From Eisenbergiella porci (lineage in GTDB: Bacteria; Bacillota; Clostridia; Lachnospirales; Lachnospiraceae): a DNA stretch of 64,000 nt. Numbering within the stretch: the first letter of the stretch is position 1; the number at the start of each line of letters is the position of its first letter. The notes under the pieces are model-generated. The model did no database searches. It was not told where the DNA came from and was given only the letters and a program-made list of their open reading frames with translations. A program made the position numbers and the translations under genes. Location of the stretch: the NCBI RefSeq assembly GCF_009696275.1, contig NZ_VUMI01000003.1, forward strand, positions 62,001 to 126,000. Reading direction: 5' to 3'. Shown piece by piece: positions 1 to 64,000 of the stretch.

Positions 1-664
1 CATCCAGGGTTTTCGGTTCGTTGTACCAGATATTTCCCATTTCAAAGCCGCCGGACAGGACGTTTTGTACATCGAACAGGCAGCAGTTCATGGTATCCCT
101 TCTTGCGCTCATATCATGCACATAAATATAACCGTCCCTGCAGGCCTGGATTTCTTCCGTTGTCATAAAAAACTTCTGGTACAGCTCCTTGTTGAGCTGG
201 TTGAAAATAAGGCTTCTCTTCGTGGAAACCAGGGCGGAATCCGTATTGGCGTTTTCCTTGTCGCCGATATACATGATGGACTGGCTCTTCTTGTACACAT
301 CGTCCAGCATACGGACAAAATCCTGCTTATAATTCCGGTAGTCCCTGTAGCTTTTGGCCACGATGGGCTTAACCTCCTCCAGGGCGCTCTCCACAATATT
401 GTGCATCACAGGAATGGGAATCTCACTGCATTCCAGCTCATCCACCTTTTCAATGACATAGCTGCAGATTCTTCTCTTTTCTTCATCCGTAAATTTGGTA
501 AGGGCGCGGTAAGCGCTTTTTCCCACCGCATTTATCACCTTCTGCACATTGAAGGACTCCCTTGTCCCGTCCTTCTTTACCACCTTTACATCCAGCTTTG
601 TCTGGTATTCTTTTCCGTAATCCTGCTCTTCATTCTCCATAAGCCCTTGTACCGTATTCTCCAT
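1..664 (-). CDS. nrdD: Anaerobic ribonucleoside-triphosphate reductase, N-terminal part (runs off the window edge)
   Basis: The class III (glycyl-radical) reductase makes dNTPs from NTPs in strict anaerobes. About 221 N-terminal codons are visible. Residues 26 to about 115 form an ATP-cone regulatory domain (start DVKVVKKDGTRESFNVQKV). The reductase domain then begins, with YIHD-like YIYVHDMSARRDTMNCC near residue 180-196. The ATG at 664 is preceded by AGGAG five bases upstream (671-675). The C-terminal glycyl-radical segment lies outside the window, so class III rests on the N-terminal similarity. The gene has its own promoter at 938-966 and two NrdR boxes between promoter and start, which fits a dNTP/ATP-responsive NrdR regulon. 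It is monocistronic within what can be seen, and nrdG, if present, lies to the left. Confidence 0.9.
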   Translation of the reverse strand, partial: MENTVQGLMENEEQDYGKEYQTKLDVKVVKKDGTRESFNVQKVINAVGKSAYRALTKFTDEEKRRICSYVIEKVDELECSEIPIPVMHNIVESALEEVKPIVAKSYRDYRNYKQDFVRMLDDVYKKSQSIMYIGDKENANTDSALVSTKRSLIFNQLNKELYQKFFMTTEEIQACRDGYIYVHDMSARRDTMNCCLFDVQNVLSGGFEMGNIWYNEPKTLD

Positions 665-882
665 TTCTTCTCCTATCTGCTCCGTTGGGGCGCGTCTTTC
701 CCGTTACTGTCAGCGCAAAAGCGGGAAAAAAATCCGGTTGCTGGAATGCGGTACGTGACGAGCACCGTACACGTTCTGCCTTTTCCCTCATCCGGTTTGC
801 GGTATGCGTTGTCAGTTATGTAGTATAAAAGAATAGTTATGCAGCTGCTGTATTCCTTCAAACACCTTCAAATACTGCAAAA

Positions 883-898
883 ATACTATATCCTGCCA
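883..898. promoter_or_regulatory. NrdR box 2 (weaker)
   Basis: ATACTATATCCTGCCA shares the core ACTATATC (885-892) with box 1 (916-923). The register difference is 31 bp, three helical turns, which is the classical spacing of tandem NrdR boxes. Its right arm is degenerate. Confidence 0.65.
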
Positions 899-913
899 AA
901 TATACATTTCTTA

Positions 914-929
914 CCACTATATCTAGTGG
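914..929. promoter_or_regulatory. NrdR box 1
   Basis: CCACTATATCTAGTGG has perfect outer palindrome arms CCACTA/TAGTGG and fits the NrdR box pattern (acaCtATATat-GTgt). It lies directly at the predicted transcription start of nrdD and is paired with box 2, exactly 31 bp away. Confidence 0.75.
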
Positions 930-937
930 CAGATATC

Positions 938-966
938 AGTATAAAGGAATCCGGCCTCTCTGTCAA
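938..966 (-). promoter_or_regulatory. Sigma-A promoter of nrdD
   Basis: Reading the minus strand, a perfect TTGACA (966-961) is followed by a 17-bp spacer and TATACT (943-938). Transcription would start near 931, giving a leader of about 265 nt before the nrdD ATG. Confidence 0.75.
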
Positions 967-1070
967 TGCCTGTCGGAGGATTTTCCGCTTTTCATTTTTC
1001 TTCCTGCAACAGCCCGGATAGCCAAACTGCTGCTTCTCCTTTCCCTGTCCCGATATCTGCCTTTCTCCTG

Positions 1071-2240
1071 TTATCTGGAAAGGATTCCGCTCCTTCTGAC
1101 TGCTTCCACAGCCTCCCTGATCGTCTCCACAGGCAGGGTGAGGGCGAAACGTACATGTCCTTTTCCCAGCTCGCCGAAGCTGCTTCCCGGCGTACACAGC
1201 ACGCCTGTTTTCTCCATAAGCTCCATGACGAATGCGGTATCGTCTTCAAAACCTTCTGGTACAGGCGCCCAGGCAAACATGGTGCCTTCGCTGTCCGGCA
1301 CATTCCAGCCGATGGAACGGAAGCCGCCGCACAGGGCATCCCTTCTTTTCCTGTATTCCTCACACTGGAGAAGCACAGGCTCGTCCGGCCCGGTCAGCGC
1401 TGCAATGGCTCCGTACTGCACAGGCAGGAATGTTCCGTAGTCAATCTGGGAACGCAGCTTTTTGAAGTTCTGCACCAGCTCCCTGTTTCCGGTAAGGAAG
1501 CCCATCCTGGCCCCCGTATAGTTATAGGATTTGGAAAGGGAATAGAATTCCACGCAAACTTCCTTTGCCCCCGGAATGGAAAGAATGGAAATCCCCTGCC
1601 TTCCGTCATAAATGATATCCGAATAGGCGTTATCATGGATGATGACCAGTTCATGTGCCTTCGCCCAGGGAATCAGTTCCTCGTAAAAAGAATGGGGGGC
1701 GCATTTACATATGGGGTTCATCGGATAGGAAACTATCATAAACTTTGCTTTATCCGCCGTTTCCCCCAACGCCTCCAGATCGGGTAGCCAGTAGTTTTCC
1801 TCCGTTAAGGGATAGGTTACCAGCTTCGCTCCCGCCAGAGACGGCCCGATGGCAAAAATCGGATAGCCCGGATCCGGCACGAGGACAATATCGCCTTCAT
1901 CGCAGAGGGAAAGGCCTACATGGGCGATCCCTTCCTGAGAACCATAGACGGACATGATTTCCTCCGGCTCCAGCTGCACGCCGTAGCGTCTCTGATAGCG
2001 GCTGATCACCGCGTCCGTCAGCTCCGGCAGATCCCGAAGCGCATATTTATAATTTTCAGGCTTTCCCGCCGCGCTCACCACTGCGTCGATGATCCTCTGC
2101 TGCGGCTTGAAATCCGGTGTTCCCACGGAAAGGTTATACACCTTTCTCCCCTGCCGCTCCAGTTCATTTTTCTTTTCATTTAATACCTGAAAAATACCTT
2201 CCTCATAATCCTTCATTCTGGATGCAAAATGAAGCTCCAT
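1071..2240 (-). CDS. PLP-dependent class I/II aminotransferase, LL-DAP aminotransferase-like
   Basis: A fold-type I aminotransferase of 389 aa. It shows the G(T)PDF substrate loop near residue 41, the NP signature (SYPMNPICK, about 171-179), the cofactor-contacting DNAY at 203-206 and the Schiff-base lysine in SLSKSYNYTGARMGF (Lys237). The SKSYNYTGARMGF block and overall length match the group often labelled LL-diaminopimelate or MalY/AspC-type aminotransferases. The exact substrate cannot be read from sequence. The ATG at 2240 follows GGAGG within AGGAGGAAGAC. It lies 26 bp downstream of a WYL regulator on the same strand, so the two are probably co-transcribed. Confidence 0.85.
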   Translation of the reverse strand: MELHFASRMKDYEEGIFQVLNEKKNELERQGRKVYNLSVGTPDFKPQQRIIDAVVSAAGKPENYKYALRDLPELTDAVISRYQRRYGVQLEPEEIMSVYGSQEGIAHVGLSLCDEGDIVLVPDPGYPIFAIGPSLAGAKLVTYPLTEENYWLPDLEALGETADKAKFMIVSYPMNPICKCAPHSFYEELIPWAKAHELVIIHDNAYSDIIYDGRQGISILSIPGAKEVCVEFYSLSKSYNYTGARMGFLTGNRELVQNFKKLRSQIDYGTFLPVQYGAIAALTGPDEPVLLQCEEYRKRRDALCGGFRSIGWNVPDSEGTMFAWAPVPEGFEDDTAFVMELMEKTGVLCTPGSSFGELGKGHVRFALTLPVETIREAVEAVRRSGILSR

Positions 2241-2266
2241 GTCTTCCTCCTGTCTGCCGTTCCTTG

Positions 2267-3277
2267 TTATGCTTCCTCAAAACGGCCTTCCTCATACAGT
2301 TTGTTTATTTTTTTAAGATATTCTTTGTATTCCTCAACCACATCCGGCGGCCCGGTAAGCCTGGCCTGGATTCCAAGGCCTGTCAGCCACCCGAAAAACT
2401 GTCCGCTAACAGCCACCTTCACCCGGATACGGAAGGTTCCCTCCGCCAGCCTGCGGATGTCCGTTTCTTTTCCGAACCGGTCAATCACCACGCCGATCAG
2501 CCTGTCCGCAAACTCCAGGGACACCGTCTCTTCTTTTCCTCCGTACATACCGAAGGTTTTATTGGTATAAGCGGCGATATCAAAGCTTTTAAAAGCGCTG
2601 CCGCCCTCTCTTTCCAATGCCGTCAGCTGGATGGAGCCCATTTTATCCACCCGGTAATGCTTCAGCTGATCCGCTGCCGCATCATAGCCGATGAGATAAT
2701 AATTTTCATCATTCCAGGACAGCGCCCAGGGGCTGATCACATACCGCTCCCCGCCTTTACGGGGAACCAGCCTCCGATCCAGCGTCCATTCCATATACTG
2801 AAAGGAAATCTGTCTGTTTTCCTGAATGGCTCTGTGTATGAAATCCACATTATAGTAAATGCTTTCGTTTTCCGTCTTCACCCTGCCCGCCACATATACC
2901 TGGCGCTGCAGCTGCGTCGCTTCCTTGGCGCCGACGAACTGCTCCAGCTTCTGTATCAGTTCCCTGGATTTGCGCTGGGTGATAAAACGGGAGGCCTGAA
3001 CCACGTCCACCAGAAGCTTCAGCTCAGGAAGCTCAAATTCCCGGGAACCCATATAGTAGCCGCTGCCGGCCTTATTTTTCACATGGACGATATCATAACC
3101 GAAATCCATGAGCCGGGCAATATCATCATAGATACTTTTCCGTTCCGCGCTGATATCCCACCGGGCAAGGCGCTCAATGAGCTGCTGGGAATTGAGGAAA
3201 TGCTCCTCGTCGGTTTCTTCCCGCAGGATTTTCAGCAGGTAAAGCAGCTTCAGCTTCTGATTCGATGATTTTGGCAT
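2267..3277 (-). CDS. WYL-domain transcriptional regulator
   Basis: A predicted DNA-binding regulator of about 336 aa. An N-terminal winged HTH (residues 1-60, with RKSIYDDIARL as recognition region) is followed by a WYL domain around 135-205 (ISPWALSWNDENYYLIGYD) and a C-terminal WCX-like extension. WYL proteins commonly sense ligands, often nucleic-acid derived, but the target here is unknown. The ATG at 3277 is chosen over a GTG 15 bp upstream because GGGGA sits 6-7 bases before it. It is the first gene of a likely two-gene unit with the aminotransferase. Confidence 0.85.
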   Translation of the reverse strand: MPKSSNQKLKLLYLLKILREETDEEHFLNSQQLIERLARWDISAERKSIYDDIARLMDFGYDIVHVKNKAGSGYYMGSREFELPELKLLVDVVQASRFITQRKSRELIQKLEQFVGAKEATQLQRQVYVAGRVKTENESIYYNVDFIHRAIQENRQISFQYMEWTLDRRLVPRKGGERYVISPWALSWNDENYYLIGYDAAADQLKHYRVDKMGSIQLTALEREGGSAFKSFDIAAYTNKTFGMYGGKEETVSLEFADRLIGVVIDRFGKETDIRRLAEGTFRIRVKVAVSGQFFGWLTGLGIQARLTGPPDVVEEYKEYLKKINKLYEEGRFEEA

Positions 3278-3299
3278 GGCAAATCCCCGCACTACTCAC

Positions 3300-3328
3300 A
3301 AAAAAGAGCGGGACATCCCCACTCTTTT
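3300..3328 (-). terminator. Intrinsic terminator after the 3361-3549 gene
   Basis: On the minus strand, a GAGTGGGGATGTCCCGCTC stem-loop is followed by six T residues. It ends the unit carrying rnhA and the small membrane protein. Confidence 0.8.
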
Positions 3329-3360
3329 GGTTAAACGTAAACATTTCTCCTGGTTTTCTG

Positions 3361-3549
3361 TCAGAACTGCGTTCCCGGCGCCTGTGCTTCTTCTGTCCCC
3401 CGGGTCAGGGCTTCCGCAGCCTCCCTGGCATTTTTCTTCTTCCGCATGGTGATGCCGATTGCAACGGCAATAACAGCCAGCACTGCAATCAGCACAAAAA
3501 GCAGTAAATAGGATAAAAATGAATTCAAAAATAATGTAAAATCAGCCAT
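3361..3549 (-). CDS. Small single-pass membrane protein of unknown function
   Basis: A 62-aa protein. Residues 1-12 are short and polar, about 13-35 form one hydrophobic helix rich in L, V, I and A (YLLLFVLIAVLAVIAVAIG), then a KKK stop-transfer and a charged tail rich in E and A follow. This suggests an N-out/C-in membrane protein with a cytoplasmic tail. The ATG at 3549 is preceded by AAGGGG about 10 bases upstream. An upstream GTG (3576) has no ribosome binding site. It follows rnhA by 63 bp and precedes a terminator. I do not recognise the family. Confidence 0.55.
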   Translation of the reverse strand: MADFTLFLNSFLSYLLLFVLIAVLAVIAVAIGITMRKKKNAREAAEALTRGTEEAQAPGTQF

Positions 3550-3612
3550 TTGCTTCAAACCCCTTGCCTGAATCACAGGCTTTCGATTTCGGCGCGGTGT
3601 TGCCCCGCGGTC

Positions 3613-4128
3613 TTATTTATCATAACATTTATTGGTACAGGCCGTCAAGAGGGGGAGTGAGATTCCGGGGTCCGGGAGCAGGTTGGTGCCGTCGGCGGCG
3701 GTGGTGGCCAGGGTGTCGCAGCGTTCGTTTTCGGGGTGGCCGTCGTGGCCTTTGACCCAGGTAAAAGTGACGGTGTGAGGGGCGGCGGCTTTCAGGAGGC
3801 GTTTCCAGAGGTCTACGTTTTTAACGGGGCCCGAGGCTCCTTTCCAGTTTTTTTTGAGCCAGCCGTCTATCCAGTGTTTGTTGAAGGCGTCCGTTACGTA
3901 TTTGGAGTCTGAGATAACCTCAGCCTCACAGGGGCGGTTGAGGGCTTCCAGCCCGGCTATGACCGCCATGAGCTCCATGCGGTTGTTGGTGGTTTTGATA
4001 TAGCCGCCGGAGAGTTCTTTTTCGTGCAGGTTCCCTTTCTGATCCACATATTGGAGAATGGTTCCGTAGCCGCCGGGGCCTTCCGGGTTTCCTCTTGCGG
4101 CTCCGTCTGTGTATATGGTTACTTTCAT
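3613..4128 (-). CDS. rnhA: Ribonuclease HI
   Basis: It degrades the RNA strand of RNA:DNA hybrids in the cytoplasm. The 171-aa protein has the type 1 RNase H fold. All four catalytic acidic residues are visible: Asp8 ([11 protein letters not shown]), Glu52 (NNRMEL), Asp74 (SDSKY) and Asp138 (HPENERCD). The flexible-loop histidine, in KGHDGH, is also present. The basic-protrusion region [12 protein letters not shown] resembles the E. coli enzyme. The ATG at 4128 follows GAGGGA. It lies 66 bp downstream of the MutS-like ATPase gene on the same strand. A C-terminal tail of about 25 residues extends beyond the usual 155-aa core. Confidence 0.93.
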
Positions 4129-4194
4129 TGATTTTCCCTCATTTCTTGCAATAGTCATTTTTGTCCGGATGTCACTGTATGGTATTTTCCGCCG

Positions 4195-5883
4195 TTACGT
4201 CCAGTTTCCGGTTTCCAGGAAATGTGCGGCCAGTGCATTGGCTTCTTCAATGATTGCATTTTCATAGCCGATGATGCCGAGCAGGCGTATCGCATTGCGG
4301 GTCATTGCTTTTCCGGAGCGGAGTATATAATTGAAAAGAATGTCTCCTTCCATGATTTCTTCTTCAAAATGGTAATTGTCATAGCAGTCCGCCAGCAGCT
4401 CCGTCAGCTCAATGTCATGCGTGGCTGCAAAGCAGAGGACGCCGGGGCGGCTGAGGCTTCGCAGGATCTGGGTGGAGGCGGCAATCCGTTCCACGGTGTT
4501 GGTGCCCCGCAGGACCTCGTCCACAAAACAGAGGACAGGGGCGCTGCCCTCCCTTGCCGCATCCAGAATCCGTTTCAGGGATTTGATTTCCACAATATAG
4601 TAGCTTTCCCCGCCTTCCAAATCGTCACGCAGGGCCATGGAGGTCATGATGCGGTACAGGCTCCCCGAATAAAAATCGGCGGTGCAGGTGTGGATTGTCT
4701 GGGCCAGCAGTGCATTCAGAGCCACGGCCTTCAGAAAGGTGGATTTTCCGGAGGCGTTGGAGCCGGTGACCAGGATTCCCTGCTTTGCCAGAATATCATT
4801 TTTCACAGGCTCTTCCAGCAGAGGATGATAGAGTCCCCTGATTTCAAGGCGTACGCTTTCCCTGCTGTCCTCCGTCAGGCGCGGGCTGCACCAGCCGGAA
4901 GCCAGGGACGCACGGTAGGAGGCGATGGCTATGCAGGCTTCCGTTTTTCCGGCAATGGTGATCATTCTGTCGATGTCCGGCAGGTGCTTCCTGACCTCCT
5001 TAAGCATGGTGTTGAAGCAGATGAGATCCAGGTGAAGGAGCATATTTACATAGTCCAGTATCAGGGACAGGGGATCTCCCGCCGTATCGCTTCCGCGCAT
5101 GCCGAGCATGGCGCTGTAACGGAATTTGCCGAATTTGCCCTCCAGTATTTTCAGTTCCTCCCATTCCTCTTTCAGCACGGGGATGTCCATTTTCCTGATC
5201 CGGGCTGAAAAATCCAGTATCCGGCGGACATAGGCAAAGCTGGTAAGATAAGGCTCGATTTCATGCTTCTGTTTCATATAGCCGAAAATATTTACCGTAA
5301 AAAGAAGGAAAAGGAACATCATGCCAATGGGCGGGGAAACGATAACCATGCCAATGGCCGGAATGAGCAGAAGATCGCAGATTATATGGGAAAGGCTGCT
5401 GCGCTCTCCCAGATTGTCAAGGTAATTCAGATAATCGTAGACGGAATATTTTCCGCTTCTGCCCAGCTGCATATAGGCATACTGCAGCTGTTCACGCATC
5501 TGCTCCTGCTGCCCGAAGCAGGTAATCTTTTCTTCCATGGCATCCAGCGCCTTTGCATCTTTCAGCTGCGGGGTCCTCAACAGATAATAGAGATATTCCT
5601 GTCCGGCGGAGGAATAGGTCTGGTTCATCCGGAAAAAAAGCTGATCCATGCCAAGATCGTTCCAGGTGATGTCATCCACCTGCTCCGGCTCCTGATGCAT
5701 GGAAAAATAGCCGGGTATGCTGGAAAGCTCCTCGTCCGAATAGTCTCTGTCCGGCACTGCGCCGAAGCCTTCATGTATTTTCCGCTTCTGCCTGCGCTGC
5801 TTTACGCGTTCATCCGCCGCTCCCTTTATAAATACGGCCAATACGGCCGCTATGACGAGCACCAGTATCATAAGCGATTCCAT
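4195..5883 (-). CDS. Membrane-anchored MutS-family ATPase
   Basis: A 562-aa protein. There is an N-terminal membrane helix (about residues 3-20), a basic linker, a helical MutS lever/core-like region interrupted by a second hydrophobic hairpin (about 166-200), and a C-terminal MutS ABC-type ATPase. The ATPase shows Walker A TGSNASGKST (373-382), a Q/D-loop region, Walker B LCFVDEVLRGTN (about 451-462) and the TH(D)IELT switch. There is no mismatch-recognition domain I or Smr endonuclease domain, so it is neither MutS1 nor MutS2. Its function is unknown, and mismatch repair should not be assumed. The ATG at 5883 has AGGAGG nine bases upstream. A TTG two codons earlier is too close to that site. 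Confidence 0.75.
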   Translation of the reverse strand: MESLMILVLVIAAVLAVFIKGAADERVKQRRQKRKIHEGFGAVPDRDYSDEELSSIPGYFSMHQEPEQVDDITWNDLGMDQLFFRMNQTYSSAGQEYLYYLLRTPQLKDAKALDAMEEKITCFGQQEQMREQLQYAYMQLGRSGKYSVYDYLNYLDNLGERSSLSHIICDLLLIPAIGMVIVSPPIGMMFLFLLFTVNIFGYMKQKHEIEPYLTSFAYVRRILDFSARIRKMDIPVLKEEWEELKILEGKFGKFRYSAMLGMRGSDTAGDPLSLILDYVNMLLHLDLICFNTMLKEVRKHLPDIDRMITIAGKTEACIAIASYRASLASGWCSPRLTEDSRESVRLEIRGLYHPLLEEPVKNDILAKQGILVTGSNASGKSTFLKAVALNALLAQTIHTCTADFYSGSLYRIMTSMALRDDLEGGESYYIVEIKSLKRILDAAREGSAPVLCFVDEVLRGTNTVERIAASTQILRSLSRPGVLCFAATHDIELTELLADCYDNYHFEEEIMEGDILFNYILRSGKAMTRNAIRLLGIIGYENAIIEEANALAAHFLETGNWT

Positions 5884-5904
5884 ATGCAAGTTCCTCCTGC
5901 TTTT

Positions 5905-6633
5905 TTAAAGCACAAATTCTTCTCCGCGTCTGCTGATGTCAACGATTTGCGCCGCGTGCTGCCGTCCGGTCTGTGTTTCCTTATATTTGGAAATATAGCC
6001 GTATTCCTCCCACATATGCATGGGGAATACGTGGGTTGCCGATGTCTTCTGGAGAAAATAATCCATCCCCAGGCCATACGCCGCTTCCAGCCTGGGATCA
6101 AGCGGTACGAAAGCCGCGTCAAAGCGTTCTCCTGCAATGCTGTCGATTTCCCGCCTGAAGCCGGTCTCCATATTCCGGTTCCAGCTCGCGGGCTCCCCTT
6201 CCCAGTGCCACCAGTTTAAATCCCCTGCATGGTAAAAGGTCTTCCCCTCCGCTTCCACAAGAAACGCAACGCCTTCATCCGTAGATTTCAGCGTACGGAC
6301 TGTCACAGCCTGGCTTTCCCCGCCATAACCGGTCTGTTCATGCGCCTTCATCACCGTTACATCGGACAGCGCCTCCGGATCCGCCTTTTTGCGGAGCAGA
6401 TAGTCGGGCTTGAGCTTGATATCATTTCCGAAAAAATAATGTATATGAGGATATTCCTTCCGCAGCTCCAGAATTCTCAGGCTGAAATGATCCTGATGCT
6501 TATGGGAAGCAAATACCAATATTGTTTTCTCCTTATCCCACGAAGGAAGCTCTCCTGTAAAATAGTCAAACAGCAGCACATGTTTCTCCAGCTCCACGCA
6601 AAAGCCGCTGTGCGCGATATAAGTAATTTTCAT
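5905..6633 (-). CDS. MBL-fold metallohydrolase
   Basis: A 242-aa metallo-beta-lactamase fold protein. The metal motif HKHQDH (residues 44-49) gives the expected H-x-H-x-D-H ligands, with further candidate ligands in the FYHAGDLNWW region (His, Asp) and FPMHMWEEYG near the C terminus. It resembles UlaG/YtnP-type small hydrolases, but the substrate is unknown. Two in-frame ATGs lie six bases apart. The downstream one (6633) is preferred because AAAGGA sits six bases before it and MKITYIAHSGF is the usual family N terminus. It ends 22 bp before the MutS-like gene, suggesting co-transcription. Confidence 0.8.
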   Translation of the reverse strand: MKITYIAHSGFCVELEKHVLLFDYFTGELPSWDKEKTILVFASHKHQDHFSLRILELRKEYPHIHYFFGNDIKLKPDYLLRKKADPEALSDVTVMKAHEQTGYGGESQAVTVRTLKSTDEGVAFLVEAEGKTFYHAGDLNWWHWEGEPASWNRNMETGFRREIDSIAGERFDAAFVPLDPRLEAAYGLGMDYFLQKTSATHVFPMHMWEEYGYISKYKETQTGRQHAAQIVDISRRGEEFVL

Positions 6634-6703
6634 AGCCATTCCTTTCCCGTCCTTTTCCTATAAACCATCCGCAGGCCGGCTTGCCGGCAGCACCTGAAGC
6701 GCC

Positions 6704-7207
6704 TTAAAAGCTCCTGATTTTATCAGAGCCGTCGTCAATGGTTTTCCGGATGGAACGGACCACCACATAGTAGCCGTAGCTGCTGTTCACCTCAACGTAT
6801 ACCCTGTCCCCTTCCCGGTGTCCCAGAAGCGCCCTGCCAATGGGGGATTCCGTGCTCACCAGGCCTTCCAGGGAATTTCCGCGCATGGTGGTGACGATTT
6901 TCATCGTTTCCGTTGTACCATCCTCTTCAAAGAACAGCTCCACCGTATTGTTTACACCGATCTCGTCCTCTTTGGAATCGTCGGATATCACCTCCGCCGT
7001 CTTGATCATCCTCTCCAGGAAACGGATTCTGCTTTCATTCCGGTTCTTCTCTCTTTTGGCCGCATAGTATTCAAAATTTTCACTTAAGTCGCCCTGGGCC
7101 CTGGCTTCCTTCACCGCCTCCAGCGCCTCCTTGCGTACTACCAGCTTCCTGTATTCAATCTCTTCCTTCATTCTTTTGATATCATTTTCTGTCAACTGGT
7201 TATGCAT
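6704..7207 (-). CDS. greA: GreA/GreB-family transcript cleavage factor
   Basis: It rescues backtracked RNA polymerase by stimulating transcript cleavage. The 167-aa protein has the N-terminal coiled coil, whose tip carries GDLSENFEYYAAK (39-51, with the catalytic acids Asp40 and Glu43), and a C-terminal FKBP-like domain with SPIGRALLGHREGD. The length matches GreA. AAGGAG lies eight bases upstream of the ATG. A probable promoter is at 7389-7417. A second, canonical greA could exist elsewhere, so the symbol is by family. Confidence 0.88.
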   Translation of the reverse strand: MHNQLTENDIKRMKEEIEYRKLVVRKEALEAVKEARAQGDLSENFEYYAAKREKNRNESRIRFLERMIKTAEVISDDSKEDEIGVNNTVELFFEEDGTTETMKIVTTMRGNSLEGLVSTESPIGRALLGHREGDRVYVEVNSSYGYYVVVRSIRKTIDDGSDKIRSF

Positions 7208-7388
7208 ATTATCACTCCTTTTCAGGCCACAGTTTTGCCCAGGCCCAACTGCGGCTGCCTCCCGCCATTCAAAATCGCTGCGCGGTGGGCCGGCTGCCTG
7301 CCGCCGCTATACATTCGTTGAACTGTAATCTTTTTATCACTTCGGCAGCTCTGTTCTATACATTTGCCGCCCAATAAGCTTCCGGGAT

Positions 7389-7417
7389 ATTGTACCATAC
7401 ATTTTTCCATCTGTTTA
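7389..7417 (-). promoter_or_regulatory. Probable sigma-A promoter of greA
   Basis: Minus-strand TAAACA (7417-7412), a 17-bp spacer and TACAAT (7394-7389). The leader of about 175 nt contains two similar GGCAGCCGc/g segments at about 7245-7315. Nothing else is recognised between 7208 and 7490. Confidence 0.5.
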
Positions 7418-7490
7418 TCCTTCCCGGAAAAATTTATAAAAATTTATGTTTTCCCTGCCATTCCCTTGTCGGTTAAAATGCTGTTCTGTC

Positions 7491-7533
7491 AAAAAAGAGC
7501 CTCCGCGGTCACATGGACGGCAGAGGCTCTTTT
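7491..7533. terminator. Bidirectional-looking intrinsic terminator after the NCS2 permease gene
   Basis: The stem GAGCCTCcGCgGTC / GgACGGCAGAGGCTC is flanked by A6 on the left and T4 on the right. On the minus strand it ends in T6, about 140 bp beyond the permease stop codon. Confidence 0.75.
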
Positions 7534-7671
7534 CATAAGCTTCTTTATTATGTAATTATCAGCAGCTGTGAGGAATCCGGGCAGATAACTGTTTCCCCCT
7601 CACAGTTGCAATTATCTCATGACGATTCCGCATGGATTTCCGCCATAAATGTGAAATTGCCGTTTTGCTGA

Positions 7672-9042
7672 TTACAGGAAAATATATTTCAGAATAAACA
7701 GGACTGTAAGCACATACATCAGGATGCTGATCTTCTTGTCCTTTGCTTTTCCTGTCAGCAGGTTCAGCAGTGTCCAGGAAATAACGCCGATGGCGATACC
7801 TTCGGAAATGCTGTATGCCAGAGGCATAGCGATAATGCACAGGAATGAGGGAATCGCTTCCGACATATCTTCAAAGTTGATCTTCACAACCGCACCCATC
7901 ATATAGAAGCCTACAATGATCAGTGCAGGAGCTGTTGCAAAGGAAGGGATGGTAAGGAACAGGGGTGAGAAAATCAGCGCAAGCAGGAACAGAAGTCCTG
8001 TGGTAATCGCTGTCAGGCCCGTACGTCCGCCTTCTGTTACACCGGATGCACTTTCTACAAAGGTGGTGGTGGTGGAAGTACCGAAAATAGCGCCGACGCT
8101 TGTTGCCACTGCATCTGCCATCAGGGCGCCCTTAATCCTGGGCAGCTTGCCATCCTTGTCCAGCATATCGGCCTTGGATGCTACACCGATCAGTGTTCCC
8201 AGCGTATCAAACAGGTCAACAAACAGGAACGCAAACATTACTACAATAAAATCAAGAATCCGGATTCCTGAGAAATCTGCCTTGAATACCTGGCCGAAGG
8301 TCTGGCCGAAGGAAGAAAAGTCAAAGCTTACGATTGCGGAAGGGATTACGGAATACATGCCTGCATCCGGATTGGGAACGTAAATGCCAACCAGTTCGCA
8401 GATAATTCCCAGTATCCATGTAATAATTATACCTAAAAGGATGCCGCCCTTTACTCTTTTTACAAGAAGAATGGCAGTAATCAGAACGCCAATCAGGGCC
8501 AGGATAGCGCCGATACCGATGGAATGGAAGGTATCTCCCTTGAAGGACTGATAGGTAAGCAGTGTTGCATCGCTGTTTACAACGATTTTAGCATTCTGAA
8601 GTCCGATAAAGGCGATGAAAAGTCCGATACCAACGCTGACTGCGGATTTCAGTGTCATGGGAATGGCATTGAAAATCGCCTCACGCACATTGGTAAGAGA
8701 AAGTATGATAAATATAATACCTTCTACAAATACCGCCATTAAAGCGATCTGCCAGGAATATCCCATATTCAGTACTACGGTATAAGCAAAATAAGCATTC
8801 AGGCCCATACCGGGAGCCAGTGCAAACGGATAGTTTGCGAACAGTGCCATCATGGCTGTGCCGACAAATGCAGCAAGCGCAGTTGCGATCAGAACCGCAT
8901 GAGCATCCATTCCCGCCGCGGAAAGAATGTTGGGGTTAACCGCAAGGATGTAAGCCATTGTCATGAACGTGGTAATACCGGCCATGATTTCTGTCTTCAC
9001 ATCGGTTTTGTTTTCCTTCAGTTTGAAGAACTTTTCTAACAT
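7672..9042 (-). CDS. NCS2-family purine permease (guanine/hypoxanthine, AzgA/PbuG-like)
   Basis: A 456-aa polytopic membrane transporter. It opens with the family-typical short N-terminal stretch (KTEIMAGITTFMTMAYILAVNP) and contains repeated glycine-rich helices such as APGMGLNAYFAY, characteristic of the AzgA/PbuG branch rather than the UraA/XanQ branch. A proton-coupled uptake role for guanine, hypoxanthine or adenine follows from family knowledge. It sits next to an amidohydrolase, cytidine deaminase and PNP. It has its own promoter (9103-9131), and I found no purine riboswitch in the short leader. Confidence 0.88.
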   Translation of the reverse strand: MLEKFFKLKENKTDVKTEIMAGITTFMTMAYILAVNPNILSAAGMDAHAVLIATALAAFVGTAMMALFANYPFALAPGMGLNAYFAYTVVLNMGYSWQIALMAVFVEGIIFIILSLTNVREAIFNAIPMTLKSAVSVGIGLFIAFIGLQNAKIVVNSDATLLTYQSFKGDTFHSIGIGAILALIGVLITAILLVKRVKGGILLGIIITWILGIICELVGIYVPNPDAGMYSVIPSAIVSFDFSSFGQTFGQVFKADFSGIRILDFIVVMFAFLFVDLFDTLGTLIGVASKADMLDKDGKLPRIKGALMADAVATSVGAIFGTSTTTTFVESASGVTEGGRTGLTAITTGLLFLLALIFSPLFLTIPSFATAPALIIVGFYMMGAVVKINFEDMSEAIPSFLCIIAMPLAYSISEGIAIGVISWTLLNLLTGKAKDKKISILMYVLTVLFILKYIFL

Positions 9043-9102
9043 CTCCCTACCTCCTAAGATTGTGTTAAATAGTAGTGTAATAAATTAAAGAACACGTTAC
9101 TA

Positions 9103-9131
9103 ATTGTATACTGAAATCCAATTTTTGTCTA
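9103..9131 (-). promoter_or_regulatory. Probable sigma-A promoter of the NCS2 permease gene
   Basis: Minus-strand TAGACA (9131-9126), a 17-bp spacer and TACAAT (9108-9103), about 60 bp upstream of the start codon. Confidence 0.6.
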
Positions 9132-9238
9132 TGCCCTTTTGTCGAATTCCGTCGGCGAATTCTGGCGTCAGAGGTCCTTTTCAGCAGATGATCCAGATGC
9201 CGCCTTTCTCACGGAAAGTGTAAAAGCAGTCCTGTCGC

Positions 9239-9286
9239 AAAAAAATTCCGGCGCAGCTGTCCCTAAACTGAGCAGCCGCGCCGGAA
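9239..9286 (-). terminator. Intrinsic terminator of the nucleoside-salvage unit
   Basis: TTCCGGCGCgGCTG / CAGCtGCGCCGGAA stem-loop followed on the minus strand by seven T residues, just after the amidohydrolase stop codon. Confidence 0.88.
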
Positions 9287-9297
9287 CCCGTATTTTG

Positions 9298-10602
9298 TTA
9301 TTCGGCGCTGAGCCTGGCAATGATCTCATTTGCCTTTGCATAAAGCGCTTCCACATCGTCACAGCAGAGGAACCTGCCGTCATAGTAAAGAATCCGTCCG
9401 TCAATCATGGTCATTTTTACGTTCTGCTTGCTTCCGCTGTAAACGATATTCTTGGCAATGTTGTTAAGCGGCTGCATGTTCGGCTGATGCAGATCGATCA
9501 TGATGATATCCGCCTTCTTGCCCTCTGCCAGGATGTCACAGTCCGTAAGCCCCATGGCCTTCGCCCCGTTGACCGTGGCCATTTTCAGCACTTCCTCCGC
9601 GTCCACTGCAGAAGCATCCTTTTCCTTCAGCTTGGCAAGGCCCGTGGTCAGGAACATTTCACGGAACATATCCAGACAGTTGTTGCTGGAGGCGCCGTCC
9701 GTGCCTATCCCCACATTGATTCCCTTTTCCAGGAAACGGGTAATCGGCGCCACGCCGCTGGCCAGCTTCGTGTTGGAGCCAGGGTTGGTTATAATATGCA
9801 GCCCCTTTTTCGCGAACAGATCCATATCCTCTTCCGTGAAATGAACGCAGTGATAGCCGCCTCCGCCATAATCAAACAGTCCCAGGGAATCCAGGAACTG
9901 CGGCGGAGTCATGCCGTAGCGCTCCAGACACTCGTCCGTCTCCGTCCTTGTTTCAGAAATATGGGTAAAAAGAGGCGCCTTATATTTGTGCACCATTTCC
10001 GACACCTGCTCCAGCAGCTCCTTGGAACAGGTGTACTCCGCATGGACGCCCAGCATATAGGAAATCAGCGGATGCATCCGGTTCAGAGTCAGGTAGCGTT
10101 CCTCCATCACCTCAAGCGCCGGGCCGAATTTGTTCAGACCGCTTACCAGCACACAGCGCATTCCCATATCCACACATGCCCGGGCGATATCCTTCGGTGA
10201 CAGGTACATGTCAAATACAGAGGTTACGCCTGTGGTCAGATATTCCAGGATGGCCAGCTGCGTCAGATCGTAATTATCCTGCTCCGTCATTTTCGCTTCC
10301 AGAGGGAAAATCTTTGTGTTCAGCCATTCCTGCAGCGGCATGTCATCCGCAAAGGAACGCATGGCCACCATGGCCGAATGGGTATGCGCATCCTTAAAGC
10401 CGGGCATGAGCACATTTCCCTCACAGTCAATTTCCTTATCCACAGCCAGGCCGGGGATGCCTGTCCTTTTACAGAACGCATCCAGATCCGTACCGTCTCC
10501 CACATAGAGAATCCTGTCGTTTTCCACCCAGATTTCCCCTTCCAGCAGACTGCAGCCTTCCGCCATTGTAATGATTCTGGCATTGTACAAACGTATTTTC
10601 AT
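9298..10602 (-). CDS. Amidohydrolase (MTA/SAH/adenosine deaminase-like, MtaD/SsnA type)
   Basis: A 434-aa metal-dependent deaminase of the amidohydrolase superfamily. The subtype motif DAHTHSAM places metal ligands at His73 and His75. A further His in GVHAEYTCS, another in THISETRTE, and GIGTDGASSNNCLDMF (metal Asp) complete the MtaD/TrzN-like signature. Substrates in the family include S-adenosylhomocysteine, methylthioadenosine, adenosine and 8-oxoguanine. Position downstream of pnp and cdd points to purine nucleoside or base deamination, but the substrate is unproven. It ends in a strong terminator. Confidence 0.85.
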   Translation of the reverse strand: MKIRLYNARIITMAEGCSLLEGEIWVENDRILYVGDGTDLDAFCKRTGIPGLAVDKEIDCEGNVLMPGFKDAHTHSAMVAMRSFADDMPLQEWLNTKIFPLEAKMTEQDNYDLTQLAILEYLTTGVTSVFDMYLSPKDIARACVDMGMRCVLVSGLNKFGPALEVMEERYLTLNRMHPLISYMLGVHAEYTCSKELLEQVSEMVHKYKAPLFTHISETRTETDECLERYGMTPPQFLDSLGLFDYGGGGYHCVHFTEEDMDLFAKKGLHIITNPGSNTKLASGVAPITRFLEKGINVGIGTDGASSNNCLDMFREMFLTTGLAKLKEKDASAVDAEEVLKMATVNGAKAMGLTDCDILAEGKKADIIMIDLHQPNMQPLNNIAKNIVYSGSKQNVKMTMIDGRILYYDGRFLCCDDVEALYAKANEIIARLSAE

Positions 10603-10696
10603 GTTAAAATTTTCTCCTTATTTATTATAGCCGAAGCGCTCTCTTCGCCGCGCGGCCTTTCTTCCCTGCAGAAAGCTCCCGCCCGCAGCATTCCCG

Positions 10697-11122
10697 CTAC
10701 AGATTGTCCGGGCCGAACCCTTCCGGCAAAAGCTCCTTCAGCTTGAAAACCCTGTAATCATCTTCGGAAACCGCTGCGATTACCTCAAAGGTTTCCGGAT
10801 TGCAGAACTCCATCATCACCTGACGGCACACGCCGCAGGGCATGGTATAATCCGAAAGCGCCCCCTGCCTCCCGCCGGCAATGGCAATCGCCCGGAATGC
10901 TCTCACACCCTCGCTGATGCCCTTGAAAAAAGCCGTCCTTTCCGCACAGTTGGTTGGGGTAAACGCCGCATTTTCAATATTGCAGCCGGTAAAAATAAGC
11001 GGCTTTCCATCCTGTTCATAGGCTGCAAGCAGCGCGGCCCCCACATAAAAGCCCGAATACGGCGCATAGGCATTTTCCCGCGCCCGAATCGCTTCTTTAA
11101 TCAAATTACGATAGTCTGTCAT
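10697..11122 (-). CDS. cdd: Cytidine deaminase
   Basis: It deaminates (deoxy)cytidine to (deoxy)uridine for pyrimidine salvage. The 141-aa protein is the length of the homotetrameric enzyme. It carries the zinc motif CAERTAFF (Cys ligand and catalytic Glu) and PCGVCRQ (two further Cys ligands), plus the substrate-binding GCNIENAAF. Of two ATGs six bases apart, 11122 leaves room for the GGGGAG ribosome binding site. It is 24 bp downstream of pnp in a probable pnp-cdd-amidohydrolase operon. Confidence 0.93.
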   Translation of the reverse strand: MTDYRNLIKEAIRARENAYAPYSGFYVGAALLAAYEQDGKPLIFTGCNIENAAFTPTNCAERTAFFKGISEGVRAFRAIAIAGGRQGALSDYTMPCGVCRQVMMEFCNPETFEVIAAVSEDDYRVFKLKELLPEGFGPDNL

Positions 11123-11146
11123 CTCCATCTCCCCGTTTTGCAGCCG

Positions 11147-11983
11147 TTATTTTAAGGCTGCGCCGAATTTTTTCACGGATTCCGTCACCAGGGCCTTGAA
11201 CTTGGGAGCCGCCGCATTGGCCGCTTCCTGCACTTCCTCGTGGGTAAGCGGGTTATCCGTCATGCCTGCCGCCAGGTTGCATACGCAGGAAATGCAGCAG
11301 ATTTTCATTCCCATGTGATTGGCTGCAATGGCCTCCACAACAGTGGACATTCCCACGGCATCCACACCCAGCTTGTGAAGCAGCTGAATTTCTGCCGGCG
11401 ATTCAAAGGACGGTCCCGTAAGCTGGGCATAAATCCCTTCCTTCAGGGAAATTCCCTGCTCCTTCGCAGCTTCCCTGATAAGCTCCTGCAGATCCTCGTC
11501 ATACACGTGCGTCATATCCGGGAAACGCACTCCCAGCTCGTCAATGTTGGCGCCAATCAGCGGGTTGGGCGCCCAAAGGGAAATATGATCCTTAAGCATC
11601 ATAAAATCCCCTGCCGTAAAGGAAGGATTAATTCCGCCGGATGCATTGGTCAGAAACAATACCTTCGCACCCATCAGCTTCATCAGCCTGGTGGGAAGCA
11701 CCACATCGGAAATCGGATACCCTTCATAATAGTGGACCCTGCCCTTCATGCAGACCACCGGCACATCTTTCACATATCCGAAAATAAATTTCCCGGCATG
11801 TCCCGGAACGGTGGAAACAGGGAAGCCTTCTATCTCATGATAGTCAAGCTCCGCCTCCACTCTGATATCATCCGCATAATCGCCCAGCCCGGAGCCGAGC
11901 ACAATGGCAACCTCCGGCTGGAAATCAATCTTACGTTTAAAGCTGTCGTAGCATTTCAACAATTTATCATATACGGGATTCAT
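11147..11983 (-). CDS. punA: Purine nucleoside phosphorylase (trimeric type)
   Basis: Reversible phosphorolysis of (deoxy)inosine and guanosine to base and ribose-1-phosphate. The 278-aa protein has the phosphate-binding GSGLG near residue 29, the HAGKF/GRVHYYEGY blocks, NASGGI, the base-binding LTGPSFESPAEI and GMSTVVEAIAANHMGM, and is the length of trimeric PNPs. The ATG at 11983 is preceded by AAGGAGG. The reading frame extends 26 codons further upstream, but without a ribosome binding site. It is the first gene of the salvage operon, with an extended -10 promoter just upstream. Confidence 0.92.
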   Translation of the reverse strand: MNPVYDKLLKCYDSFKRKIDFQPEVAIVLGSGLGDYADDIRVEAELDYHEIEGFPVSTVPGHAGKFIFGYVKDVPVVCMKGRVHYYEGYPISDVVLPTRLMKLMGAKVLFLTNASGGINPSFTAGDFMMLKDHISLWAPNPLIGANIDELGVRFPDMTHVYDEDLQELIREAAKEQGISLKEGIYAQLTGPSFESPAEIQLLHKLGVDAVGMSTVVEAIAANHMGMKICCISCVCNLAAGMTDNPLTHEEVQEAANAAAPKFKALVTESVKKFGAALK

Positions 11984-12038
11984 AGATAAGCCTCCTTTAT
12001 TATGGTTATTCTGGCCCGCATAAGCCATATAATGTATC

Positions 12039-12047
12039 ATTATAGCA
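12039..12047 (-). promoter_or_regulatory. Extended -10 promoter of the pnp-cdd-amidohydrolase operon
   Basis: Minus-strand TGCTATAAT, a perfect extended -10 element (TGnTATAAT). No convincing -35 hexamer lies at the usual distance. Confidence 0.55.
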
Positions 12048-12070
12048 GAAACCCCTGCCAATTCCTAGTG

Positions 12071-12127
12071 AAAAAACCGGAAGGCACCGCTGTGGATACG
12101 CATTTCCACAGCCGCCTTCCGGTTTTT
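12071..12127. terminator. Bidirectional intrinsic terminator downstream of spoIVA
   Basis: A long hairpin (AAAACCGGAAGGC ... GCCTTCCGGTTTTT with inner CGCTGTGGA/TCCACAGC), flanked by A and T runs on both sides. It lies 12 bp past the spoIVA stop and shields the pnp promoter. Confidence 0.88.
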
Positions 12128-12138
12128 ACTTTTCCTTA

Positions 12139-13620
12139 TTAAATGATGATGCATACCATCCCGCCATTGCTGTCGTTGACGATCTTCTGCATGGTCTCCT
12201 GCAGCTTCACCTGGCTTTCATCCCCGATCATGGCGATCTTGCTTGTAATGCCGTCATTGACCAGCTGTTCCACCGTTTTGCCGAAAATATTGGTTTCCCA
12301 GATACCGTCTGAGTCCTTCTCCGCATCCGCGATATAGCTGATCAGATCCTCTGCCTGTTCCTGGGTACCCACAATCGGCGCGATTTCCGTGATGACGTTG
12401 GCCTTTATCATATGGATGGACGGGCTTTCCGCCCTGATCTTCACACCGAACTTGTTGCCGTGCTTGATGACCTCCGGCTTCTCCAGCCTAATCTCCGCCC
12501 GCTCCGGCGTTACGACCCCGTAGCCCTTCAGCCGCACGGATTCCATGGCGTGAAGCACCTTCGTATATTCCCTGCGCATTCTGGACATTTCCTTTAATAC
12601 GGAAATAAGCTGATATTCGCTGGCCACATTTTCTCCGATAAGCTCGCTTAACATCTCGTAGTAATATTTATCGTCCACATCCAGAACCACCCGGATGCTG
12701 CCGTCCGCCATATTGATTTTTTCCACAATGCAGCGCTTGATATATTCGCTGTCCAGCGCCACCTGGGTTTCCACCACATCCTTGACCGTATCAATGCCTT
12801 CCATCATCGTGCGCACCTTTTCGATGAGATCCGCTTTCAGCTTATGGGTATTGGGAAGCATTTCCACCCATTTCGGCATATAGAATTCGATCATGGTCAC
12901 CGGGAATTCGTAAAGCACCTTTTCCATTATCTGGTTGATGTCATCACGCTTCAGCTGTTCACAGTTGACGGGAAGCGCCGTTACATGGTATTTTTCCTGG
13001 ATCTGCGCCGCTGTGTGCTGGGCCTCTTCCCCATAGGGCCTTTGGGAATTCACCAGAACAAGGAAAGGCTTATGGAGCTTTTTCAGTTCCTGGATGGTCC
13101 TCTCCTCCGGCGGTATGTAGTTTTCTCTTTTCAGTTCCCCGAAGCTGCCGTCTGTGGTCACCACGATTCCTATGGTGGAATGATCGTTGATAACCTTCTT
13201 GGTGCCGATCTCCGCCGCCTGAGTGAACGGAATCTCATATTCAAACCAGGGGGTTTTTACCAGCCGTTCTTCATCGTCCTCCATGTGCCCGGCCGCACCG
13301 TCCACCATGAAGCCCACACAGTCCACCAGGCGCACCTTTACGTTCACATCCCCGCTCAGCGTGATCTGGGCAGCTTCCTTGGGAATGAATTTGGGTTCTG
13401 TTGTGGTAATTGTTTTCCCGCCTGAGCTTTGAGGCAGTTCATCCTGCGCGCGTACCTTTTCTGCTTCGTCCGTAATGTAGGGCAGCACCAGCAAATCCAT
13501 GAAGCGTTTGATAAAGGTGGACTTTCCGGTTCGCACCGGTCCCACCACACCGATGTAGATTTCTCCGCCGGTTCTTAACTGAATGTCTTTGTATAAATTT
13601 TGTGTATGCAAAGTGTCCAT
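12139..13620 (-). CDS. spoIVA: Stage IV sporulation protein A (spore coat basement-layer ATPase)
   Basis: SpoIVA polymerises on the forespore surface using ATP hydrolysis and anchors the coat. The 493-aa protein has the P-loop GPVRTGKST (27-35), the Walker B-like VRLVDCVGFMVDGA segment and the conserved C-terminal end NGGMVCIII, and matches the family length exactly. AAGGGG is the ribosome binding site. The upstream promoter fits sigma-E of the mother cell (13656-13684). This is strong evidence that the organism forms endospores. Confidence 0.97.
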   Translation of the reverse strand: MDTLHTQNLYKDIQLRTGGEIYIGVVGPVRTGKSTFIKRFMDLLVLPYITDEAEKVRAQDELPQSSGGKTITTTEPKFIPKEAAQITLSGDVNVKVRLVDCVGFMVDGAAGHMEDDEERLVKTPWFEYEIPFTQAAEIGTKKVINDHSTIGIVVTTDGSFGELKRENYIPPEERTIQELKKLHKPFLVLVNSQRPYGEEAQHTAAQIQEKYHVTALPVNCEQLKRDDINQIMEKVLYEFPVTMIEFYMPKWVEMLPNTHKLKADLIEKVRTMMEGIDTVKDVVETQVALDSEYIKRCIVEKINMADGSIRVVLDVDDKYYYEMLSELIGENVASEYQLISVLKEMSRMRREYTKVLHAMESVRLKGYGVVTPERAEIRLEKPEVIKHGNKFGVKIRAESPSIHMIKANVITEIAPIVGTQEQAEDLISYIADAEKDSDGIWETNIFGKTVEQLVNDGITSKIAMIGDESQVKLQETMQKIVNDSNGGMVCIII

Positions 13621-13655
13621 AAAAAAATCCCCTTCCGCTGTGCCTAGCTGTTACA

Positions 13656-13684
13656 AATATATGCAGCGGAAGGGAATGAATATG
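13656..13684 (-). promoter_or_regulatory. Sigma-E-like promoter of spoIVA
   Basis: Minus-strand CATATT (-35, 13684-13679), a 15-bp spacer and CATATATT (-10, 13663-13656), close to the sigma-E consensus. A 10-bp inverted repeat, CCTTCCGCTG (13631-13640) with CAGCGGAAGG (13664-13673), brackets the -10 region. Confidence 0.65.
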
Positions 13685-13722
13685 ACTAAAAAAACAGGAA
13701 TGGAAGCCGGCTGAGATAAGGC

Positions 13723-14946
13723 TTATTTTACAACAATACGTTTGAAGTTTTTCTTGCCGCGTTTCAGGACCTTTCCTTCCCCGTGGAAATCTTCTCCTGC
13801 AAAAACAGCCTTGATGTCAGTTACCTTTTCTCCATCCATGGATACGCCGCCCTGTTCCACCGCGCGGCGGCCCTCGGAACGGGAGGCTACCAGGCCGGAT
13901 TTAACCAGCAGATCCAAAATATCAATGTTGCCTTCGCTAAGGTCTGCGGCCGTCAGCTCTGCGGTGGGCATTTCTGCCGCATTCCCGCCGGTAAAGAGCG
14001 CTCTTGCGCTTTCCTGGGCCTTCGCAGCCTCCGCCTCGTCATGCACCAGCTTGGTCAGCTCAAATGCCAGGATTTCCTTGGCCTGGTTGAGCTGGCTGCC
14101 TTCCCATTTGTCCATTTCATCGATCTGCTCGATGGGAAGGAAGGTAAGCATACGCAGGCATTTCAGGACGTCCGCATCGTCGATATTTCTCCAGTACTGG
14201 TAGAAATCAAAGGGTGAAGTCTTGTTGGGATCAAGCCATACGGCTCCCTTCTGGGTCTTGCCCATCTTCTTTCCTTCGGAATTCAAAAGCAGGGTAATGG
14301 TCATGGCGTATGCATCCTTGCCCAGCTTTCTGCGGATAAGCTCCGTACCGCCCAGCATGTTGCTCCACTGATCATCGCCGCCGAACTGCATATTGCAGCC
14401 GTATTTCTTGTACAGCATGAGGAAATCGTAGCTCTGCATGATCATGTAGTTAAATTCCAGGAAGCTCAGCCCCTTCTCCATACGCTGCTTGTAGCATTCC
14501 GCCCTCAGCATGTTATTTACGGAGAAGCAGGCGCCTACCTCACGCAGCAGCTCCACGTAGTTCAGATCCAGCAGCCAGTCCGCATTGTTTGCCAGAATTG
14601 CCTTTCCTTCTGAAAAATCAATAAACTTGCTCATCTGCTTCCGGAAGCATTCGCAGTTATGGTCAATGGTTTCCTTTGTCATCATGGTACGCATATCGCT
14701 TCTTCCGGAAGGATCCCCGATCATGCCGGTGCCGCCTCCCAGCAGGGCAATGGGCTTGTTTCCAGCCATCTGAAGACGCTTCATCAGGCAAAGCGCCATG
14801 AAATGCCCTACATGGAGACTGTCCGCCGTAGGGTCAAATCCAATATAAAAAGTAGCCTTTCCTTCATTCACCAGTTCCCTGATTTCTTCTTCGTCCGTCA
14901 GCTGCGCCAGAAGTCCGCGTGCTCTTAATTCTTCAAATACCTTCAT
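13723..14946 (-). CDS. tyrS: Tyrosyl-tRNA synthetase
   Basis: It charges tRNA-Tyr. The 407-aa class I synthetase has HVGH (45-48, the HIGH signature), the tyrosine pocket [14 protein letters not shown] (KMSKS loop) and a C-terminal S4 RNA-binding domain (about 340-400). AAGGAG precedes the ATG. Control is by a T-box leader (15141-15470) with an upstream sigma-A promoter. Between the T-box terminator and the ribosome binding site lie a 57-bp hairpin repeat and an 8-bp palindrome, an unusually crowded leader. Confidence 0.96.
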
Positions 14947-14962
14947 TTTTCATTCTCCTTTT

Positions 14963-14988
14963 GTAACTGTCCGGTAACCCACAGTTAC
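14963..14988. repeat. Dispersed palindrome copy A (GTAACTGT-N10-ACAGTTAC)
   Basis: A perfect 8-bp inverted repeat immediately upstream of the tyrS ribosome binding site. It is one of a family seen also at 19864, 38998, 48931, 56162 and, degenerate, 63789. Confidence 0.7.
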
Positions 14989-15078
14989 CTCTTTCACATT
15001 TTTCTCAGGCCGCCGCCAGGTTTTCCGCTCGTATTTCTTCCTTAAATCAACCCTGCTGCAAACAACGTGGTCTTTGAT

Positions 15079-15135
15079 CCTCGCGGCAGTCGCCAAATAT
15101 CCATGCAAGCATGGCTGCTTGGCTCGTTGCCCGCG
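15079..15135 (+). repeat. 57-bp hairpin repeat, copy 1
   Basis: It matches the reverse complement of 16622-16678 with two mismatches. It is internally palindromic around CCATGCAAGCATGG with partly complementary ends, so a folded RNA or DNA hairpin is expected. It lies inside the tyrS leader between T-box terminator and start codon. Confidence 0.8.
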
Positions 15136-15140
15136 AAAAT

Positions 15141-15478
15141 AAAAAAATCCCTTTTTCCGTCATATCCGGAAAAAAGGACGAGTGTCTGTTACCCGTGTTA
15201 CCACCTTCATTCGCAGCCAGCTCACACTGTCTGCCTCTTCGAGTACGACTGTCCTGTCTCCGGCCTGCAGTCCGGCCAACATCAGCGATACTCTTCGCAG
15301 GATAACGGTTGCTTTCCGTCGCAGCCTACTCTCTTAACGATTTGGGTGCGAAACTCCGGGATGTATTCGGGAAAGTATCTCCTGCGCCTCTCATCTGCCG
15401 GCTGCTTTCTGTAGGTTCTTCTTTTCCTTACTTCTTCCCATCACAGTTTTTAGAAAATGATTCATTTGCTATAAACTA
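15141..15478 (-). promoter_or_regulatory. T-box riboswitch leader of tyrS (tRNA-Tyr sensing)
   Basis: On the minus strand, a Stem I region carries an AGTA-type element and a candidate specifier UAC (Tyr) in GAATACATC near 15360. The T-box core AAGGTGGTAACACGG lies around 15191-15206, whose UGGU pairs with the ACCA end of tRNA-Tyr. The competing intrinsic terminator (CCTTTTTTCCGG / CGGAAAAAGG, then T7) is at 15141-15177. Uncharged tRNA-Tyr would stabilise the antiterminator and permit tyrS transcription. Confidence 0.88.
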
Positions 15479-15483
15479 TCGTT

Positions 15484-15512
15484 AATGTATCACAAACCTT
15501 CCGGGCTGTCAA
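15484..15512 (-). promoter_or_regulatory. Sigma-A promoter of the tyrS T-box transcript
   Basis: Minus-strand TTGACA (15512-15507), a 17-bp spacer and TACATT (15489-15484). The same hexamer pair precedes the class I LysRS gene. Confidence 0.7.
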
Positions 15513-15543
15513 CCCATGTTACTCTAAAAACTTGCAAAAGCCG

Positions 15544-15580
15544 CCGGAACTGACTATAATATAGATGCAGTCAGTTCCGG
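15544..15580. repeat. 12-bp perfect inverted repeat
   Basis: CCGGAACTGACT (15544-15555) and AGTCAGTTCCGG (15569-15580) with a 13-nt AT-rich loop. On the minus strand it is followed only by TTTT, so it is either a weak second terminator for the yihY transcript or a protein-binding palindrome upstream of the tyrS promoter. Confidence 0.5.
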
Positions 15581-15694
15581 GAGGAGTGCGGCGGCGTTTT
15601 CCTTTGGGAAGCCGCTTAGTATCGCCGGTGTCCGGTCTCACACTTATGAATCCCGAGAACACGCGGCGGCTGGCTGCCCTGTAATTACTGTAAA

Positions 15695-15728
15695 ATAAAA
15701 AAATCACCGTACCCCGGTGATTTTTTTA
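15695..15728. terminator. Intrinsic terminator overlapping the yihY stop codon
   Basis: The stem ATCACCG/CGGTGAT is flanked by A- and T-rich runs (A7 left, T7 right) and overlaps the end of the YihY-family gene. Confidence 0.8.
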
Positions 15729-16565
15729 TTTTCTTACGTTTCCATATGCCGTCTGTTCCCTGATTCTTCGGAAAGGGGCAAGGAACCTGTTGATATGCGC
15801 CCCGATCAGGAAAAGGTAGAAGCAGAAATAAAGCCAGAGCATTACGATGACGATTGTGGTAAGGCTGCCGTACATGTCAAATCCGTTAAAGTGCTGGACG
15901 TAAACAGAAAAGCCCCAGGAAAAAATATTCCAGGTGGTTGCGGAAAATACGGCACCGGGAATCTGGTGGGAAAATTTCAGCTTGCAGTTGGGTATATAGG
16001 TATACATCACCGCAAATATCAGGATCATGACGCACCAGGAAAAAAGCCCCCTGAAATGCAGCAGCAGCGCGAAGAGATCCTCCATCTGGGGCACATGCCG
16101 CACAATGGTGTCCGCCAGCAGATTTCCGAATACCATTACAATCAATAAAAATATGATGGTAATCAGAAAAATAATCAGGTAAAAGGAGGCTATAATTCTC
16201 TGCAGCACATAGTTCCGGTCCTCCACCACGCTGTTCATGGCATTCAGCCCGCGCATCAGCGCCAGCACGCCCTTACCCGCGGACCAGATAGTCACAATCG
16301 CCGCGGCGCTCATGATTCCAAAGGAATTGTCATAAATGCTCGCAATCAAAGAGGACAGCAGGGGAGAAATCGTTGTTGGCAAAAGCAGGACAGCCTTTGT
16401 CAGATCGGATTCCTTCAGCGGCGTATAAGGTATGATGGAGCAAATCAGCATGACCATGGGGATCAGAGACAGAAAAAGGAAAAAGGCGGTGCTGGCCGCA
16501 TATGCATTCACATTTGCACGGGACATCTGTCTTCCAAACCCTCTCAGAATCCTGTAAATTCTCAT
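15726..16565 (-). CDS. YihY/BrkB-family inner-membrane protein
   Basis: A 279-aa integral membrane protein with about six hydrophobic helices. Family landmarks are the N-terminal NVNAYAASTAFFLFLSLIPM, the central TIWSAGKGVLALMRGLNAM and the C-terminal MYGSLTTIVIVMLWLYFCFYLFLIGAHIN. Members were once mis-called ribonuclease BN; their physiological role is not settled. The gene is alone between two copies of a 57-bp inverted repeat and ends at its own terminator. The ATG at 16565 follows AAAGGAAA. Confidence 0.85.
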   Translation of the reverse strand: MRIYRILRGFGRQMSRANVNAYAASTAFFLFLSLIPMVMLICSIIPYTPLKESDLTKAVLLLPTTISPLLSSLIASIYDNSFGIMSAAAIVTIWSAGKGVLALMRGLNAMNSVVEDRNYVLQRIIASFYLIIFLITIIFLLIVMVFGNLLADTIVRHVPQMEDLFALLLHFRGLFSWCVMILIFAVMYTYIPNCKLKFSHQIPGAVFSATTWNIFSWGFSVYVQHFNGFDMYGSLTTIVIVMLWLYFCFYLFLIGAHINRFLAPFRRIREQTAYGNVRK

Positions 16566-16621
16566 TGACCGCTTTTCCTTTCCTGCGTTTTATTTTGTAA
16601 TCTGCTTATGGCATTTATTCC

Positions 16622-16678
16622 CGCGAGCAACGAGCCAAGTAGCCATGCTTGCATGGATATTTGGCGACTGCCGCGAGG
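16622..16678 (-). repeat. 57-bp hairpin repeat, copy 2 (inverted relative to copy 1)
   Basis: The reverse complement matches 15079-15135 at 55 of 57 positions. The surrounding 16566-16876 intergenic stretch has no gene. It continues with further stem-loops, such as CCCCGTTGCTTGCAGCGGGG at about 16772-16791 and a GTGCCAGTGGCAC palindrome near 16687, so the repeat unit may be longer in this copy. Confidence 0.8.
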
Positions 16679-16876
16679 GGTGCTATGTGCCAGTGGCACA
16701 TGTTTTGCACCGACCGAAGCGGAGCGTAGACCAAATACCCCGCTGCTCTGCAGCGCTGCAAGTTTGATACCCCGTTGCTTGCAGCGGGGTCTTTGATTGG
16801 GATGAGCCCATCCCGCATCGGCGCCGCAACTGCCAGCGCGGCGCCGCCGTTCCCGCGTCAGAGACGCAGAAAACGG

Positions 16877-19528
16877 TCAGTAAACCGCTTTTACGCTGCT
16901 TCCTTCATAGAAAAATCCCAATATGGTGTCGCTGTCGCAGCCATCCGCCGCCATACTTCTGGCGCCGTTCTGGCTCAGGCCCACTCCATGGCCGAAGCCG
17001 CCGCCAATTAAACTATATCCTACCACATATCCATTTTCTTTTCCAGTTTCCATGGTAAAAAAGGCGCTGGGAAGCATGGAGGCCGCATTATATTCGCTTC
17101 CGTCCTGGCGGATTACCTTGCTGGTGCCGTTGCTCAGGACATAACGGATATTGTGCTCCGTTTTCACCATTACCGCTCCGTTCTCTCCTTCGATAACCAG
17201 CTCCTCCGCCACACCGCCGGCATTTCTGGCGGCGATGTAAATATCCGTAATCCGGCCCGGATCCACCGGAGCCTGGTTGGTAAAGCCGCCATCCGCCTGG
17301 CGGACATAAATCGCACCCGGATTGGCTTCATACCGCTTTACAATATTGGAATAGAGAATCGTACTGTCAAGCTGATCCACCTGATAGGTCCACCGGTACC
17401 AGGCTTCGTCTTTTTCAAAATCAGAATCCCTGGTGGTAGTGATAAAAGCGGCAAATTCCTCCTCAGTCATCATGGAGCCAGCGGGACTGATATCCGCTTC
17501 ATTCACGCTTTCGTCAATCGCATCTCCCTGCACATCGGTCACTCCCGCTACATTTACGGCCTTCGCCTGAAGATAAGGGAAATTTTCCGGAACGGAATTC
17601 AGCCAGATTCCCGTATTCGTCCCATAACCGCAGGAGGTGGAATAATAATAGGTATCCGCCAGCTGCTCACCGTAATAAACCAGCTCGCCCTTCGTCTCCT
17701 TTACCGCTTTGGTCGTTTCCACATTTTCCGTAATATTGTTATACACCTGGAATCCTGCGCTGTCATCCACATGGGCGCCGTAAGCGGGCAGCCCCGCATG
17801 CAGCATCTTCGCGTAGGCATAGGTCCTTGCGCATACCGCCTGTGCTTTCAGCGCTTCCAACGGATATGAGGAAGGCATTTCACTGGGAACCACCGCGTAA
17901 AGATACTCCTCTAAAAGCACCTCGTTAATCACAACGATCCCATCCTGCTGCTTTTCCAGCTCCAGGCTTCCACGGTATGAGGGCACTCCCTGGCTGCGGT
18001 TTACATTCAGAAGGCTGATATGCCCGGTGAGCACCGCAGGCTCAATGCGGACGCGTCCCCCCGCAAAAAGCTCGCTGTCTTTTCCTATCGTGAGTATTTC
18101 TCCCGCAGGCACCACCGTTGTCTGCCTTGCTTCATAAGGGCCTGATATCACAGAAAGATCGCAGTCTGCCTTCATTTCCAGAGTTTCATGGAAAGCGCTT
18201 CCGAAATCCGAGGTCTTAACCAGCACCCGGATATTCTCCATCGCTTCTTCCCTGACTACCAGACAGGCCTGAATCTCCCCATCTTCTATTACAAAATCCG
18301 TAAAATCATAGCCGATACATAAATCGGTGGTATTATACTTTTTCAGAGTTCCGTAAAGCCTGTAAATTTTCAGCTCTTCAGCAAAAGGATAAAAGCCCTG
18401 GCCTTCAATTTCCGCCCCATTGTCCCTGATTTTTAACAGCTTGCCGGAAACTTTATCGGTGCGCATATGAATCGCCGTCAGCGCCCCGTCCGCAAAAGAA
18501 AGATCCGCCACCTGTTCCCTGGAAGCTCCCAGCTGCTCCGCTTTCCCTTCCGGCATGGAAATCGTAAGCTCATAATCGTTCCAGAAGCAGCGCAGGGCAT
18601 CCGCTTCCACTTCCATAAGCCAGATGTTGGACAGTTCAGACTGTGTACCCGTCTTTTCCCTCAGAGCATACAGAATACCGTCTCTTTCCACCACTACTAT
18701 CGGCAAAAACAGACAATCCCTGATCCGTTCACTCATATAAGTATATGCGCTTTCCGCAGATATCAGAGCATTTTCTTCCAGCGCCCTGCCGTCTGCATCC
18801 GTAACGGAAGCTCCAAAACCAATGGGTGTCAAATCCATATCGTGGATTCGCCCCTCCTGGTCATACACCCTCCTTGCTTCATCAAAGAAACGGTACCAGT
18901 CCTCCTGCAGCACCTTCTCCTTTTTCCGATAGCCTCCGGGAAGCTCAAAAGCGCAATCCGGAAACAGCTCCGTAATCTGCTTCCACTGGGAAAAGGTCAG
19001 CATACCGTCGCTGGCCGAGGACGCCTCCTGAGCAAAAATCGATGCATATGCATTACTGTCCGTAATTCCTGCAGTATCCGCCAACAGCCAGGTCATATTC
19101 CCTGCCTCCTGAAGCGACAGATATTCTCCTTCGGTACGGGGTACCGTAATCTCCACAATTGCCTGAATCAGCAGCAGAAACAGCAGCACAGCCCCCAGTA
19201 CAATCACAGTCAGCTTCATCCATCTTCCGCCCGGAGGATTTCCCCCGTATGTAGCATTTCTTCCATTCAGGCCAGCTCTTTCCTTCAGGCCAGCTCTTCC
19301 GGCAAAACTATAGCTCCTGCCCCGGGACTGCCTGCGATTCTGCTGTTTTCCGGCGCGGTTTATGGCGGCCAGACGTTTTTCCGCCCTGCGTTCCGCTTTC
19401 CTTCTCTGCGCGTCTCTTTTTTCATCCAGATACCGGTTATGCCCCTGTGTCTGCATGGTGCTATTTCGCCTTGCAGACCGTGCAGGATGATTTTGTCTGC
19501 TGTCTCTTTCCCGTCCGCCTCTTTCCAT
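16877..19528 (-). CDS. SpoIID/LytB-domain protein, membrane anchored
   Basis: An 883-aa protein. It has a basic Arg/Gln-rich cytoplasmic head (1-100), one transmembrane helix (about 103-125) and a large extracytoplasmic part ending in a SpoIID domain (about 540-880). Signature blocks are EEYLYAVVPSEMPSSYPLEALKAQAVCARTYA near 560-590, YYSTSCG, and GGGFGHGVGLSQNGA near the C terminus. SpoIID-family enzymes are peptidoglycan lytic transglycosylases acting in engulfment or cell-wall remodelling. This protein is more than twice the length of B. subtilis SpoIID, so it is a relative rather than the orthologue. GGGGAG precedes the ATG. Confidence 0.85.
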   Translation of the reverse strand: MERGGRERDSRQNHPARSARRNSTMQTQGHNRYLDEKRDAQRRKAERRAEKRLAAINRAGKQQNRRQSRGRSYSFAGRAGLKERAGLNGRNATYGGNPPGGRWMKLTVIVLGAVLLFLLLIQAIVEITVPRTEGEYLSLQEAGNMTWLLADTAGITDSNAYASIFAQEASSASDGMLTFSQWKQITELFPDCAFELPGGYRKKEKVLQEDWYRFFDEARRVYDQEGRIHDMDLTPIGFGASVTDADGRALEENALISAESAYTYMSERIRDCLFLPIVVVERDGILYALREKTGTQSELSNIWLMEVEADALRCFWNDYELTISMPEGKAEQLGASREQVADLSFADGALTAIHMRTDKVSGKLLKIRDNGAEIEGQGFYPFAEELKIYRLYGTLKKYNTTDLCIGYDFTDFVIEDGEIQACLVVREEAMENIRVLVKTSDFGSAFHETLEMKADCDLSVISGPYEARQTTVVPAGEILTIGKDSELFAGGRVRIEPAVLTGHISLLNVNRSQGVPSYRGSLELEKQQDGIVVINEVLLEEYLYAVVPSEMPSSYPLEALKAQAVCARTYAYAKMLHAGLPAYGAHVDDSAGFQVYNNITENVETTKAVKETKGELVYYGEQLADTYYYSTSCGYGTNTGIWLNSVPENFPYLQAKAVNVAGVTDVQGDAIDESVNEADISPAGSMMTEEEFAAFITTTRDSDFEKDEAWYRWTYQVDQLDSTILYSNIVKRYEANPGAIYVRQADGGFTNQAPVDPGRITDIYIAARNAGGVAEELVIEGENGAVMVKTEHNIRYVLSNGTSKVIRQDGSEYNAASMLPSAFFTMETGKENGYVVGYSLIGGGFGHGVGLSQNGARSMAADGCDSDTILGFFYEGSSVKAVY

Positions 19529-19569
19529 AAACTCCCCTTATATTCAACAGTACAGAAAGTTTCAATGAT

Positions 19570-19789
19570 TGAAAAAAGCAGCCATTGAAGGCTGCTCTTA
19601 TCTTTTGTGTCCCCCCAAAATGCCGGCTCTTGTCTTTTGACTCCTAGCTATCTGCTAGGTGGGTTACCGCAACCGGCGCTTCTGCCTTCCCCTGCGCAAT
19701 GAGGGCCTGACATCCACACGGCAATGTAGGAGTCCCGTTTAAAGTAAATGTAGGTTCAAAACAACAAGAGTTATCGAACATTTCAGGTT
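19570..19789 (-). ncRNA. Structured small RNA, probably 6S RNA (ssrS)
   Basis: A free-standing transcription unit of about 220 nt with no ORF. It has a sigma-A promoter (19796-19824), a long closing stem (minus-strand CTCTTGTTGTTTTG near 19768-19755 pairs with CAAAAGACAAGAG near 19645-19633), a large asymmetric bubble, a 3' side hairpin CCTAGC-AGATA-GCTAGG, internal hairpins and a terminal intrinsic terminator (GCAGCC/GGCTGC then T6, 19573-19598). Size, closing stem, bubble and 3' bubble hairpin resemble 6S RNA. The identification is by architecture, not by a covariance match. Confidence 0.5.
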
Positions 19790-19795
19790 AGTTAT

Positions 19796-19824
19796 ATTAT
19801 ATCCTGATCGTACTGAAAATACAA
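19796..19824 (-). promoter_or_regulatory. Sigma-A promoter of the 6S-like RNA
   Basis: Minus-strand TTGTAT (19824-19819), a 17-bp spacer and a perfect TATAAT (19801-19796). Confidence 0.7.
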
Positions 19825-19863
19825 CAGAAAAAAAAAGGAAAGGAAAGGCCGTTAACCACCCTT

Positions 19864-19893
19864 GTAACTGTTCAGACAGGTCTGAACAGTTAC
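19864..19893. repeat. Dispersed palindrome copy B (14-bp perfect arms)
   Basis: GTAACTGTTCAGAC, AG, GTCTGAACAGTTAC: the longest copy of the GTAACTG...CAGTTAC family. It sits 28 bp after the pckA stop and could act as a transcript 3' hairpin, but no T-run follows on either strand. Confidence 0.75.
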
Positions 19894-19920
19894 TAACCCT
19901 CCCCTTCCCTTCTTTAAAAA

Positions 19921-21618
19921 TTACAGAGTGTTAGCTTCGTCAACAACCTTCTTCAGAGCTGCGAGTGCTTCGTCAGGAAGCTTGTCGTAGCCGTCTTTCT
20001 TGGTTGCGAAACCTTCTACCGCATTTACACGGTCCTGCATACGAGCCTTTAACTGGGCAACATATTCAGGATCCTTCAGGTCAGGCACAAAGCCTTCCCA
20101 ATCCATAATTTCAATATCGGAGAAAGGTACCCAAGGCTTGAATTCTGCTTTTTCTTCAACGATGGTCTCAAGAATTCCAAGAGTATCGGCAGGTTTAACC
20201 TTCTTGCCCATGAAATCGCCTGTGTTGATGATGTAGCAGTCTACGTTCTTCTCTTCAACCAGCTTTTTGAACTTCTCATAGTCGTTAGCCAGAGGATAAG
20301 TTCTGAAAGGGTTAGCGTAAGGAACGATACGAAGAGCGTTCAGGTCGGTTCCTGCTGCAACACGTTCTGCGGAAGATGTCTTGGTAGCAAGGGTTGCACC
20401 CATTACAGATGCAAGAGCGGATCCTTTCAGTTTAACTACCGGAGGAATGGTAGGGTCTTTCATAATCCAGAAAATAGCGTTAACGGGAGCGTCAAGCTTA
20501 TCTACACGGTTAGGAGACCATAATTTGGATTTGATAGCACGTCCGTTACCATTTCTGATATCTTCAGTTACCAGCTGTACTTTTCCGTCCTCATCCAGAG
20601 TTGCGGAGCAGTTCTGAGCCGTTAATAAGTATTTGTTATCTTCACATCCTGTAGGATAATCTGCGGTCTTATCGAAATAAGAAGGCTCCAGAGCGATGGA
20701 AGCACAGGTATCTGTATTGATGATGAAAGCGTCATCATGAAGAACCTTGATGTCATACTTTCCGCCATGCTTTGCATGTGTCAGAGTAGACTTTCCGGAT
20801 CCTGACAGACCGTATACGGAAGCAACATACTTTCTTCCATCGGGAAGGGTATATTCCTTCTGTCCGCCGTGGCAGGAAGCATATCCGTTTCTGTTGGCAA
20901 TAGCCCATGCCATTGTCAGAGTACCCTTCTTGTGCTCTCCGAAGTATTTCATACCAAGGATAGCTGCGCAGTTTTCGTTGGTATCGAAGTAGCACAGTGT
21001 CAGAGGATCGCTTAAGCAGCTGTAATCAACATCCGGATGGTTGGTGGGTGCCCACTGAGGATCGGAGAAGATATAAACGTCAGCTTCTTTGCCGTCTCCA
21101 ACAGGTTTGGAGTTCTTGTACATTCTTACATACTCATCAGACATATACTGGAAGTTCAACATCCAGGAGTACATGATGTTCTCTTCGCCTTCCGGAATGA
21201 GCAGATGAGCTTTAACCATAAATTCAGGATCAAGGCCGATATATACTTCTGCATGATACATTGTTTTCCAACGTGTCTCATAAACAGCATCCATAACTAC
21301 CTTGTCAAGCTTTGCGGCATCTACACCAGGCTCGCCTTTGATGCGGCGTGCTCCTGCATAACGGCCCGTAACTGCGCCGTCGTTGAACAGAAGAACCTTG
21401 GAATCTCTCTCAAGTCCGATTTCATCGCCTCTGTAAATAGGCATATCTGTTACAACAGTACCAGGAGAATTCTTAGCAAGATCATAAGCCTCTTTCAGAG
21501 TATTGATCTTAACTACATTATTTCCGTAAAATGCAGCTTCAATGATAGATCTGGTTTTGGAAAAACCTGTCTTACCAGCGCCGATTTCGGAAATTGGATA
21601 ATACGCTTTTGTTGACAT
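19921..21618 (-). CDS. pckA: Phosphoenolpyruvate carboxykinase (ATP)
   Basis: It interconverts oxaloacetate and PEP with ATP/ADP; in fermentative anaerobes it often runs towards oxaloacetate. The 565-aa protein has the kinase P-loop GLSGSGKST (270-278), the metal/oxaloacetate region with HHDDAF-like VLHDDAFII and the family end region. It is somewhat longer than the E. coli enzyme. AAGGAGG precedes the ATG. It has its own promoter (21841-21869) and an unusually long leader of about 215 nt with repeated hairpin-forming segments. Confidence 0.95.
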   Translation of the reverse strand: MSTKAYYPISEIGAGKTGFSKTRSIIEAAFYGNNVVKINTLKEAYDLAKNSPGTVVTDMPIYRGDEIGLERDSKVLLFNDGAVTGRYAGARRIKGEPGVDAAKLDKVVMDAVYETRWKTMYHAEVYIGLDPEFMVKAHLLIPEGEENIMYSWMLNFQYMSDEYVRMYKNSKPVGDGKEADVYIFSDPQWAPTNHPDVDYSCLSDPLTLCYFDTNENCAAILGMKYFGEHKKGTLTMAWAIANRNGYASCHGGQKEYTLPDGRKYVASVYGLSGSGKSTLTHAKHGGKYDIKVLHDDAFIINTDTCASIALEPSYFDKTADYPTGCEDNKYLLTAQNCSATLDEDGKVQLVTEDIRNGNGRAIKSKLWSPNRVDKLDAPVNAIFWIMKDPTIPPVVKLKGSALASVMGATLATKTSSAERVAAGTDLNALRIVPYANPFRTYPLANDYEKFKKLVEEKNVDCYIINTGDFMGKKVKPADTLGILETIVEEKAEFKPWVPFSDIEIMDWEGFVPDLKDPEYVAQLKARMQDRVNAVEGFATKKDGYDKLPDEALAALKKVVDEANTL

Positions 21619-21755
21619 TAGTACGTCCTCCTTTATTTGTGTGTATTATGTACCGCGTGATTGCAGCCTTTCCCCCTCAAGACAGCAGCTGTTTAGGCTT
21701 GTCCGAAGAGCCGTTTCTGTTGCAAATCCACGGCTTCACGCCTTGCAATGCGCAT

Positions 21756-21796
21756 CTTTTCACCAATGCGGCAGTGAAAAGCGCACCGATGCGGCA
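21756..21796 (-). repeat. Paired repeat and hairpin in the pckA leader
   Basis: Direct repeats CACCAATGCGGCA (21761-21773) and CACCGATGCGGCA (21784-21796), period 23. CTTTTCAC (21756-21763) and GTGAAAAG (21774-21781) form a perfect 8-bp inverted repeat around the first copy. It is transcribed as part of the pckA 5' UTR and matches no known riboswitch I can recall. Confidence 0.5.
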
Positions 21797-21840
21797 TTTT
21801 CACAGCGTAACCGCCGTAATCGTGCCTGCACATCTGTATT

Positions 21841-21869
21841 ATTATCTCAAAGCAGGGTTTAAAAGTCAA
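21841..21869 (-). promoter_or_regulatory. Sigma-A promoter of pckA
   Basis: Minus-strand TTGACT (21869-21864), a 17-bp spacer and GATAAT (21846-21841). Confidence 0.65.
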
Positions 21870-21906
21870 GATTTTCTAATTCTAATTTAGCGATTTAAGA
21901 ATAATT

Positions 21907-23703
21907 TTATATTTCCCTTGTCTCTTCCTTCAGCCAGAGCCTCTCTTCTTCCGTAAGCAAAGGAGAAATCTTCTCATAAACAGCTTTGTGGTATTCGTTA
22001 AGCATCCTGATCTGTCCCGGCTCCATTAGGGAAGGGTTGATCCCTTCCAGGTCAATGGGCACATAGGTAAGGGTATCAAAATACATGAACTGTCCATCCC
22101 CGTTCTTCACGCCATTGCGGGCAACCATCACATTCTCCGTACGGATTCCGTGGCTTCCTTCTATATAAACGCCGGGTTCATTTGTTACGTCCATGCCCGC
22201 CTCGATCACTGACTCGCTCTGTCCTTCCGCAAAACGCCAGCGGATTCCCTGCGGTCCTTCGTGCACGTTCAGAATGTAGCCTACGCCGTGGCCGGTGCCG
22301 CATTTATAATCGATATTTCTGTCCCACATGGGCTGTCTGGCCAGAATATCCAGGTTTCTTCCCGTACAGCCATACAGGAACCTGGCGTTGGTCAGCTGCA
22401 GCATCCCCACAGCCACCGCCGTAAAATGCTCCCTGATCTCCTCTGAGACGGGGCCAAGCACAATGGTTCTGGTCACATCCGTAGTGCCTCCCAGATACTG
22501 TCCGCCGGAATCCACCAGCAGCATTCCTTCCGCTTCCAGCTCCTTGCAGTTATCAGGAGTGGCTTCATAATGCATCATAGCCGCATTTTCTTTGTAGCCT
22601 GCTATGGTGGGGAAGGACAGATCCAGATAACCGTCGATTTCGCTTCTGAGATGATCCAGATAATCCGCCGCAGTTACCTCAGTAATCTTCAATTTGCCCA
22701 CATTTTTCTTCAGCCAGTAAATAAACCTGCACACTGCCGCGCTGTCCTTGAGGTATACTTCCTCCATATGTGCAAGCTCCACTTCATTTTTCACAGCCTT
22801 CATCAGCTCCGTGGGATTCTTTGCGTCCCTGCACTCCCCTTTTTCCGTAAGGGTGCGGTAAAGGGCATAGCTGGTATTACGTCCGTCATAGAGAACACAT
22901 TCCTTTTCCGTCCTGTTTTTCAGGAAGTCCGCTGTTTCATCATACTTTTTCAGGACGATGCCGTACTTGGCAGCGTGCTCCCTGAGCGCGTCCGTCACCT
23001 CCGTCTCCTGGCTGAAAAGGAAACATTCCTTTGCTGTCAGATAAGCATAGGAAAGGGCCACCGGATTGCACTCCGCGTCCCCTCCACGGATATTGAACAG
23101 CCACATGATATCGTCCAGCTTGCTTAACAGGAATGCATCGGTTCCTTCTTTTTCCATGGCGCTGCGGACCTCTGCCATTTTTTCTCCGGCAGTCCTTCCG
23201 CAGATGGCTTCCTCAAGAACCATGACCGGGTGGCTGGGCAGCCCGGGCCTGTCCGCCCATACCTCATCCGCCAGATCCTTATCATATGCAAAAATAATTT
23301 TCTTATCAGAAAGCGCCTTCTCCAGCCTGCAGCCGAAAGCGGTATCCACTACTCTGCCGTCAAAGCCCAGCGTCTGGCCTTCCTTCATATTCGCCTGCAG
23401 ATATTCCTGAATGGTGGGCACGCCCTCGTCCAGCATCCGGAACAGCCGGATGCCTGTTCCCTTCAGTTCGTTCTCCGCCTGGATAAAATAGCGTCCGTCC
23501 GTCCACAGTCCCGCTTCCCCGGCGCTGACCACTAGGGTCCCGTTAGAGCCTGTGAAGCCGGAAAGATATTCTCTCATTTTAAAATACTGATCCACATATT
23601 CGGAATTATGGAAGTCGGCCGTAGGCACCATGTAATAGTCCACGCCTTCCCTTTCCATCACCTTCCTGAGCGCAGTAATACGCTCCTGTATTACCTGATT
23701 CAT
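21907..23703 (-). CDS. Xaa-Pro aminopeptidase (peptidase family M24B)
   Basis: It removes N-terminal residues preceding proline and acts in the cytoplasm. The 598-aa, three-domain eukaryote-like aminopeptidase P form has two creatinase-like N-terminal domains followed by the pita-bread catalytic domain. The dinuclear metal ligands are visible in DSGGQYLGGTTDVTRT (two Asp), CGTGHGVGY (His), VTNEPGVYIEG (Glu) and RTENVMV (Glu). The ATG at 23703 has AAGGAG eight bases upstream; the frame is open 32 codons further without a ribosome binding site. It follows deoC by 92 bp on the same strand. Confidence 0.9.
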   Translation of the reverse strand: MNQVIQERITALRKVMEREGVDYYMVPTADFHNSEYVDQYFKMREYLSGFTGSNGTLVVSAGEAGLWTDGRYFIQAENELKGTGIRLFRMLDEGVPTIQEYLQANMKEGQTLGFDGRVVDTAFGCRLEKALSDKKIIFAYDKDLADEVWADRPGLPSHPVMVLEEAICGRTAGEKMAEVRSAMEKEGTDAFLLSKLDDIMWLFNIRGGDAECNPVALSYAYLTAKECFLFSQETEVTDALREHAAKYGIVLKKYDETADFLKNRTEKECVLYDGRNTSYALYRTLTEKGECRDAKNPTELMKAVKNEVELAHMEEVYLKDSAAVCRFIYWLKKNVGKLKITEVTAADYLDHLRSEIDGYLDLSFPTIAGYKENAAMMHYEATPDNCKELEAEGMLLVDSGGQYLGGTTDVTRTIVLGPVSEEIREHFTAVAVGMLQLTNARFLYGCTGRNLDILARQPMWDRNIDYKCGTGHGVGYILNVHEGPQGIRWRFAEGQSESVIEAGMDVTNEPGVYIEGSHGIRTENVMVARNGVKNGDGQFMYFDTLTYVPIDLEGINPSLMEPGQIRMLNEYHKAVYEKISPLLTEEERLWLKEETREI

Positions 23704-23750
23704 AACCTTTTCTCCTTTTTCCTGCCGGGCACCTGGCCCGGTATTGTTGG

Positions 23751-23781
23751 CTGTCTGATAAATCCTCTGTCTGATAAATCC
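23751..23781. repeat. Tandem 15-bp repeat
   Basis: CTGTCTGATAAATCC occurs twice (23751-23765 and 23767-23781), separated by one base, between deoC and the Xaa-Pro aminopeptidase gene. Confidence 0.8.
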
Positions 23782-23795
23782 ACTGCCTGACGGCA

Positions 23796-24458
23796 TCAAT
23801 TATCCTTTGCGGTCTCCCCCTTTAGAAGCCCCACTGCGGAGGAGGTTCCGATTCTGTCGCAGCCCGCCTCCAGAAACATCTCCAGATCCTCTCTGGTTTT
23901 CACGCCGCCGGCCGCCTTGATTTTTACGCCGGGGCCGATATGCTCTTTGAAAAGCTTAACATCCTCCAGAGCAGCCCCTCCCGTGCCAAAGCCTGTGGAG
24001 GTCTTGATATAATCCGCCCCGGCCTTGGTAACCGCCTGGCACATGGCAATTTTCTCTTCCTCCGTCAGGAAGCAGGTTTCTATAATCACCTTCAGCACAC
24101 GGCCCTGGCAGGCTTCCTTCAGCATGCGGATTTCCGCTTCCACCTTGCCGTACTGATGATTCTTAACATCGCTGATATTCACTACCATATCTATTTCGTT
24201 GGCGCCGTCTCTGACCGCCTGTTCCACTTCCGCCGCCTTCGCTGCGGTCACGCTGTAACCCAGAGGGAAACCGACTACCGTGCAGATATTAAGCGTTTCG
24301 AACTTATCATGCGCCCTGCTCACATAGCAGGGAGGAATGCATACGGATGCCGTTCCATATTCCACCGCTTCCCGGCACAGCTTTTCAATGTCCTCCCATA
24401 CGGCATAGGGTTTTAAAAGGGTGTGGTCAATATGTCCTAATATTTCTTTTTTATCCAT
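23796..24458 (-). CDS. deoC: Deoxyribose-phosphate aldolase
   Basis: It cleaves 2-deoxyribose-5-phosphate to glyceraldehyde-3-phosphate and acetaldehyde in deoxynucleoside catabolism. The 220-aa class I aldolase has the Schiff-base lysine in DYIKTSTGFG, the proton-relay ligands NEIDMVVNI and KAAGGVKT, and the short-form length. The ATG at 24458 begins the usual MDKKEILGHIDHTLLKP. The frame is open another 44 codons upstream but runs through the leader hairpin. It links functionally to pnp and cdd, 12 kb away. Confidence 0.95.
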   Translation of the reverse strand: MDKKEILGHIDHTLLKPYAVWEDIEKLCREAVEYGTASVCIPPCYVSRAHDKFETLNICTVVGFPLGYSVTAAKAAEVEQAVRDGANEIDMVVNISDVKNHQYGKVEAEIRMLKEACQGRVLKVIIETCFLTEEEKIAMCQAVTKAGADYIKTSTGFGTGGAALEDVKLFKEHIGPGVKIKAAGGVKTREDLEMFLEAGCDRIGTSSAVGLLKGETAKDN

Positions 24459-24494
24459 TTTCTTCAACACCTTCCTTCCTATATTAGTGCTACT

Positions 24495-24598
24495 GCGGTA
24501 TCGTCCGGTTCTCCCCGGGATGCCCCTTTCATAATGACCGCCGGAAGTCCATAACAAAAGTCCTTCCTGGGAAAAACCGGACAATACCACGATACCGC
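24495..24598. repeat. Large inverted repeat in the deoC leader
   Basis: GCGGTATCGTCCGGTT (24495-24510) faces AACCGG (24575-24580) and ACGATACCGC (24589-24598), so a hairpin of about 100 nt can form just upstream of deoC. Beyond it lies TATTGTAATACAATA (24603-24617), a near-perfect 15-bp palindrome that could be an operator. Confidence 0.6.
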
Positions 24599-24683
24599 TT
24601 AATATTGTAATACAATACGCACAAAAAAGCCATCCCGAATCGTGAACGAAATGTTAAATGTTTCTAAATAAATACATTTTTTC

Positions 24684-24712
24684 TTGTTTCAAATTCTCAT
24701 CCATGTTATTAT
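24684..24712 (+). promoter_or_regulatory. Sigma-A promoter of the citrate synthase gene
   Basis: TTGTTT (24684-24689), a 17-bp spacer and TATTAT (24707-24712), about 100 bp before the start codon in the divergent deoC/citrate synthase region. Confidence 0.6.
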
Positions 24713-24810
24713 GTTAATTATCTACTTTTCTTTTTTAACGTGTCAAACTAAAAATGGCCGGATGAAAAGCAAAGCAGACAATAATATTATGAGGAAAGGT
24801 GGTTGATTGA

Positions 24811-26181
24811 ATGGAAGAGCACAACAGCTATTCTGATGTTACTTCCGAAATCGTACGGTTGGCTGAATTAAGCAAAGAAGCAGGTGTCATCGATACCGAG
24901 CTTTACACCAAATACGATGTCAAAAGAGGACTTCGTGATCTGAACGGAAAAGGTGTGCTTGCCGGACTAACGAATATTTCCGATGTACGCGCTACAAAGA
25001 TGGCGGATGGTAAATCGGTCCCCTGCGACGGTCACCTTTTTTACAGAGGCTATGAGGTTAACGATCTAGTTGAAGGTTTCCATAAGGATAACAGATTTGG
25101 TTTTGAAGAGGTTACATTTCTTCTGCTTTTCAACAAGCTGCCCACCAGGGAAGAGCTTGCCGAATTTGAAAAGCTGCTTATTTATTACAGAAGCCTCCCC
25201 ACAAGCTTTGTGAGGGACATCATTATGAAGGCCCCCAGCAAGGATATGATGAACACGCTTGCCAGAAGCATCCTGACGCTCTACTCATATGATGACAGGG
25301 CGGATGATGTTTCCCTTCCCAATGTACTCAGACAGTGCTTACAGCTTATCAGTCTCTGCCCGATGCTATCCATTTACGGATACCAGGCTTACAGCCATTA
25401 TCATGACGGCAACAGTCTCTTCATCCATCAGCCGATGACCGAAGGCTCCATGGCGGAAAATATCCTCCATATCCTGCGTCCCGACAGCTCTTATACCCCA
25501 CTGGAAGCCAGAATCCTGGATATCTGTATGATTCTGCACATGGAGCACGGCGGCGGCAATAACTCCTCCTTTACAACCCATGTTGTAACCTCCTCTCTGA
25601 CGGATACCTATTCCGTAATGGCTGCTGCCATCGGCTCCCTGAAGGGTCCCCGTCACGGTGGTGCGAACATCAAGGTAATGCAGATGTTCGAGGATATGAA
25701 GAAGGAAGTAAAGGACTGGGCGGACGAAGAAGAGGTTTCCCGTTATCTGGAACGCCTGCTGAGCAAGGACGCATTCGACCATGCAGGACTGATCTACGGC
25801 GTTGGCCATGCGGTCTATTCCAAATCGGATCCGAGAGCTGTTATTCTGAAGACGTTCGTGGAAAAGCTTTCGGAAGAAAAAGGGCTTCATAAGGAATTTG
25901 AACTTTACAATCTGGTGGAAAAGCTCGCCCCCAGCGTTATTTCCGGGGAAAGACAGATGTACAAGGGCGTCAGCGTAAACGTAGACTTCTATTCCGGCTA
26001 CGTTTACAACATGCTCGGCCTTCCCACTGAGCTGTATACTCCGATATTCGCCATCGCACGTATGGTGGGCTGGAGCGCACACCGCATGGAAGAGCTTGCC
26101 AACAACGGCAAAATCATCCGTCCCGCTTACAAAACCATTTGTACGGACAAAGATTATATCAGTCTCAGGGACAGAAAATGA
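24811..26181 (+). CDS. gltA: Citrate (Si)-synthase
   Basis: It condenses acetyl-CoA and oxaloacetate, probably feeding 2-oxoglutarate and glutamate synthesis in an incomplete TCA cycle. The 456-aa protein has the catalytic histidine regions HMEHGGGNNSSF and YGVGHAVYSKSDPRA and the terminal Asp/Arg region VSVNVDFYSGYVY. The N terminus is extended by about 50 residues relative to short bacterial enzymes, a form common in Clostridia. The ATG follows AAAGGTGG. It is the only large plus-strand gene in this region, with its own promoter and terminator. Confidence 0.92.
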   Translation: MEEHNSYSDVTSEIVRLAELSKEAGVIDTELYTKYDVKRGLRDLNGKGVLAGLTNISDVRATKMADGKSVPCDGHLFYRGYEVNDLVEGFHKDNRFGFEEVTFLLLFNKLPTREELAEFEKLLIYYRSLPTSFVRDIIMKAPSKDMMNTLARSILTLYSYDDRADDVSLPNVLRQCLQLISLCPMLSIYGYQAYSHYHDGNSLFIHQPMTEGSMAENILHILRPDSSYTPLEARILDICMILHMEHGGGNNSSFTTHVVTSSLTDTYSVMAAAIGSLKGPRHGGANIKVMQMFEDMKKEVKDWADEEEVSRYLERLLSKDAFDHAGLIYGVGHAVYSKSDPRAVILKTFVEKLSEEKGLHKEFELYNLVEKLAPSVISGERQMYKGVSVNVDFYSGYVYNMLGLPTELYTPIFAIARMVGWSAHRMEELANNGKIIRPAYKTICTDKDYISLRDRK

Positions 26182-26184
26182 TAA

Positions 26185-26217
26185 ACAGGCCGGCACACAA
26201 CGCCGGCCTGTTTTTTT
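26185..26217 (+). terminator. Intrinsic terminator of gltA
   Basis: CAGGCCGGC / GCCGGCCTG stem followed by seven T residues, directly after the stop codon. Confidence 0.92.
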
Positions 26218-26224
26218 GTGCAAT

Positions 26225-26263
26225 AAAAAACCGTTCAGTTCCGGTAAGAGCCGCACGGTTTTT
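26225..26263 (-). terminator. Intrinsic terminator of thrC
   Basis: AAAAACCGT/ACGGTTTTT hairpin with a T-rich minus-strand tail. It faces the gltA terminator in a convergent arrangement. Confidence 0.7.
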
Positions 26264-26308
26264 ATTATTTCTTTATATTTTATTATTTCTATATTTTATT
26301 ATTTCTTT
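26259..26308. repeat. Triplicated AT-rich 16-18 bp repeat at the end of thrC
   Basis: Three near-identical units of the form TTTTATTATTTCT(tta)TAta follow one another. The last unit overlaps the thrC stop codon (26299), suggesting slippage duplication between thrC and its terminator. Confidence 0.7.
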
Positions 26309-27798
26309 AGCCCGAGGAAGCTCTTTACAACATCCTTCATGCCGTCTTTTTCACATACGGTATCATGCAGTACAGGAGCTGTCCGGATCTCTTCGATTGC
26401 CGCAGGGATCTCCACATTGGCAATGCGGGCCAGCTCGTCAACCAGCTCAAAATCTCCCCAGGAAGCATACGCATATTTGGGAGCAATGGCCTGCAGCACG
26501 CTTCTTGTAAATTTGAAGGGACTGGCAGTGGAAGCGATGACCGTTACGGTATCCTTATCCCCTGTCGCTTCTTTATACTTGTCATAAACAGCTGCCGCCA
26601 CTGCGGTATGGGTATCAATCACATAGCCCGTATCCTCATAAAGAGCCCTGATCTTTGCGAAGGCTTCCTCCTCTTTTGCATAATTGCCATAAAAATCACC
26701 CAGCTGCGCTTTCATTTCCGGAGTGATTTCATATTTTCCGTCACCGCCCAGCGCTTTCATCAAATCTGCCGTCTTTTCCGGATCATTTCCGGCAATGCGA
26801 TATATCAGGCGCTCCAGATTACTGGAGATCAGAATATCCATGGAAGGAGAACTGGTCAGCACGAATTCACGGTTGCGATCGTATTCCCCTGTGGAAAAGA
26901 AATCGTAAAGCACCTTGTTCTCATTGGAGGCGCAAATCAGCTTATTGATGGGAAGCCCCATATTCTTCGCATAAAACGCCGCCAGAATATTGCCGAAATT
27001 ACCGGTGGGAACCGTCACGTTGATTTTCTCACCCTTTGCAAGCTTGCCTTCCGCCAGCAGCTGCACATAAGCATATACGTAATAAACAATCTGGGGAACC
27101 AGGCGTCCTATGTTAATGGAGTTCGCGGAGGAAAACTGATATCCTCCCGCCGCCATCTCTTTTTCCAGTTCTTTGTCGGAAAAAAGCTTCTTTACACCGG
27201 TCTGGGCATCATCAAAATTGCCGTGGATACCCACCACATGGGTATTGGCCCCTTTCTGGGTAACCATCTGCTTCTCCTGGATCGGGCTGACGCCGTTCTT
27301 GGGGTAAAAAACAATAATTTTCGTTCCCGGCACATCCGCAAAGCCCGCCAGGGCCGCCTTCCCGGTATCCCCGGAGGTTGCCGTAAGAATGACAATTTCC
27401 TTATCCGCTTTATTCTTCGCTGCCGCCGTAATCATCAGATGAGGAAGGATGGATAGCGCCATGTCCTTAAAAGCAATGGTTTTTCCATGAAAAAGCTCCA
27501 GAAAATAAGCGCCGTCCGCTTCCGCCATGGGTGCAATCACTTCCGTGTCAAATTTGCTGTCATAGGCATTGGCAATACACTTCTTCAGCTCTTCCTCCGT
27601 AAAATCAGTGAGAAAAAGCTTCATAACCTCATAAGCCACTTCTCCGTAAGTCATACTGCCCAGTTCTTCCAGCGTCTTATCCAATTGGGGGATTCTCTCC
27701 GGTACGAAAAGGCCCCCGTCCTCTGAAAGTCCCTTCAGAATTGCCTGGGAAGCGCTTACTGACGTGTTACTTCTGGTACTCCTGTATAAGATTTCCAT
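26299..27798 (-). CDS. thrC: Threonine synthase
   Basis: A PLP enzyme that converts O-phosphohomoserine to threonine. The 499-aa protein shows the cofactor lysine in FHGKTIAFKDMAL and the phosphate loop TATSGDTGKAALAG. Its length matches the bacterial/yeast type 2 enzyme. It starts 211 bp downstream of the lanM stop on the same strand. That gap contains only a GCCTGC/GCAGGC hairpin (about 27816-27831), so read-through from the lanthipeptide genes is possible, though I see no functional link. Confidence 0.95.
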   Translation of the reverse strand: MEILYRSTRSNTSVSASQAILKGLSEDGGLFVPERIPQLDKTLEELGSMTYGEVAYEVMKLFLTDFTEEELKKCIANAYDSKFDTEVIAPMAEADGAYFLELFHGKTIAFKDMALSILPHLMITAAAKNKADKEIVILTATSGDTGKAALAGFADVPGTKIIVFYPKNGVSPIQEKQMVTQKGANTHVVGIHGNFDDAQTGVKKLFSDKELEKEMAAGGYQFSSANSINIGRLVPQIVYYVYAYVQLLAEGKLAKGEKINVTVPTGNFGNILAAFYAKNMGLPINKLICASNENKVLYDFFSTGEYDRNREFVLTSSPSMDILISSNLERLIYRIAGNDPEKTADLMKALGGDGKYEITPEMKAQLGDFYGNYAKEEEAFAKIRALYEDTGYVIDTHTAVAAAVYDKYKEATGDKDTVTVIASTASPFKFTRSVLQAIAPKYAYASWGDFELVDELARIANVEIPAAIEEIRTAPVLHDTVCEKDGMKDVVKSFLGLKK

Positions 27799-28009
27799 TT
27801 CACAATCTCCTCACCGCCTGCCGAGGCAGGCTCACTTTCTCATATGATTTACAGCCTGTGCATTTCCTGTATACATCCGGACAGGTTTCCATCGTGCCGT
27901 TCCCCTGTCAGTTCATCAGTATAACATACATTCTTTCCTGATGCAATCCGTTTCGGACACACTTTTGTTTTTCCCAGGAAGACATTTTCCCGGTTTTGTT
28001 TTTCACGAT

Positions 28010-30907
28010 TCAGATTCCACACACCAGAATATCCGGAAGCGTTGTAAATCCGGCCAGCTTCAGGCAGGCATAGCCAATGCCGGACATGCCGCTCATTAAG
28101 CCCCTGGCGTATTTTTCCTGAGGCATAAGACGCCCCTTCTCCAGTTCCTCCAAAGCTGCTCCGCAAAGAGCATTCTTCACCTGCGCAAGCTGTTCTGACG
28201 GAAACGTTTTCCCATAGCGCTCAAGAAGGAGAAGCATTCCCATATTTCCATGGCATAAACACATCCCTTCTCTTCTTCGAAGCGCCAGAAAGCCATGCTC
28301 CGCCAGTCGCAAGTCCTCTTCCATCACTTCCTTCAGCTTCCCGTCCACGTAGGGCAGACAGGCAAGCCTTGCCGCGGCAATACCGCCGAAGCCATGACAC
28401 CAGGCTGCCGCCTGCCAGCGCCCTTCGCCCTCTTCCTGACGCAGATCCGCCCAGTTATGCCATTTTTCACTGTAAAGGCTGCGTTCATAGGCGAGAGCTT
28501 CCGACAAGACAGGTTCATATTCCGTACTTTTCAACAGATAGTCAAGTTTTGCCAGCCCCGGCAGAAAACCGCTGCCGCCGTGGGACATTCCGGCCAGCGC
28601 AGCCTGGGATGCCCGGTTAGGCCAGCCGCTCCCTTTTTCCCGCTTTTGGACATTGGCAGTGAGGATATCCGCAGCCCTGCGGGCAAGCCGCAGATACGCT
28701 TCCGAAGAGGTAATCTCATACATACCGCACAGAACCAGGACCGCTCCGGCATTTCCATATACCAGATCGTAAACGGTATCCTTCTCTATCAGCTCCGGCA
28801 GCAACTGGCTGTGTTTTTCAGCATATTCCAGAAAAACCATTTCTCCTGTTATCCGATACATTGCCTGATATGCATAACATATGGAAGCTTCTCCGCAGAA
28901 AGCGCCCGTACTCTCCGACGCCAGGTTCCTTCTGTCCTCCATGCAGCGGTTTGTATAATGAAAAAGAGTATTTCGCACCGCCCGGCACAGTTCTTCCTGT
29001 TTTCCGCATGCTTTATTAACCGCATGAAGAAATACGGCAATTCCTGCGGTTCCGTTATAGAGATAATAATCCCCCTGCGAAAGCCGGATTCCTTCTTCCT
29101 TCACACCTGCCAGAACCGGTTCTATCCAGTTCACATGCTCTCTTTTTTCGTCCCATAGGGCAGCCTGCCCAATCTGCTCCGCTATTTCCAATGCTTTTTC
29201 ATAAAACCTTCGCTCCCTGTCCCTGCCAGGCGCTATCTGCACCGGGAGGGAGACATAAGAATTGATGAAGTCCGTTTTGTCATAGCCTGACAAATCCATC
29301 GACAGCCCGATGATTTGTTCCTGCCTGACAAGCTCTTCCCTGCACAGCCTGTCCGCTCTATTTTTAAGACAATCGATGAAGGACAGGGGAAAATAGTCCG
29401 GCAATTCCTCTCCTCCTGAGGCAAAAAGGGCGCAGTTGTCAGGCCTTGTAAAATAATAAGGAATATCGCCCTCCTGCAAATCCCGGATCCCATATTCCAC
29501 TGCCTTCTTTTCCGCCCCGGTCAGCGCCGTCTTTCCTGCATACAGGTTCTCGAAAAGCTTCCTCCGGTTCTCTTCCTTTTGCAAAACCATGGGATGGCTG
29601 CCGCCGGATAAAAGAGTGGCATACCTCTGCGTATTGTCCAGGAGCACACGGACTCTGCAGTCCCGGATTTCCTCCATAATTTTCTGAATCACTTTGTTTT
29701 TATCTTTCAAAAACATCAGGCCGGCTTCCCGAAATCCTGATATAATGACAGATTTATAGGCAGTCGGGGATACTTTGTTTCCACTCAGCACCACCTGATT
29801 TTTTCCTGCGGGCATCTGTGGATTTTCATATGAAATTTTCATATCGGAGGTTTTGTCATTGATCACCCTGGCCACTTTTATTGCCGCTTTTTGACCTTCC
29901 CCCGCATTCAGCACATTTACATGCGTCTGCCTCGCCGGGTCAGGAAGGATTCCGCTGTACAGTACGGAATAACTTTCTACGGAATAATTCTCTGCGGGCT
30001 CCTTTTCCCCTCCGGCCGTTGTGCAAAGCACCTCCGTATCTACAGGAACCGGATATTCTCCATGAGCTATCATGTTCTCATAGTGCAGATCTCCCGTCCC
30101 CAGTAAAAAGCTTAGAAAAACACAAACGCCCAGACGTCTGAAATACCGTTCTGTCTGAGACGGCTGCGTACACTCCTGTGGGGAAACCCATTCAATCCAG
30201 GCATATTCCTCACGAAGGACCATGCCATAGGTATAACCTTCCAGCTGTATTCCTTCATAAAAATAATTCAGCAGATTGAGAAATGCCTTTTCCGTTTTGG
30301 CATTGCGTGGTTTATACAGGAAGGTATCTCCCTGATCCGTTTCTATTTTCAACACACATTTCCCATTACTGTGGCAATCCGCCGCCATGTCTTGAATCCC
30401 TGTGATATTTCCCATGGTTCTGCCGTGAAGTATGTTTTTTTCGATTTCCTTCCGATCCACTTCCAGACGGTTTCGCATTTCGCTTAGAAAATCCGCAGAT
30501 TGGCTGATGGTCCTTCTGATATTTTCCGCCAGAAGGGGATATACTTCAAAAAGCTCTTCCCGCAGTTCCTTTCTGCCAAGAATCTGTTCGTTAAAAAACT
30601 GATATTCTTCACTGCTGCTGCCTCCTTCCAGCTTTCCGACGGCTTTGTACATGCTCATTTCTACTATAAGGGTGCGGACGCAGACGGCGTGGAGACGGGA
30701 TAGGATTAGCTCGGGCATTCCCGGACAGAAAAGAGTGCCTGGATTTTCCGAACGGGTATGAAAGGATAGAGCCTGGAGATATTCTTGTTTGGCAGCGGCC
30801 AGGAAAGGGAGATAGAAGGTTCCGAAAGTGTGGGACTTGGATTGGTTGATTTCTTCTACAGACAAAACCGTCTCATAATTTATCAAAAGAAATATATTAT
30901 CTTGCAT
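28010..30907 (-). CDS. lanM: Class II lanthipeptide synthetase LanM
   Basis: A bifunctional enzyme that phosphorylates and dehydrates Ser/Thr of a precursor and then forms (methyl)lanthionine rings with Cys. The 965-aa protein has an N-terminal LanM dehydratase (DUF4135-type) domain with the kinase-like TGDLHYENMIAHG block (271-283) and PVPVDTE. A LanC-like cyclase domain starts around 620 (YNGTAGIAVFLHA). The three zinc ligands are visible: Cys837 (WCHGFGG), Cys885 and His886 (LCHGNMG). The ATG at 30907 has AAGGA seven bases upstream; upstream in-frame starts overlap the attenuator. The precursor gene lies 84 bp upstream, separated by a terminator-like hairpin. No transporter gene follows; thrC is next. 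Confidence 0.95.
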   Translation of the reverse strand: MQDNIFLLINYETVLSVEEINQSKSHTFGTFYLPFLAAAKQEYLQALSFHTRSENPGTLFCPGMPELILSRLHAVCVRTLIVEMSMYKAVGKLEGGSSSEEYQFFNEQILGRKELREELFEVYPLLAENIRRTISQSADFLSEMRNRLEVDRKEIEKNILHGRTMGNITGIQDMAADCHSNGKCVLKIETDQGDTFLYKPRNAKTEKAFLNLLNYFYEGIQLEGYTYGMVLREEYAWIEWVSPQECTQPSQTERYFRRLGVCVFLSFLLGTGDLHYENMIAHGEYPVPVDTEVLCTTAGGEKEPAENYSVESYSVLYSGILPDPARQTHVNVLNAGEGQKAAIKVARVINDKTSDMKISYENPQMPAGKNQVVLSGNKVSPTAYKSVIISGFREAGLMFLKDKNKVIQKIMEEIRDCRVRVLLDNTQRYATLLSGGSHPMVLQKEENRRKLFENLYAGKTALTGAEKKAVEYGIRDLQEGDIPYYFTRPDNCALFASGGEELPDYFPLSFIDCLKNRADRLCREELVRQEQIIGLSMDLSGYDKTDFINSYVSLPVQIAPGRDRERRFYEKALEIAEQIGQAALWDEKREHVNWIEPVLAGVKEEGIRLSQGDYYLYNGTAGIAVFLHAVNKACGKQEELCRAVRNTLFHYTNRCMEDRRNLASESTGAFCGEASICYAYQAMYRITGEMVFLEYAEKHSQLLPELIEKDTVYDLVYGNAGAVLVLCGMYEITSSEAYLRLARRAADILTANVQKREKGSGWPNRASQAALAGMSHGGSGFLPGLAKLDYLLKSTEYEPVLSEALAYERSLYSEKWHNWADLRQEEGEGRWQAAAWCHGFGGIAAARLACLPYVDGKLKEVMEEDLRLAEHGFLALRRREGMCLCHGNMGMLLLLERYGKTFPSEQLAQVKNALCGAALEELEKGRLMPQEKYARGLMSGMSGIGYACLKLAGFTTLPDILVCGI

Positions 30908-30953
30908 AGCATTTTCCTTACCCATATACTTTTTTAAATTCACTGAAGTATAT

Positions 30954-30986
30954 AAAAAAGCAAGATGCCAAAACATCTTGCTTTTT
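30954..30986 (-). terminator. Attenuator/terminator between lanA and lanM
   Basis: Minus-strand GCAAGATG, TTTTGG loop, CATCTTGC, then six T residues (30959-30954). It follows six bases after the precursor stop codon, so most transcripts should end here, giving high lanA and low lanM expression, the usual precursor:enzyme stoichiometry. Confidence 0.88.
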
Positions 30987-30991
30987 GCTTT

Positions 30992-31135
30992 TTAACAACA
31001 AAAAATTGTAAAAAACTGAGTTGAAGCTGTAATATCAGGTGCCTGCACCTCATTGATATCTTCTTTTTGAATCTCCTTCATCTCAAAGGTAACATCTCCT
31101 GCACAAGACATAAAGTCTTCTCTCTTCATTTCCAT
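30992..31135 (-). CDS. lanA: Lanthipeptide precursor peptide (47 aa)
   Basis: A short ORF with AAGGAGG nine bases before the ATG at 31135. The leader is acidic (EDFMSCAGDVTFEMKEI, then QKEDINEV). The predicted core region is near APDITASTQFFTIFCC, with Thr36, Ser38, Thr39, Thr43 as dehydratable residues and adjacent Cys46-Cys47 at the very end. The C terminus resembles the QF-FTCC end of the lacticin 481/ruminococcin A group but lacks their N-terminal ring segment. There is no double-glycine cleavage site, and Cys11 lies in the leader. Position between the sensor kinase gene and lanM makes it the obvious substrate. Too short for ordinary gene calling. Confidence 0.85.
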   Translation of the reverse strand: MEMKREDFMSCAGDVTFEMKEIQKEDINEVQAPDITASTQFFTIFCC

Positions 31136-31149
31136 ATTTGTTTTCCTCC

Positions 31150-32460
31150 TTAATAAAATAATGAAATATTTATTTTAAATATTTTCATTTCAGCCCTATA
31201 TTCCAAAATACCATTGTATTTTTCCACCGAATTCTGCACACTTTTTATTCCAAGACCATGCATGTACTCATTATTTTTGCTACTTTTTAACCAACCATTA
31301 TCTCGCTGAATCTTACCATCAAATGTATTTGATATATTAATAATTGTTGCACATTCATTCTGATTTATATTAATTTTAATCCAACGTTCCGATTCTTTCA
31401 GTTTCAAACATGCTTCAATTGCATTATCAAGAAGATTAGACAATATAGAGCACCAGTCAATGTCCTGTATCCTTCCTTCTGAAATTATACCAGTTTTTAC
31501 CATAAAATCAATATCATTATTCTCAGCTTTTTCAATTTTATCAGCTAATATGATATCAACTATTCTATTCCCAGTATATTTTTTATGTTCTAACTTTAGA
31601 ATTGGTTCTGTCACCTTACCTATATAGCTTTCCGCTCTATCTAAATCCCTTTCTGCAATCAACATCGATAATACAGCTAAATGGTTCTTCATATCATGAA
31701 AGACACGTTCTCGCTTTTGATATAATAAAAACATTTCCTGATAATTTTTCTCTATCAAATTATTTTGGCTATTCACCAAGTGTATTTCATTTTTCTTTTC
31801 AATATACATAATATAAATAACTATTATAATAAAGAAAAGAATTAACAAACTCGGAAACAATATAAAATAGAAATCTGTACTCCCTTTTAAACGATATGGT
31901 ACATAATAAATTCTTTCACAAAAATATAATCCTATATAAACAACTGAAACAAATCCCCAAAACATTAACTGATATTTATCAAATGTTTGTCCTATCAATT
32001 TTTTCTTTTTTATTATCCCGATTAATCCAATATAAAGTATTGCTCTACCAATTGACATTGTCAAAATTCTTTTCCAGCATAATTCATTCTGAACACAATT
32101 TATAAAATCAATGCTTATAAAAAAATATTGTCCTGTATAACTAAACAAAAGATCAAGAAAGTAGAGAATAACAAAATATAACGAAGAAATTAATAAGGCT
32201 TTAATAAATTTAACTCTATAAAAAGATATACTTACAAGTACAAACAATGTAATACACAAAAACATATAAAATCGAGAATACATAGCTACTGTTTCCCGAT
32301 GATATACCGTCAGCCCCCAAAGTAAAACTCCCGACAAAAACCACAAAATATTACTCCAGGCTTTATCGCTCCTCTTATCAAAGAACACCTGAAGTAAATA
32401 ATATAGTCCGCAAATCTCTACAGCACAAAGCACACCCTGCGCAACTCTCAGCCAAATCAC
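31150..32460 (-). CDS. GHKL sensor histidine kinase (AgrC/ComD-like)
   Basis: A 436-aa membrane kinase. Six to seven hydrophobic helices span residues 1-220. The cytoplasmic part carries the H-box FHDMKNHL (His255), the N-box DWCSILSNLLDNAIEAC and the G-box HGLGIKSV of the HPK10/GHKL class, which typically detects peptides. The start codon overlaps the response-regulator stop by 4 bp (ATGA), so the two are translationally coupled. It ends 14 bp before the lanA start. The gene is strikingly AT-rich compared with neighbours, suggesting a separate origin. It may sense the mature lanthipeptide and autoinduce the locus; that is inference. Confidence 0.88.
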   Translation of the reverse strand: MIWLRVAQGVLCAVEICGLYYLLQVFFDKRSDKAWSNILWFLSGVLLWGLTVYHRETVAMYSRFYMFLCITLFVLVSISFYRVKFIKALLISSLYFVILYFLDLLFSYTGQYFFISIDFINCVQNELCWKRILTMSIGRAILYIGLIGIIKKKKLIGQTFDKYQLMFWGFVSVVYIGLYFCERIYYVPYRLKGSTDFYFILFPSLLILFFIIIVIYIMYIEKKNEIHLVNSQNNLIEKNYQEMFLLYQKRERVFHDMKNHLAVLSMLIAERDLDRAESYIGKVTEPILKLEHKKYTGNRIVDIILADKIEKAENNDIDFMVKTGIISEGRIQDIDWCSILSNLLDNAIEACLKLKESERWIKININQNECATIINISNTFDGKIQRDNGWLKSSKNNEYMHGLGIKSVQNSVEKYNGILEYRAEMKIFKINISLFY

Positions 32461-33206
32461 ATCCTATCCCTCCAAAAATAATGGATAGCCTCTTTTACCT
32501 CTTTCATATGTGTTCTGCCAATCTGAAGCCGCTTTCCGTTTCTGAGCGTAATCTCTTTATTTTCGAGCTTTACAATATGCTTGATATTAACGATATAACC
32601 TCGCTCCACACAAAGGAACTCGCTGGAATCCAGCTGTATGTAGACCTCCTGGAGTGACTTGCGTACCGGAACTTCCCTGTCAATTAAGACGAAAACTGCA
32701 TTTTTATTATTTTTGTAAACATATATAATTTCTTGATATTCTATCCGTTCAAAACGGGAATTAGTTTCAACAAAATAATATTTTTCTATTTTCTTCTGCA
32801 TTTCCCCCAAAATCTCCAGAAGAGTTGCCTCAAGCTTCTCTTCCAGGAGATTCTTTGGGATATAGGAAAAAGCTTTTACCTCATACCCTTCCACGGCATA
32901 TTGTAGATATGAGGTAATGAAAATCAGATACGTAGCCTGTGCAGTTTCCCGGATTTTTCGCGCAAGTTCCAGGCCGTTCATTTGTGGCATTTCGATGTCC
33001 AGAAAACAGATATCATATTGAAATCCTTCTTCTAGATCAAAATAAAAAACCTCCGGGTTAGGGAAAAGTCTGACTTCGCACAAAACATTTTTGCCATCAA
33101 AGAACGTATGCACTTTTTTACGCAGAAGCAGAAGAAAGTCGGTATTGTCATCAACCAAAGCTATTTTCAACAAATCCTCTGCCCCCCTATCTGGTTTCAC
33201 ATTCAT
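32457..33206 (-). CDS. LytTR-family response regulator
   Basis: A receiver domain (phospho-acceptor Asp70 in CFLDIEMPQ, acidic pocket VDDN at 18-21) followed by a LytTR DNA-binding domain (about 140-245, with VERGYIVNIKHI and RNGKRLQIGRTH). It pairs with the GHKL kinase. Start choice is uncertain. The ATG at 33206 overlaps a TATAAT and lacks a good ribosome binding site, whereas TTG at 33170 (LKIALVDDN) has AGAGGA just before it. Two AACGG (minus CCGTT) half-sites, 12 bp apart at 33267-33283, may be LytTR sites for autoregulation, but their spacing is not the classical 21-22 bp. Confidence 0.88.
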   Translation of the reverse strand: MNVKPDRGAEDLLKIALVDDNTDFLLLLRKKVHTFFDGKNVLCEVRLFPNPEVFYFDLEEGFQYDICFLDIEMPQMNGLELARKIRETAQATYLIFITSYLQYAVEGYEVKAFSYIPKNLLEEKLEATLLEILGEMQKKIEKYYFVETNSRFERIEYQEIIYVYKNNKNAVFVLIDREVPVRKSLQEVYIQLDSSEFLCVERGYIVNIKHIVKLENKEITLRNGKRLQIGRTHMKEVKEAIHYFWRDRM

Positions 33207-33210
33207 TATA
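33205..33210 (-). promoter_or_regulatory. Possible -10 element of the lanthipeptide regulatory genes
   Basis: A perfect minus-strand TATAAT at 33210-33205 with no recognisable -35, as expected of activator-dependent LytTR promoters. If used, the ATG at 33206 cannot be the start and the TTG at 33170 would be. Confidence 0.35.
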
Positions 33211-33386
33211 CCTGCTTATTCTGGAAAAAGATTCCTTTGTCCTCCAATGGCACTTTTTTGACCTCAAACGGCATACATAACGGTTATAATTATATACGAT
33301 TTCAATTTAAAAGGAAATATTTATCTTATTTTTTTAGAAAAACCTTATATTTTTCGGCCGCAGTCCATTACATCCCAATTTCCGTC

Positions 33387-34013
33387 TCAGCTTCCAAAAA
33401 ATTCATGCCCGCCATAAGCAAACAGCCATGTCAGGTGATTATCAAACCACTGCATCCGATCCGGCGCCACAGCACGCCGTGCGACAAAATACAATGCGCC
33501 CTGGGAGATATCTTCCCCGTAAACAGCTCGTTCCACGGCACGCCGGGTTTCCTCGCTCACCCTCACCCTGTTGATTCTGCCGTCGCTGACCGGAGAAAAC
33601 TGGCAGACACCGAACTCCTTCTGATAGACCACTCCGGTCACCGTGTCGGGGAAAATATTGCTGTTAACCCTGTTTAAAACAACGTTGGCAACAAGAAGCT
33701 TGCCGTTCTCATCCTCACCGCCGGCCTCCGCCTCCACAATTTTCAAAAGTGCTTCATAATCCGCATCGTTTAACTGGTAAACCGGCTTTTTCTCCAGAAC
33801 GCCGCAGTGGATAACCCGCTGATCCGAGGAAGCCGCCTGCACCACAGTACTGACGCTTGTCTCCTGAAAGTCGGCGATATCTTCCATAACAGACGCCCTG
33901 AAGGCCTGCCTTGAGGCAATAGTATTTATCTCCACACCGCGCACACACAGCCACGCTGTAACCACAAGCAAATTGGACAATAATAAAACAAGCCCGTATT
34001 TTTTATACTGCAT
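33387..34013 (-). CDS. Cell-wall hydrolase, SleB/Hydrolase_2 family
   Basis: A 208-aa protein with an N-terminal signal-anchor helix (about 7-23) and a C-terminal SleB-type catalytic domain: the active-site Glu lies in VEAEAGGEDENGKLLVANVVLNRV, followed by VVYQKEFGVCQFSPV and LYFVARRA. Members are spore-cortex lytic enzymes or related lytic transglycosylases. There is no N-terminal peptidoglycan-binding domain, so it is closer to CwlJ/YkvT-type enzymes than to SleB itself. The annotated ATG lacks a clear ribosome binding site, so the start is uncertain. Confidence 0.8.
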   Translation of the reverse strand: MQYKKYGLVLLLSNLLVVTAWLCVRGVEINTIASRQAFRASVMEDIADFQETSVSTVVQAASSDQRVIHCGVLEKKPVYQLNDADYEALLKIVEAEAGGEDENGKLLVANVVLNRVNSNIFPDTVTGVVYQKEFGVCQFSPVSDGRINRVRVSEETRRAVERAVYGEDISQGALYFVARRAVAPDRMQWFDNHLTWLFAYGGHEFFGS

Positions 34014-34156
34014 CTATGAATACACCATACCTTTCTGCTGTTTTAGCCTGAAACGTAATCATTTTGTAATACTTATTCAATACTATATTCATATTTTATA
34101 CAGCAGGTACGCAAAATATATCTCTTTTAAGACAAGTTTTCAAACCCGGAAAGGAT

Positions 34157-34185
34157 TTGTCCCGCCTAGGAAAACATGTTATAAT
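34157..34185 (+). promoter_or_regulatory. Sigma-A promoter of apbE
   Basis: TTGTCC (34157-34162), a 17-bp spacer and a perfect TATAAT (34180-34185), 80 bp before the apbE start codon. Confidence 0.7.
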
Positions 34186-34264
34186 GATCGGCATAAAGAA
34201 AAAGCCGTATTTACGGCATTTCCGGGACATCCATTAATTATTCCGGAAGAAAAAGAGGTTCTTC

Positions 34265-35305
34265 ATGAAGCATCGCATATTTCGTCATAATAAAATAACT
34301 TTTGCTCTTTTACTTGCTTTTCTGCTTTCAGGCGCTTTCTTAAACGGATGCGGCCGGGAAAACGTTCCTTATTCAGAATCCGGTTTTTATTTCAATACGG
34401 TCATTACGATAACGGTTTACCGAAGCAAAGATGCCCGGGTACTTAAGGACTGCCTGCTGCTGTGTGATGATTATGAAAAAAAGCTGAGCCAAACGCTTCA
34501 GGGCAGCGATATCTACCGCCTTAACCACAGCGGCGGCGTTCCCGTCACGGTATCTGAGGATACGGCTTACCTTCTGGGACAGGCCTGCAAATATGCCGAA
34601 TTAAGCGGAGGCAGAATCGATCCCACCGTTGCCCCTCTGATGGATTTGTGGGATTTTACCGGTCAGGCCGCGGACAAAAACGCACAAAAAAAGATACCGG
34701 CGGCTGCCGATATCCAGGCTCTTCTTCCTCATATTAATTATAAAAATATCCGCATCGACGGAAATACAGTCACGTTAACCGATCCGCAGACCCAGGTGGA
34801 TCTGGGGTTCATTGCAAAGGGATTTATCGCGGATCGCTTAAAGGAAAGTCTGCTGGAAAAAGGGGTGGAAAGCGCCCTGATCAATCTTGGCGGCAACATT
34901 CTGGCCGTAGGCAGCAAACCGGACGGCTCTCCCTTTGAAATCGGCGTGCGCAAACCCTTCGATACGCAGAATACAGCGCTGACCACCCTTTCCCTCTCAG
35001 ATCGCTCCCTGGTTTCCTCCGGTGTTTATGAAAGGTATTTTGAAAAGGACGGTAAACGCTACCATCATCTTCTGGATCCCTTTACCGGCTATCCTGTGGA
35101 AAACGGGCTGCTGGGCGTCACCATCCTGTCCTCCTCTTCCATGGAGGGCGACGCGCTTAGCACCACTGCCTTTGTCCTGGGGCCGGAGGAAGGAATGGCG
35201 CTGATAGAATCCCTTCCTGATACGGAAGCTGTTTTTATTACGGAGGATTACAAGCTGCATTACAGCAGCGGCCTCAGCGGGAAGCAGTCTGCACAGAACC
35301 CCTGA
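34265..35305 (+). CDS. apbE: FAD:protein FMN transferase (lipoprotein)
   Basis: It transfers FMN from FAD to Thr/Ser of target flavoproteins on the outer side of the membrane. The 346-aa protein begins with a lipoprotein signal (lipobox LNGC, lipidated Cys29). ApbE blocks include GGRIDPTVAPLMDLW, QVDLGFIAKGFIADR, ALINLGGNILAVG and the metal-binding EGDALSTTAFVLG. Its natural clients here are RnfD and RnfG, encoded 7-9 kb away, both of which carry S/TGAT-like acceptor motifs. Its 3' end overlaps the convergent DUF368 gene by 32 bp. Confidence 0.93.
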   Translation: MKHRIFRHNKITFALLLAFLLSGAFLNGCGRENVPYSESGFYFNTVITITVYRSKDARVLKDCLLLCDDYEKKLSQTLQGSDIYRLNHSGGVPVTVSEDTAYLLGQACKYAELSGGRIDPTVAPLMDLWDFTGQAADKNAQKKIPAAADIQALLPHINYKNIRIDGNTVTLTDPQTQVDLGFIAKGFIADRLKESLLEKGVESALINLGGNILAVGSKPDGSPFEIGVRKPFDTQNTALTTLSLSDRSLVSSGVYERYFEKDGKRYHHLLDPFTGYPVENGLLGVTILSSSSMEGDALSTTAFVLGPEEGMALIESLPDTEAVFITEDYKLHYSSGLSGKQSAQNP

Positions 35306-36119
35306 TTTCCTTTTCCGAAATGAAATAAATAATTAAAAAGCCTGCCGCCAGCATCAGAAGGCAGGTCAGCCATTCCCTTCCTCCCGGCAGGCCGGGAAAC
35401 ACCTGTGCCATAGAGGCCGCCATGAAGCCGAGAATACAAAGATAAGCAGGTCCCGGGAATCTTGCCATGGCGCTTTCAAGCAGCCTGGTGGAAACGATAA
35501 CCCCAATGGCCAGCCCCAGCCCTACCGGAATCAGGTACGGCAGATGCAGCTGCGTGATCGCTTTCATGACCGTGTCATACATTCCCATCAGTAGCAGCAT
35601 GTAGGAAACGCTGATGCCCGGAAGGACAAGGGCCACCGCCGCAATGACGCCGGCAAGTATGAGCATCAGATAGGAAGTAAGACCTGCATTCATATCCGCC
35701 TGAAACGTGTCAGACGGCAACAGGGCAAACAGCCCCACCACGCCGGCTCCCAACAGAAAAAACAGGATTTTCCCCAACCCTTTCCGTTCCCACTGCGCTT
35801 TTTTCAGTATCATGGGAACGCTGCCTCCCACGGCTCCTATAAAAAAATAAAGCATAGGCATCTCAAACCGTTCCATCAGGCTCAGGAGAGGTTTTGCGAA
35901 AAGGACCATCCCCATCCCGCCGCCGACGCAAAAGAGGGCAAGAAAGCAGAGACTTTCCTTTTTATGCTTCATAAAGGAGCTGACCGATGAAACCAGCCTG
36001 TCATAAATCCCCAGAATCATCGCCATGCTTCCGCCGCTGCAGCCGGGCACAAGCATGGTCCCTCCCACACAAATCCCCTTAATCACCGTAGTTATCATAT
36101 TTTCCTGGCTACCCTGCAT
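35274..36119 (-). CDS. popT: DUF368 / PopT-type undecaprenyl-phosphate translocase
   Basis: A 281-aa polytopic membrane protein (about eight helices) of the DUF368 family. The internal duplication typical of the family is visible in VGGTMLVPGCSGGSMAMILGIYDRL and VALVLPGISVSYMLLLMGMYD. Recent work assigns the family to recycling of undecaprenyl phosphate across the membrane (PopT), which is established family knowledge, not evident from sequence alone. The ATG follows GGAGG. It starts 14 bp after trkA ends, so it probably belongs to the trkH-trkA unit. Confidence 0.88.
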   Translation of the reverse strand: MQGSQENMITTVIKGICVGGTMLVPGCSGGSMAMILGIYDRLVSSVSSFMKHKKESLCFLALFCVGGGMGMVLFAKPLLSLMERFEMPMLYFFIGAVGGSVPMILKKAQWERKGLGKILFFLLGAGVVGLFALLPSDTFQADMNAGLTSYLMLILAGVIAAVALVLPGISVSYMLLLMGMYDTVMKAITQLHLPYLIPVGLGLAIGVIVSTRLLESAMARFPGPAYLCILGFMAASMAQVFPGLPGGREWLTCLLMLAAGFLIIYFISEKEIRGSVQTASR

Positions 36120-36133
36120 TCTGTTCCTCCAAT

Positions 36134-36808
36134 CTATTTTTCTTTTTCAAACCGCGTGATATTTTCTTTTTTTCCAATGACCACCAATATTTCATCCCCT
36201 TTGAAAATGTAAGCGGGATCGACTTCCGTGTCTGTTTTTCCATTATGCTCCAAAGCAATGATATTTAAACCAAAGCTTCGCCGCAAATCCATTTCCAATA
36301 TACTGCGTCCCGCAGATTTTTCCGTCAGGCGCACCTCTGCGATCTCCACGTTATTGTTCAGGGATATATTATCAAGCACGCTTCCGGTCAGCAGCCTCCT
36401 TGCCAGCCGGAGGGCCATGTCACGTTCCGGGTAAACGACCTCCGCCCCTATTTTTTCCAGTACCTCGCCCTGATCTGAACTGATCGCCTTGGCAATCACC
36501 CGCGGTACGCCCAGATTCACCACATTCAGCGTGGTGAGTATGCAGGTGTCTATTTTTTCACCGATTCCCACGATCACGGTATCACAGTTCTGGATCCCGA
36601 TTTCTTCCAGGACCTCTTTGCTCAGTTCATCCGCCACATAGGCGTTTTCCGTGTACTGGCGCAGCTCCTTCACCTTGCTTTCACTGCAGTCCACCACGAT
36701 CACTTCTTCCCCTGCTTCCGCCAGTCTCCTGGCAAGTGCGGAACCAAACCTGCCCAGGCCTATTACCCCATAAGAAACCGTATTTTCCGTGCTTTTTTTC
36801 TTATTCAT
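36134..36808 (-). CDS. trkA: Potassium uptake regulatory subunit, TrkA/KtrA family
   Basis: The cytosolic gating subunit of a Trk/Ktr potassium channel. The 224-aa protein has an N-terminal RCK Rossmann domain (GVIGLGRFGSALARRL nucleotide-binding glycines, then VIVVDCSE) and a C-terminal TrkA-C domain (about 140-220). A single-RCK size matches KtrA. Of two ATGs nine bases apart, 36808 gives the AAAGGA ribosome binding site proper spacing. It is adjacent to the membrane subunit gene upstream. Confidence 0.92.
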   Translation of the reverse strand: MNKKKSTENTVSYGVIGLGRFGSALARRLAEAGEEVIVVDCSESKVKELRQYTENAYVADELSKEVLEEIGIQNCDTVIVGIGEKIDTCILTTLNVVNLGVPRVIAKAISSDQGEVLEKIGAEVVYPERDMALRLARRLLTGSVLDNISLNNNVEIAEVRLTEKSAGRSILEMDLRRSFGLNIIALEHNGKTDTEVDPAYIFKGDEILVVIGKKENITRFEKEK

Positions 36809-36872
36809 TATTTTCATCCTTTCTGTCCCGCCGCCGCTGCGGCGTCATTCATTGCATAAAGCCGTTTTTACG

Positions 36873-38306
36873 TTATCCGATGGCAATGCCTTCTTCCGTG
36901 AATCTGGCGTTTGCCGTAGGTTTGAATGTCCACAGGGATGCGATGGTCAGCGGCCCCAGCCTTCCGATAAACATGATAAGAATTATTACCAGCTTCCCGG
37001 CTATTCCCAGATCCGGCGTTATTCCTGTTGACAGGCCGACGGTCCCAAATGCGGAGGTCACTTCAAACGCCAGCTGGAGAAACGTATATTCAGGTTCCAG
37101 CAGGCACATGATAAAGGTTCCTGTGCCCACAACAATAGCGGATAAAAAAGTAATAATAAAAGCCTTTGAAATCACATCGGCCGGTATTTTACGTTTAAAA
37201 GCGCCGGCATACTGATTGGTCGCCGCGCTTCTGGCCGCCTGTATTAAAACAAAAAACGTACTTGTCTTAATGCCGCCGCCCGTTGATCCGGGCGATGCCC
37301 CGATAAACATCAGAATGATCAGGGTAAAAAGTCCCGCATCGGTAAAGCTTCCGATTGGATAGCTGGAAAAGCCGGCCGTCCTTGCGGATACGCTTTGGAA
37401 AAAAGCGCCCAGCCATGTAATATTTTCCGTAGCCTTCAGTGACAACGTTCCCGCCGCAATCAAAAAAATGCTCATTACGATTACAATTTTGGAATGCAGG
37501 CACAGCTTTTTAAAGGAACGGCTCCTGAGCACATCCAGAATTACCAGGAATCCCAGCCCACCAAAAATAATAAGTCCGCTCGTGGTCAGGTTCAGCAGCA
37601 CATTGCTCTGATAAGGAATCATGTTTTGCAGCCCGCCCAATATATCGAAGCCGGAATTATTAAAGGCAGCTACAGAATGAAACAGACTGATCCCCAGTGC
37701 TTCCAACGGCGGATAGTCGCGGATAAATACGAGAAAGCTCAGAACCGCTCCTGCGCCCTCAAAGCAAAGTGTCATGAGAAGCACATTCTTTACCAGCCGC
37801 ACCATTCCCTTTGATGTGTCCACATTCATCGCTTCCCTGACCAGCTTTCTGCCCTTCAGGCCAATCCGCTTGCCTGCCATAAGGATAAAGCCCACCCCTA
37901 CGGAGGTGACTCCAAGGCCGCCAATCTGAATCAGCAACGCCACCACCGTCCTTCCGAAAACCGTAAAATGATCCGCTGTGTCCACGGCAATCAGGCCGGT
38001 AACACATACCGCGCTGGTAGAGGTAAAAAGTGCATCAATAAAGCTGACATTTGCCCCTTCCCTGACGGATACCGGAAGCTTCAGAAGCAACGCGCCCGCC
38101 AGAATCACCAGCGCAAAGCCCATGGCAATGATTCTGCCCGGCGGCTGGCCTTTTATGTAGCCTGCCGTTTTCCTGCAAAAAGACATAAAAAAACATAGCC
38201 TGCCCTTTTTTCTGCTGCGCAGGTTATGCATCTCCGGTGCTTTTGCTGTTTTTACGGAATTGTCTTTCTCTGTACTGATTTGTCCTGTATCGGATTCTTC
38301 CTCCAT
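36873..38306 (-). CDS. trkH: Potassium uptake membrane subunit, TrkH/KtrB family
   Basis: The ion-conducting subunit. The 477-aa protein has four M1-P-M2 repeats with selectivity-filter-like loops: TSTSAVCVTGL, VAAFNNSGFD, VSARTAGFSS and TSAFGTVGLSTG. A hydrophilic N-terminal extension of about 65 residues precedes the first helix. The ATG at 38306 follows AAGGAGAGG. The frame is open 36 codons upstream without a ribosome binding site. Together with trkA it forms a K+ uptake system. Confidence 0.93.
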   Translation of the reverse strand: MEEESDTGQISTEKDNSVKTAKAPEMHNLRSRKKGRLCFFMSFCRKTAGYIKGQPPGRIIAMGFALVILAGALLLKLPVSVREGANVSFIDALFTSTSAVCVTGLIAVDTADHFTVFGRTVVALLIQIGGLGVTSVGVGFILMAGKRIGLKGRKLVREAMNVDTSKGMVRLVKNVLLMTLCFEGAGAVLSFLVFIRDYPPLEALGISLFHSVAAFNNSGFDILGGLQNMIPYQSNVLLNLTTSGLIIFGGLGFLVILDVLRSRSFKKLCLHSKIVIVMSIFLIAAGTLSLKATENITWLGAFFQSVSARTAGFSSYPIGSFTDAGLFTLIILMFIGASPGSTGGGIKTSTFFVLIQAARSAATNQYAGAFKRKIPADVISKAFIITFLSAIVVGTGTFIMCLLEPEYTFLQLAFEVTSAFGTVGLSTGITPDLGIAGKLVIILIMFIGRLGPLTIASLWTFKPTANARFTEEGIAIG

Positions 38307-38574
38307 GTTCTGCCTCTCCTTCTGCAGGACGTTTTTACATCTTGTGCCTGCAATTTTCTGTCCATGCCACCCCCGGCAGAGATCCGGCATCCGGCCGCTG
38401 CAGGCCGGTTTCATCTTCTAATACTATTGTAATGCCGCCTTTCGCAAAATATGACGAAAAGCATCCGGAAGTGTGAGTAAATTATAGGAAAAGGAACTCA
38501 AACGGTCAATATGTAATGGGAAAACTTAATACTTTCTTAGCAGGGAAGCAGACTGCCGGCTTTTCAGTTACAGG

Positions 38575-38748
38575 TTATTTTTTCTTATGTGCTTGAATCA
38601 CTTCCACCGCTTTCCTCAGATCCTCCATGGAAAAGTTCTCACATTCTTTTGACGGCGGATCCGCATAATACGGACATAATCGACAGCTGTCCTCCAGTGT
38701 ACAACAGGCATTTGCTAATATCAGTTCCAATGCTTTATTCTTATCCAT
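38575..38748 (-). CDS. Small cysteine-rich protein of unknown function
   Basis: A 57-aa protein starting MDKNKALELILANACC with GGAGG eight bases before the ATG. Five cysteines lie in the pattern CC-x5-C-x2-C-x9-C within residues 15-35 (DSCRLCPYYADPPSKEC), suggesting a bound zinc or iron-sulfur site, and the C-terminal half is helical and charged. The spacing resembles small phage-like or regulatory zinc-ribbon proteins, but I do not recognise it. It is flanked by non-coding stretches on both sides (38307-38574 and 38749-38920). Confidence 0.65.
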   Translation of the reverse strand: MDKNKALELILANACCTLEDSCRLCPYYADPPSKECENFSMEDLRKAVEVIQAHKKK

Positions 38749-38923
38749 TTTTGGCTTCCTCCATAAATTTGACAGCCTGCTTCGTAAAGATATATTGGGT
38801 GTACCGTTTTCAATATTGTAAAATAGAACTAGCGAAATTGCATTGGAAATTATTGGTAATTCAGGAAGAGGCATTTAGCAAATGCAGGATAAAACGCTTA
38901 ATAAAATGCAGACCAAAACAAAT

Positions 38924-38978
38924 TAAAAACTGCCGCAGATCCGGCATCGGACTTTGGTCCTCCGGATTTGCGGCAGCT
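38924..38978 (-). terminator. Terminator downstream of the aldo/keto reductase gene
   Basis: CTGCCGCAaATCCGG ... CCGGATcTGCGGCAG stem-loop with a T5 tail on the minus strand, about 75 bp after the stop codon. Confidence 0.75.
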
Positions 38979-38997
38979 TTATTCCGCCTTTATTTTT

Positions 38998-39024
38998 GTA
39001 ATTGTTCAGTACCTTCGCAGTTAC
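38998..39024. repeat. Dispersed palindrome copy E (one mismatch)
   Basis: GTAATTG (38998-39004) and CAGTTAC (39018-39024), between the aldo/keto reductase stop codon and its terminator. Confidence 0.5.
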
Positions 39025-39049
39025 ATTTTTCTCTAACTGCTGCCAGCCG

Positions 39050-40072
39050 CTAAATGGCCTTCCCCGCCAGAATTTCCTTATAATCCTTCAGGTTGCGTTC
39101 CAGCAGCGCAGGAGTGTCCAGATTGTACGGACATTTGCTCTTACACTTCCCGCAGTGCAGACAGTTTTCAATCTGCAGCATCTTTTCCTGCATTTCAGGC
39201 GTCAGCTGGGCTGCGGAGGGCGCTCTTCTTATCATCAGGGACATCCTCGCACAGTTATTGATTTCAATGCCTGCCGGACAGGGCATGCAATAGCCGCAGC
39301 CGCGGCAGAACTCACCCTGAAGCTCCTGTCTGTCATGGCTGATGACCGCTTCCAGTTCTTCGGTGAGCGCCGGAGGATTCTCCACATAACTGAGGAATTC
39401 ATCCAGCTCGCTTTCCCTCTGTACCCCCCAGATGGGAAGCACATGGGCAAATTGGGCAAGATAGGCATATGCGGCGGCGGAATTATTAATCAGGCCGCCG
39501 GAAAGCGCCTTCATGGCGATAAAGCCCATATTCGTCTTCCTGCATTTTTCTACCAAATCCAGCTCCTGCTGCGCGGACAGATAGCTGAACGGGAACTGCA
39601 GGGTCTCATACAGGCCGCTGTCTATGGCTTCCTCCGCCACTGCCAGACGGTGGTTGGTAATGCCGATATGCCTGATTTTCCCTTGTTCCTTCGCTTCCAG
39701 CATGCATTCATAGAGGCCGCTCCCGTCACCCGGTTTGGGGCAGAAGGACGGATTGTGGAACTGATACAGATCCAGATAATCCCTTCCCAGCGTAGTAAGG
39801 GAGGTCTGCAGATCCTTCCAAAAATCCTCCGGGGTTACCGCCGCGGTTTTAGATGCCACATACACCTTATCCCACATTCCCTGAAACGCCAGCCCCAGCT
39901 TATGTTCGCTGTCCGAATAGGCACGGGCCGTATCAAAAAAAGTAATTCCGTTCTCATAAGCCTTACGCAGCAGATACACCGCTTCCTCATCGCTGATACG
40001 CTGGATGGGAAGCGCTCCAAAGCCGTTTTTATTCACGGTGATGCCTGTTTTTCCCAGTGTAACACTCTCCAT
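39050..40072 (-). CDS. Aldo/keto reductase with C-terminal 2[4Fe-4S] ferredoxin-like domain
   Basis: A 340-aa fusion. Residues 1 to about 255 form an aldo/keto reductase barrel with the catalytic Asp/Tyr region FFDTARAYSDSE, a Lys in YVASKTAAV and HIGITNHRL. The C-terminal 90 residues carry FCRGCGYCMPCPAG and NCLHCGKCKSKCPYN, cysteine clusters for two [4Fe-4S] centres. Such fused reductases could pass ferredoxin electrons to an organic substrate. It sits 54 bp downstream of rnfB on the same strand, so it may share the Rnf transcript, but the substrate is unknown. The ATG at 40072 follows AGGAG. Confidence 0.88.
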   Translation of the reverse strand: MESVTLGKTGITVNKNGFGALPIQRISDEEAVYLLRKAYENGITFFDTARAYSDSEHKLGLAFQGMWDKVYVASKTAAVTPEDFWKDLQTSLTTLGRDYLDLYQFHNPSFCPKPGDGSGLYECMLEAKEQGKIRHIGITNHRLAVAEEAIDSGLYETLQFPFSYLSAQQELDLVEKCRKTNMGFIAMKALSGGLINNSAAAYAYLAQFAHVLPIWGVQRESELDEFLSYVENPPALTEELEAVISHDRQELQGEFCRGCGYCMPCPAGIEINNCARMSLMIRRAPSAAQLTPEMQEKMLQIENCLHCGKCKSKCPYNLDTPALLERNLKDYKEILAGKAI

Positions 40073-40125
40073 TATTTTACTCCTCTTTCCTGTTCTGCGA
40101 AGTCCGCCATCCGGCGTCTTCACAA

Positions 40126-40944
40126 TTATTCCTGCGTCTGTTCCCCGCTGCAGCAGACAATCACCTTCTTCGGGCACTTCTCCACACAGATGCCGCAGCC
40201 TGTACATTTGCTCTGGTCAATGGTGGCATTGAAATTCTCCACCTTAATGGCGCCGGAAGGACAGTTCTTCTCACAGATACCGCAGCCGATACAGCCGGCC
40301 CGGCAGTCTTTCATCGTAATGGGGCCTTTATCGCCGGAGCTGCAGGCCGCCGCATATTTTGCCGAATAGGGAATCAGCGCAATCAGATTCTTTGGACATA
40401 CGGAGATACATTTTCCGCAGGCCTTGCAGGCCTGTCTGTCCACCTGCGCCACACCGTTAAAAATATGTATGGCGTCAAAGGGGCAGACCTCCACGCAGCT
40501 TCCATAGCCAAGGCAGCCGAAATTACAGGACTTGGCGCCGCCGTTTGGCACAAAGGAAAGCATGCGGCAGTCATGCAGGCCCACATAATCGTAATCCACC
40601 TTAATCTTGTCACGGGTTCCGCGGCACGCAACGAAAGCGACCATGCGCTCTCCCTCCTCCGCTTCCACACCCATGATCTCAGCAACCTTTTTCCCAACCT
40701 CAGCGCCGCCTACCGGGCAGGCGTTGACAGGGGCCTTGCCCGACGCTATGGCCGCAGCCAGCCCCGCACAGCCGGGATATCCGCAGCCGCCGCAGTTATT
40801 TCCGGGCAGCTGTGCAAGAACCGCTTCTTCTTTTTCATTTACCTCTACCTTGAAAAGTATGGCGGCCCCTCCGAGGAAAAGGCCGATAAACAGCCCCACA
40901 CCGCCTACGATTGCCGTAGCAATCAGAATACCTGAAATACTCAC
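40126..40944 (-). CDS. rnfB: Rnf complex subunit B (iron-sulfur)
   Basis: The ferredoxin-side electron entry subunit of the Rnf Na+/H+ pump. The protein of about 272 aa has an N-terminal membrane helix, the CGGCGYPGC four-cysteine cluster domain (residues about 51-75), then three or more ferredoxin cluster repeats (GSCVEVCPFDAI, ACGKCISVCPKN, GCGICEKNCPSGA, GCGICVEKCPKKV), more than in gamma-proteobacterial RnfB, as in other Clostridia. The GTG at 40944 is chosen because AGGAGG lies eight bases upstream. It is the last rnf gene (C-D-G-E-A-B order). Confidence 0.95.
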   Translation of the reverse strand: MSISGILIATAIVGGVGLFIGLFLGGAAILFKVEVNEKEEAVLAQLPGNNCGGCGYPGCAGLAAAIASGKAPVNACPVGGAEVGKKVAEIMGVEAEEGERMVAFVACRGTRDKIKVDYDYVGLHDCRMLSFVPNGGAKSCNFGCLGYGSCVEVCPFDAIHIFNGVAQVDRQACKACGKCISVCPKNLIALIPYSAKYAAACSSGDKGPITMKDCRAGCIGCGICEKNCPSGAIKVENFNATIDQSKCTGCGICVEKCPKKVIVCCSGEQTQE

Positions 40945-40956
40945 CGACTCCACCTC

Positions 40957-41550
40957 CTATTTAAGCGACAGGCCGGAAAAGCCGCAGAAGGCAATTGCCA
41001 TAAGTCCCGCAGTAATCAGGACGATAGGCATTCCCCTGAAGGATTCCGGTACGTCATTATACGCCATCTTCTCGCGGATTCCCGCCAGAATGATAATTGC
41101 GATCGTGAAGCCAAGCGCCGTTGCAAAGCCGTTGACCGTCCCTGCCAGAATCCCGTAGTTCTTCTGGACGTTGGTCAGCGCCACACCCAGAACCGCACAG
41201 TTGGTGGTAATCAGGGGCAAGTATACACCCAGCGCGTTGTAGAGAGACACCATATATTTTTTCAAAAACATTTCCACGAACTGAACCAGCGCCGCAATGA
41301 CCAGAATGAAAACAATGGTCTGCAGGTAAGTAATGTTTAACGGCGTAAGGACGAATTTATAGATGACGCCCGCCACCGCGCTGGACAGCGTAATTACAAA
41401 GATAACGGCAGTCCCCATTCCGGCCGCGGTTTCCACCTTTTTGGAAACGCCGAGGAAAGGGCACAAACCGAGGAACTGGCTGAGTACCACGTTGCTCACC
41501 AGTGAGGAACCGATTAATATAAGCAATAATTCTCGCAGCTGATCCAACAT
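40957..41550 (-). CDS. rnfA: Rnf complex subunit A
   Basis: A 197-aa integral membrane subunit with six helices. The conserved SQFLGLCPFLGVS and ITTNCAVLGVAL segments each contain the cysteine that co-ordinates the intramembrane [2Fe-2S] centre shared with RnfE. It starts at the base after the rnfE stop. Confidence 0.95.
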   Translation of the reverse strand: MLDQLRELLLILIGSSLVSNVVLSQFLGLCPFLGVSKKVETAAGMGTAVIFVITLSSAVAGVIYKFVLTPLNITYLQTIVFILVIAALVQFVEMFLKKYMVSLYNALGVYLPLITTNCAVLGVALTNVQKNYGILAGTVNGFATALGFTIAIIILAGIREKMAYNDVPESFRGMPIVLITAGLMAIAFCGFSGLSLK

Positions 41551-42306
41551 TTATTTTCCCTCCTCCTTTTTTCCCGCATCCGCGTCATAAAAACGGCGTG
41601 CACAGCCGGATTCTCCGCAGGACATGCAGTCCTCGCTGCAGCCAGACTGAATCTTGGACATATCCTTGCCTTTCTTTTCCCCGTTAATCTTCACTTTATT
41701 CTGAATCGCCGTCAGCGCCGCCAGAACGAAGAATGCACCGGGAGCCATAACAAAAATATTGATGGGCACGTAATGCTGCAGAATATCGGAGCCGAAGATT
41801 TCCGGCGCCTTGCTTCCCAGAATGGCGAAGCCGAAAAACTTGCCGGAGCCCAGGATCTCACGCACCAGACCGATGCAGGTGAGCGCTAGGGAAAAGCCCA
41901 GGCCCATTCCAATGCCGTCAAATAAAGAAGGGAGCGGCCCGTTCTTGGAAGCATAGCTTTCTGCACGGCCCAGAATGATACAGTTAACAACGATCAAAGG
42001 GATATAAATGCCCAGCGCATCATACAAAAACGGCACATACGCCTGCAGAAGCAGCTCCACCATGGTAACGAAGCTTGCCACAATTACGATAAAGGCGGGA
42101 ATTCTCACTTTATCAGGTATAATTTTGCGAAACAGCGATATCATCAGGTTGCTCAGCGCCAGCACCACCATTGTGGAAAGGCCCATGCCCAGCCCGTTTA
42201 TCGCCGATGTGGTGACCGCCAGTGTGGGGCACATGCCCAGGGTCAGCACAAAGGTGGGATTTTCTTTTATAATTCCGTTATAGAGACGTTCGGTTGGCTT
42301 ATTCAT
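41551..42306 (-). CDS. rnfE: Rnf complex subunit E, with Cys-rich C-terminal tail
   Basis: A 251-aa membrane subunit paralogous to RnfA, six helices, with TLGMCPTLAVT and VVNCIILGRAE carrying the intramembrane cluster cysteines. After the last helix a cytoplasmic tail of about 40 residues contains GCSEDCMSCGESGCARRF, four cysteines not found in the E. coli protein. It overlaps the rnfG stop by 8 bp. Confidence 0.94.
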   Translation of the reverse strand: MNKPTERLYNGIIKENPTFVLTLGMCPTLAVTTSAINGLGMGLSTMVVLALSNLMISLFRKIIPDKVRIPAFIVIVASFVTMVELLLQAYVPFLYDALGIYIPLIVVNCIILGRAESYASKNGPLPSLFDGIGMGLGFSLALTCIGLVREILGSGKFFGFAILGSKAPEIFGSDILQHYVPINIFVMAPGAFFVLAALTAIQNKVKINGEKKGKDMSKIQSGCSEDCMSCGESGCARRFYDADAGKKEEGK

Positions 42307-42913
42307 TGCCGCTGCCTCCTTTCAGTTCCGTCTGGAAATAATACAGTCCGGCGTTTACGCCGTTTGTGACCGCATTGGTCGTGATTGTGGCGCTGGTAAT
42401 AGCGTCAATTTCGTTGTCTGCCGAAACGCCGTCCTTGGTATAGACGTAGCTTTCCGCCTTTTTGCCTGCAAACTGAGGCTTCAATACCTCTTCCGCCTGC
42501 ATGCCCAGGCCGGGAGTCTCGGAAATGGAGAGAATGGACATTCCGTTGAGCGTATTGTCCATGCGCACACCGATGGTGAACCTGATGTCTCCGCCGTAGC
42601 CCTCATGGCTGGTCACCGTAATCACGTATCCTAAAAGGCCGCCGTCCTTGTCATAGGCAGCGCAGTATTCGTTGATGCTCTCCTGGGTGAAGCCGCCCTC
42701 ATTCAGCACCGCCTGCGCCGCTTCCTCAGAGAAGCCTTCCCCGTCTTCAAAATAATCCGCGTCCTGGAATACCTCCTGGCGCGCTTCCATCCTGGCCTTC
42801 TCCTCCTGCACCGCAATGGGATCCTTCGTCACCTGGTAAACAAGGCCCAGAAGCAGGCCGGAAACCAATGTAATCAGGAATAAAATTCCCGCATCCTTCA
42901 ACATACTTTTCAT
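42299..42913 (-). CDS. rnfG: Rnf complex subunit G (covalent flavoprotein)
   Basis: A 204-aa subunit with one N-terminal helix and an extracytoplasmic FMN-binding domain. The acceptor motif is ITSATITTNAV, where FMN is attached to a Thr by ApbE. SETPGLGM is the second family block. It overlaps rnfD by 4 bp. Confidence 0.94.
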   Translation of the reverse strand: MKSMLKDAGILFLITLVSGLLLGLVYQVTKDPIAVQEEKARMEARQEVFQDADYFEDGEGFSEEAAQAVLNEGGFTQESINEYCAAYDKDGGLLGYVITVTSHEGYGGDIRFTIGVRMDNTLNGMSILSISETPGLGMQAEEVLKPQFAGKKAESYVYTKDGVSADNEIDAITSATITTNAVTNGVNAGLYYFQTELKGGSGNE

Positions 42914-43842
42914 GCCCGTTCTCCTCCTTTACCAAAAGCTTTGGGAAGAGTAAACCTCTCAATCAGGGGCACCAGCAGGTTCCCCAGGATAATCGCATAG
43001 GAAACACCCTCCGCGCTGGCGCTTAAAACCCTGAAAATACCGGTGAGCACACCCAGCAGAATACCGTAAATATACTGCCCCTTCTTGGTCACCGGCCGCG
43101 TTACATAATCGGTCGCCATGAAGAAAGCGCCCAGCATCAGGCCGCCGCCGGAAAGCTGTGCGGAAATATAGTATCTGTCAAGCCCATGCCCTCCGAAAAG
43201 TATCATGAAAACCACAAAGCTTACGATGTATGTACCGGGAATTCTCAAATCGATGATTTCCAGCCAGATCAGCAGGCATGCGCCAAGAACGATGCACAGC
43301 ATGGAGGTTTCGCCGATGGTTCCCCCAGTCCTGCCGATTACCATATCCAGAACATTAACGCTCTCTCCCGCTTTCACTGCGGCAAGCGGCGTAGCGCCTG
43401 TGTAGGCGTCGCAGTTAAAATTGGTCATAATTGAGGCAAAGGAAATCAGCAGAAAGCATCTGGCTCCCAGAGCCGGGTTCATAAAGTTCTGTCCCAGGCC
43501 GCCGAACAGCATCTTCACAACGAGAATTGCAAATACGCCGCCGATGACGCCGATCCACCAGGGCACGCTCACCGGCAGGTTCAGCGCCAGCAGAAGTCCC
43601 GTCACCACAGCGGACAGATCCCCGATGGTGTTCTTCTTTTTCGTTATCTTTTCATATAAAAATTCTGTCAGTACCGTGGATGCGATGGTCACTGCAACTA
43701 TCAGCAGCGCGCGGATACCGAAATTCCAGATGCCAAAGATCGTGGTGGGAAGCAGTGCCGCAATGACCGCAAGCATAATTCTGCCTGTGGAGTCTTTGGA
43801 TCTGATATGCGGGTTGGATGATACCTTCATCAAGTCGCTCAT
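42910..43842 (-). CDS. rnfD: Rnf complex subunit D (covalent flavoprotein)
   Basis: A 310-aa membrane subunit with about nine helices. The flavinylation motif is DAYTGATPLA near residue 165, a classical S/TGAT site. It is also homologous to NqrB. It starts 12 bp after rnfC ends, with AGGAGG upstream. Confidence 0.95.
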   Translation of the reverse strand: MSDLMKVSSNPHIRSKDSTGRIMLAVIAALLPTTIFGIWNFGIRALLIVAVTIASTVLTEFLYEKITKKKNTIGDLSAVVTGLLLALNLPVSVPWWIGVIGGVFAILVVKMLFGGLGQNFMNPALGARCFLLISFASIMTNFNCDAYTGATPLAAVKAGESVNVLDMVIGRTGGTIGETSMLCIVLGACLLIWLEIIDLRIPGTYIVSFVVFMILFGGHGLDRYYISAQLSGGGLMLGAFFMATDYVTRPVTKKGQYIYGILLGVLTGIFRVLSASAEGVSYAIILGNLLVPLIERFTLPKAFGKGGERA

Positions 43843-43854
43843 TGCTCTTTCCTC

Positions 43855-45192
43855 CTATTTTTTATTGGCAGCGTTTGTTTTCTTGCGCTCTGCCAGTACC
43901 ATTTTACGCATGGATTTAATCGCCTGGGTAAGCTGGCGCTTGGCCGGGCAGACATAGCTGCAGCAGCCGCATTCACAGCATTCCATACCGTCATGCTTCT
44001 CAAAGGCTTCCATATCATAATGCTCCGAATAGGTGGAAAGCAGTGTGGGCACAAGCCTGGAAGGGCAGGCCTCCACACATCTTCCGCAGTTGATGCAGGC
44101 CGAAGGCTCTCCCACCTCATCCTTCGACATACACAGCAGTGCGGACGCCGTTTTCGTTGTGGGCACATCCAGATCGAAAATGCCGAAGCCCATCATGGGG
44201 CCGCCCGAAACAATCTTCTCCGGTTCTTTGGAGAAGCCGCCCGCTTCTTCTATCAGTTCATGATAATTCGTTCCGATCCGGACAATAAAATTCTGGGGAT
44301 TGGCAATGGCATCCCCCGTAACGGTAACAATACGGTTCATCAGAGGTTTACCCTCCCTCACCGCACGGTTGACCGCGACCACGGTATCCACATTGTCCAC
44401 GATACAGCCTGCATCCGCAGGAAGCATGGAGGAATTGATGGCCCGCCCGGTCACTGCAAAAATAAGCTGGCGCTCGGAGCCCTGGGGGTACTTGGTTTTC
44501 AGCTTCTTCACCGTAATCCTAGGTTCGTCGCTGGTCATCTCAGTCAAAAGCTTTATGCAGTCCGGCTTATTGTCCTCCACCGCCAACACTCCCTTTGCAT
44601 TTGGGAAAAGCCGCAGAATCACCTGAAGGCCCCCGATGAGCTTATCAGGCTCCTCCAGCATCCTGCGGTAATCCGAGGTAAGATAAGGTTCACATTCGGC
44701 ACAGTTGGCAATCACATATTCTATTTTATCCGGTTCCTTTGGTGAAAGCTTTACATGCGTGGGGAACCCTGCGCCGCCCATACCGACCACGCCCGCTTCC
44801 TTCACCAGATTGATGATCTCTTCTCCTGACAGCTCCTCAAGGGGCTTCACCGGAGGATATTCCACCTCTTCATACCGCTGATCATTCTCAACCACAATGC
44901 TCATCACATTATCGCCGGTGACCACACGCCTCGGTTCAATGGACTTCACCGTTCCCGATACGGTACAGAATACCGATGCGGATACGAAGCCCCCCGCTTC
45001 CGCTATCTTCTGCCCTGCCAGCACATGGTCCCCCTTTGCCACGATTGGCCTGGCGGGCGCGCCGATATGCTGGGACAACGGATACACCAGATCTCCCTTT
45101 GGCAAAACTGCTTTCATGGGCTTATCCTTGGACAGGTCTTTTCCGTCGTATGGATGGATGCCGCCCATAAATGTTAACTTCGCCTTAGCCAT
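43855..45192 (-). CDS. rnfC: Rnf complex subunit C (NADH-oxidising/NAD-reducing)
   Basis: A 445-aa soluble subunit with an NADH/FMN-binding Nuo51-like domain (GMGGAGFPTHVKL glycine-rich loop), an SLBB region and two C-terminal [4Fe-4S] clusters (CINCGRCVEACPSRL and CCECGCCSYVCPAK). The ATG at 45192 follows GAGGGA; the frame is open 47 codons further upstream without a ribosome binding site. It is the first gene of rnfCDGEAB. The complex couples ferredoxin oxidation to NAD+ reduction and ion export. Confidence 0.95.
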   Translation of the reverse strand: MAKAKLTFMGGIHPYDGKDLSKDKPMKAVLPKGDLVYPLSQHIGAPARPIVAKGDHVLAGQKIAEAGGFVSASVFCTVSGTVKSIEPRRVVTGDNVMSIVVENDQRYEEVEYPPVKPLEELSGEEIINLVKEAGVVGMGGAGFPTHVKLSPKEPDKIEYVIANCAECEPYLTSDYRRMLEEPDKLIGGLQVILRLFPNAKGVLAVEDNKPDCIKLLTEMTSDEPRITVKKLKTKYPQGSERQLIFAVTGRAINSSMLPADAGCIVDNVDTVVAVNRAVREGKPLMNRIVTVTGDAIANPQNFIVRIGTNYHELIEEAGGFSKEPEKIVSGGPMMGFGIFDLDVPTTKTASALLCMSKDEVGEPSACINCGRCVEACPSRLVPTLLSTYSEHYDMEAFEKHDGMECCECGCCSYVCPAKRQLTQAIKSMRKMVLAERKKTNAANKK

Positions 45193-45435
45193 TTTAGCTA
45201 TCCCTCTTTTCTTGTTAATTATTGCGTATGCACAGGACGAAAGCCGGAACGCATTTTTCAAACACGCTTTGGTCCCCCTCGCCTCCTGTGTTTCCCCGGA
45301 TCCGCCGTATTCCTCTGCAGCCGTTCTTTTCAAACGGGCCGGTTACCTTCCTGCCGGCAAACCACGGGACGCACGGCATAACATAATCATACCTTAATTT
45401 TCATCAAATTACTACATAAAAATCAAAAAATATGG

Positions 45436-45441
45436 TATATT
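45436..45441 (+). promoter_or_regulatory. Extended -10 promoter giving a probably leaderless transcript
   Basis: TGGTATATT (TGn at 45433-45435, hexamer 45436-45441). The expected start point, about 7 bases on, coincides with the ATG at 45448. No Shine-Dalgarno is present. Confidence 0.45.
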
Positions 45442-45447
45442 AATTGT

Positions 45448-46557
45448 ATGAAAACACGAATTAAGAACATACATACAACTGCCGGAGAAACCATCCGGCA
45501 TTTTCTGGGAGACACGGAAAGTATCCTTTTTTTTGATATCGAAACCACCGGACTCTCCCCCAAAAACGCTTCCGTTTATCTTATCGGCGCCGCGTTTCTT
45601 CAGGATAAAAAGTGGACCCTGCAGCAATGGTTTGCAGAAAACACGGCTGAGGAGGAAGCCATTCTGGACGCTTTCCTGAAATTTGCCGCCCCTTACCGGA
45701 AGCTGGTGCACTTTAACGGGACGACCTTCGATGTCCCCTTCGTACAGGCAAAATGCAAAAAATATGGCCTGGATTCCCCTTTCCCGCAAATGGAGCAGAC
45801 GGACATCTACCGACAGATATCGCCCTTAAAAAATCTGCTCAAGCTGCCCAACTGCAAGCAGAAAACATTGGAGGAATATCTTGGCCTTAACAGAGAGGAT
45901 CCCTTTACCGGCGGCCAGCTGATAGAACTGTACAAGGTCTATCGCCAGGAACGGGATCACCGCCTGCTGGAGGTGCTCCTTCTTCACAATGCGGACGACA
46001 TCCGGGGCATGCTGTCCGTGGTTCCCATCCTTTCCTATCCGGAGCTTTTTGAAAGCATCCCGTCCGCTGTCGGGGCGGAAACGGACCTTTGTACAGATTA
46101 TGCGGGAAACATACAAAAAGAACTCCTTGTCCGGCTCACTTTTCCCGCCGCGCTGCCTGTCCCCCTCTCATTTCATGGAGGAGGCTGTTATTTTTCCGGC
46201 AGCGAAAATACGGGAACGCTGAAAATACCTGTACTTTCCGGCGAGCTGAAATTCTTTTACCCGGATTATAAAAATTACTCTTATCTTCCGGAGGAGGACA
46301 ATGCCATTCATAAATCAGTGGCCGTATATGTGGATAAGTCCCATCGGGTGCCCGCTACTCCCGCCACCTGCTATACGAGAAAAAGCGGCGAGTTCCTGCC
46401 CCAGCATCTCAAGCCGGGACAGGAGGATCTTTTCACCCCGGCCTTCCGGAAAGGGGTAAAAGAAAAGGAAAGCTTTTTCCTTCTGGAAGAAGCTTTCCTG
46501 AATGACAATAAACGGCTGTCCCTCTATGCTGCCCATATACTGGACGGAATGCGTTAA
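45448..46557 (+). CDS. YprB-like RNase H-fold 3'-5' exonuclease
   Basis: A 369-aa protein. Residues 25-190 form a DEDD-type exonuclease domain with FFDIETTGLSP (metal-binding Asp and Glu), HFNGTTFDVPF (second Asp) and HNADDIRGML (Asp/Asp of motif III), matching the RNase_H_2/YprB family. The C-terminal half has no recognised domain. The role in nucleic acid processing is inferred from the family. The gene is divergent from rnfC, and its last four bases overlap the convergent 46554-48842 gene. It lacks a ribosome binding site. Confidence 0.85.
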   Translation: MKTRIKNIHTTAGETIRHFLGDTESILFFDIETTGLSPKNASVYLIGAAFLQDKKWTLQQWFAENTAEEEAILDAFLKFAAPYRKLVHFNGTTFDVPFVQAKCKKYGLDSPFPQMEQTDIYRQISPLKNLLKLPNCKQKTLEEYLGLNREDPFTGGQLIELYKVYRQERDHRLLEVLLLHNADDIRGMLSVVPILSYPELFESIPSAVGAETDLCTDYAGNIQKELLVRLTFPAALPVPLSFHGGGCYFSGSENTGTLKIPVLSGELKFFYPDYKNYSYLPEEDNAIHKSVAVYVDKSHRVPATPATCYTRKSGEFLPQHLKPGQEDLFTPAFRKGVKEKESFFLLEEAFLNDNKRLSLYAAHILDGMR

Positions 46558-48842
46558 TGCGTTCCGTCCTTTTTCTTGCCCGATCCGGCCGCTTCAACAG
46601 CGGGACTGCATTTTCTGCGGTTCATCACAAAATATCCCGGTACTGCAATACAGCCAAGCAGCGTCAGAAGGGATATCACCTGGGAGATACGGAAAATAAC
46701 AGGCTGGCGGTATCTTACAAAGACGGTATGGCTGGCTCCGTCTCCGTTTAACATCACCCTCACACGGTAATTATTTCCGTAGGTTACTTCCAGCGGCGTC
46801 CCGTTTTCATCCTCCGCCGTATAGCCCAGATATTTCTGGATCGGGAAATCCACATACTGCCCTTCCTCCGAGGTTTGATAGGTCAGCTTTCCTTTGGTGC
46901 CCTTCTTTTCATAATCCTGTACAATTACCTTTTCGGCATCGGAAAGCTGCAGATCCGCTGTCAGCTTATCGTCCATCAGCGCATCTATCCGCCATTCATA
47001 TGGATAAATAACGGTGGCATCCGATTTCGGGATTCCTATGATTTTATCCTGATGTCCCACCGTTGTGGTGTCATCATAATCTTTATAGGCAAAATTGTTC
47101 TGATTATAGGGCTGATTCAGGCAGGTGAGCAGGTTCACTCCCACCAGGAATGCAAATACAAGATTCCTGTAGGGCCGCAGCACCTCCGATTCGGACAGCC
47201 AGATGACGCCCGCAAAGATAAACAGGATTCCTGCAGGGGCCAGAAGCCGCCATGGGAACTGGATCGTCCGCAGGACCGGTTCGATGGCCGGAATCAGCTC
47301 CTTCAGCGTCTTGCTTCCGAAATAGCCTGTCACAAGGAAGGTCAGCACACAAGCGCAGCCGAAAAGATAGGTGAGGAAGCTGTCTCTTTTACAGTTCTTT
47401 TCCTTTGATTTCTCGCATACCAGCTTGAGGATGCATATTGCCGCACAGCCCAGGATGGGAAGTCCCAGGGACAGGAAACGGTAATCGTTGGTATGGAAGG
47501 TATCCGCCAGGAAGGAAGCATTGATGGAGTACTCCGAAAAGCCGCTCCAGTCCAGCGCCTTCTGGTACAGGTTTTCCTTCAGGTAGAAGAACAGGAAAGG
47601 CACCAGGAACCACAGATTCAGCAGCACCGTAAGCCCCGCCGCTTTCAGCAGTTCAAGCCATCTTTTGTCACAGAAGAGCTCCCTGATAAAAATAAGACAG
47701 CAAACTGCGAAAATCACGCTCATCGTGGCTGTGCTGAGCACATGGCTTTCAATCACTCCAGTAAAGCCGATTACCAGCCACGGCCATTTCTTCTTATCTC
47801 CCAGCAGCACATGGTAAAAGCCGGCGATAATCAGCGGCAGGAAGGTCAGCGCCAGTGTTTCCCCAAGCGCGCCCCTTGCATAAATATTCGTAAAACGGTA
47901 GGGCATCAGAATATAAAGCGCCGTTCCCAGAATACAGGCATATTTTGACCTGGTAATGGATTTGAATACCCGGAATGTAATCGCTACAGTGGCAATATTG
48001 GCCATAAATATCAGCGTTTTATAGGAAAGCGCCAGGGAAACGCCAAGCAGCCTCAGCACTGCGGGGATATACAGGAACAGATAGGGATACATGCTGTTCA
48101 GATATCCGTTTCCTGCCAGCGCTTCAGGGAAAATAACCACCGGGAACTGCCCGTCCAGCATTCCATCCTTCAGCCCCTCAATTCTGAGCAGATGGTAGCA
48201 GACGTCATCCGCCTGGGCAAAGGCCTGGATAAACAGGGGCATGGAAGAATACAGGCACAGTCCCGCCAATATCAGGAAAGTAACCTTCTGTTCTCTTCCT
48301 GACGGATGCTTTTTCTCATAGGATGCAAGAAAAACGCCGGTTATGGCCAGCAGTATCACTACAGCCGCCAGGAACCAGGCATCCCTGTAAAAAGCGCCGT
48401 GAGGGATCAGGGAAATATTATTTACAATCAGGCTTCCTTTTCCCTGATAGTAAATACGTATATGCAGCTGCTGTGAAGTTTTATCCAGTGTAAAGGTGTA
48501 ATCCCGGGTAGTTTTCACTCCATCCGTACTCTCCAGGCTCCACTGGGCCACCTTTGTACCATTGTCCCATACTTCAATGATATTATCGGACGAGGTATTG
48601 GAATATTCAGGCCTTATGGTATAGGTTCCCTTATCCAGTACATAATCGTCCGTATAGGCAAACATGCCGTAATATGCGGCCGTTTCATCAATGGCAATCA
48701 GCCCTGTATAATCGCTGACGCCCGCTGTCTGGTTCAAATCCGTGCCTTTAAGCACCAAAGGCTTGCTGCCCTCGTTTCCCAGCCAGATAAACAACAAAGC
48801 TGCCAGTACCGCTGCAGCATACAGAATCTTCTTTTTCATCAT
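46554..48842 (-). CDS. Large polytopic membrane protein, GT-C glycosyltransferase/YfhO-like
   Basis: A 762-aa protein. A signal-anchor helix (about 5-22) and an extracytoplasmic beta-rich domain (25-150) are followed by about a dozen helices (155-590) and a C-terminal extracytoplasmic domain (600-725) closed by a last helix and basic tail. The loop after the second helix (QADDVCYHLLRIEGLKDGML) carries the acidic residues expected of GT-C enzymes using polyprenyl-linked donors. Family members are annotated as YfhO-like or 6-pyruvoyl-tetrahydropterin synthase-related. A sugar-transfer role in cell-surface glycopolymers is inferred only. Confidence 0.7.
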   Translation of the reverse strand: MMKKKILYAAAVLAALLFIWLGNEGSKPLVLKGTDLNQTAGVSDYTGLIAIDETAAYYGMFAYTDDYVLDKGTYTIRPEYSNTSSDNIIEVWDNGTKVAQWSLESTDGVKTTRDYTFTLDKTSQQLHIRIYYQGKGSLIVNNISLIPHGAFYRDAWFLAAVVILLAITGVFLASYEKKHPSGREQKVTFLILAGLCLYSSMPLFIQAFAQADDVCYHLLRIEGLKDGMLDGQFPVVIFPEALAGNGYLNSMYPYLFLYIPAVLRLLGVSLALSYKTLIFMANIATVAITFRVFKSITRSKYACILGTALYILMPYRFTNIYARGALGETLALTFLPLIIAGFYHVLLGDKKKWPWLVIGFTGVIESHVLSTATMSVIFAVCCLIFIRELFCDKRWLELLKAAGLTVLLNLWFLVPFLFFYLKENLYQKALDWSGFSEYSINASFLADTFHTNDYRFLSLGLPILGCAAICILKLVCEKSKEKNCKRDSFLTYLFGCACVLTFLVTGYFGSKTLKELIPAIEPVLRTIQFPWRLLAPAGILFIFAGVIWLSESEVLRPYRNLVFAFLVGVNLLTCLNQPYNQNNFAYKDYDDTTTVGHQDKIIGIPKSDATVIYPYEWRIDALMDDKLTADLQLSDAEKVIVQDYEKKGTKGKLTYQTSEEGQYVDFPIQKYLGYTAEDENGTPLEVTYGNNYRVRVMLNGDGASHTVFVRYRQPVIFRISQVISLLTLLGCIAVPGYFVMNRRKCSPAVEAAGSGKKKDGTH

Positions 48843-48930
48843 CTTCCTCCAGATTGTAATATAAGAAGCAACTCATTCTGCTGCGCAGCCGTCCCCCTCT
48901 GCCGGCTTCGCATCCCATTTGTATCTCATT

Positions 48931-48961
48931 GTAACTGCCGGATATCCGTCCTCACAGTTAC
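48931..48961. repeat. Dispersed palindrome copy C
   Basis: GTAACTG (48931-48937) and CAGTTAC (48955-48961) about 90 bp upstream of the GT-C-like gene; the right arm overlaps the end of the ATC-hydrolase remnant. Confidence 0.65.
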
Positions 48962-49215
48962 TGTTCTTTCATGGCATTTTGGCGGTAATATCTGAGATGG
49001 CAGATATCATCGCCGTTTGCAATGGTTTTCGGCAGATCCAGGGCGCAGCCGTAGGCCTATCCGTTCCCTCTGTCACCGCACATGGCTGTATCACACAGGC
49101 AGGCGATCTCCTCATCACTGCAGCCCGCCTTCTGCCATGCCTTCACAAGCGGACAGTAATGAAAATGGATTTCCAGTTCATTATCCGTGCAGCGGATTCT
49201 TGATTCTTGGTTCAT
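48958..49215 (-). pseudogene. Remnant of an L-2-amino-thiazoline-4-carboxylate hydrolase-family gene
   Basis: Translation of the minus strand gives an ORF of 52 codons from the ATG at 49215 (FHYCPLVKAWQKAGCSDEEI, then CDTAMCGDR). It is stopped by TAG at 49059-49057, after which the same frame continues with LDLPKTIANGDDICHLRYY to a TAA at 48960. The HYCPLV, DEEIA-LC and LP-T-A-GDD-C-FR pattern is the C-terminal half of the ATC hydrolase family. The N-terminal half is missing (in-frame TAA directly before the ATG), and the internal stop breaks what is left. TAAGG before the ATG could still direct a 52-aa peptide. The rest of 48843-49330 holds only palindrome copy C and nothing else I recognise. 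Confidence 0.7.
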
Positions 49216-49333
49216 TTACAACCTTACTCATTTTTCCTCATTCCTTCCATTTTTATGTATTTACGGCGGTTCGGCGTCTCTTTGCTGCTTACGCTTACAT
49301 AGCCTGCAGAATCGTACACCGCCGGGCATATTT

Positions 49334-49364
49334 AAAAAAGGGATGCGGCGTACTCCCGCATCCC
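49334..49364 (-). terminator. Intrinsic terminator of the cmk-ispH-rpsA operon
   Basis: GGGATGCGG / CCGCATCCC stem-loop followed by T6 on the minus strand, 35 bp after the rpsA stop. Confidence 0.88.
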
Positions 49365-49399
49365 TTTCAACAGCACAGTATGCTGCCACTCATTGTTAA

Positions 49400-50572
49400 T
49401 TATTCAGCAGAATCTTCTTCTGCCTTCTGCTTTGCGATTACAGCATCAATATCTACGGAAACCACGTCTGCGTCTGCTTCTTCCTGTACAGGAGCTTCTT
49501 CCTTCACTTCCTTAGATTCGGGAGCAAGCATAGCCTTAATACTCAGGCTGATCTTCCTGTCTGTTTCATTGAAATCAACAACCTTTGCCGTAATTTCTTC
49601 TCCTGCCTTCAGAACATCTGACGGTTTGTCCACATGCTCTTTAGCAATCTGGGAAACATGAAGAAGAGCATCAATTCCGGGTTCCAGCTCAATAAACGCG
49701 CCAAAATCAGTCATTCTTGCCACTCTGCCTGTTACTACATTGCCAACTGCATACTTCTCTGCAGCGGTCTTCCAGGGATTGGCATCGTCAAACTTCATAC
49801 TGAGAGCAATTTTGCTGCCGTTGATTTCCTTAATCTGTACGGTAACCTGATCACCAACCTTGAATACCTTCTTGGGGTGTTCCACTCTGCCCCAGGACAT
49901 CTCAGAAATATGAAGCAGTCCGTCTGCTCCGCCCAGATCGATGAATGCGCCGAAATCTGTTACGTTCTTAACAGTTCCTTCCACTACATCACCTTCATGG
50001 ATTCTTTCAAGCAGTTCCTTCTGCATCTCGGCCTTCTTGGCAACGATGAGCTGCTTGCGGTCGCCGATATATCTCCTTCTCTTCGGATTGTATTCGCTGA
50101 TAACGAATTCAATATCCTGTCCTGCGTATTTGTTCAGGTCCTTCTCATAAGTGTCGGAAACCAGACTTGCGGGAATGAAAATTCTGACTTCATCTACCAC
50201 TACGCTTAATCCGCCGTCAAGTACCTGGGTTACCTTGGCAGTAAGCACTTCGTGATTGTTGTATGCTTCTTCTATTCTCTTGTTTCCTCTGTCAGCAGCC
50301 AGGCGCTTGTAGGAAAGGATAACCTGTCCTTCTCCGTCATTTACCTTAAGTACCTTGACTTCCATCTTGTCGCCCGTTTTAACGACCGCTGTCATGTCCA
50401 CGCCGGGATCATTCGTATATTCGTTTTTTGCAAGAATACCGTCTGACTTGTATCCGATATTAAGAATCACTTCTTCAGGCTTAACATCGATAACTGTACC
50501 TTCGACTACCTCTCCCGCATGTATAGTTTTTAATGATTCCTCCAACATTTGTTCAAAAGTTAATTCTGACAT
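49400..50572 (-). CDS. rpsA: Ribosomal protein S1 homologue (four S1 domains)
   Basis: A 390-aa protein with four S1 RNA-binding repeats: about 18-88, 105-170, 190-260 (EGDVVEGTVKNVTDFGAFIDLGG) and 275-345 (VGNVVTGRVARMTDFGAFIEL), then an acidic low-complexity tail. This is the four-domain Firmicutes form rather than the six-domain E. coli S1. AGGAGG lies inside the end of ispH, and the two genes overlap by 20 bp in different frames. It is the last gene of an operon ended by a strong terminator. Confidence 0.93.
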   Translation of the reverse strand: MSELTFEQMLEESLKTIHAGEVVEGTVIDVKPEEVILNIGYKSDGILAKNEYTNDPGVDMTAVVKTGDKMEVKVLKVNDGEGQVILSYKRLAADRGNKRIEEAYNNHEVLTAKVTQVLDGGLSVVVDEVRIFIPASLVSDTYEKDLNKYAGQDIEFVISEYNPKRRRYIGDRKQLIVAKKAEMQKELLERIHEGDVVEGTVKNVTDFGAFIDLGGADGLLHISEMSWGRVEHPKKVFKVGDQVTVQIKEINGSKIALSMKFDDANPWKTAAEKYAVGNVVTGRVARMTDFGAFIELEPGIDALLHVSQIAKEHVDKPSDVLKAGEEITAKVVDFNETDRKISLSIKAMLAPESKEVKEEAPVQEEADADVVSVDIDAVIAKQKAEEDSAE

Positions 50573-51401
50573 AGTTTTGAACCTCCTCGATTAATTTATT
50601 CGGGGTAGACGCTCCGGCTGTAATACCCACCAGGCGGACAGCTTTGGGTAGTTCTAAATGCAAGTCATCAAGTGTCTGTATCAAACAGGTGTGAGCACAC
50701 TCCTTGCAGCATATTTCATACAGCTTTCTTGTATTGGAACTGTGCTTCCCACCGATAACAATCATCGCATCAACCTTCGCTGCAATATCCTTTGCCTCAG
50801 TTTGTCTCTCCTCAGTTGCGTTACAGATAGTATTCACAACACTAATATCATAACCTTTTTTTAGAAAAATTTCAACTAATTCTTGAAATTTATTGTAGTT
50901 AAATGTCGTCTGCGACACAATACACAGCTTTTTCCCGGCCTCAGGTACGAAATCCTGTGCTTCTTTTTCCGATTCAATAACTATCGCCGGAGTGACGGAC
51001 CAGCCCTGAATCCCCTCTACTTCGGGGTGTCCGGCATTTCCGATGATAACTATCTGTCGGCCTGCCGCACTTTCCTTTTCTACTATTTTATGAATCCTTT
51101 TTACAAAAGGGCAGGTGGCATCCACGCATTCCAGTCCCTGTTTTTCTATTTTTTCGCAGATGGATTTGGGCACTCCGTGGGATCGGATGACGATGGTTCC
51201 CTCCGTAAGCTGCTCCAGCGCTTCCTCGGATTCGATGACCTCAACCCCTTTTTTTCCCAGATCCTGCACCACAAATTCGTTGTGGATAATCGGTCCGTAG
51301 GTATATATTTTCTTTCCGGTTTCTATCTGTTCGTAGACCTTATCCACGGCACGCTTTACACCAAAGCAGAAGCCGGCGCTTTCTGCCAGAATTACTTCCA
51401 T
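50553..51401 (-). CDS. ispH: 4-hydroxy-3-methylbut-2-enyl diphosphate reductase
   Basis: The last step of the MEP isoprenoid pathway, forming IPP and DMAPP with a [4Fe-4S] cluster. The 282-aa protein has the three cluster cysteines in GFCFGVKRA (Cys12), VDATCPFV and NTICNATEERQ, and the substrate motifs IIHN, RSHGVP, GNAGHPEV and SQTTFN. It starts one base after cmk ends and overlaps rpsA. In several Clostridia this gene is fused to the S1 domain protein; here the two remain separate. Confidence 0.96.
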   Translation of the reverse strand: MEVILAESAGFCFGVKRAVDKVYEQIETGKKIYTYGPIIHNEFVVQDLGKKGVEVIESEEALEQLTEGTIVIRSHGVPKSICEKIEKQGLECVDATCPFVKRIHKIVEKESAAGRQIVIIGNAGHPEVEGIQGWSVTPAIVIESEKEAQDFVPEAGKKLCIVSQTTFNYNKFQELVEIFLKKGYDISVVNTICNATEERQTEAKDIAAKVDAMIVIGGKHSSNTRKLYEICCKECAHTCLIQTLDDLHLELPKAVRLVGITAGASTPNKLIEEVQNYVRINF

Positions 51402-51402
51402 A

Positions 51403-52074
51403 TTATATGCATCCTTTCTTTCTGCAGATTTCCAGGATAGCTTCCACTACCTCGTCAATGGTCATTTCGGAGGTGTCCACCAGAACCGCGTCCTCTGCCT
51501 GCTTTAAAGGCGATATCTCCCGGTTCCTGTCCCTGGCATCCCTTTCAATGATATCCTTTTCAATTTTTTCAAGCGGCTCCGGCGTTCCTTTTGCCGCAAG
51601 CTCCTCAAATCTCCGTCTGGCCCTGACAGCGCTGTCCGCAGTCAGGAATATTTTCACGTCCGCGTCAGGGAGCACGCATGTTCCGATATCGCGGCCGTCC
51701 ATAATCACATTCTCATTGGCAGCCAGCTCCTGCTGAAGACTGCGCAGCCTGTCCCTTACAGCCGGGACAGCGGAGGAATTGGAGGCCATGTTTCCCACTT
51801 TCTCCGTACGGATCAGGCCATTCACATTTTCTCCGTTCAGCAGCACAATCTGTTCGCCGTCCTGATAGCTTATGGTAACATCTGCCCCTGTGCATTTCGC
51901 CAGTATTGAGTCAGTATCCTGCGGCTGTACCTTCTCCCTGAGAAGGAAAAGGGCAATCGCCCTGTACATTGCGCCTGTATCCACATAAACATAGCCCAGC
52001 TTCTTTGCAAGCTTTTTGGCAATCGTGCTTTTCCCTGCTCCCGCAGGGCCGTCAATTGCGATATTATAACTCAT
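51403..52074 (-). CDS. cmk: Cytidylate kinase
   Basis: It phosphorylates CMP/dCMP. The 223-aa protein has the P-loop GPAGAGKST (9-17), DTGAMYRA, the family's RDIGTCVLPDA and the LID arginine stretch RDARDRNREISPL. The ATG at 52074 has GGAG five bases upstream; the frame is open 48 codons further without a ribosome binding site and overlaps the preceding gene. It is part of the conserved cmk-ispH-rpsA arrangement. Confidence 0.96.
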   Translation of the reverse strand: MSYNIAIDGPAGAGKSTIAKKLAKKLGYVYVDTGAMYRAIALFLLREKVQPQDTDSILAKCTGADVTISYQDGEQIVLLNGENVNGLIRTEKVGNMASNSSAVPAVRDRLRSLQQELAANENVIMDGRDIGTCVLPDADVKIFLTADSAVRARRRFEELAAKGTPEPLEKIEKDIIERDARDRNREISPLKQAEDAVLVDTSEMTIDEVVEAILEICRKKGCI

Positions 52075-52174
52075 TTTTGCTCCTATCCGCCCTTTTGCCG
52101 GGCATGCGGCCAACGCCGCGTATATTATATTCGGGCGGTCCTGATGCGGGCCGCCACTTTCTGCCTTCAGGCCG

Positions 52175-53494
52175 TCACGGTATGCTGGCACCCGCAAGGT
52201 ATCCTGTTGACCAGGCAATCTGCAGGTTAAAGCCTCCTGTCAGCGCATCCAGATCCAGCATTTCACCGGCCATATACAGCCCGGGCACCAGCCTGGATTC
52301 CATGGTGGAAGGGTTGACCTCCTTTACGCGGACGCCGCCGCGGGTGATTATCGCCTCTTCAAAGCCTCTCGTTCCGGCAATGGTCAGCGTCAGTCCCTTG
52401 ATGCATTCTTCAAAATATTTTCTTTCTTCCCTTGTTATCTCATGTACCTTCTTTTCCGGGTCAATGCCGGAAAGCTGAATCATGATGGGAACCAGCCTGG
52501 CGGGGAAGAGTCCGTCCACCGCGTTTTTAAACTGCTTGTTCTTATTTTCCTCAAAATCCCGCAGAATCCTTTTGTCAAGCTGCTCCATGGAAAGGGCGGG
52601 TTTCAAATCCAGCTTCAGGTAAGCATGTGCCTTAACCTTTCCATTTTCCAAAGGCTCTGCAGCCGCCCCTGCTTTCTTTGCCTGCTTTTCCTTCTTCTTT
52701 CTCAGCTTCTCCGCAGCGGTTTGGTAGTAGCTGCTGGCGCTGAGAATCAGCGGACCGCTCACGCCGAAATGGGTAAAAAGCATCTCACCAAAGCCGCTGT
52801 AAATTTCTTTTTCTTCTATATATAATGCAGCCGAAACATTTTTTAGGGCAAGGCCCTGCATCTGTCGGCACCACTCCTCTTTTATATGGAAGGGAACCAG
52901 GGAGGGCATGCAGGGGACCAGGGAATGTCCCAGCTCCTGCGCCATACGCATGCCGTCGCCGGTGGAGCCTGTAGCCTGGTAAGAAAGGCCTCCGCAGGCA
53001 AGCACCACGGCGTCCGCCGTAATTTCTTCACCTGAGAGAAGCTTAAGCCCTCTTATGGCATTGGAACCGTCCTCCGCTTTTTTTACAAGGAGCTTTTTTA
53101 CCGGGGTATGGAGCCGGATTTCCACGCCGGCTTTTTCCAGGGCCGACGACAGGGCGCGGATGATATCCGAGGAGTGATCCGAAACAGGGAAAACCCGGCC
53201 GCCCCTTTCCGTTTTCAGCGGACAGCCGTTTGCTTCAAAGAAATCCTGTACCGCCTGATTGTCAAAACGGGAAAAGGCGCTGTAGAGAAATTTGGGATTG
53301 CTGACTACACTTTGATACAGCTCCTGAGGCTCACAGGCATTGGTCACATTACATCTGCCTTTGCCTGTGATGTATATTTTCTTGCCCAGCTTTTCATTTT
53401 TTTCATAAACAGTAACGCAGTGGCCTTTCCCGGCCGCGGAAAGCGCCGCCATCATTCCTGCGGCGCCGCCGCCGACTATTAATACCCTGCTCAT
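52175..53494 (-). CDS. NAD(P)/FAD-dependent oxidoreductase, HI0933/BaiN-like family
   Basis: A 439-aa flavoprotein with the N-terminal FAD-binding GGGAAGMMAALSAAGKGHCVTVYEK, GRCNVTN, and the C-terminal GGVRVKEVNPSTMESRLVPGLYMAGE and GGFNLQIAWSTGYLAG blocks. Members are annotated as aminoacetone oxidase-like or BaiN/RdsA-type reductases. An insertion rich in Lys, Ala and Glu (about 258-282) is unusual but common in Clostridia. The substrate is unknown. The start overlaps the RpiR regulator stop by 4 bp, so translation is coupled. Confidence 0.85.
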   Translation of the reverse strand: MSRVLIVGGGAAGMMAALSAAGKGHCVTVYEKNEKLGKKIYITGKGRCNVTNACEPQELYQSVVSNPKFLYSAFSRFDNQAVQDFFEANGCPLKTERGGRVFPVSDHSSDIIRALSSALEKAGVEIRLHTPVKKLLVKKAEDGSNAIRGLKLLSGEEITADAVVLACGGLSYQATGSTGDGMRMAQELGHSLVPCMPSLVPFHIKEEWCRQMQGLALKNVSAALYIEEKEIYSGFGEMLFTHFGVSGPLILSASSYYQTAAEKLRKKKEKQAKKAGAAAEPLENGKVKAHAYLKLDLKPALSMEQLDKRILRDFEENKNKQFKNAVDGLFPARLVPIMIQLSGIDPEKKVHEITREERKYFEECIKGLTLTIAGTRGFEEAIITRGGVRVKEVNPSTMESRLVPGLYMAGEMLDLDALTGGFNLQIAWSTGYLAGASIP

Positions 53495-54447
53495 AGATTC
53501 CTCCGTTCCGCCGCTGCCGCCTTTTCCCCATCCCTGCCTGAGGCAGGCAGGTTCAGGAAAGCATCCTCATCAATAAAATTAATCTCATCATTCAGATAGA
53601 CCTGGTAATTATTCCAAGCACCCTCCAGGGATTCCAAGCTCGCTTTCACGGCCTCCGGCCGTTTCAGGCATAGAGCCACCACCAGGGCGTTGATTACGCT
53701 CAGCGGCGCAACAAGGGAATCCACGATGGAAACCATATCGCTTCTTGCAAGCAGATTGCAGGAGGAATACAGATTCATGGGGGAATGCACACTGTCAGTG
53801 ATAGTGATTACCTTGGCATTCCTGTCGTTGGCAAACTCCATGGCTTTCAGTGTACGCATGGAATATCTGGGAAAGCTGATGCCGATGATGGCATCCTTAT
53901 CACCAATCCGCAGCATCTGCTCAAAAACCTCGCTTAAGCTCGTCGTTTTCAGCAGTACAATGTTTCCCCGGATCATATTCAGGTAAAAGCTGAGGAACTC
54001 CGCCAGGGGAGCACAGCTTCTGATGCCCGCGATATAAACGGTACGGGCCTCCAGGATAATATCCACCGCCGCGTCAAAGGCTGCGGGATCCAGGTTATCA
54101 ATGGTATCCTGTATTTTCTCCATATCGCTGGAAAGCACACTGGTGAGCACCTCGGACTGGCTGCTGCCACGATAGGCGGCGCCTACCTTCTGTACGGCAT
54201 TTAGTTTGGTTTTCACCCAGGCAGCCAGCGCAGCCTGCATTTCCGGATAGCCTTCATAGCCGATGGCCGCCGCAAAACGCACCACCGTTGATTCGCTTAT
54301 GGACAGCGCCTCTCCCATTTTCGCCGCGGTCATGAATGCCGCCTGGTCGTAGTGCTCCAATATATAGGACGCTATTTGCTTGTGTCGTTTGCTCATACCG
54401 GAATAGGCTTTGTTTATTCTGGTGATGATATTATAATTATTTTCCAT
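53491..54447 (-). CDS. MurR/RpiR-family transcriptional regulator
   Basis: A 318-aa regulator with an N-terminal HTH_6 domain (about 1-77, with ALSISESTVVRFAAAIGYEGYPE as recognition region) and a sugar-isomerase (SIS) domain (about 120-260, AGIRSCAPLAEFLSFYLN and ISFPRYSMRT). Members respond to phosphosugars. It heads the operon with the BaiN-like gene, cmk, ispH and rpsA, and its promoter carries an upstream palindrome that may be its own operator. Confidence 0.9.
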   Translation of the reverse strand: MENNYNIITRINKAYSGMSKRHKQIASYILEHYDQAAFMTAAKMGEALSISESTVVRFAAAIGYEGYPEMQAALAAWVKTKLNAVQKVGAAYRGSSQSEVLTSVLSSDMEKIQDTIDNLDPAAFDAAVDIILEARTVYIAGIRSCAPLAEFLSFYLNMIRGNIVLLKTTSLSEVFEQMLRIGDKDAIIGISFPRYSMRTLKAMEFANDRNAKVITITDSVHSPMNLYSSCNLLARSDMVSIVDSLVAPLSVINALVVALCLKRPEAVKASLESLEGAWNNYQVYLNDEINFIDEDAFLNLPASGRDGEKAAAAERRNL

Positions 54448-54522
54448 GAATGTTTACTCTTTGGTTTCCTTTTGACAGACATAACTGTCCGATACCTTTA
54501 TAGTCACAGGCAGGTAATTCTT

Positions 54523-54568
54523 ATTGTACAGACTGGCTGTTTCGGTGTCAATAATATGTGTTATTATT
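54523..54568 (-). promoter_or_regulatory. Sigma-A promoter and upstream palindrome of the rpiR-like operon
   Basis: Minus-strand TTGACA (54551-54546), a 17-bp spacer and TACAAT (54528-54523). Directly upstream is the perfect palindrome AATAATA-TGTGT-TATTATT (54550-54568), placed where an operator or UP-like element would act. Confidence 0.7.
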
Positions 54569-54690
54569 CCGGCGGCCTTATCTTTTTAATACAGGAAGGC
54601 TGGCTTCAGAGGGAAAGAGAAAACAAGGCCTCTGCAATTAAGTTAATCGCATGGCCCTGTCGGTTTCATACCTTTTCTCCTGTGTAAAAA

Positions 54691-55686
54691 CTATTTTCTT
54701 CGCCCCTCATCCTTCAGCATCAGCGCATTTCCATGCACCGCAATTTTATCAAAGCTGCGCAGGAAACTGGAAATACGGCTGTATCCGTAGTCGCTCAGAT
54801 TGAAGTTGGGATGCTTTTTCTTAAGCTGCTCCAGGACCAGGGAAAGGTTGTCCACCTTTCCGCCGTTGCGTTTCAGGAAGGCGGTGATCTCCTTCTCCAG
54901 GTCTTCCGGTTCTGTCTGTTCCTTCAGCTCAATACGGTAGGAGGTTCCCTCCTGTATAATGATGAGCTTGGGGCATTTGTCCTTCAGCAGGGTGACCAGC
55001 TTGGTGTAGCCGTAGTTTCTGGCGTCGAATTCGATGAATTTGTCGCAGAGCCGGCTTCCCACCTCGCCCAGATAGGTGGGCTTGCCTTTGTTTTCATTGT
55101 TCTGGACAAAGGTAATGATGGCCTCTTCGATTTCACTGATTGGAGTAACCGTGCTGTCCTGCTTGTCTTCCGCGGCAAGCGCCTTCTGCTTCCTGCCGCT
55201 GCCTGCTGTCTTGATGCCCTCCGCATTCTTGTCCTCCACCTCACCGGAAATCAAATCCAGATGGATGAATTTATTACAGGCTTTGGTCAGGGCCAGAGGG
55301 GTTTTGGATTCTCCCATGCCGATCACATACATCTGCTCCTCACGCAGACGCATGGCAAGCTTGGTAAAATCACTGTCGCTGGTCACCAGGCAGAAGCCGT
55401 CCACCTTGCCGGAATACAGGATGTCCATGGCGTCAATGACCATGGCCATATCCGTGGCATTTTTTCCTATTGTATAGTTGAACTGCTGGATGGGGTTGAT
55501 GGAGTTTTCCAGAAGAGTGTCCTCCTTCCAGCCGTTTCCTTTCGCCCAGTTTCCGTAAATACGGCGGTAGGACGCATAACCGTAATCTGCAATTTCGTTA
55601 AATATGCTCGCCGCATATTTTTCACTGATATTGTCCGCATCTATGAGTACCGCAAAATGCTTCTTTTCTTCCTCTTCTATATTCAT
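54691..55686 (-). CDS. NYN-domain protein with two OST-HTH/LOTUS domains
   Basis: A 331-aa protein. An N-terminal NYN (PIN-like, LabA/DUF88) nuclease domain (about 10-145) carries the acidic residues in VLIDADNIS, TDMAMVIDAMDIL and LVTSDSDFT. A basic linker and two LOTUS-type winged helices follow (about 180-250 and 262-325, with YTKLVTLLKDK and YSRISSFLRSF). The combination suggests RNA binding and cleavage; targets are unknown. The ATG follows GGAGGGAC. It has its own promoter (-10 at 55726-55731). Confidence 0.88.
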   Translation of the reverse strand: MNIEEEEKKHFAVLIDADNISEKYAASIFNEIADYGYASYRRIYGNWAKGNGWKEDTLLENSINPIQQFNYTIGKNATDMAMVIDAMDILYSGKVDGFCLVTSDSDFTKLAMRLREEQMYVIGMGESKTPLALTKACNKFIHLDLISGEVEDKNAEGIKTAGSGRKQKALAAEDKQDSTVTPISEIEEAIITFVQNNENKGKPTYLGEVGSRLCDKFIEFDARNYGYTKLVTLLKDKCPKLIIIQEGTSYRIELKEQTEPEDLEKEITAFLKRNGGKVDNLSLVLEQLKKKHPNFNLSDYGYSRISSFLRSFDKIAVHGNALMLKDEGRRK

Positions 55687-55725
55687 AGTCCCTCCGTTTG
55701 TCTCGCGGTATTTGTTTTCTTAACA

Positions 55726-55754
55726 AGTATAGCACAGCTTTTCGGGAAAGTCAC
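55726..55754 (-). promoter_or_regulatory. Probable sigma-A promoter of the NYN gene
   Basis: Extended -10 TGCTATACT (hexamer 55731-55726) with a weak GTGACT -35 17 bp upstream on the minus strand. Confidence 0.5.
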
Positions 55755-55910
55755 GGGCGGTCGGCGTGTTGATTCCATTAAAAATAACAAATGAATGTAC
55801 ATGCTACGCCCCTGCCTTCCTTAACAAGGTCTGCCCCCTGTCCCATCCCGCGCTAAGAAAGTGCTAACAGAACGCTATGATTGTGTTAAGCATCCATTAA
55901 AAGTCTTTTC

Positions 55911-55961
55911 AGAAGCTAATACGGTTGCTAAAATAGGTCTGACAAAAGAAAGAAGCTAATA
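55911..55961 (+). repeat. 11-bp direct repeat upstream of the 47-aa membrane peptide gene
   Basis: AGAAGCTAATA at 55911-55921 and 55951-55961, exactly 40 bp apart, placed upstream of the ribosome binding site. TAAAAT (55929-55934) preceded by TTTTCA at 17 bp lies between them as a possible weak promoter. Confidence 0.5.
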
Positions 55962-55977
55962 AAGGGGGCAATATAAA

Positions 55978-56121
55978 ATGAATATCGGAATGTTAATTAT
56001 CATGCTTGTCGGAGGTCTTGCCGGAATCCTTTCCACTTTATATCTGCTGGTCAGTCTTCCTGTTGTGGTAATACAGAAAATATACAGAAAAGTCCGTTTC
56101 GGCACACCAATCATGAAGTAA
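55978..56121 (+). CDS. Small membrane peptide (47 aa)
   Basis: An ORF of 47 codons, MNIGMLIIMLVGG at its start, with AAAGGGGG nine bases before the ATG. One hydrophobic helix (about 4-34) rich in Leu, Ile, Val and Gly is followed by a basic C-terminal tail (KIYRKVRFGT), so a C-in single-pass protein is expected. It is unusual in being on the plus strand between two minus-strand genes and is followed by palindrome copy D. Family unknown; too short for default gene calling. Confidence 0.6.
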   Translation: MNIGMLIIMLVGGLAGILSTLYLLVSLPVVVIQKIYRKVRFGTPIMK

Positions 56122-56161
56122 ACGCTGACATGGCCAGATACAGATTCAGTGTACATTTTCC

Positions 56162-56189
56162 GTAACTGGGAGAAATACCGAACAGTTAC
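56162..56189. repeat. Dispersed palindrome copy D
   Basis: GTAACTG (56162-56168) and CAGTTAC (56183-56189), 40 bp downstream of the 47-aa peptide gene. Confidence 0.65.
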
Positions 56190-56245
56190 CATTTTCCTTT
56201 ATATAATGTGGACCTTGCATCCATAGCCATCAGATGGCACACCGG

Positions 56246-56290
56246 CAAAAAGCTGCGGAATCCCTCCGTTTTTGGAATCCGCAGCTTTTT
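56246..56290. terminator. Intrinsic terminator between the 47-aa peptide gene and the abfA pseudogene
   Basis: A long GCTGCGGA(T/A)TCC stem flanked by A5 and T5, usable in both directions. On the minus strand it ends the arabinofuranosidase transcript. Confidence 0.75.
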
Positions 56291-56318
56291 GTGTGTTCCT
56301 TTTAGTGCGCAGCCTGCG

Positions 56319-57762
56319 TTATTTCAGTTTCCAGCGCAGCACATTCCAGGAATGCTTCTTCAAAATAACTTCCGTTACGCCGTCCGATACGTCCGCCAGT
56401 TCTTTTTCCTTCGGCACCACCCTGAATTCTTCGTCAAAGGTATTCTTCGCATATGGATCATCGTCGTAAAGCTCACGCCACGCAATACCCTCCATGCTGC
56501 CGAAGCCTTCAAAGGACAGCCGGAGCTTTACGTCCTCCTGCATTTCACAGTTCATGGCGAATACGGTGATTTCTTTTTGTTCCTCATTATAGACACAGGC
56601 AGTTGTCACCGTTTCCTGCTCACCGTGATGACAGGTTGCAGCCTTCGGCAAACGGGCAGCGCCCTTCAGGGAAATGCCCCTGCCGTAACGGGCGGCATCC
56701 TGGAAGGGGTAAAAAGTGGTCTGACGGATCGCTTTGCCGCCCGGATCGGTGGTTATCATGCCGCCCTCGTTAACAAGAAGCGACTGGCAGGCGATTTTTA
56801 CCCGATCCGCATAATTGAGGAAAGTACACAGCAGGCCGCCGTATATCACCGCATCCAGCTGGCGGAAATTGGCGAAGCCGAAATCCTGGCTCACGCCTCC
56901 CGGCACCGCGCCTGTATCCGTAATCACGCCCCATTCATCAAAGGAAATCATCATTGTTTTATCGGAGCGTTTCTTTCCCTTGACAAAATCACAGGCGCTG
57001 ATAATGGTATCCAGGAAATCCCTCAGATCGCGGAAGAAAAACGGGATATCCGTTTCATCCTCGTGCATCGGGTAAAAAAGCTGCTTGGCAGGATCGTAGT
57101 TGAAATACCGGTGGAGGGAAAGATAGTCAATGCAGTCATAGGCCTCCTCCAGCACGGCAAGATCCCAGTCGCCATAGGAGGTGTGCCCCACCTCATTGGT
57201 ACAGGTACCGCAGGCGATCAGCTTTATGGAAGGATCCATCCATTTCATTTCCCAAGCACCATACCTTAAAATCATGAGGCGCTTCCGAGCCGTTGCCCCT
57301 GCGCGCTTCGCTCCAGGCCGTGCCCTTTTCGGTATTGCAGTAATCCACCAGCTCTGCCGCTTCCTTCGGCGTCCCGGTCCCCAGGTTGACCGCCATCAGG
57401 ACCTCTGTCCCGCAGTCCGCCGCAAAGCGCGCGAACTCATCGGTTCCCACTTCATTGGTTTCCAGCACATTCCAGGCCATTTCCTTACGCACGGGCCGTT
57501 TTTCCTTCGGGCCGATACCGTCCTTCCAGTCATAGCCGGACACGAAGTTGCCGCCGGGATAGCGTATGGCCGTCACTCCCAGCTCACGGATCAGCTCCTT
57601 GACATCATTGCGGAAGCCGTTTTCATCCGCCGTGGGATGCCCCGGCTGATAGATTCCGTTGTAGACACAGCGTCCCAGATGCTCCACAAAGGAGCCATAC
57701 ATTCTCCGGTCCACCTCTCCTGTCGTAAAATTTCTGTTGTATAGTACTTCTGCATTTTTCAC
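56319..57762 (-). pseudogene. abfA: Alpha-L-arabinofuranosidase (GH51) gene broken by deletion and frameshift
   Basis: The N-terminal 170 codons (57762 to about 57250, from YGSFVEHLGRCVYNGIY to VWCLGNEMDG) and the C-terminal 310 codons (about 57258 to 56319, from WEMKWMDPSIKLIACGT) are both clear GH51 sequence but in different frames. They meet at about 57250, within the acid/base GNE motif. The segment that normally follows GNEMDG (a PWQ-GHKT-EEYG stretch of about 20 residues) is absent. Both frames read the same short DNA stretch GAAATGAAATGGATGGA, as expected if two similar stretches recombined and deleted the DNA between them. The nucleophile region ISFDEWGV survives. Translation yields a truncated, inactive product. 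It starts at GTG 57762 with AGGAGG 12 bases upstream. Confidence 0.85.
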
Positions 57763-57778
57763 AATGTTACTTTTCCTC

Positions 57779-57961
57779 CTATGCTTTCACATACACATCC
57801 GCTACCGCGGCCTCGATCAACGCCAGTTCCCCTGAAATCTGTCTCGGGCACAGATTCAGCATCTGCTTTCCTCCGTGCAGAGGAAGTATGCACTGGCTGT
57901 AGCCGGCGAATCCACAGGTATTATCAATATCCACAAGGCTGTAAAAATCCCTCTCCCATCC
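57779..57961 (-). pseudogene. C-terminal fragment of an unidentified gene upstream of abfA
   Basis: A minus-strand open frame of about 60 codons ends in TAG at 57781-57779, whose last bases form the abfA ribosome binding site, as in a tightly packed operon. The peptide includes DIDNTCGFAGYSQCILPL and ends AAVADVYVKA. In-frame TGA occurs at 57970, just where homology on the opposite strand to a histidine phosphatase begins, so its 5' part was lost. I do not recognise the family. Gene status rests on position and codon content. Confidence 0.4.
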
Positions 57962-58294
57962 GGCGCTTCAAAAAGCTTTAAGGCCGAAATCGTTATAGAA
58001 ACGGATCTGCATGAATGGCTTGCAAATAAGAGCTATATTTATGAACCTGATGAAATTGCAGAAAACAGTTATCATGAATTTGTTGCCATGGGCGGAAATT
58101 ATGCCGACGGCAGGGAAAAGGTCTGGGAAGATCTCGCCGCAATGAGAAAGCGTGTTCTGAGGGTACTGAAAAAAAACAGTTCTTACGATAAGGTGGCCGT
58201 CGCATGCCACGGAATGATAATTCAGTCGGTCTGTCATGGTTATCACCCGGCAAACGGGGAAATTGTGGAACTGAACCCGAACATTTTCCGGTAA
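57962..58294 (+). pseudogene. C-terminal fragment of a histidine-phosphatase-family gene
   Basis: From AEIVIETDLHEWLANKSY through YHEFVAMGGNYADG to VAVACHGMIIQSVCHGYHP the reading frame matches the C-terminal two thirds of bacterial histidine phosphatases (phosphoglycerate-mutase-like), including the second catalytic His in ACHGM. The N-terminal part with the RHG phospho-histidine motif is absent, so no active enzyme can be made. The frame is open further left to 57875, but that part has no similarity to the family. It meets the opposite-strand gene fragment tail to tail at about 57961. Confidence 0.75.
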
Positions 58295-58364
58295 CCTTTC
58301 CTTTGGCTCGGATCCTTATATCAGGCTGTTCGCTGCAGATTCCCCATCCCGGCGCTTTTTAACG

Positions 58365-59387
58365 CTACTTCAGTTCCATCCGCACTTCCAGTTCATTCCC
58401 CCTGCAGCTTACCGTTGCCAGGCTTCCGCAGATCAGCGGCATCTGCGGAGGCAGGTGTCCCAGATCCACATCCATAATCACCGGCACCTGATAACCCTTC
58501 AGGAGATCATACACAGCATGGTATTGATCCAGGCCCATCATTTCCTGTCCGAATACCAGAGGGCGGCCGATGAGAAAGCCCTTTACATGGGAGAACCAGC
58601 CGGCGTGCTGCATCTGCCAGATAGCACGTCGTATGGCAAATACATTCAAATCGCAGGACTCCAGGAACCATATGATGCCATCTTCCTGATATTTCCGGGT
58701 AAAATCCGTCACCCTGTCGTAACGCGTTCCCAACAGATTTACCAGACAGTCCATACAGCCGCCCAGCAGGCGTCCTGAAAATTCGCTGTCAGCATCTGGG
58801 AATCTGCGCAGTATGCGCTCCTCCGTTACCTGGTAGGGAACAAGAGGATTTTCTTCACATTTTCCCGCTTCCTTTTCCCATTTATCATACCCCTTCACCA
58901 CAAGCTTTTTCCCCTGCAGCAGCTCCAGCGCATCCTGAATGGATTCATGCCAGGGCTCCATACCGAAAGCGCCTGCGCAGGGTCCGTAAATGGAAGCCGT
59001 ATCACACAGCGTCGTCAGCAGGAAGGTAAGGTTCGTATTATCCGAATAGCCCATATACCACTTGGGGGAAGCCTCACTGATTCCTTTAAAATCCACATAA
59101 TCCAGCGCCTCACACATCAATTCCCCGCCGCCGCAGGAGATCAGCACATCCGCCTTTTCAGTATGCAGATACTCATTCAGTTCTTTGCCGCATTTTTCCG
59201 GCGTGTTGCTGATGCCGACGCCTTCCTGTGCATAGCAGTTCGGCCCCAAATCCAGGCGGTAGCCCATTTCCCTAAACCGCTGCTGGGCATGTATAAATGC
59301 GGTTTTATATGGTTCCGACGCACAGCCGAAGGATGGCGCCACAAAACCGATGGTTCCCCCATCCGGTAAAAATAATGGATATCTCAT
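58365..59387 (-). CDS. S66-family peptidase (LD-carboxypeptidase/MccF-like)
   Basis: A 340-aa serine peptidase. The nucleophile lies in MGYSDNTNLTF, with the family blocks DVLISCGGGELM, FLESCDLN (Glu) and DVDLGHLPPQMPL (His) completing the Ser-Glu-His triad. The family includes murein LD-carboxypeptidase (LdcA) and microcin C immunity proteins (MccF). Length and the C-terminal GHLPP suit the MccF-like branch, so a cytoplasmic peptidase or self-immunity role is possible. It follows lysK by about 150 bp, across a terminator-like hairpin. Confidence 0.85.
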   Translation of the reverse strand: MRYPLFLPDGGTIGFVAPSFGCASEPYKTAFIHAQQRFREMGYRLDLGPNCYAQEGVGISNTPEKCGKELNEYLHTEKADVLISCGGGELMCEALDYVDFKGISEASPKWYMGYSDNTNLTFLLTTLCDTASIYGPCAGAFGMEPWHESIQDALELLQGKKLVVKGYDKWEKEAGKCEENPLVPYQVTEERILRRFPDADSEFSGRLLGGCMDCLVNLLGTRYDRVTDFTRKYQEDGIIWFLESCDLNVFAIRRAIWQMQHAGWFSHVKGFLIGRPLVFGQEMMGLDQYHAVYDLLKGYQVPVIMDVDLGHLPPQMPLICGSLATVSCRGNELEVRMELK

Positions 59388-59488
59388 ATCGTTTTTTCCT
59401 CCCGTCTTCTTTTATCTATCAGCGTCTGGACCGGCCATCCGGTAACTTCCATCTTCCTTCTCCGGATCTTTACAGCCGCCGTAATAGG

Positions 59489-59520
59489 AAAGCTCCGGGA
59501 AAACCCATTTCCCGGAGCTT
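59489..59520 (-). terminator. Terminator-like hairpin after lysK
   Basis: AAGCTCCGGGAAA / TTTCCCGGAGCTT perfect stem with a short T-rich tail on the minus strand, 17 bp after the lysK stop codon. Confidence 0.6.
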
Positions 59521-59536
59521 CTGTTCAATTACATTA

Positions 59537-61600
59537 TCAGCAGATTCTTGTTCCTTCCGGCACAATATCATCCACAAAGATCACCTGGCAGCCGCAGGCA
59601 TTGTTCGTGGCCGCCAGCAGCATTCCTTCGCTGGTGACACCTGAAAATCTGGCAGGCTTCAGATTCGCAATGACGATAATCTTCTTCCCTATCATTTCTT
59701 CCGGCGTATAATAGCTCTTAATGCTGGATACAATCACACGTTCCTTCAGGCCGTCAAACAGCGTCAGCTTATAGCAGCTGTGTGACTTTCTGATTTCCGT
59801 ACATTTCAGCACCTTGCATACGCGCATGTCCATGCGTGAAAATTCTTCGATATCAATTTCCTCACGGATCGGCTCCACCGGATCGGGCTCTCCCAGCGGT
59901 ACCTGCTTCTTCTCCGTTTCTTCCGGCGCAGGCTCTTCTTTTATCAGAGACTGTTTTTCTTCTTCCGTCATGGGTGTGGAGAAATCCAGAAGGCTCACAT
60001 ATTTCTCAGGCTCAATGGCGTAAAGGAACAGATAAAGTCTGGGGCCTTTCTCCTTATCGATGAGAAGGCGGTATACATTTTTAAAGAACTGTCCCTGGAT
60101 CTTCTTCAGTTCCTTGGGATCCTGCAGTTCTCCCATCACCTTTTTAGGGATGGCATACAGCTCCTGGTTCAGTTCATCCAGGTCGTAGCCGCCGTTTTTA
60201 ATATAGTCATGAAGAAGGGCGATTTCCTTCTTTTCCTCTTCATTCAGGGTCTCATAAACCTCCCAGTTCCTGTAAGGCCTGAGGCGGTTCACGTTTTCAG
60301 GAGAGCACTGCTCCAGCCAGTATTTCGCTCTGTCCAACCTGTCCTTAAACTGTTCATAGGTAAAGGGCTGGCCGATTTTGCCGAATACAGTCTCCAGCAT
60401 GGGAACGTTGAAATCCACGACGGATCCCAGCTGGACAAGGAGGCTCATGGGCACGGTTTCGATCTTACGGTAAACCGGCTTTCCATCCTCTTCCCCTGTT
60501 TCCAGCAGGCAGTTTGCCATAACGGTATTGAGGAATTCATCCCCCTTCCCTTCCATAAAGTCATTGTACTGCTTGTCAAATTCAAAATACTGGCGCAGGA
60601 TGCCGTCATCAAAGCAGAAATCAAAGGCCTTGGTAGGCTCGGACTTGGCGTACAGCCAGAGAATCATTTCCGGCTGATACAGCTTCAGCAGGGTGTCCGG
60701 CGTGAGGTTCAGGCCTGATGAGCCTGACATTTTGCCGGTTGCCCCCTTGATCCCGATAAATTCATAGCCCTGGAAGATAGGAGCTTCAAAATCAAATATT
60801 TTCTTCGCGATTACGCGGCTGGTATCATAGCTGCCTCCCGGGCTGGCATGATCCTTTCCGCCCGGTTCAAAATCCACGCCCTCATACATCCAGCGCATGG
60901 GCCAGTCGATCTTCCAGGCCAGCTTGCAGTTAAAGTCCTTCGTAAAGTCAAAGGTTCCCTTATGTCCGCAGGCGCATTCATATTCCGCCACGGTGCAGTC
61001 ATCGGAAAGAGAGAGGATTTTCGTGGTATCCCTGCGGCAGTGAGGGCAGTAGATGCTCACAGGATAGTAATTCTCACGCTCTCCTTCCTGGGCGCTCTGG
61101 GTACGGAAGCTGTCCAGGATGTCAAAAATCTCTCCACGCTTCTTCAGCGCATGAATCACATACTGGGCATATTTTCCGGAACGGTTCATCTCGGCCTGGT
61201 AACGGTAATCCATATGGATGCCGAAACGTTCCATTGCCTCCTCGAACTCATTTTCAAAATGCTTTGCGTAGTTGGGGCAGCCGTCATCATAGGGATTGGG
61301 CACGTCCACATAAGGATAGCCGATATACTCATCCCAGGGCTTCTCTCCCTCCGGTCTGGCAATCTTGGCCACGTTTACCGGGATTTTGCGGAGCCTGTCG
61401 AATTCATCCCAGGAAAAAAGAAGCCTCGCTTTCTTTCCCTGGCGTCTCAATGCCTTTACCACAAAATAGCTTGTCGCAATATCTCTGAAATTCCCAATGT
61501 GAATGGAGCCGGACGGACTGATTCCGGCGGCGCATACATATTCTTCCTTATCAGGGCGGCGCCTGATAATTTCCTGTGCAATTCGGTCTGACCAATGCAT
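59537..61600 (-). CDS. lysK: Class I lysyl-tRNA synthetase with C-terminal tRNA-binding domain
   Basis: It charges tRNA-Lys using a class I fold. The 687-aa protein has HIGN (34-37), a zinc-ribbon-like insert (YCPHCRRDT and YECACGHKG), the KMSKS-equivalent GKMSGSSG, and a helical anticodon-binding domain to about residue 510. A linker rich in Glu, Pro and Lys (about 545-580) leads to a C-terminal OB-fold tRNA-binding domain (about 585-687; FSRMDMRVCKVLKCTEI, SSIKSYYTPEEMIGKKI, NLKPARFSGVTSEGMLLAA), like that at the end of MetRS. The ATG at 61600 begins MHWSDRIAQE, as in family members; GAGAGG lies 12 bases upstream. Confidence 0.93.
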   Translation of the reverse strand: MHWSDRIAQEIIRRRPDKEEYVCAAGISPSGSIHIGNFRDIATSYFVVKALRRQGKKARLLFSWDEFDRLRKIPVNVAKIARPEGEKPWDEYIGYPYVDVPNPYDDGCPNYAKHFENEFEEAMERFGIHMDYRYQAEMNRSGKYAQYVIHALKKRGEIFDILDSFRTQSAQEGERENYYPVSIYCPHCRRDTTKILSLSDDCTVAEYECACGHKGTFDFTKDFNCKLAWKIDWPMRWMYEGVDFEPGGKDHASPGGSYDTSRVIAKKIFDFEAPIFQGYEFIGIKGATGKMSGSSGLNLTPDTLLKLYQPEMILWLYAKSEPTKAFDFCFDDGILRQYFEFDKQYNDFMEGKGDEFLNTVMANCLLETGEEDGKPVYRKIETVPMSLLVQLGSVVDFNVPMLETVFGKIGQPFTYEQFKDRLDRAKYWLEQCSPENVNRLRPYRNWEVYETLNEEEKKEIALLHDYIKNGGYDLDELNQELYAIPKKVMGELQDPKELKKIQGQFFKNVYRLLIDKEKGPRLYLFLYAIEPEKYVSLLDFSTPMTEEEKQSLIKEEPAPEETEKKQVPLGEPDPVEPIREEIDIEEFSRMDMRVCKVLKCTEIRKSHSCYKLTLFDGLKERVIVSSIKSYYTPEEMIGKKIIVIANLKPARFSGVTSEGMLLAATNNACGCQVIFVDDIVPEGTRIC

Positions 61601-61679
61601 AACTTTTCTGTACCTCTCCGATTTTCTTATTTTTTCTGTCAGGCCGCGCCCCGTCCCCAAAGCTGACTGTGGATAGGGG

Positions 61680-61710
61680 CGGCAACCGGCCGGATAGCCG
61701 AACGGTTGCC
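61680..61710. repeat. Hairpin in the lysK leader
   Basis: GGCAACCG / CGGTTGCC inverted repeat around a 14-nt loop, between the lysK promoter and start. No T-box core or terminator T-run is visible. Confidence 0.5.
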
Positions 61711-61745
61711 AAAAGCGGCCTTAAACGCAGGATTTACTGAGATTT

Positions 61746-61774
61746 AATGTATCATTTTCTTGTTGGGTTGTCAA
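61746..61774 (-). promoter_or_regulatory. Sigma-A promoter of lysK
   Basis: Minus-strand TTGACA (61774-61769), a 17-bp spacer and TACATT (61751-61746), identical in both hexamers to the tyrS promoter. Confidence 0.7.
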
Positions 61775-61882
61775 TTCATAACTGTCTGGCGGATTCCCTG
61801 ATGTGTGTCTGACAGATTCCCTGGCAACAGGTTCCATCCTCCTGACAGTTCAGCCTTCGGCTGTCCTGTAAACCACAACCGC

Positions 61883-63349
61883 CTATTTCCCTTTGGTCAG
61901 CCAGACGATCGGCTTGCATCCGGTTACCAGCCTTCCCTCCCGGACAAAGCCTTCCTCTCTGTCCTGAAGCTCCTGGATCAGCAGGCCGCGCAGCGCCTCC
62001 ACCCTTTCCTTTGCCTTCTCGCTTCCAATAAGATTATGCAGCTCATCCGGATCCTCCGCAATCCGGAAATACTGCTCTTCTCCGGTCTGGGAGTACCAGA
62101 TATATTTTTCGTCTTTTGTAATAATCCAGTGGCTGGACGCTTCGCCAAGCGTATGCTCTCCATGCAGGTATTCCCTCACTTCAGGCGTCCCGCTATCCTT
62201 CAGCGCCGTATTCCAAAGGCTGATTCCCTCCACGCTGTCGGGGATTTGTATGCCTGCCGCCTCCAGCACCGTTGGCATCACATCCCGAAGCTCCACCACA
62301 TCCGTCTTCACACTGCCGGGCTTTTCCGGCCGGAAGCCGCCTCCTGAAACAAGGAAGGGCACACGGCTGCTGCCCTGATAAGCACGGCTCTTGCGGAACA
62401 GATGATGATCCCCCAAAAGCTCACCGTGGTCGGAGACAAAAAGGATGATTGTATCGTCATACAGCTTATTTTCCACAAGCGTCTGGATCAGCCGTCCAAT
62501 TTGATGATCCAGATGAGTGATGCAGGCATAATAGCCAATCTGCATTTCCCGTACAAGCTCCGGATCCAGCGGGCCGGTATCCGAATCAAAAATCCTGCCC
62601 CTGGCGCGAAGCGCCTCTTCGTCACACCAGTCTCCCACTACCGGAGGCGTCAGCTCTTTGTTCCTGTACATATCAAAATAGCACTGGGGCGCATCAAACG
62701 GCGGATGGGGCCTTAAATAAGAGGCGAAAAGGAAAAACGGCATGTCCGGATCCCTGCGGCGCAGGAAATCGATGGAGCGATCCGTCACCCAGTTGGTAGG
62801 GTGATATTTTTCCTCATAAATCCAGGGTCTTGCCACCCAGGAATTGCATTCCAGGCCAGTGTCGGTCACATCACAGTCGATACCCTTCTCCTGCTTGAGC
62901 CAATGGAAATAATCATCCGCCTGCTTCTGGTTCTCCCGGTAAGGGATTTCCGGATCCCTGTAATAATGAAGATAACCGTCGTGCAGCTCCACATGGCAGA
63001 AGCCCAGATAATTTCTCAGGGGGTCCACATGCATTTTCCCCACACACTGTGTATAATAACCGGCCTTCGTCAGTTCTCCCGCCATAGTGTGCGGATACTC
63101 CCAGCGGATGCCGTCCGCATAGCCCACTCTTCTGTGGGATTCCTGCGTCAGTCCCGTATGCAGCGCCGCCCTGGCGGGCACACAGGAAGGGCAGGCCGAA
63201 TAAGCATTTTCAAACCGCACACCTTTGGACGCCAGCGTGTCCAGATAAGGGGTCTTCACATCCGGGTGCCCCGCGCAGCCCATACAGTCTCCCCGCAGCT
63301 GATCCGTCATCAGCAGCACAATATTCTTTCTTTTTTGTTCCCTTCCCAT
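61883..63349 (-). CDS. Sulfatase, Cys-type (anSME-dependent)
   Basis: A 488-aa alkaline-phosphatase-superfamily sulfatase. Metal ligands are in LLMTDQLRGD (Asp16) and FVSDHGELLGDH, and the catalytic motif is CVPARAALHTG (Cys56 to Arg60), the C-x-P-x-R signature in which Cys becomes formylglycine through a radical-SAM maturase (anSME). No signal peptide, so it is cytoplasmic. The substrate could be a sulfated glycan, but phosphonate-monoester hydrolases share the fold. It starts 8 bp after the thioesterase-like gene ends, so the two form a unit. Confidence 0.85.
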   Translation of the reverse strand: MGREQKRKNIVLLMTDQLRGDCMGCAGHPDVKTPYLDTLASKGVRFENAYSACPSCVPARAALHTGLTQESHRRVGYADGIRWEYPHTMAGELTKAGYYTQCVGKMHVDPLRNYLGFCHVELHDGYLHYYRDPEIPYRENQKQADDYFHWLKQEKGIDCDVTDTGLECNSWVARPWIYEEKYHPTNWVTDRSIDFLRRRDPDMPFFLFASYLRPHPPFDAPQCYFDMYRNKELTPPVVGDWCDEEALRARGRIFDSDTGPLDPELVREMQIGYYACITHLDHQIGRLIQTLVENKLYDDTIILFVSDHGELLGDHHLFRKSRAYQGSSRVPFLVSGGGFRPEKPGSVKTDVVELRDVMPTVLEAAGIQIPDSVEGISLWNTALKDSGTPEVREYLHGEHTLGEASSHWIITKDEKYIWYSQTGEEQYFRIAEDPDELHNLIGSEKAKERVEALRGLLIQELQDREEGFVREGRLVTGCKPIVWLTKGK

Positions 63350-63357
63350 CCTCTTTT

Positions 63358-63762
63358 TTACTCCTTTCCCTTCTCAGGCTTCCTCTTTGCGTCCGCCTTT
63401 TCCTGAAAACGCTGCGCCTGAATCAGAACCCGTTCATGCTCTCCGGTTCCAATCAGGCCGGCTTCATCGTACGCCTCCACATGAAACGTCAGTTTTCTTC
63501 CCTCCACCTGGGTTAAGCAGCTTTTACACCACACCTTCATGCCCACCGGCGTCGCCGCCACATGCCTGACGGACAATGAAATTCCCACCGTATCCTCTCC
63601 TTCTCCAAGCAGTCCGGCGGCACTTTTCCAACAGGCCTTTTCCATAAGCGCGCACATCACCGGCGTGGCCAGCACCCGCAGTCCCCCGCTTCCCGCAGCA
63701 AGCGCCGTATCCTCCATGGTTACCACCAGCTCCTGATACCCTTCTGTTCCTGCTTCCAGCAT
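63358..63762 (-). CDS. Hotdog-fold thioesterase-like protein (FlK-like)
   Basis: A 134-aa single hotdog domain: TPVMCALMEKACW on the central helix, DTVGISLSVRHVAATPVGMKV and the last strand pair AYDEAGLIGTGEHERVLI, the pattern of fluoroacetyl-CoA-thioesterase-like proteins. The usual catalytic Thr/Glu/His set can be placed only approximately (His in SVRHVAAT, Glu in LMEKACW). The substrate is unknown. The ATG at 63762 follows AGAGG; the frame is open 19 codons upstream, across a degenerate palindrome (63789). Confidence 0.78.
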   Translation of the reverse strand: MLEAGTEGYQELVVTMEDTALAAGSGGLRVLATPVMCALMEKACWKSAAGLLGEGEDTVGISLSVRHVAATPVGMKVWCKSCLTQVEGRKLTFHVEAYDEAGLIGTGEHERVLIQAQRFQEKADAKRKPEKGKE

Positions 63763-63788
63763 CCTCGTCCCTCTTTTCTTTCCTTTTT

Positions 63789-63815
63789 GTAACGGTTCTC
63801 TTCCTTCACAGTTTC
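63789..63815. repeat. Dispersed palindrome copy F (degenerate)
   Basis: GTAACGGT ... ACAGTTTC just upstream of the thioesterase ribosome binding site, the same placement as copy A before tyrS. Two mismatches make it uncertain. Confidence 0.35.
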
Positions 63816-63828
63816 CCATTACCTGTCC

Positions 63829-63857
63829 TATCTACTACTTTATCGTACTTCTGTCAA
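63829..63857 (-). promoter_or_regulatory. Possible promoter of the thioesterase-sulfatase unit
   Basis: A perfect minus-strand TTGACA (63857-63852) with only a poor TAGATA at 17 bp. The region to 64000 shows no gene. Confidence 0.35.
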
Positions 63858-64000
63858 AATGCCAACCCCCACCCGTCCGTTTTCCTGGCACAATCGATCC
63901 GGTTACCGCCCCCTATGCACGCATTTTTTTATACGGCATATATTAAACTGGAATGATACGTCGGGGCCTGTCAGCAGTCTGCCTGAGAACGTATTTGAAA

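What the first reader, a model, noticed from the sequence alone, without database searches (positions are those of the whole stretch)
28010..33206. Compact, apparently undescribed class II lanthipeptide locus without a transporter
Five elements lie in order: LytTR regulator, GHKL kinase, a 47-aa precursor, an attenuator hairpin and LanM. The precursor gene sits exactly where expected, with a strong AAGGAGG site and a Cys-Cys end, but is short enough to be missed. No LanT (ABC transporter with C39 peptidase), LanFEG immunity or separate protease lies within reach; the next genes are thrC and a SleB-like hydrolase. The product must therefore use a transporter and protease encoded elsewhere, or the locus is a reduced relative of larger clusters.
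Basis: partly seen in the sequence, partly recalled or inferred. Interest (0 to 1): 0.88.

Follow-up and report, generated by a model that had tools for sequence, protein, structure and literature searches.

The report
Transporter-less lanthipeptide signalling-type gene cassette
Gut bacteria of one family carry a compact four-gene set, an Agr-like sensor and regulator, a tiny peptide and the enzyme that knots such peptides with sulfur bridges, usually with no dedicated exporter found, which looks more like a chemical signalling system than an antibiotic gene cluster.

Summary
A LytTR regulator, an AgrC-type GHKL kinase, a 47-aa precursor, a terminator-like hairpin and a complete class II LanM lie in order on the minus strand. 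No LanT was found nearby, and a C39 search of the whole genome found no C39-ABC LanT.

It is not a one-off reduction. Among 397 sampled genomes of the family, LanM passes its cut-off in 27: 16 of the window's type, 10 LanT-type, one orphan. With two more Eisenbergiella genomes this makes 19 cassettes in 18 genomes and 13 genera. All 19 have a 43-59-aa precursor ending [ST]xxCC. Their LanMs, with the orphan, form one side of a 96/96-supported branch apart from LanT-linked ones.

CC-peptides also sit behind AgrC-like kinases without LanM: in a tandem unit, beside a lactococcin-972 gene, and with radical SAM enzymes in E. tayi. There the peptide stays with the kinase, not the enzyme.

I read the cassette as a self-contained signalling module whose pheromone is a LanM-made lanthipeptide (about 0.5). 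A lantibiotic with an unlinked exporter remains possible (0.3). No function was shown. New variant of a known kind.

The parts
32457..33173 (-). LytTR response regulator (AgrA-like); probable TTG start at 33173, 238 aa; the longer ATG frame reaches 33206
   Evidence: Pfam LytTR and Response_reg; relatives' frames
31150..32460 (-). GHKL sensor histidine kinase, AgrC-like kinase module, multi-helix N-terminal half, phospho-acceptor motif FHDMKNH
   Evidence: PF14501; the only PDB matches (E <= 0.01) of the 23-kinase profile are S. aureus AgrC 6e52 and 4bxi; model pLDDT 83
30992..31135 (-). 47-aa lanthipeptide precursor, leader REDFM..AGDV.FE, core-like end TASTQFFTIFCC
   Evidence: Homologues at the same place in 19 of 19 cassettes; strong RBS
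30955..30986 (-). Intrinsic-terminator-like hairpin between precursor and LanM
   Evidence: -17.6 kcal/mol, z -3.0; coordinates; present in relatives, also after the unit without LanM
28010..30907 (-). LanM class II lanthionine synthetase; probable start 30907 (965 aa), longest frame starts 30976 (988 aa)
   Evidence: TIGR03897 691 bits; zinc-ligand and dehydratase motifs aligned with LicM2 and, in part, CylM
33238..33271 (-). Probable regulator operator: direct repeat, period 21, upstream of the regulator gene
   Evidence: Same site upstream of 5 of 5 Eisenbergiella units of this locus; 1 match in the window, 0 in 100 shuffles; the pattern was derived from these sites
26299..27798 (-). thrC, conserved downstream flank (not part of the cassette)
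   Evidence: Pfam threonine synthase domains; same flank in E. tayi and G401
33387..34013 (-). SleB-like cell wall hydrolase, upstream flank (not part of the cassette)
   Evidence: PF07486; same flank in both relatives, beyond the second RR-HK pair

Best explanation
The cassette is a self-contained peptide-signalling module of the Agr kind in which the pheromone is a lanthipeptide. The regulator and kinase are made first. The same transcript carries the 47-aa precursor and mostly stops at the hairpin; read-through gives LanM. LanM dehydrates Ser/Thr in the C-terminal dozen residues (TASTQFFTIFCC) and closes thioether rings onto the two terminal Cys. The leader is removed and the small ringed peptide leaves the cell by a route that is not LanT. 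It binds the multi-helix half of its kinase, which phosphorylates the LytTR regulator; that acts on the direct repeat upstream of its own operon and so amplifies the signal. Shown: the gene set, its conservation, LanM motifs, AgrC-like kinase module, precursor family, hairpin, repeat. Inferred: one transcript, ring formation, leader removal, export, sensing and autoinduction.
For: (a) 18 of 19 cassettes have HK and RR immediately upstream of the precursor; the 19th (G163) ends at a contig end. (b) In Eisenbergiella the constant partner of the peptide is the kinase: G401 has a tandem RR-HK-peptide-hairpin unit with no LanM of its own and a third unit beside a lactococcin-972 gene; E. tayi has an RR-HK-peptide unit followed by radical SAM enzymes. 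(c) Strong C39 domains (100 bits or more): 10 of 10 genomes of the LanT type, 2 of 18 genomes with the cassette, those two on other contigs; shared ancestry makes these counts non-independent. (d) The cassette LanMs plus one orphan are one side of a branch, support 96/96. (e) The kinase profile matches only AgrC among solved structures. (f) LanM and HK distances correlate, Mantel r 0.73, p 0.0006 in the 12-row set. (g) Operator-like repeat upstream of 5 of 5 units of this locus. (h) LanM motifs for zinc and dehydration align with LicM2, and in part with CylM.
Against: No exporter or protease was found, so how a signal would reach a membrane kinase is unexplained. Lantibiotic clusters also carry two-component regulators, so (a) alone does not separate the two. 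ABC ATPases without C39 (223-271 aa) lie in the fetched stretch of 6 of 19 cassettes (G289 first locus, G015, G340, G350, G373, G323); near the first G289 locus one stands with unidentified proteins and a DUF2712 protein and could serve export or immunity. Precursor distances do not track HK distances once near copies are removed (r 0.07, p 0.31), and LanM-RR and LanM-precursor fall to p 0.08 and 0.10, so no peptide-receptor co-variation was shown. A simple search for the histidine motif hit 11 of 15 kinases. A second operator-like site in the genome has no convincing target. The AgrC match covers the kinase module only. G015 and G340 do have a C39 protein elsewhere. In G223 a LanM of the same branch stands without kinase or CC-peptide.
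Confidence: 0.5

Rival explanations
1. An ordinary small lantibiotic whose synthesis is controlled by the adjacent two-component system and which is exported and trimmed by unlinked, non-C39 machinery.
For: LanM looks catalytically complete. The hydrophobic stretch with terminal CC recalls the FTCC end that a passage of PMC13289728 gives for predicted class II peptides. G319 and G025 have a longer peptide with a TIICC end together with LanT. ABC ATPases lie in the fetched stretch of 6 of 19 cassettes. Two-component control is usual in such clusters (recalled).
Against: No full-length LanT in the fetched stretch of any of the 19 cassettes. No strong C39 in 16 of 18 genomes. The putative core is very short, and in Eisenbergiella the peptide stays with the kinase even where LanM is absent.
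Confidence: 0.3
2. The modified peptide is never exported; it acts at the inner face of the membrane or in the cytoplasm, for example as a cell-internal ligand of the kinase.
For: No LanT; no G-G/A/S pair in the last 30 residues of 16 of 19 LanM-linked precursors (the three with one are G373, G032, G390, inside the core-like end); no transporter gene was common to all cassettes in the LanT-query search.
Against: AgrC-class kinases known to me sense extracellular peptides (recalled). Nothing positive supports an internal ligand.
Confidence: 0.12
3. A decaying remnant of a larger lanthipeptide cluster.
For: Single pieces do decay: the second kinase of E. tayi lacks the usual histidine motif and has no CC-peptide behind it, G323 LanM is split by an IS21-like insertion (named by eye), G015 kinase is in two frames.
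Against: In the window all four genes are open and LanM motifs are intact. The same minimal set recurs in 13 genera.
Confidence: 0.06

Closest known systems
Class II lanthipeptide loci with LanM and LanT (lacticin 481, ruminococcin A, lichenicidin types; names recalled)
   Same: LanM of the TIGR03897 family with zinc and dehydratase motifs; short precursor with Ser/Thr and Cys; two-component genes; hairpin after the precursor
   Different: No LanT in the cassette, no clear GG/GA cleavage motif, very short core-like end, LanM branch separate from 14 LanT-linked LanMs of the same family
Agr quorum sensing (AgrBDCA)
   Same: AgrC-like kinase module, LytTR regulator, short peptide encoded beside the kinase, operator-like direct repeat before the operon
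   Different: LanM where AgrB would be; the Cys are at the extreme C-terminus rather than inside a thiolactone motif followed by a charged tail (recalled for AgrD)
CA_C0082 LanM-like proteins downstream of agr operons in Clostridium (PMC10301443; passages and sections 17 and 23 seen)
   Same: LanM-family gene directly linked to an Agr-type kinase and regulator in Clostridia
   Different: Those proteins are 670-728 aa, lack zinc and dehydratase residues, in all but one species sit beside complete agr clusters, and mutants still made active signal; here LanM is complete and a LanA-like precursor is present

Membership tests
Class II lanthipeptide biosynthesis | LanM with dehydratase and LanC-like cyclase domains | tested here: met
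   TIGR03897 691 bits, cut-off 304; DUF4135 and LANC_like
Class II lanthipeptide biosynthesis | Zinc ligands Cys-Cys-His and dehydratase catalytic residues conserved | tested here: met
   WCHG and LCHG aligned with LicM2 (of CylM only the second zinc motif falls in the alignment); YKP lysine, D-x-H-x-x-N, D-x-E and R/T of the RVLLDNT stretch aligned with both; invariant in 3 of 3 Eisenbergiella LanMs. Roles of the residues are recalled
Class II lanthipeptide biosynthesis | Adjacent precursor with Ser/Thr and Cys in a C-terminal core | tested here: met
   19 of 19 cassettes, [ST]xxCC end
Class II lanthipeptide biosynthesis | Dehydration and thioether rings in the product | not testable with these tools
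   Needs expression and mass spectrometry
LanT-type bacteriocin cluster | C39-ABC exporter encoded in the locus or genome | tested here: not met
   Own genome: one 23-bit match in a 308-aa ORF without ABC part; G401, one contig: none
Lacticin 481 group | GG/GA cleavage motif, TVSx[ED]C motif and FTCC end (features as given for predicted class II peptides in PMC13289728; that they mark this group is recalled) | tested here: not met
   Window peptide has no G-G/A/S pair in its last 30 residues, no internal Cys in its last 20, and ends TIFCC
Agr quorum sensing | AgrC-like kinase and LytTR regulator encoded together | tested here: met
   (kinase module only)
Agr quorum sensing | AgrB and an AgrD-type precursor beside them | tested here: not met
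   Between the SleB-like and thrC flanks the gene-sized frames on that strand are the regulator, kinase and LanM, all with other Pfam families; NCBIfam gives no family for the precursor. A genome-wide AgrB search was not made
Agr quorum sensing | Peptide activates its own kinase | not testable with these tools
   Needs a reporter assay

The most novel reading that the evidence does not exclude
An Agr-like quorum-sensing class in which a lanthionine synthetase takes the place of AgrB, so that the autoinducing peptide is held by a stable thioether ring instead of a thiolactone. It is spread through at least 13 genera of Lachnospiraceae, and the same kinase-peptide unit has elsewhere recruited radical SAM maturases.
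Probability: 0.42. Interest if true: 0.85.

Novelty: new variant of a known kind. Interest (0 to 1): 0.66.

Why it matters
Lachnospiraceae are dominant gut bacteria with very many GHKL/LytTR pairs and few known signals (general knowledge). If the peptide is a pheromone, it gives a chemically stable, synthesizable ligand for such a pair and shows LanM used for signalling in place of AgrB. If it is a lantibiotic, a whole LanM branch uses an export route still to be named. Either answer can be obtained with one co-expression and one reporter assay.

Tried and rejected
Genome-contig scan with the window LanM alone found no relative; with three LanMs it found only the two Eisenbergiella records. 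NCBIfam and Pfam gave no family for the window precursor, NCBIfam none for three others. The direct LytTR consensus did not rank the repeat clearly. Repeats of period 19-24 upstream of the regulator reached at least the observed score in 8 of 300 shuffles for the window and 9 to 300 of 300 in the 13 other units tested, so the operator rests on conservation among relatives. The genome search for the repeat gave one further own-genome site with 1 mismatch, without a convincing target; the reversed-pattern control gave 0 to 2 matches per strand, so sites with 2-3 mismatches are not counted (one of these lies upstream of the regulator of the E. tayi radical SAM unit). Rfam found nothing in the cassette. 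A tblastn of one precursor in phages found nothing. The kinase fold comparison could not be run.

Rows left out. Tree: G032 (LanM cut at a contig end), the second LanMs of G009 and G147, the G025:C23 fragment; G323 as one fragment; T_G250 and several others are long branches or of odd composition by the tool's own check. Distance tests: 15 of 19 cassettes (G015, G163, G032, G323 left out); the 12-row set still holds both G289 loci. Of the 17 weak matches (E 0.002 to 0.08), 4 were inspected: G025:C23 is an HK-linked CC-peptide; G225 is a 30-aa leader-like frame without a core near a contig end; G148 and G036 lie antisense to a conserved gene and look like chance; 13 were not inspected.
Full report
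Observation. On the minus strand lie a LytTR regulator, a GHKL kinase, a 47-aa ORF, a hairpin and LanM, between a SleB-like hydrolase and thrC. The ORF has a strong Shine-Dalgarno sequence and ends TASTQFFTIFCC. Two starts should probably be moved: LanM to 30907 and the regulator to 33173 (sequence, relatives; G401's second unit shares the longer regulator frame, with a TTG start).

Is there a LanT? The own genome has one match to Peptidase_C39, 23 bits, in a 308-aa ORF without an ABC part. LanM gave a single match in the genome.

Relatives in the genus. Three of 13 genus genomes have the LanM, all between the same flanks. Both relatives have a precursor at the same place: G401 ..TASTPLFSIFCC and E. 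tayi ..TESTPFLSIFCC. Codon differences between window and G401 are 11, 8 and 26 at positions 1, 2 and 3. Neither relative has any C39 match; G401 is one contig.

The peptide follows the kinase. In G401 a second RR-HK pair lies upstream, followed by its own peptide (..TENTPVLTFYCC) and hairpin but no LanM. The corresponding pair in E. tayi lacks the usual histidine motif and a CC-peptide. A profile of four peptides found two more in the genus. In G401 an RR-HK-peptide unit stands upstream of a lactococcin-972 family gene (over its cut-off), a bacteriocin-associated membrane protein (below its cut-off) and an apparent ABC ATPase named by eye. In E. tayi an RR-HK-peptide unit is followed by three radical SAM proteins, two of them nearest PapB, and a QhpE-like subtilase; these four matches are below the curated cut-offs, so they name relatives, not functions.

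Beyond the genus. LanM passes its cut-off in 27 of 397 sampled genomes of the family. By neighbourhood: 16 genomes (17 loci) of the window's type, 10 of the LanT type (9 with LanT in the fetched stretch; G147 ends at its contig end but has C39 proteins on other contigs), and G223, a LanM without kinase or CC-peptide. With G401 and G407 the cassette stands at 19 loci in 18 genomes and 13 genera. In 18 of 19 the kinase and regulator are directly upstream; G163 ends at a contig end. In G015 the kinase is in two frames, in G032 LanM runs off the contig, and in G323 LanM is split by an IS21-like insertion. All 19 precursors, 43-59 aa, end [ST]xxCC with at most one residue after it. Fifteen of the 19 also have an internal Cys near the end; the three Eisenbergiella peptides and G350 do not. 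A profile of 21 peptides gave 17 strong matches in 397 genomes, E 4e-20 to 1e-11, all just upstream of these LanMs; the next is 2e-3. Sixteen of the 17 were in the profile by construction; G323 was not.

LanT is missing in most. A strong C39 domain (100 bits or more) occurs in 10 of 10 genomes of the LanT type and 2 of 18 of the cassette type, G015 and G340 of one genus, on other contigs. Some cassette genomes are incomplete (78 to 87% for G390, G030, G163), so single absences are weak; G401, G085 and G323 are single contigs with no match, and G345, also one contig, has only a weak one. ABC ATPases without C39 lie in the fetched stretch of 6 of 19 cassettes. In the LanM tree the 18 cassette LanMs used and the orphan stand on one side of a branch with 96/96 support, 14 LanT-linked LanMs on the other; the cassette label is not a strict clade because the orphan lies inside. 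G319 and G025 share features of both types: a 76-aa peptide with a GAG motif and the end AECPIMTIICC, with LanT.

Enzyme and sensor. LanM keeps the zinc-ligand motifs when aligned with LicM2 and the dehydratase motifs when aligned with LicM2 and CylM. The profile of 23 kinases matches only S. aureus AgrC among solved structures at E <= 0.01, over the kinase module. The kinase model has seven long helices up to the dimerization region, pLDDT 83; its fold could not be compared.

Control elements. Hairpins follow the precursor in the window and three related units, z -3.0 to -7.9. A stem-loop of -11 kcal/mol or stronger starts within 40 nt of the stop codon in 19 of 22 units; the three without are G262, the second G289 locus and the E. 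tayi radical SAM unit (no shuffles there, and some stems overlap the LanM frame). A direct repeat of period 21 precedes the regulator in 5 of 5 Eisenbergiella units of this locus. A pattern from it matches once in the window and in 0 of 100 shuffles, and once more in the own genome with one mismatch.

Mechanism. In Eisenbergiella the peptide stays with the kinase while the modifying enzyme varies or is missing, and no LanT is part of any cassette seen. I therefore take signalling as likelier than killing. Co-variation speaks only partly for it: LanM and HK distances correlate (r 0.73, p 0.0006) but HK and precursor do not (r 0.07, p 0.31) in the 12-row set. Export and leader removal remain unexplained.

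Literature. Eight searches of the open-access library listed no title or abstract that describes this cassette; two of the lists were cut (15 of 20, 15 of 45), and subscription papers and preprints are not held. Seen in part: PMC10301443 (passages, sections 17 and 23), PMC13289728 (passages), PMC4289311 (passages). The nearest is PMC10301443, on LanM-like proteins beside agr operons that lack catalytic residues; mutants still made active signal. Statements about AgrC ligands, CylM residue roles and lantibiotic clusters in general are recalled.

Noticed in passing
L044 5053-12149 (E. tayi, G407:C12): A CC-peptide behind an AgrC-like kinase is followed by two PapB-like radical SAM proteins, a QhpE-like subtilase and a further radical SAM/SPASM protein: the same kinase-peptide unit with other maturases.
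   Followed up: partly
L043 6340-12115 (G401): An RR-HK-CC-peptide unit lies directly upstream of a lactococcin-972 family gene, a bacteriocin-associated membrane protein and an apparent ABC ATPase, a possible output of the signal.
   Followed up: partly
L141 1501-1534 (own genome, G000:C35:119785-119818): A second operator-like repeat (1 mismatch) stands before about 500 nt without a clear gene and then a 53-aa ORF; an RNA target is conceivable but nothing supports it yet.
   Followed up: partly
L022 14005-15318 (E. tayi): The second kinase of the tandem pair lacks the usual histidine motif (RNMKSDL for HDMKNHL) and no CC-peptide follows it: probably a decayed unit.
   Followed up: no
L105 2847-11635 (G323): The cassette LanM is interrupted by what looks like an IS21-type element; a radical SAM/SPASM protein with a PqqD-like domain and an apparent ABC ATPase follow.
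   Followed up: no
L125 156-1635 (G025:C23): A genome with a LanT-type LanM also holds an HK-linked 44-aa peptide (..GGGIYTLFCC) before a LanM fragment.
   Followed up: partly
L048 4268-8539 (G289): Downstream of this cassette lie a DUF2712 protein, unidentified ORFs and an ABC ATPase.
   Followed up: partly
window 15171-15453, minus strand: T-box leader, 107 bits.
   Followed up: no
window 19608-19792, minus strand: 6S RNA, 64 bits.
   Followed up: no
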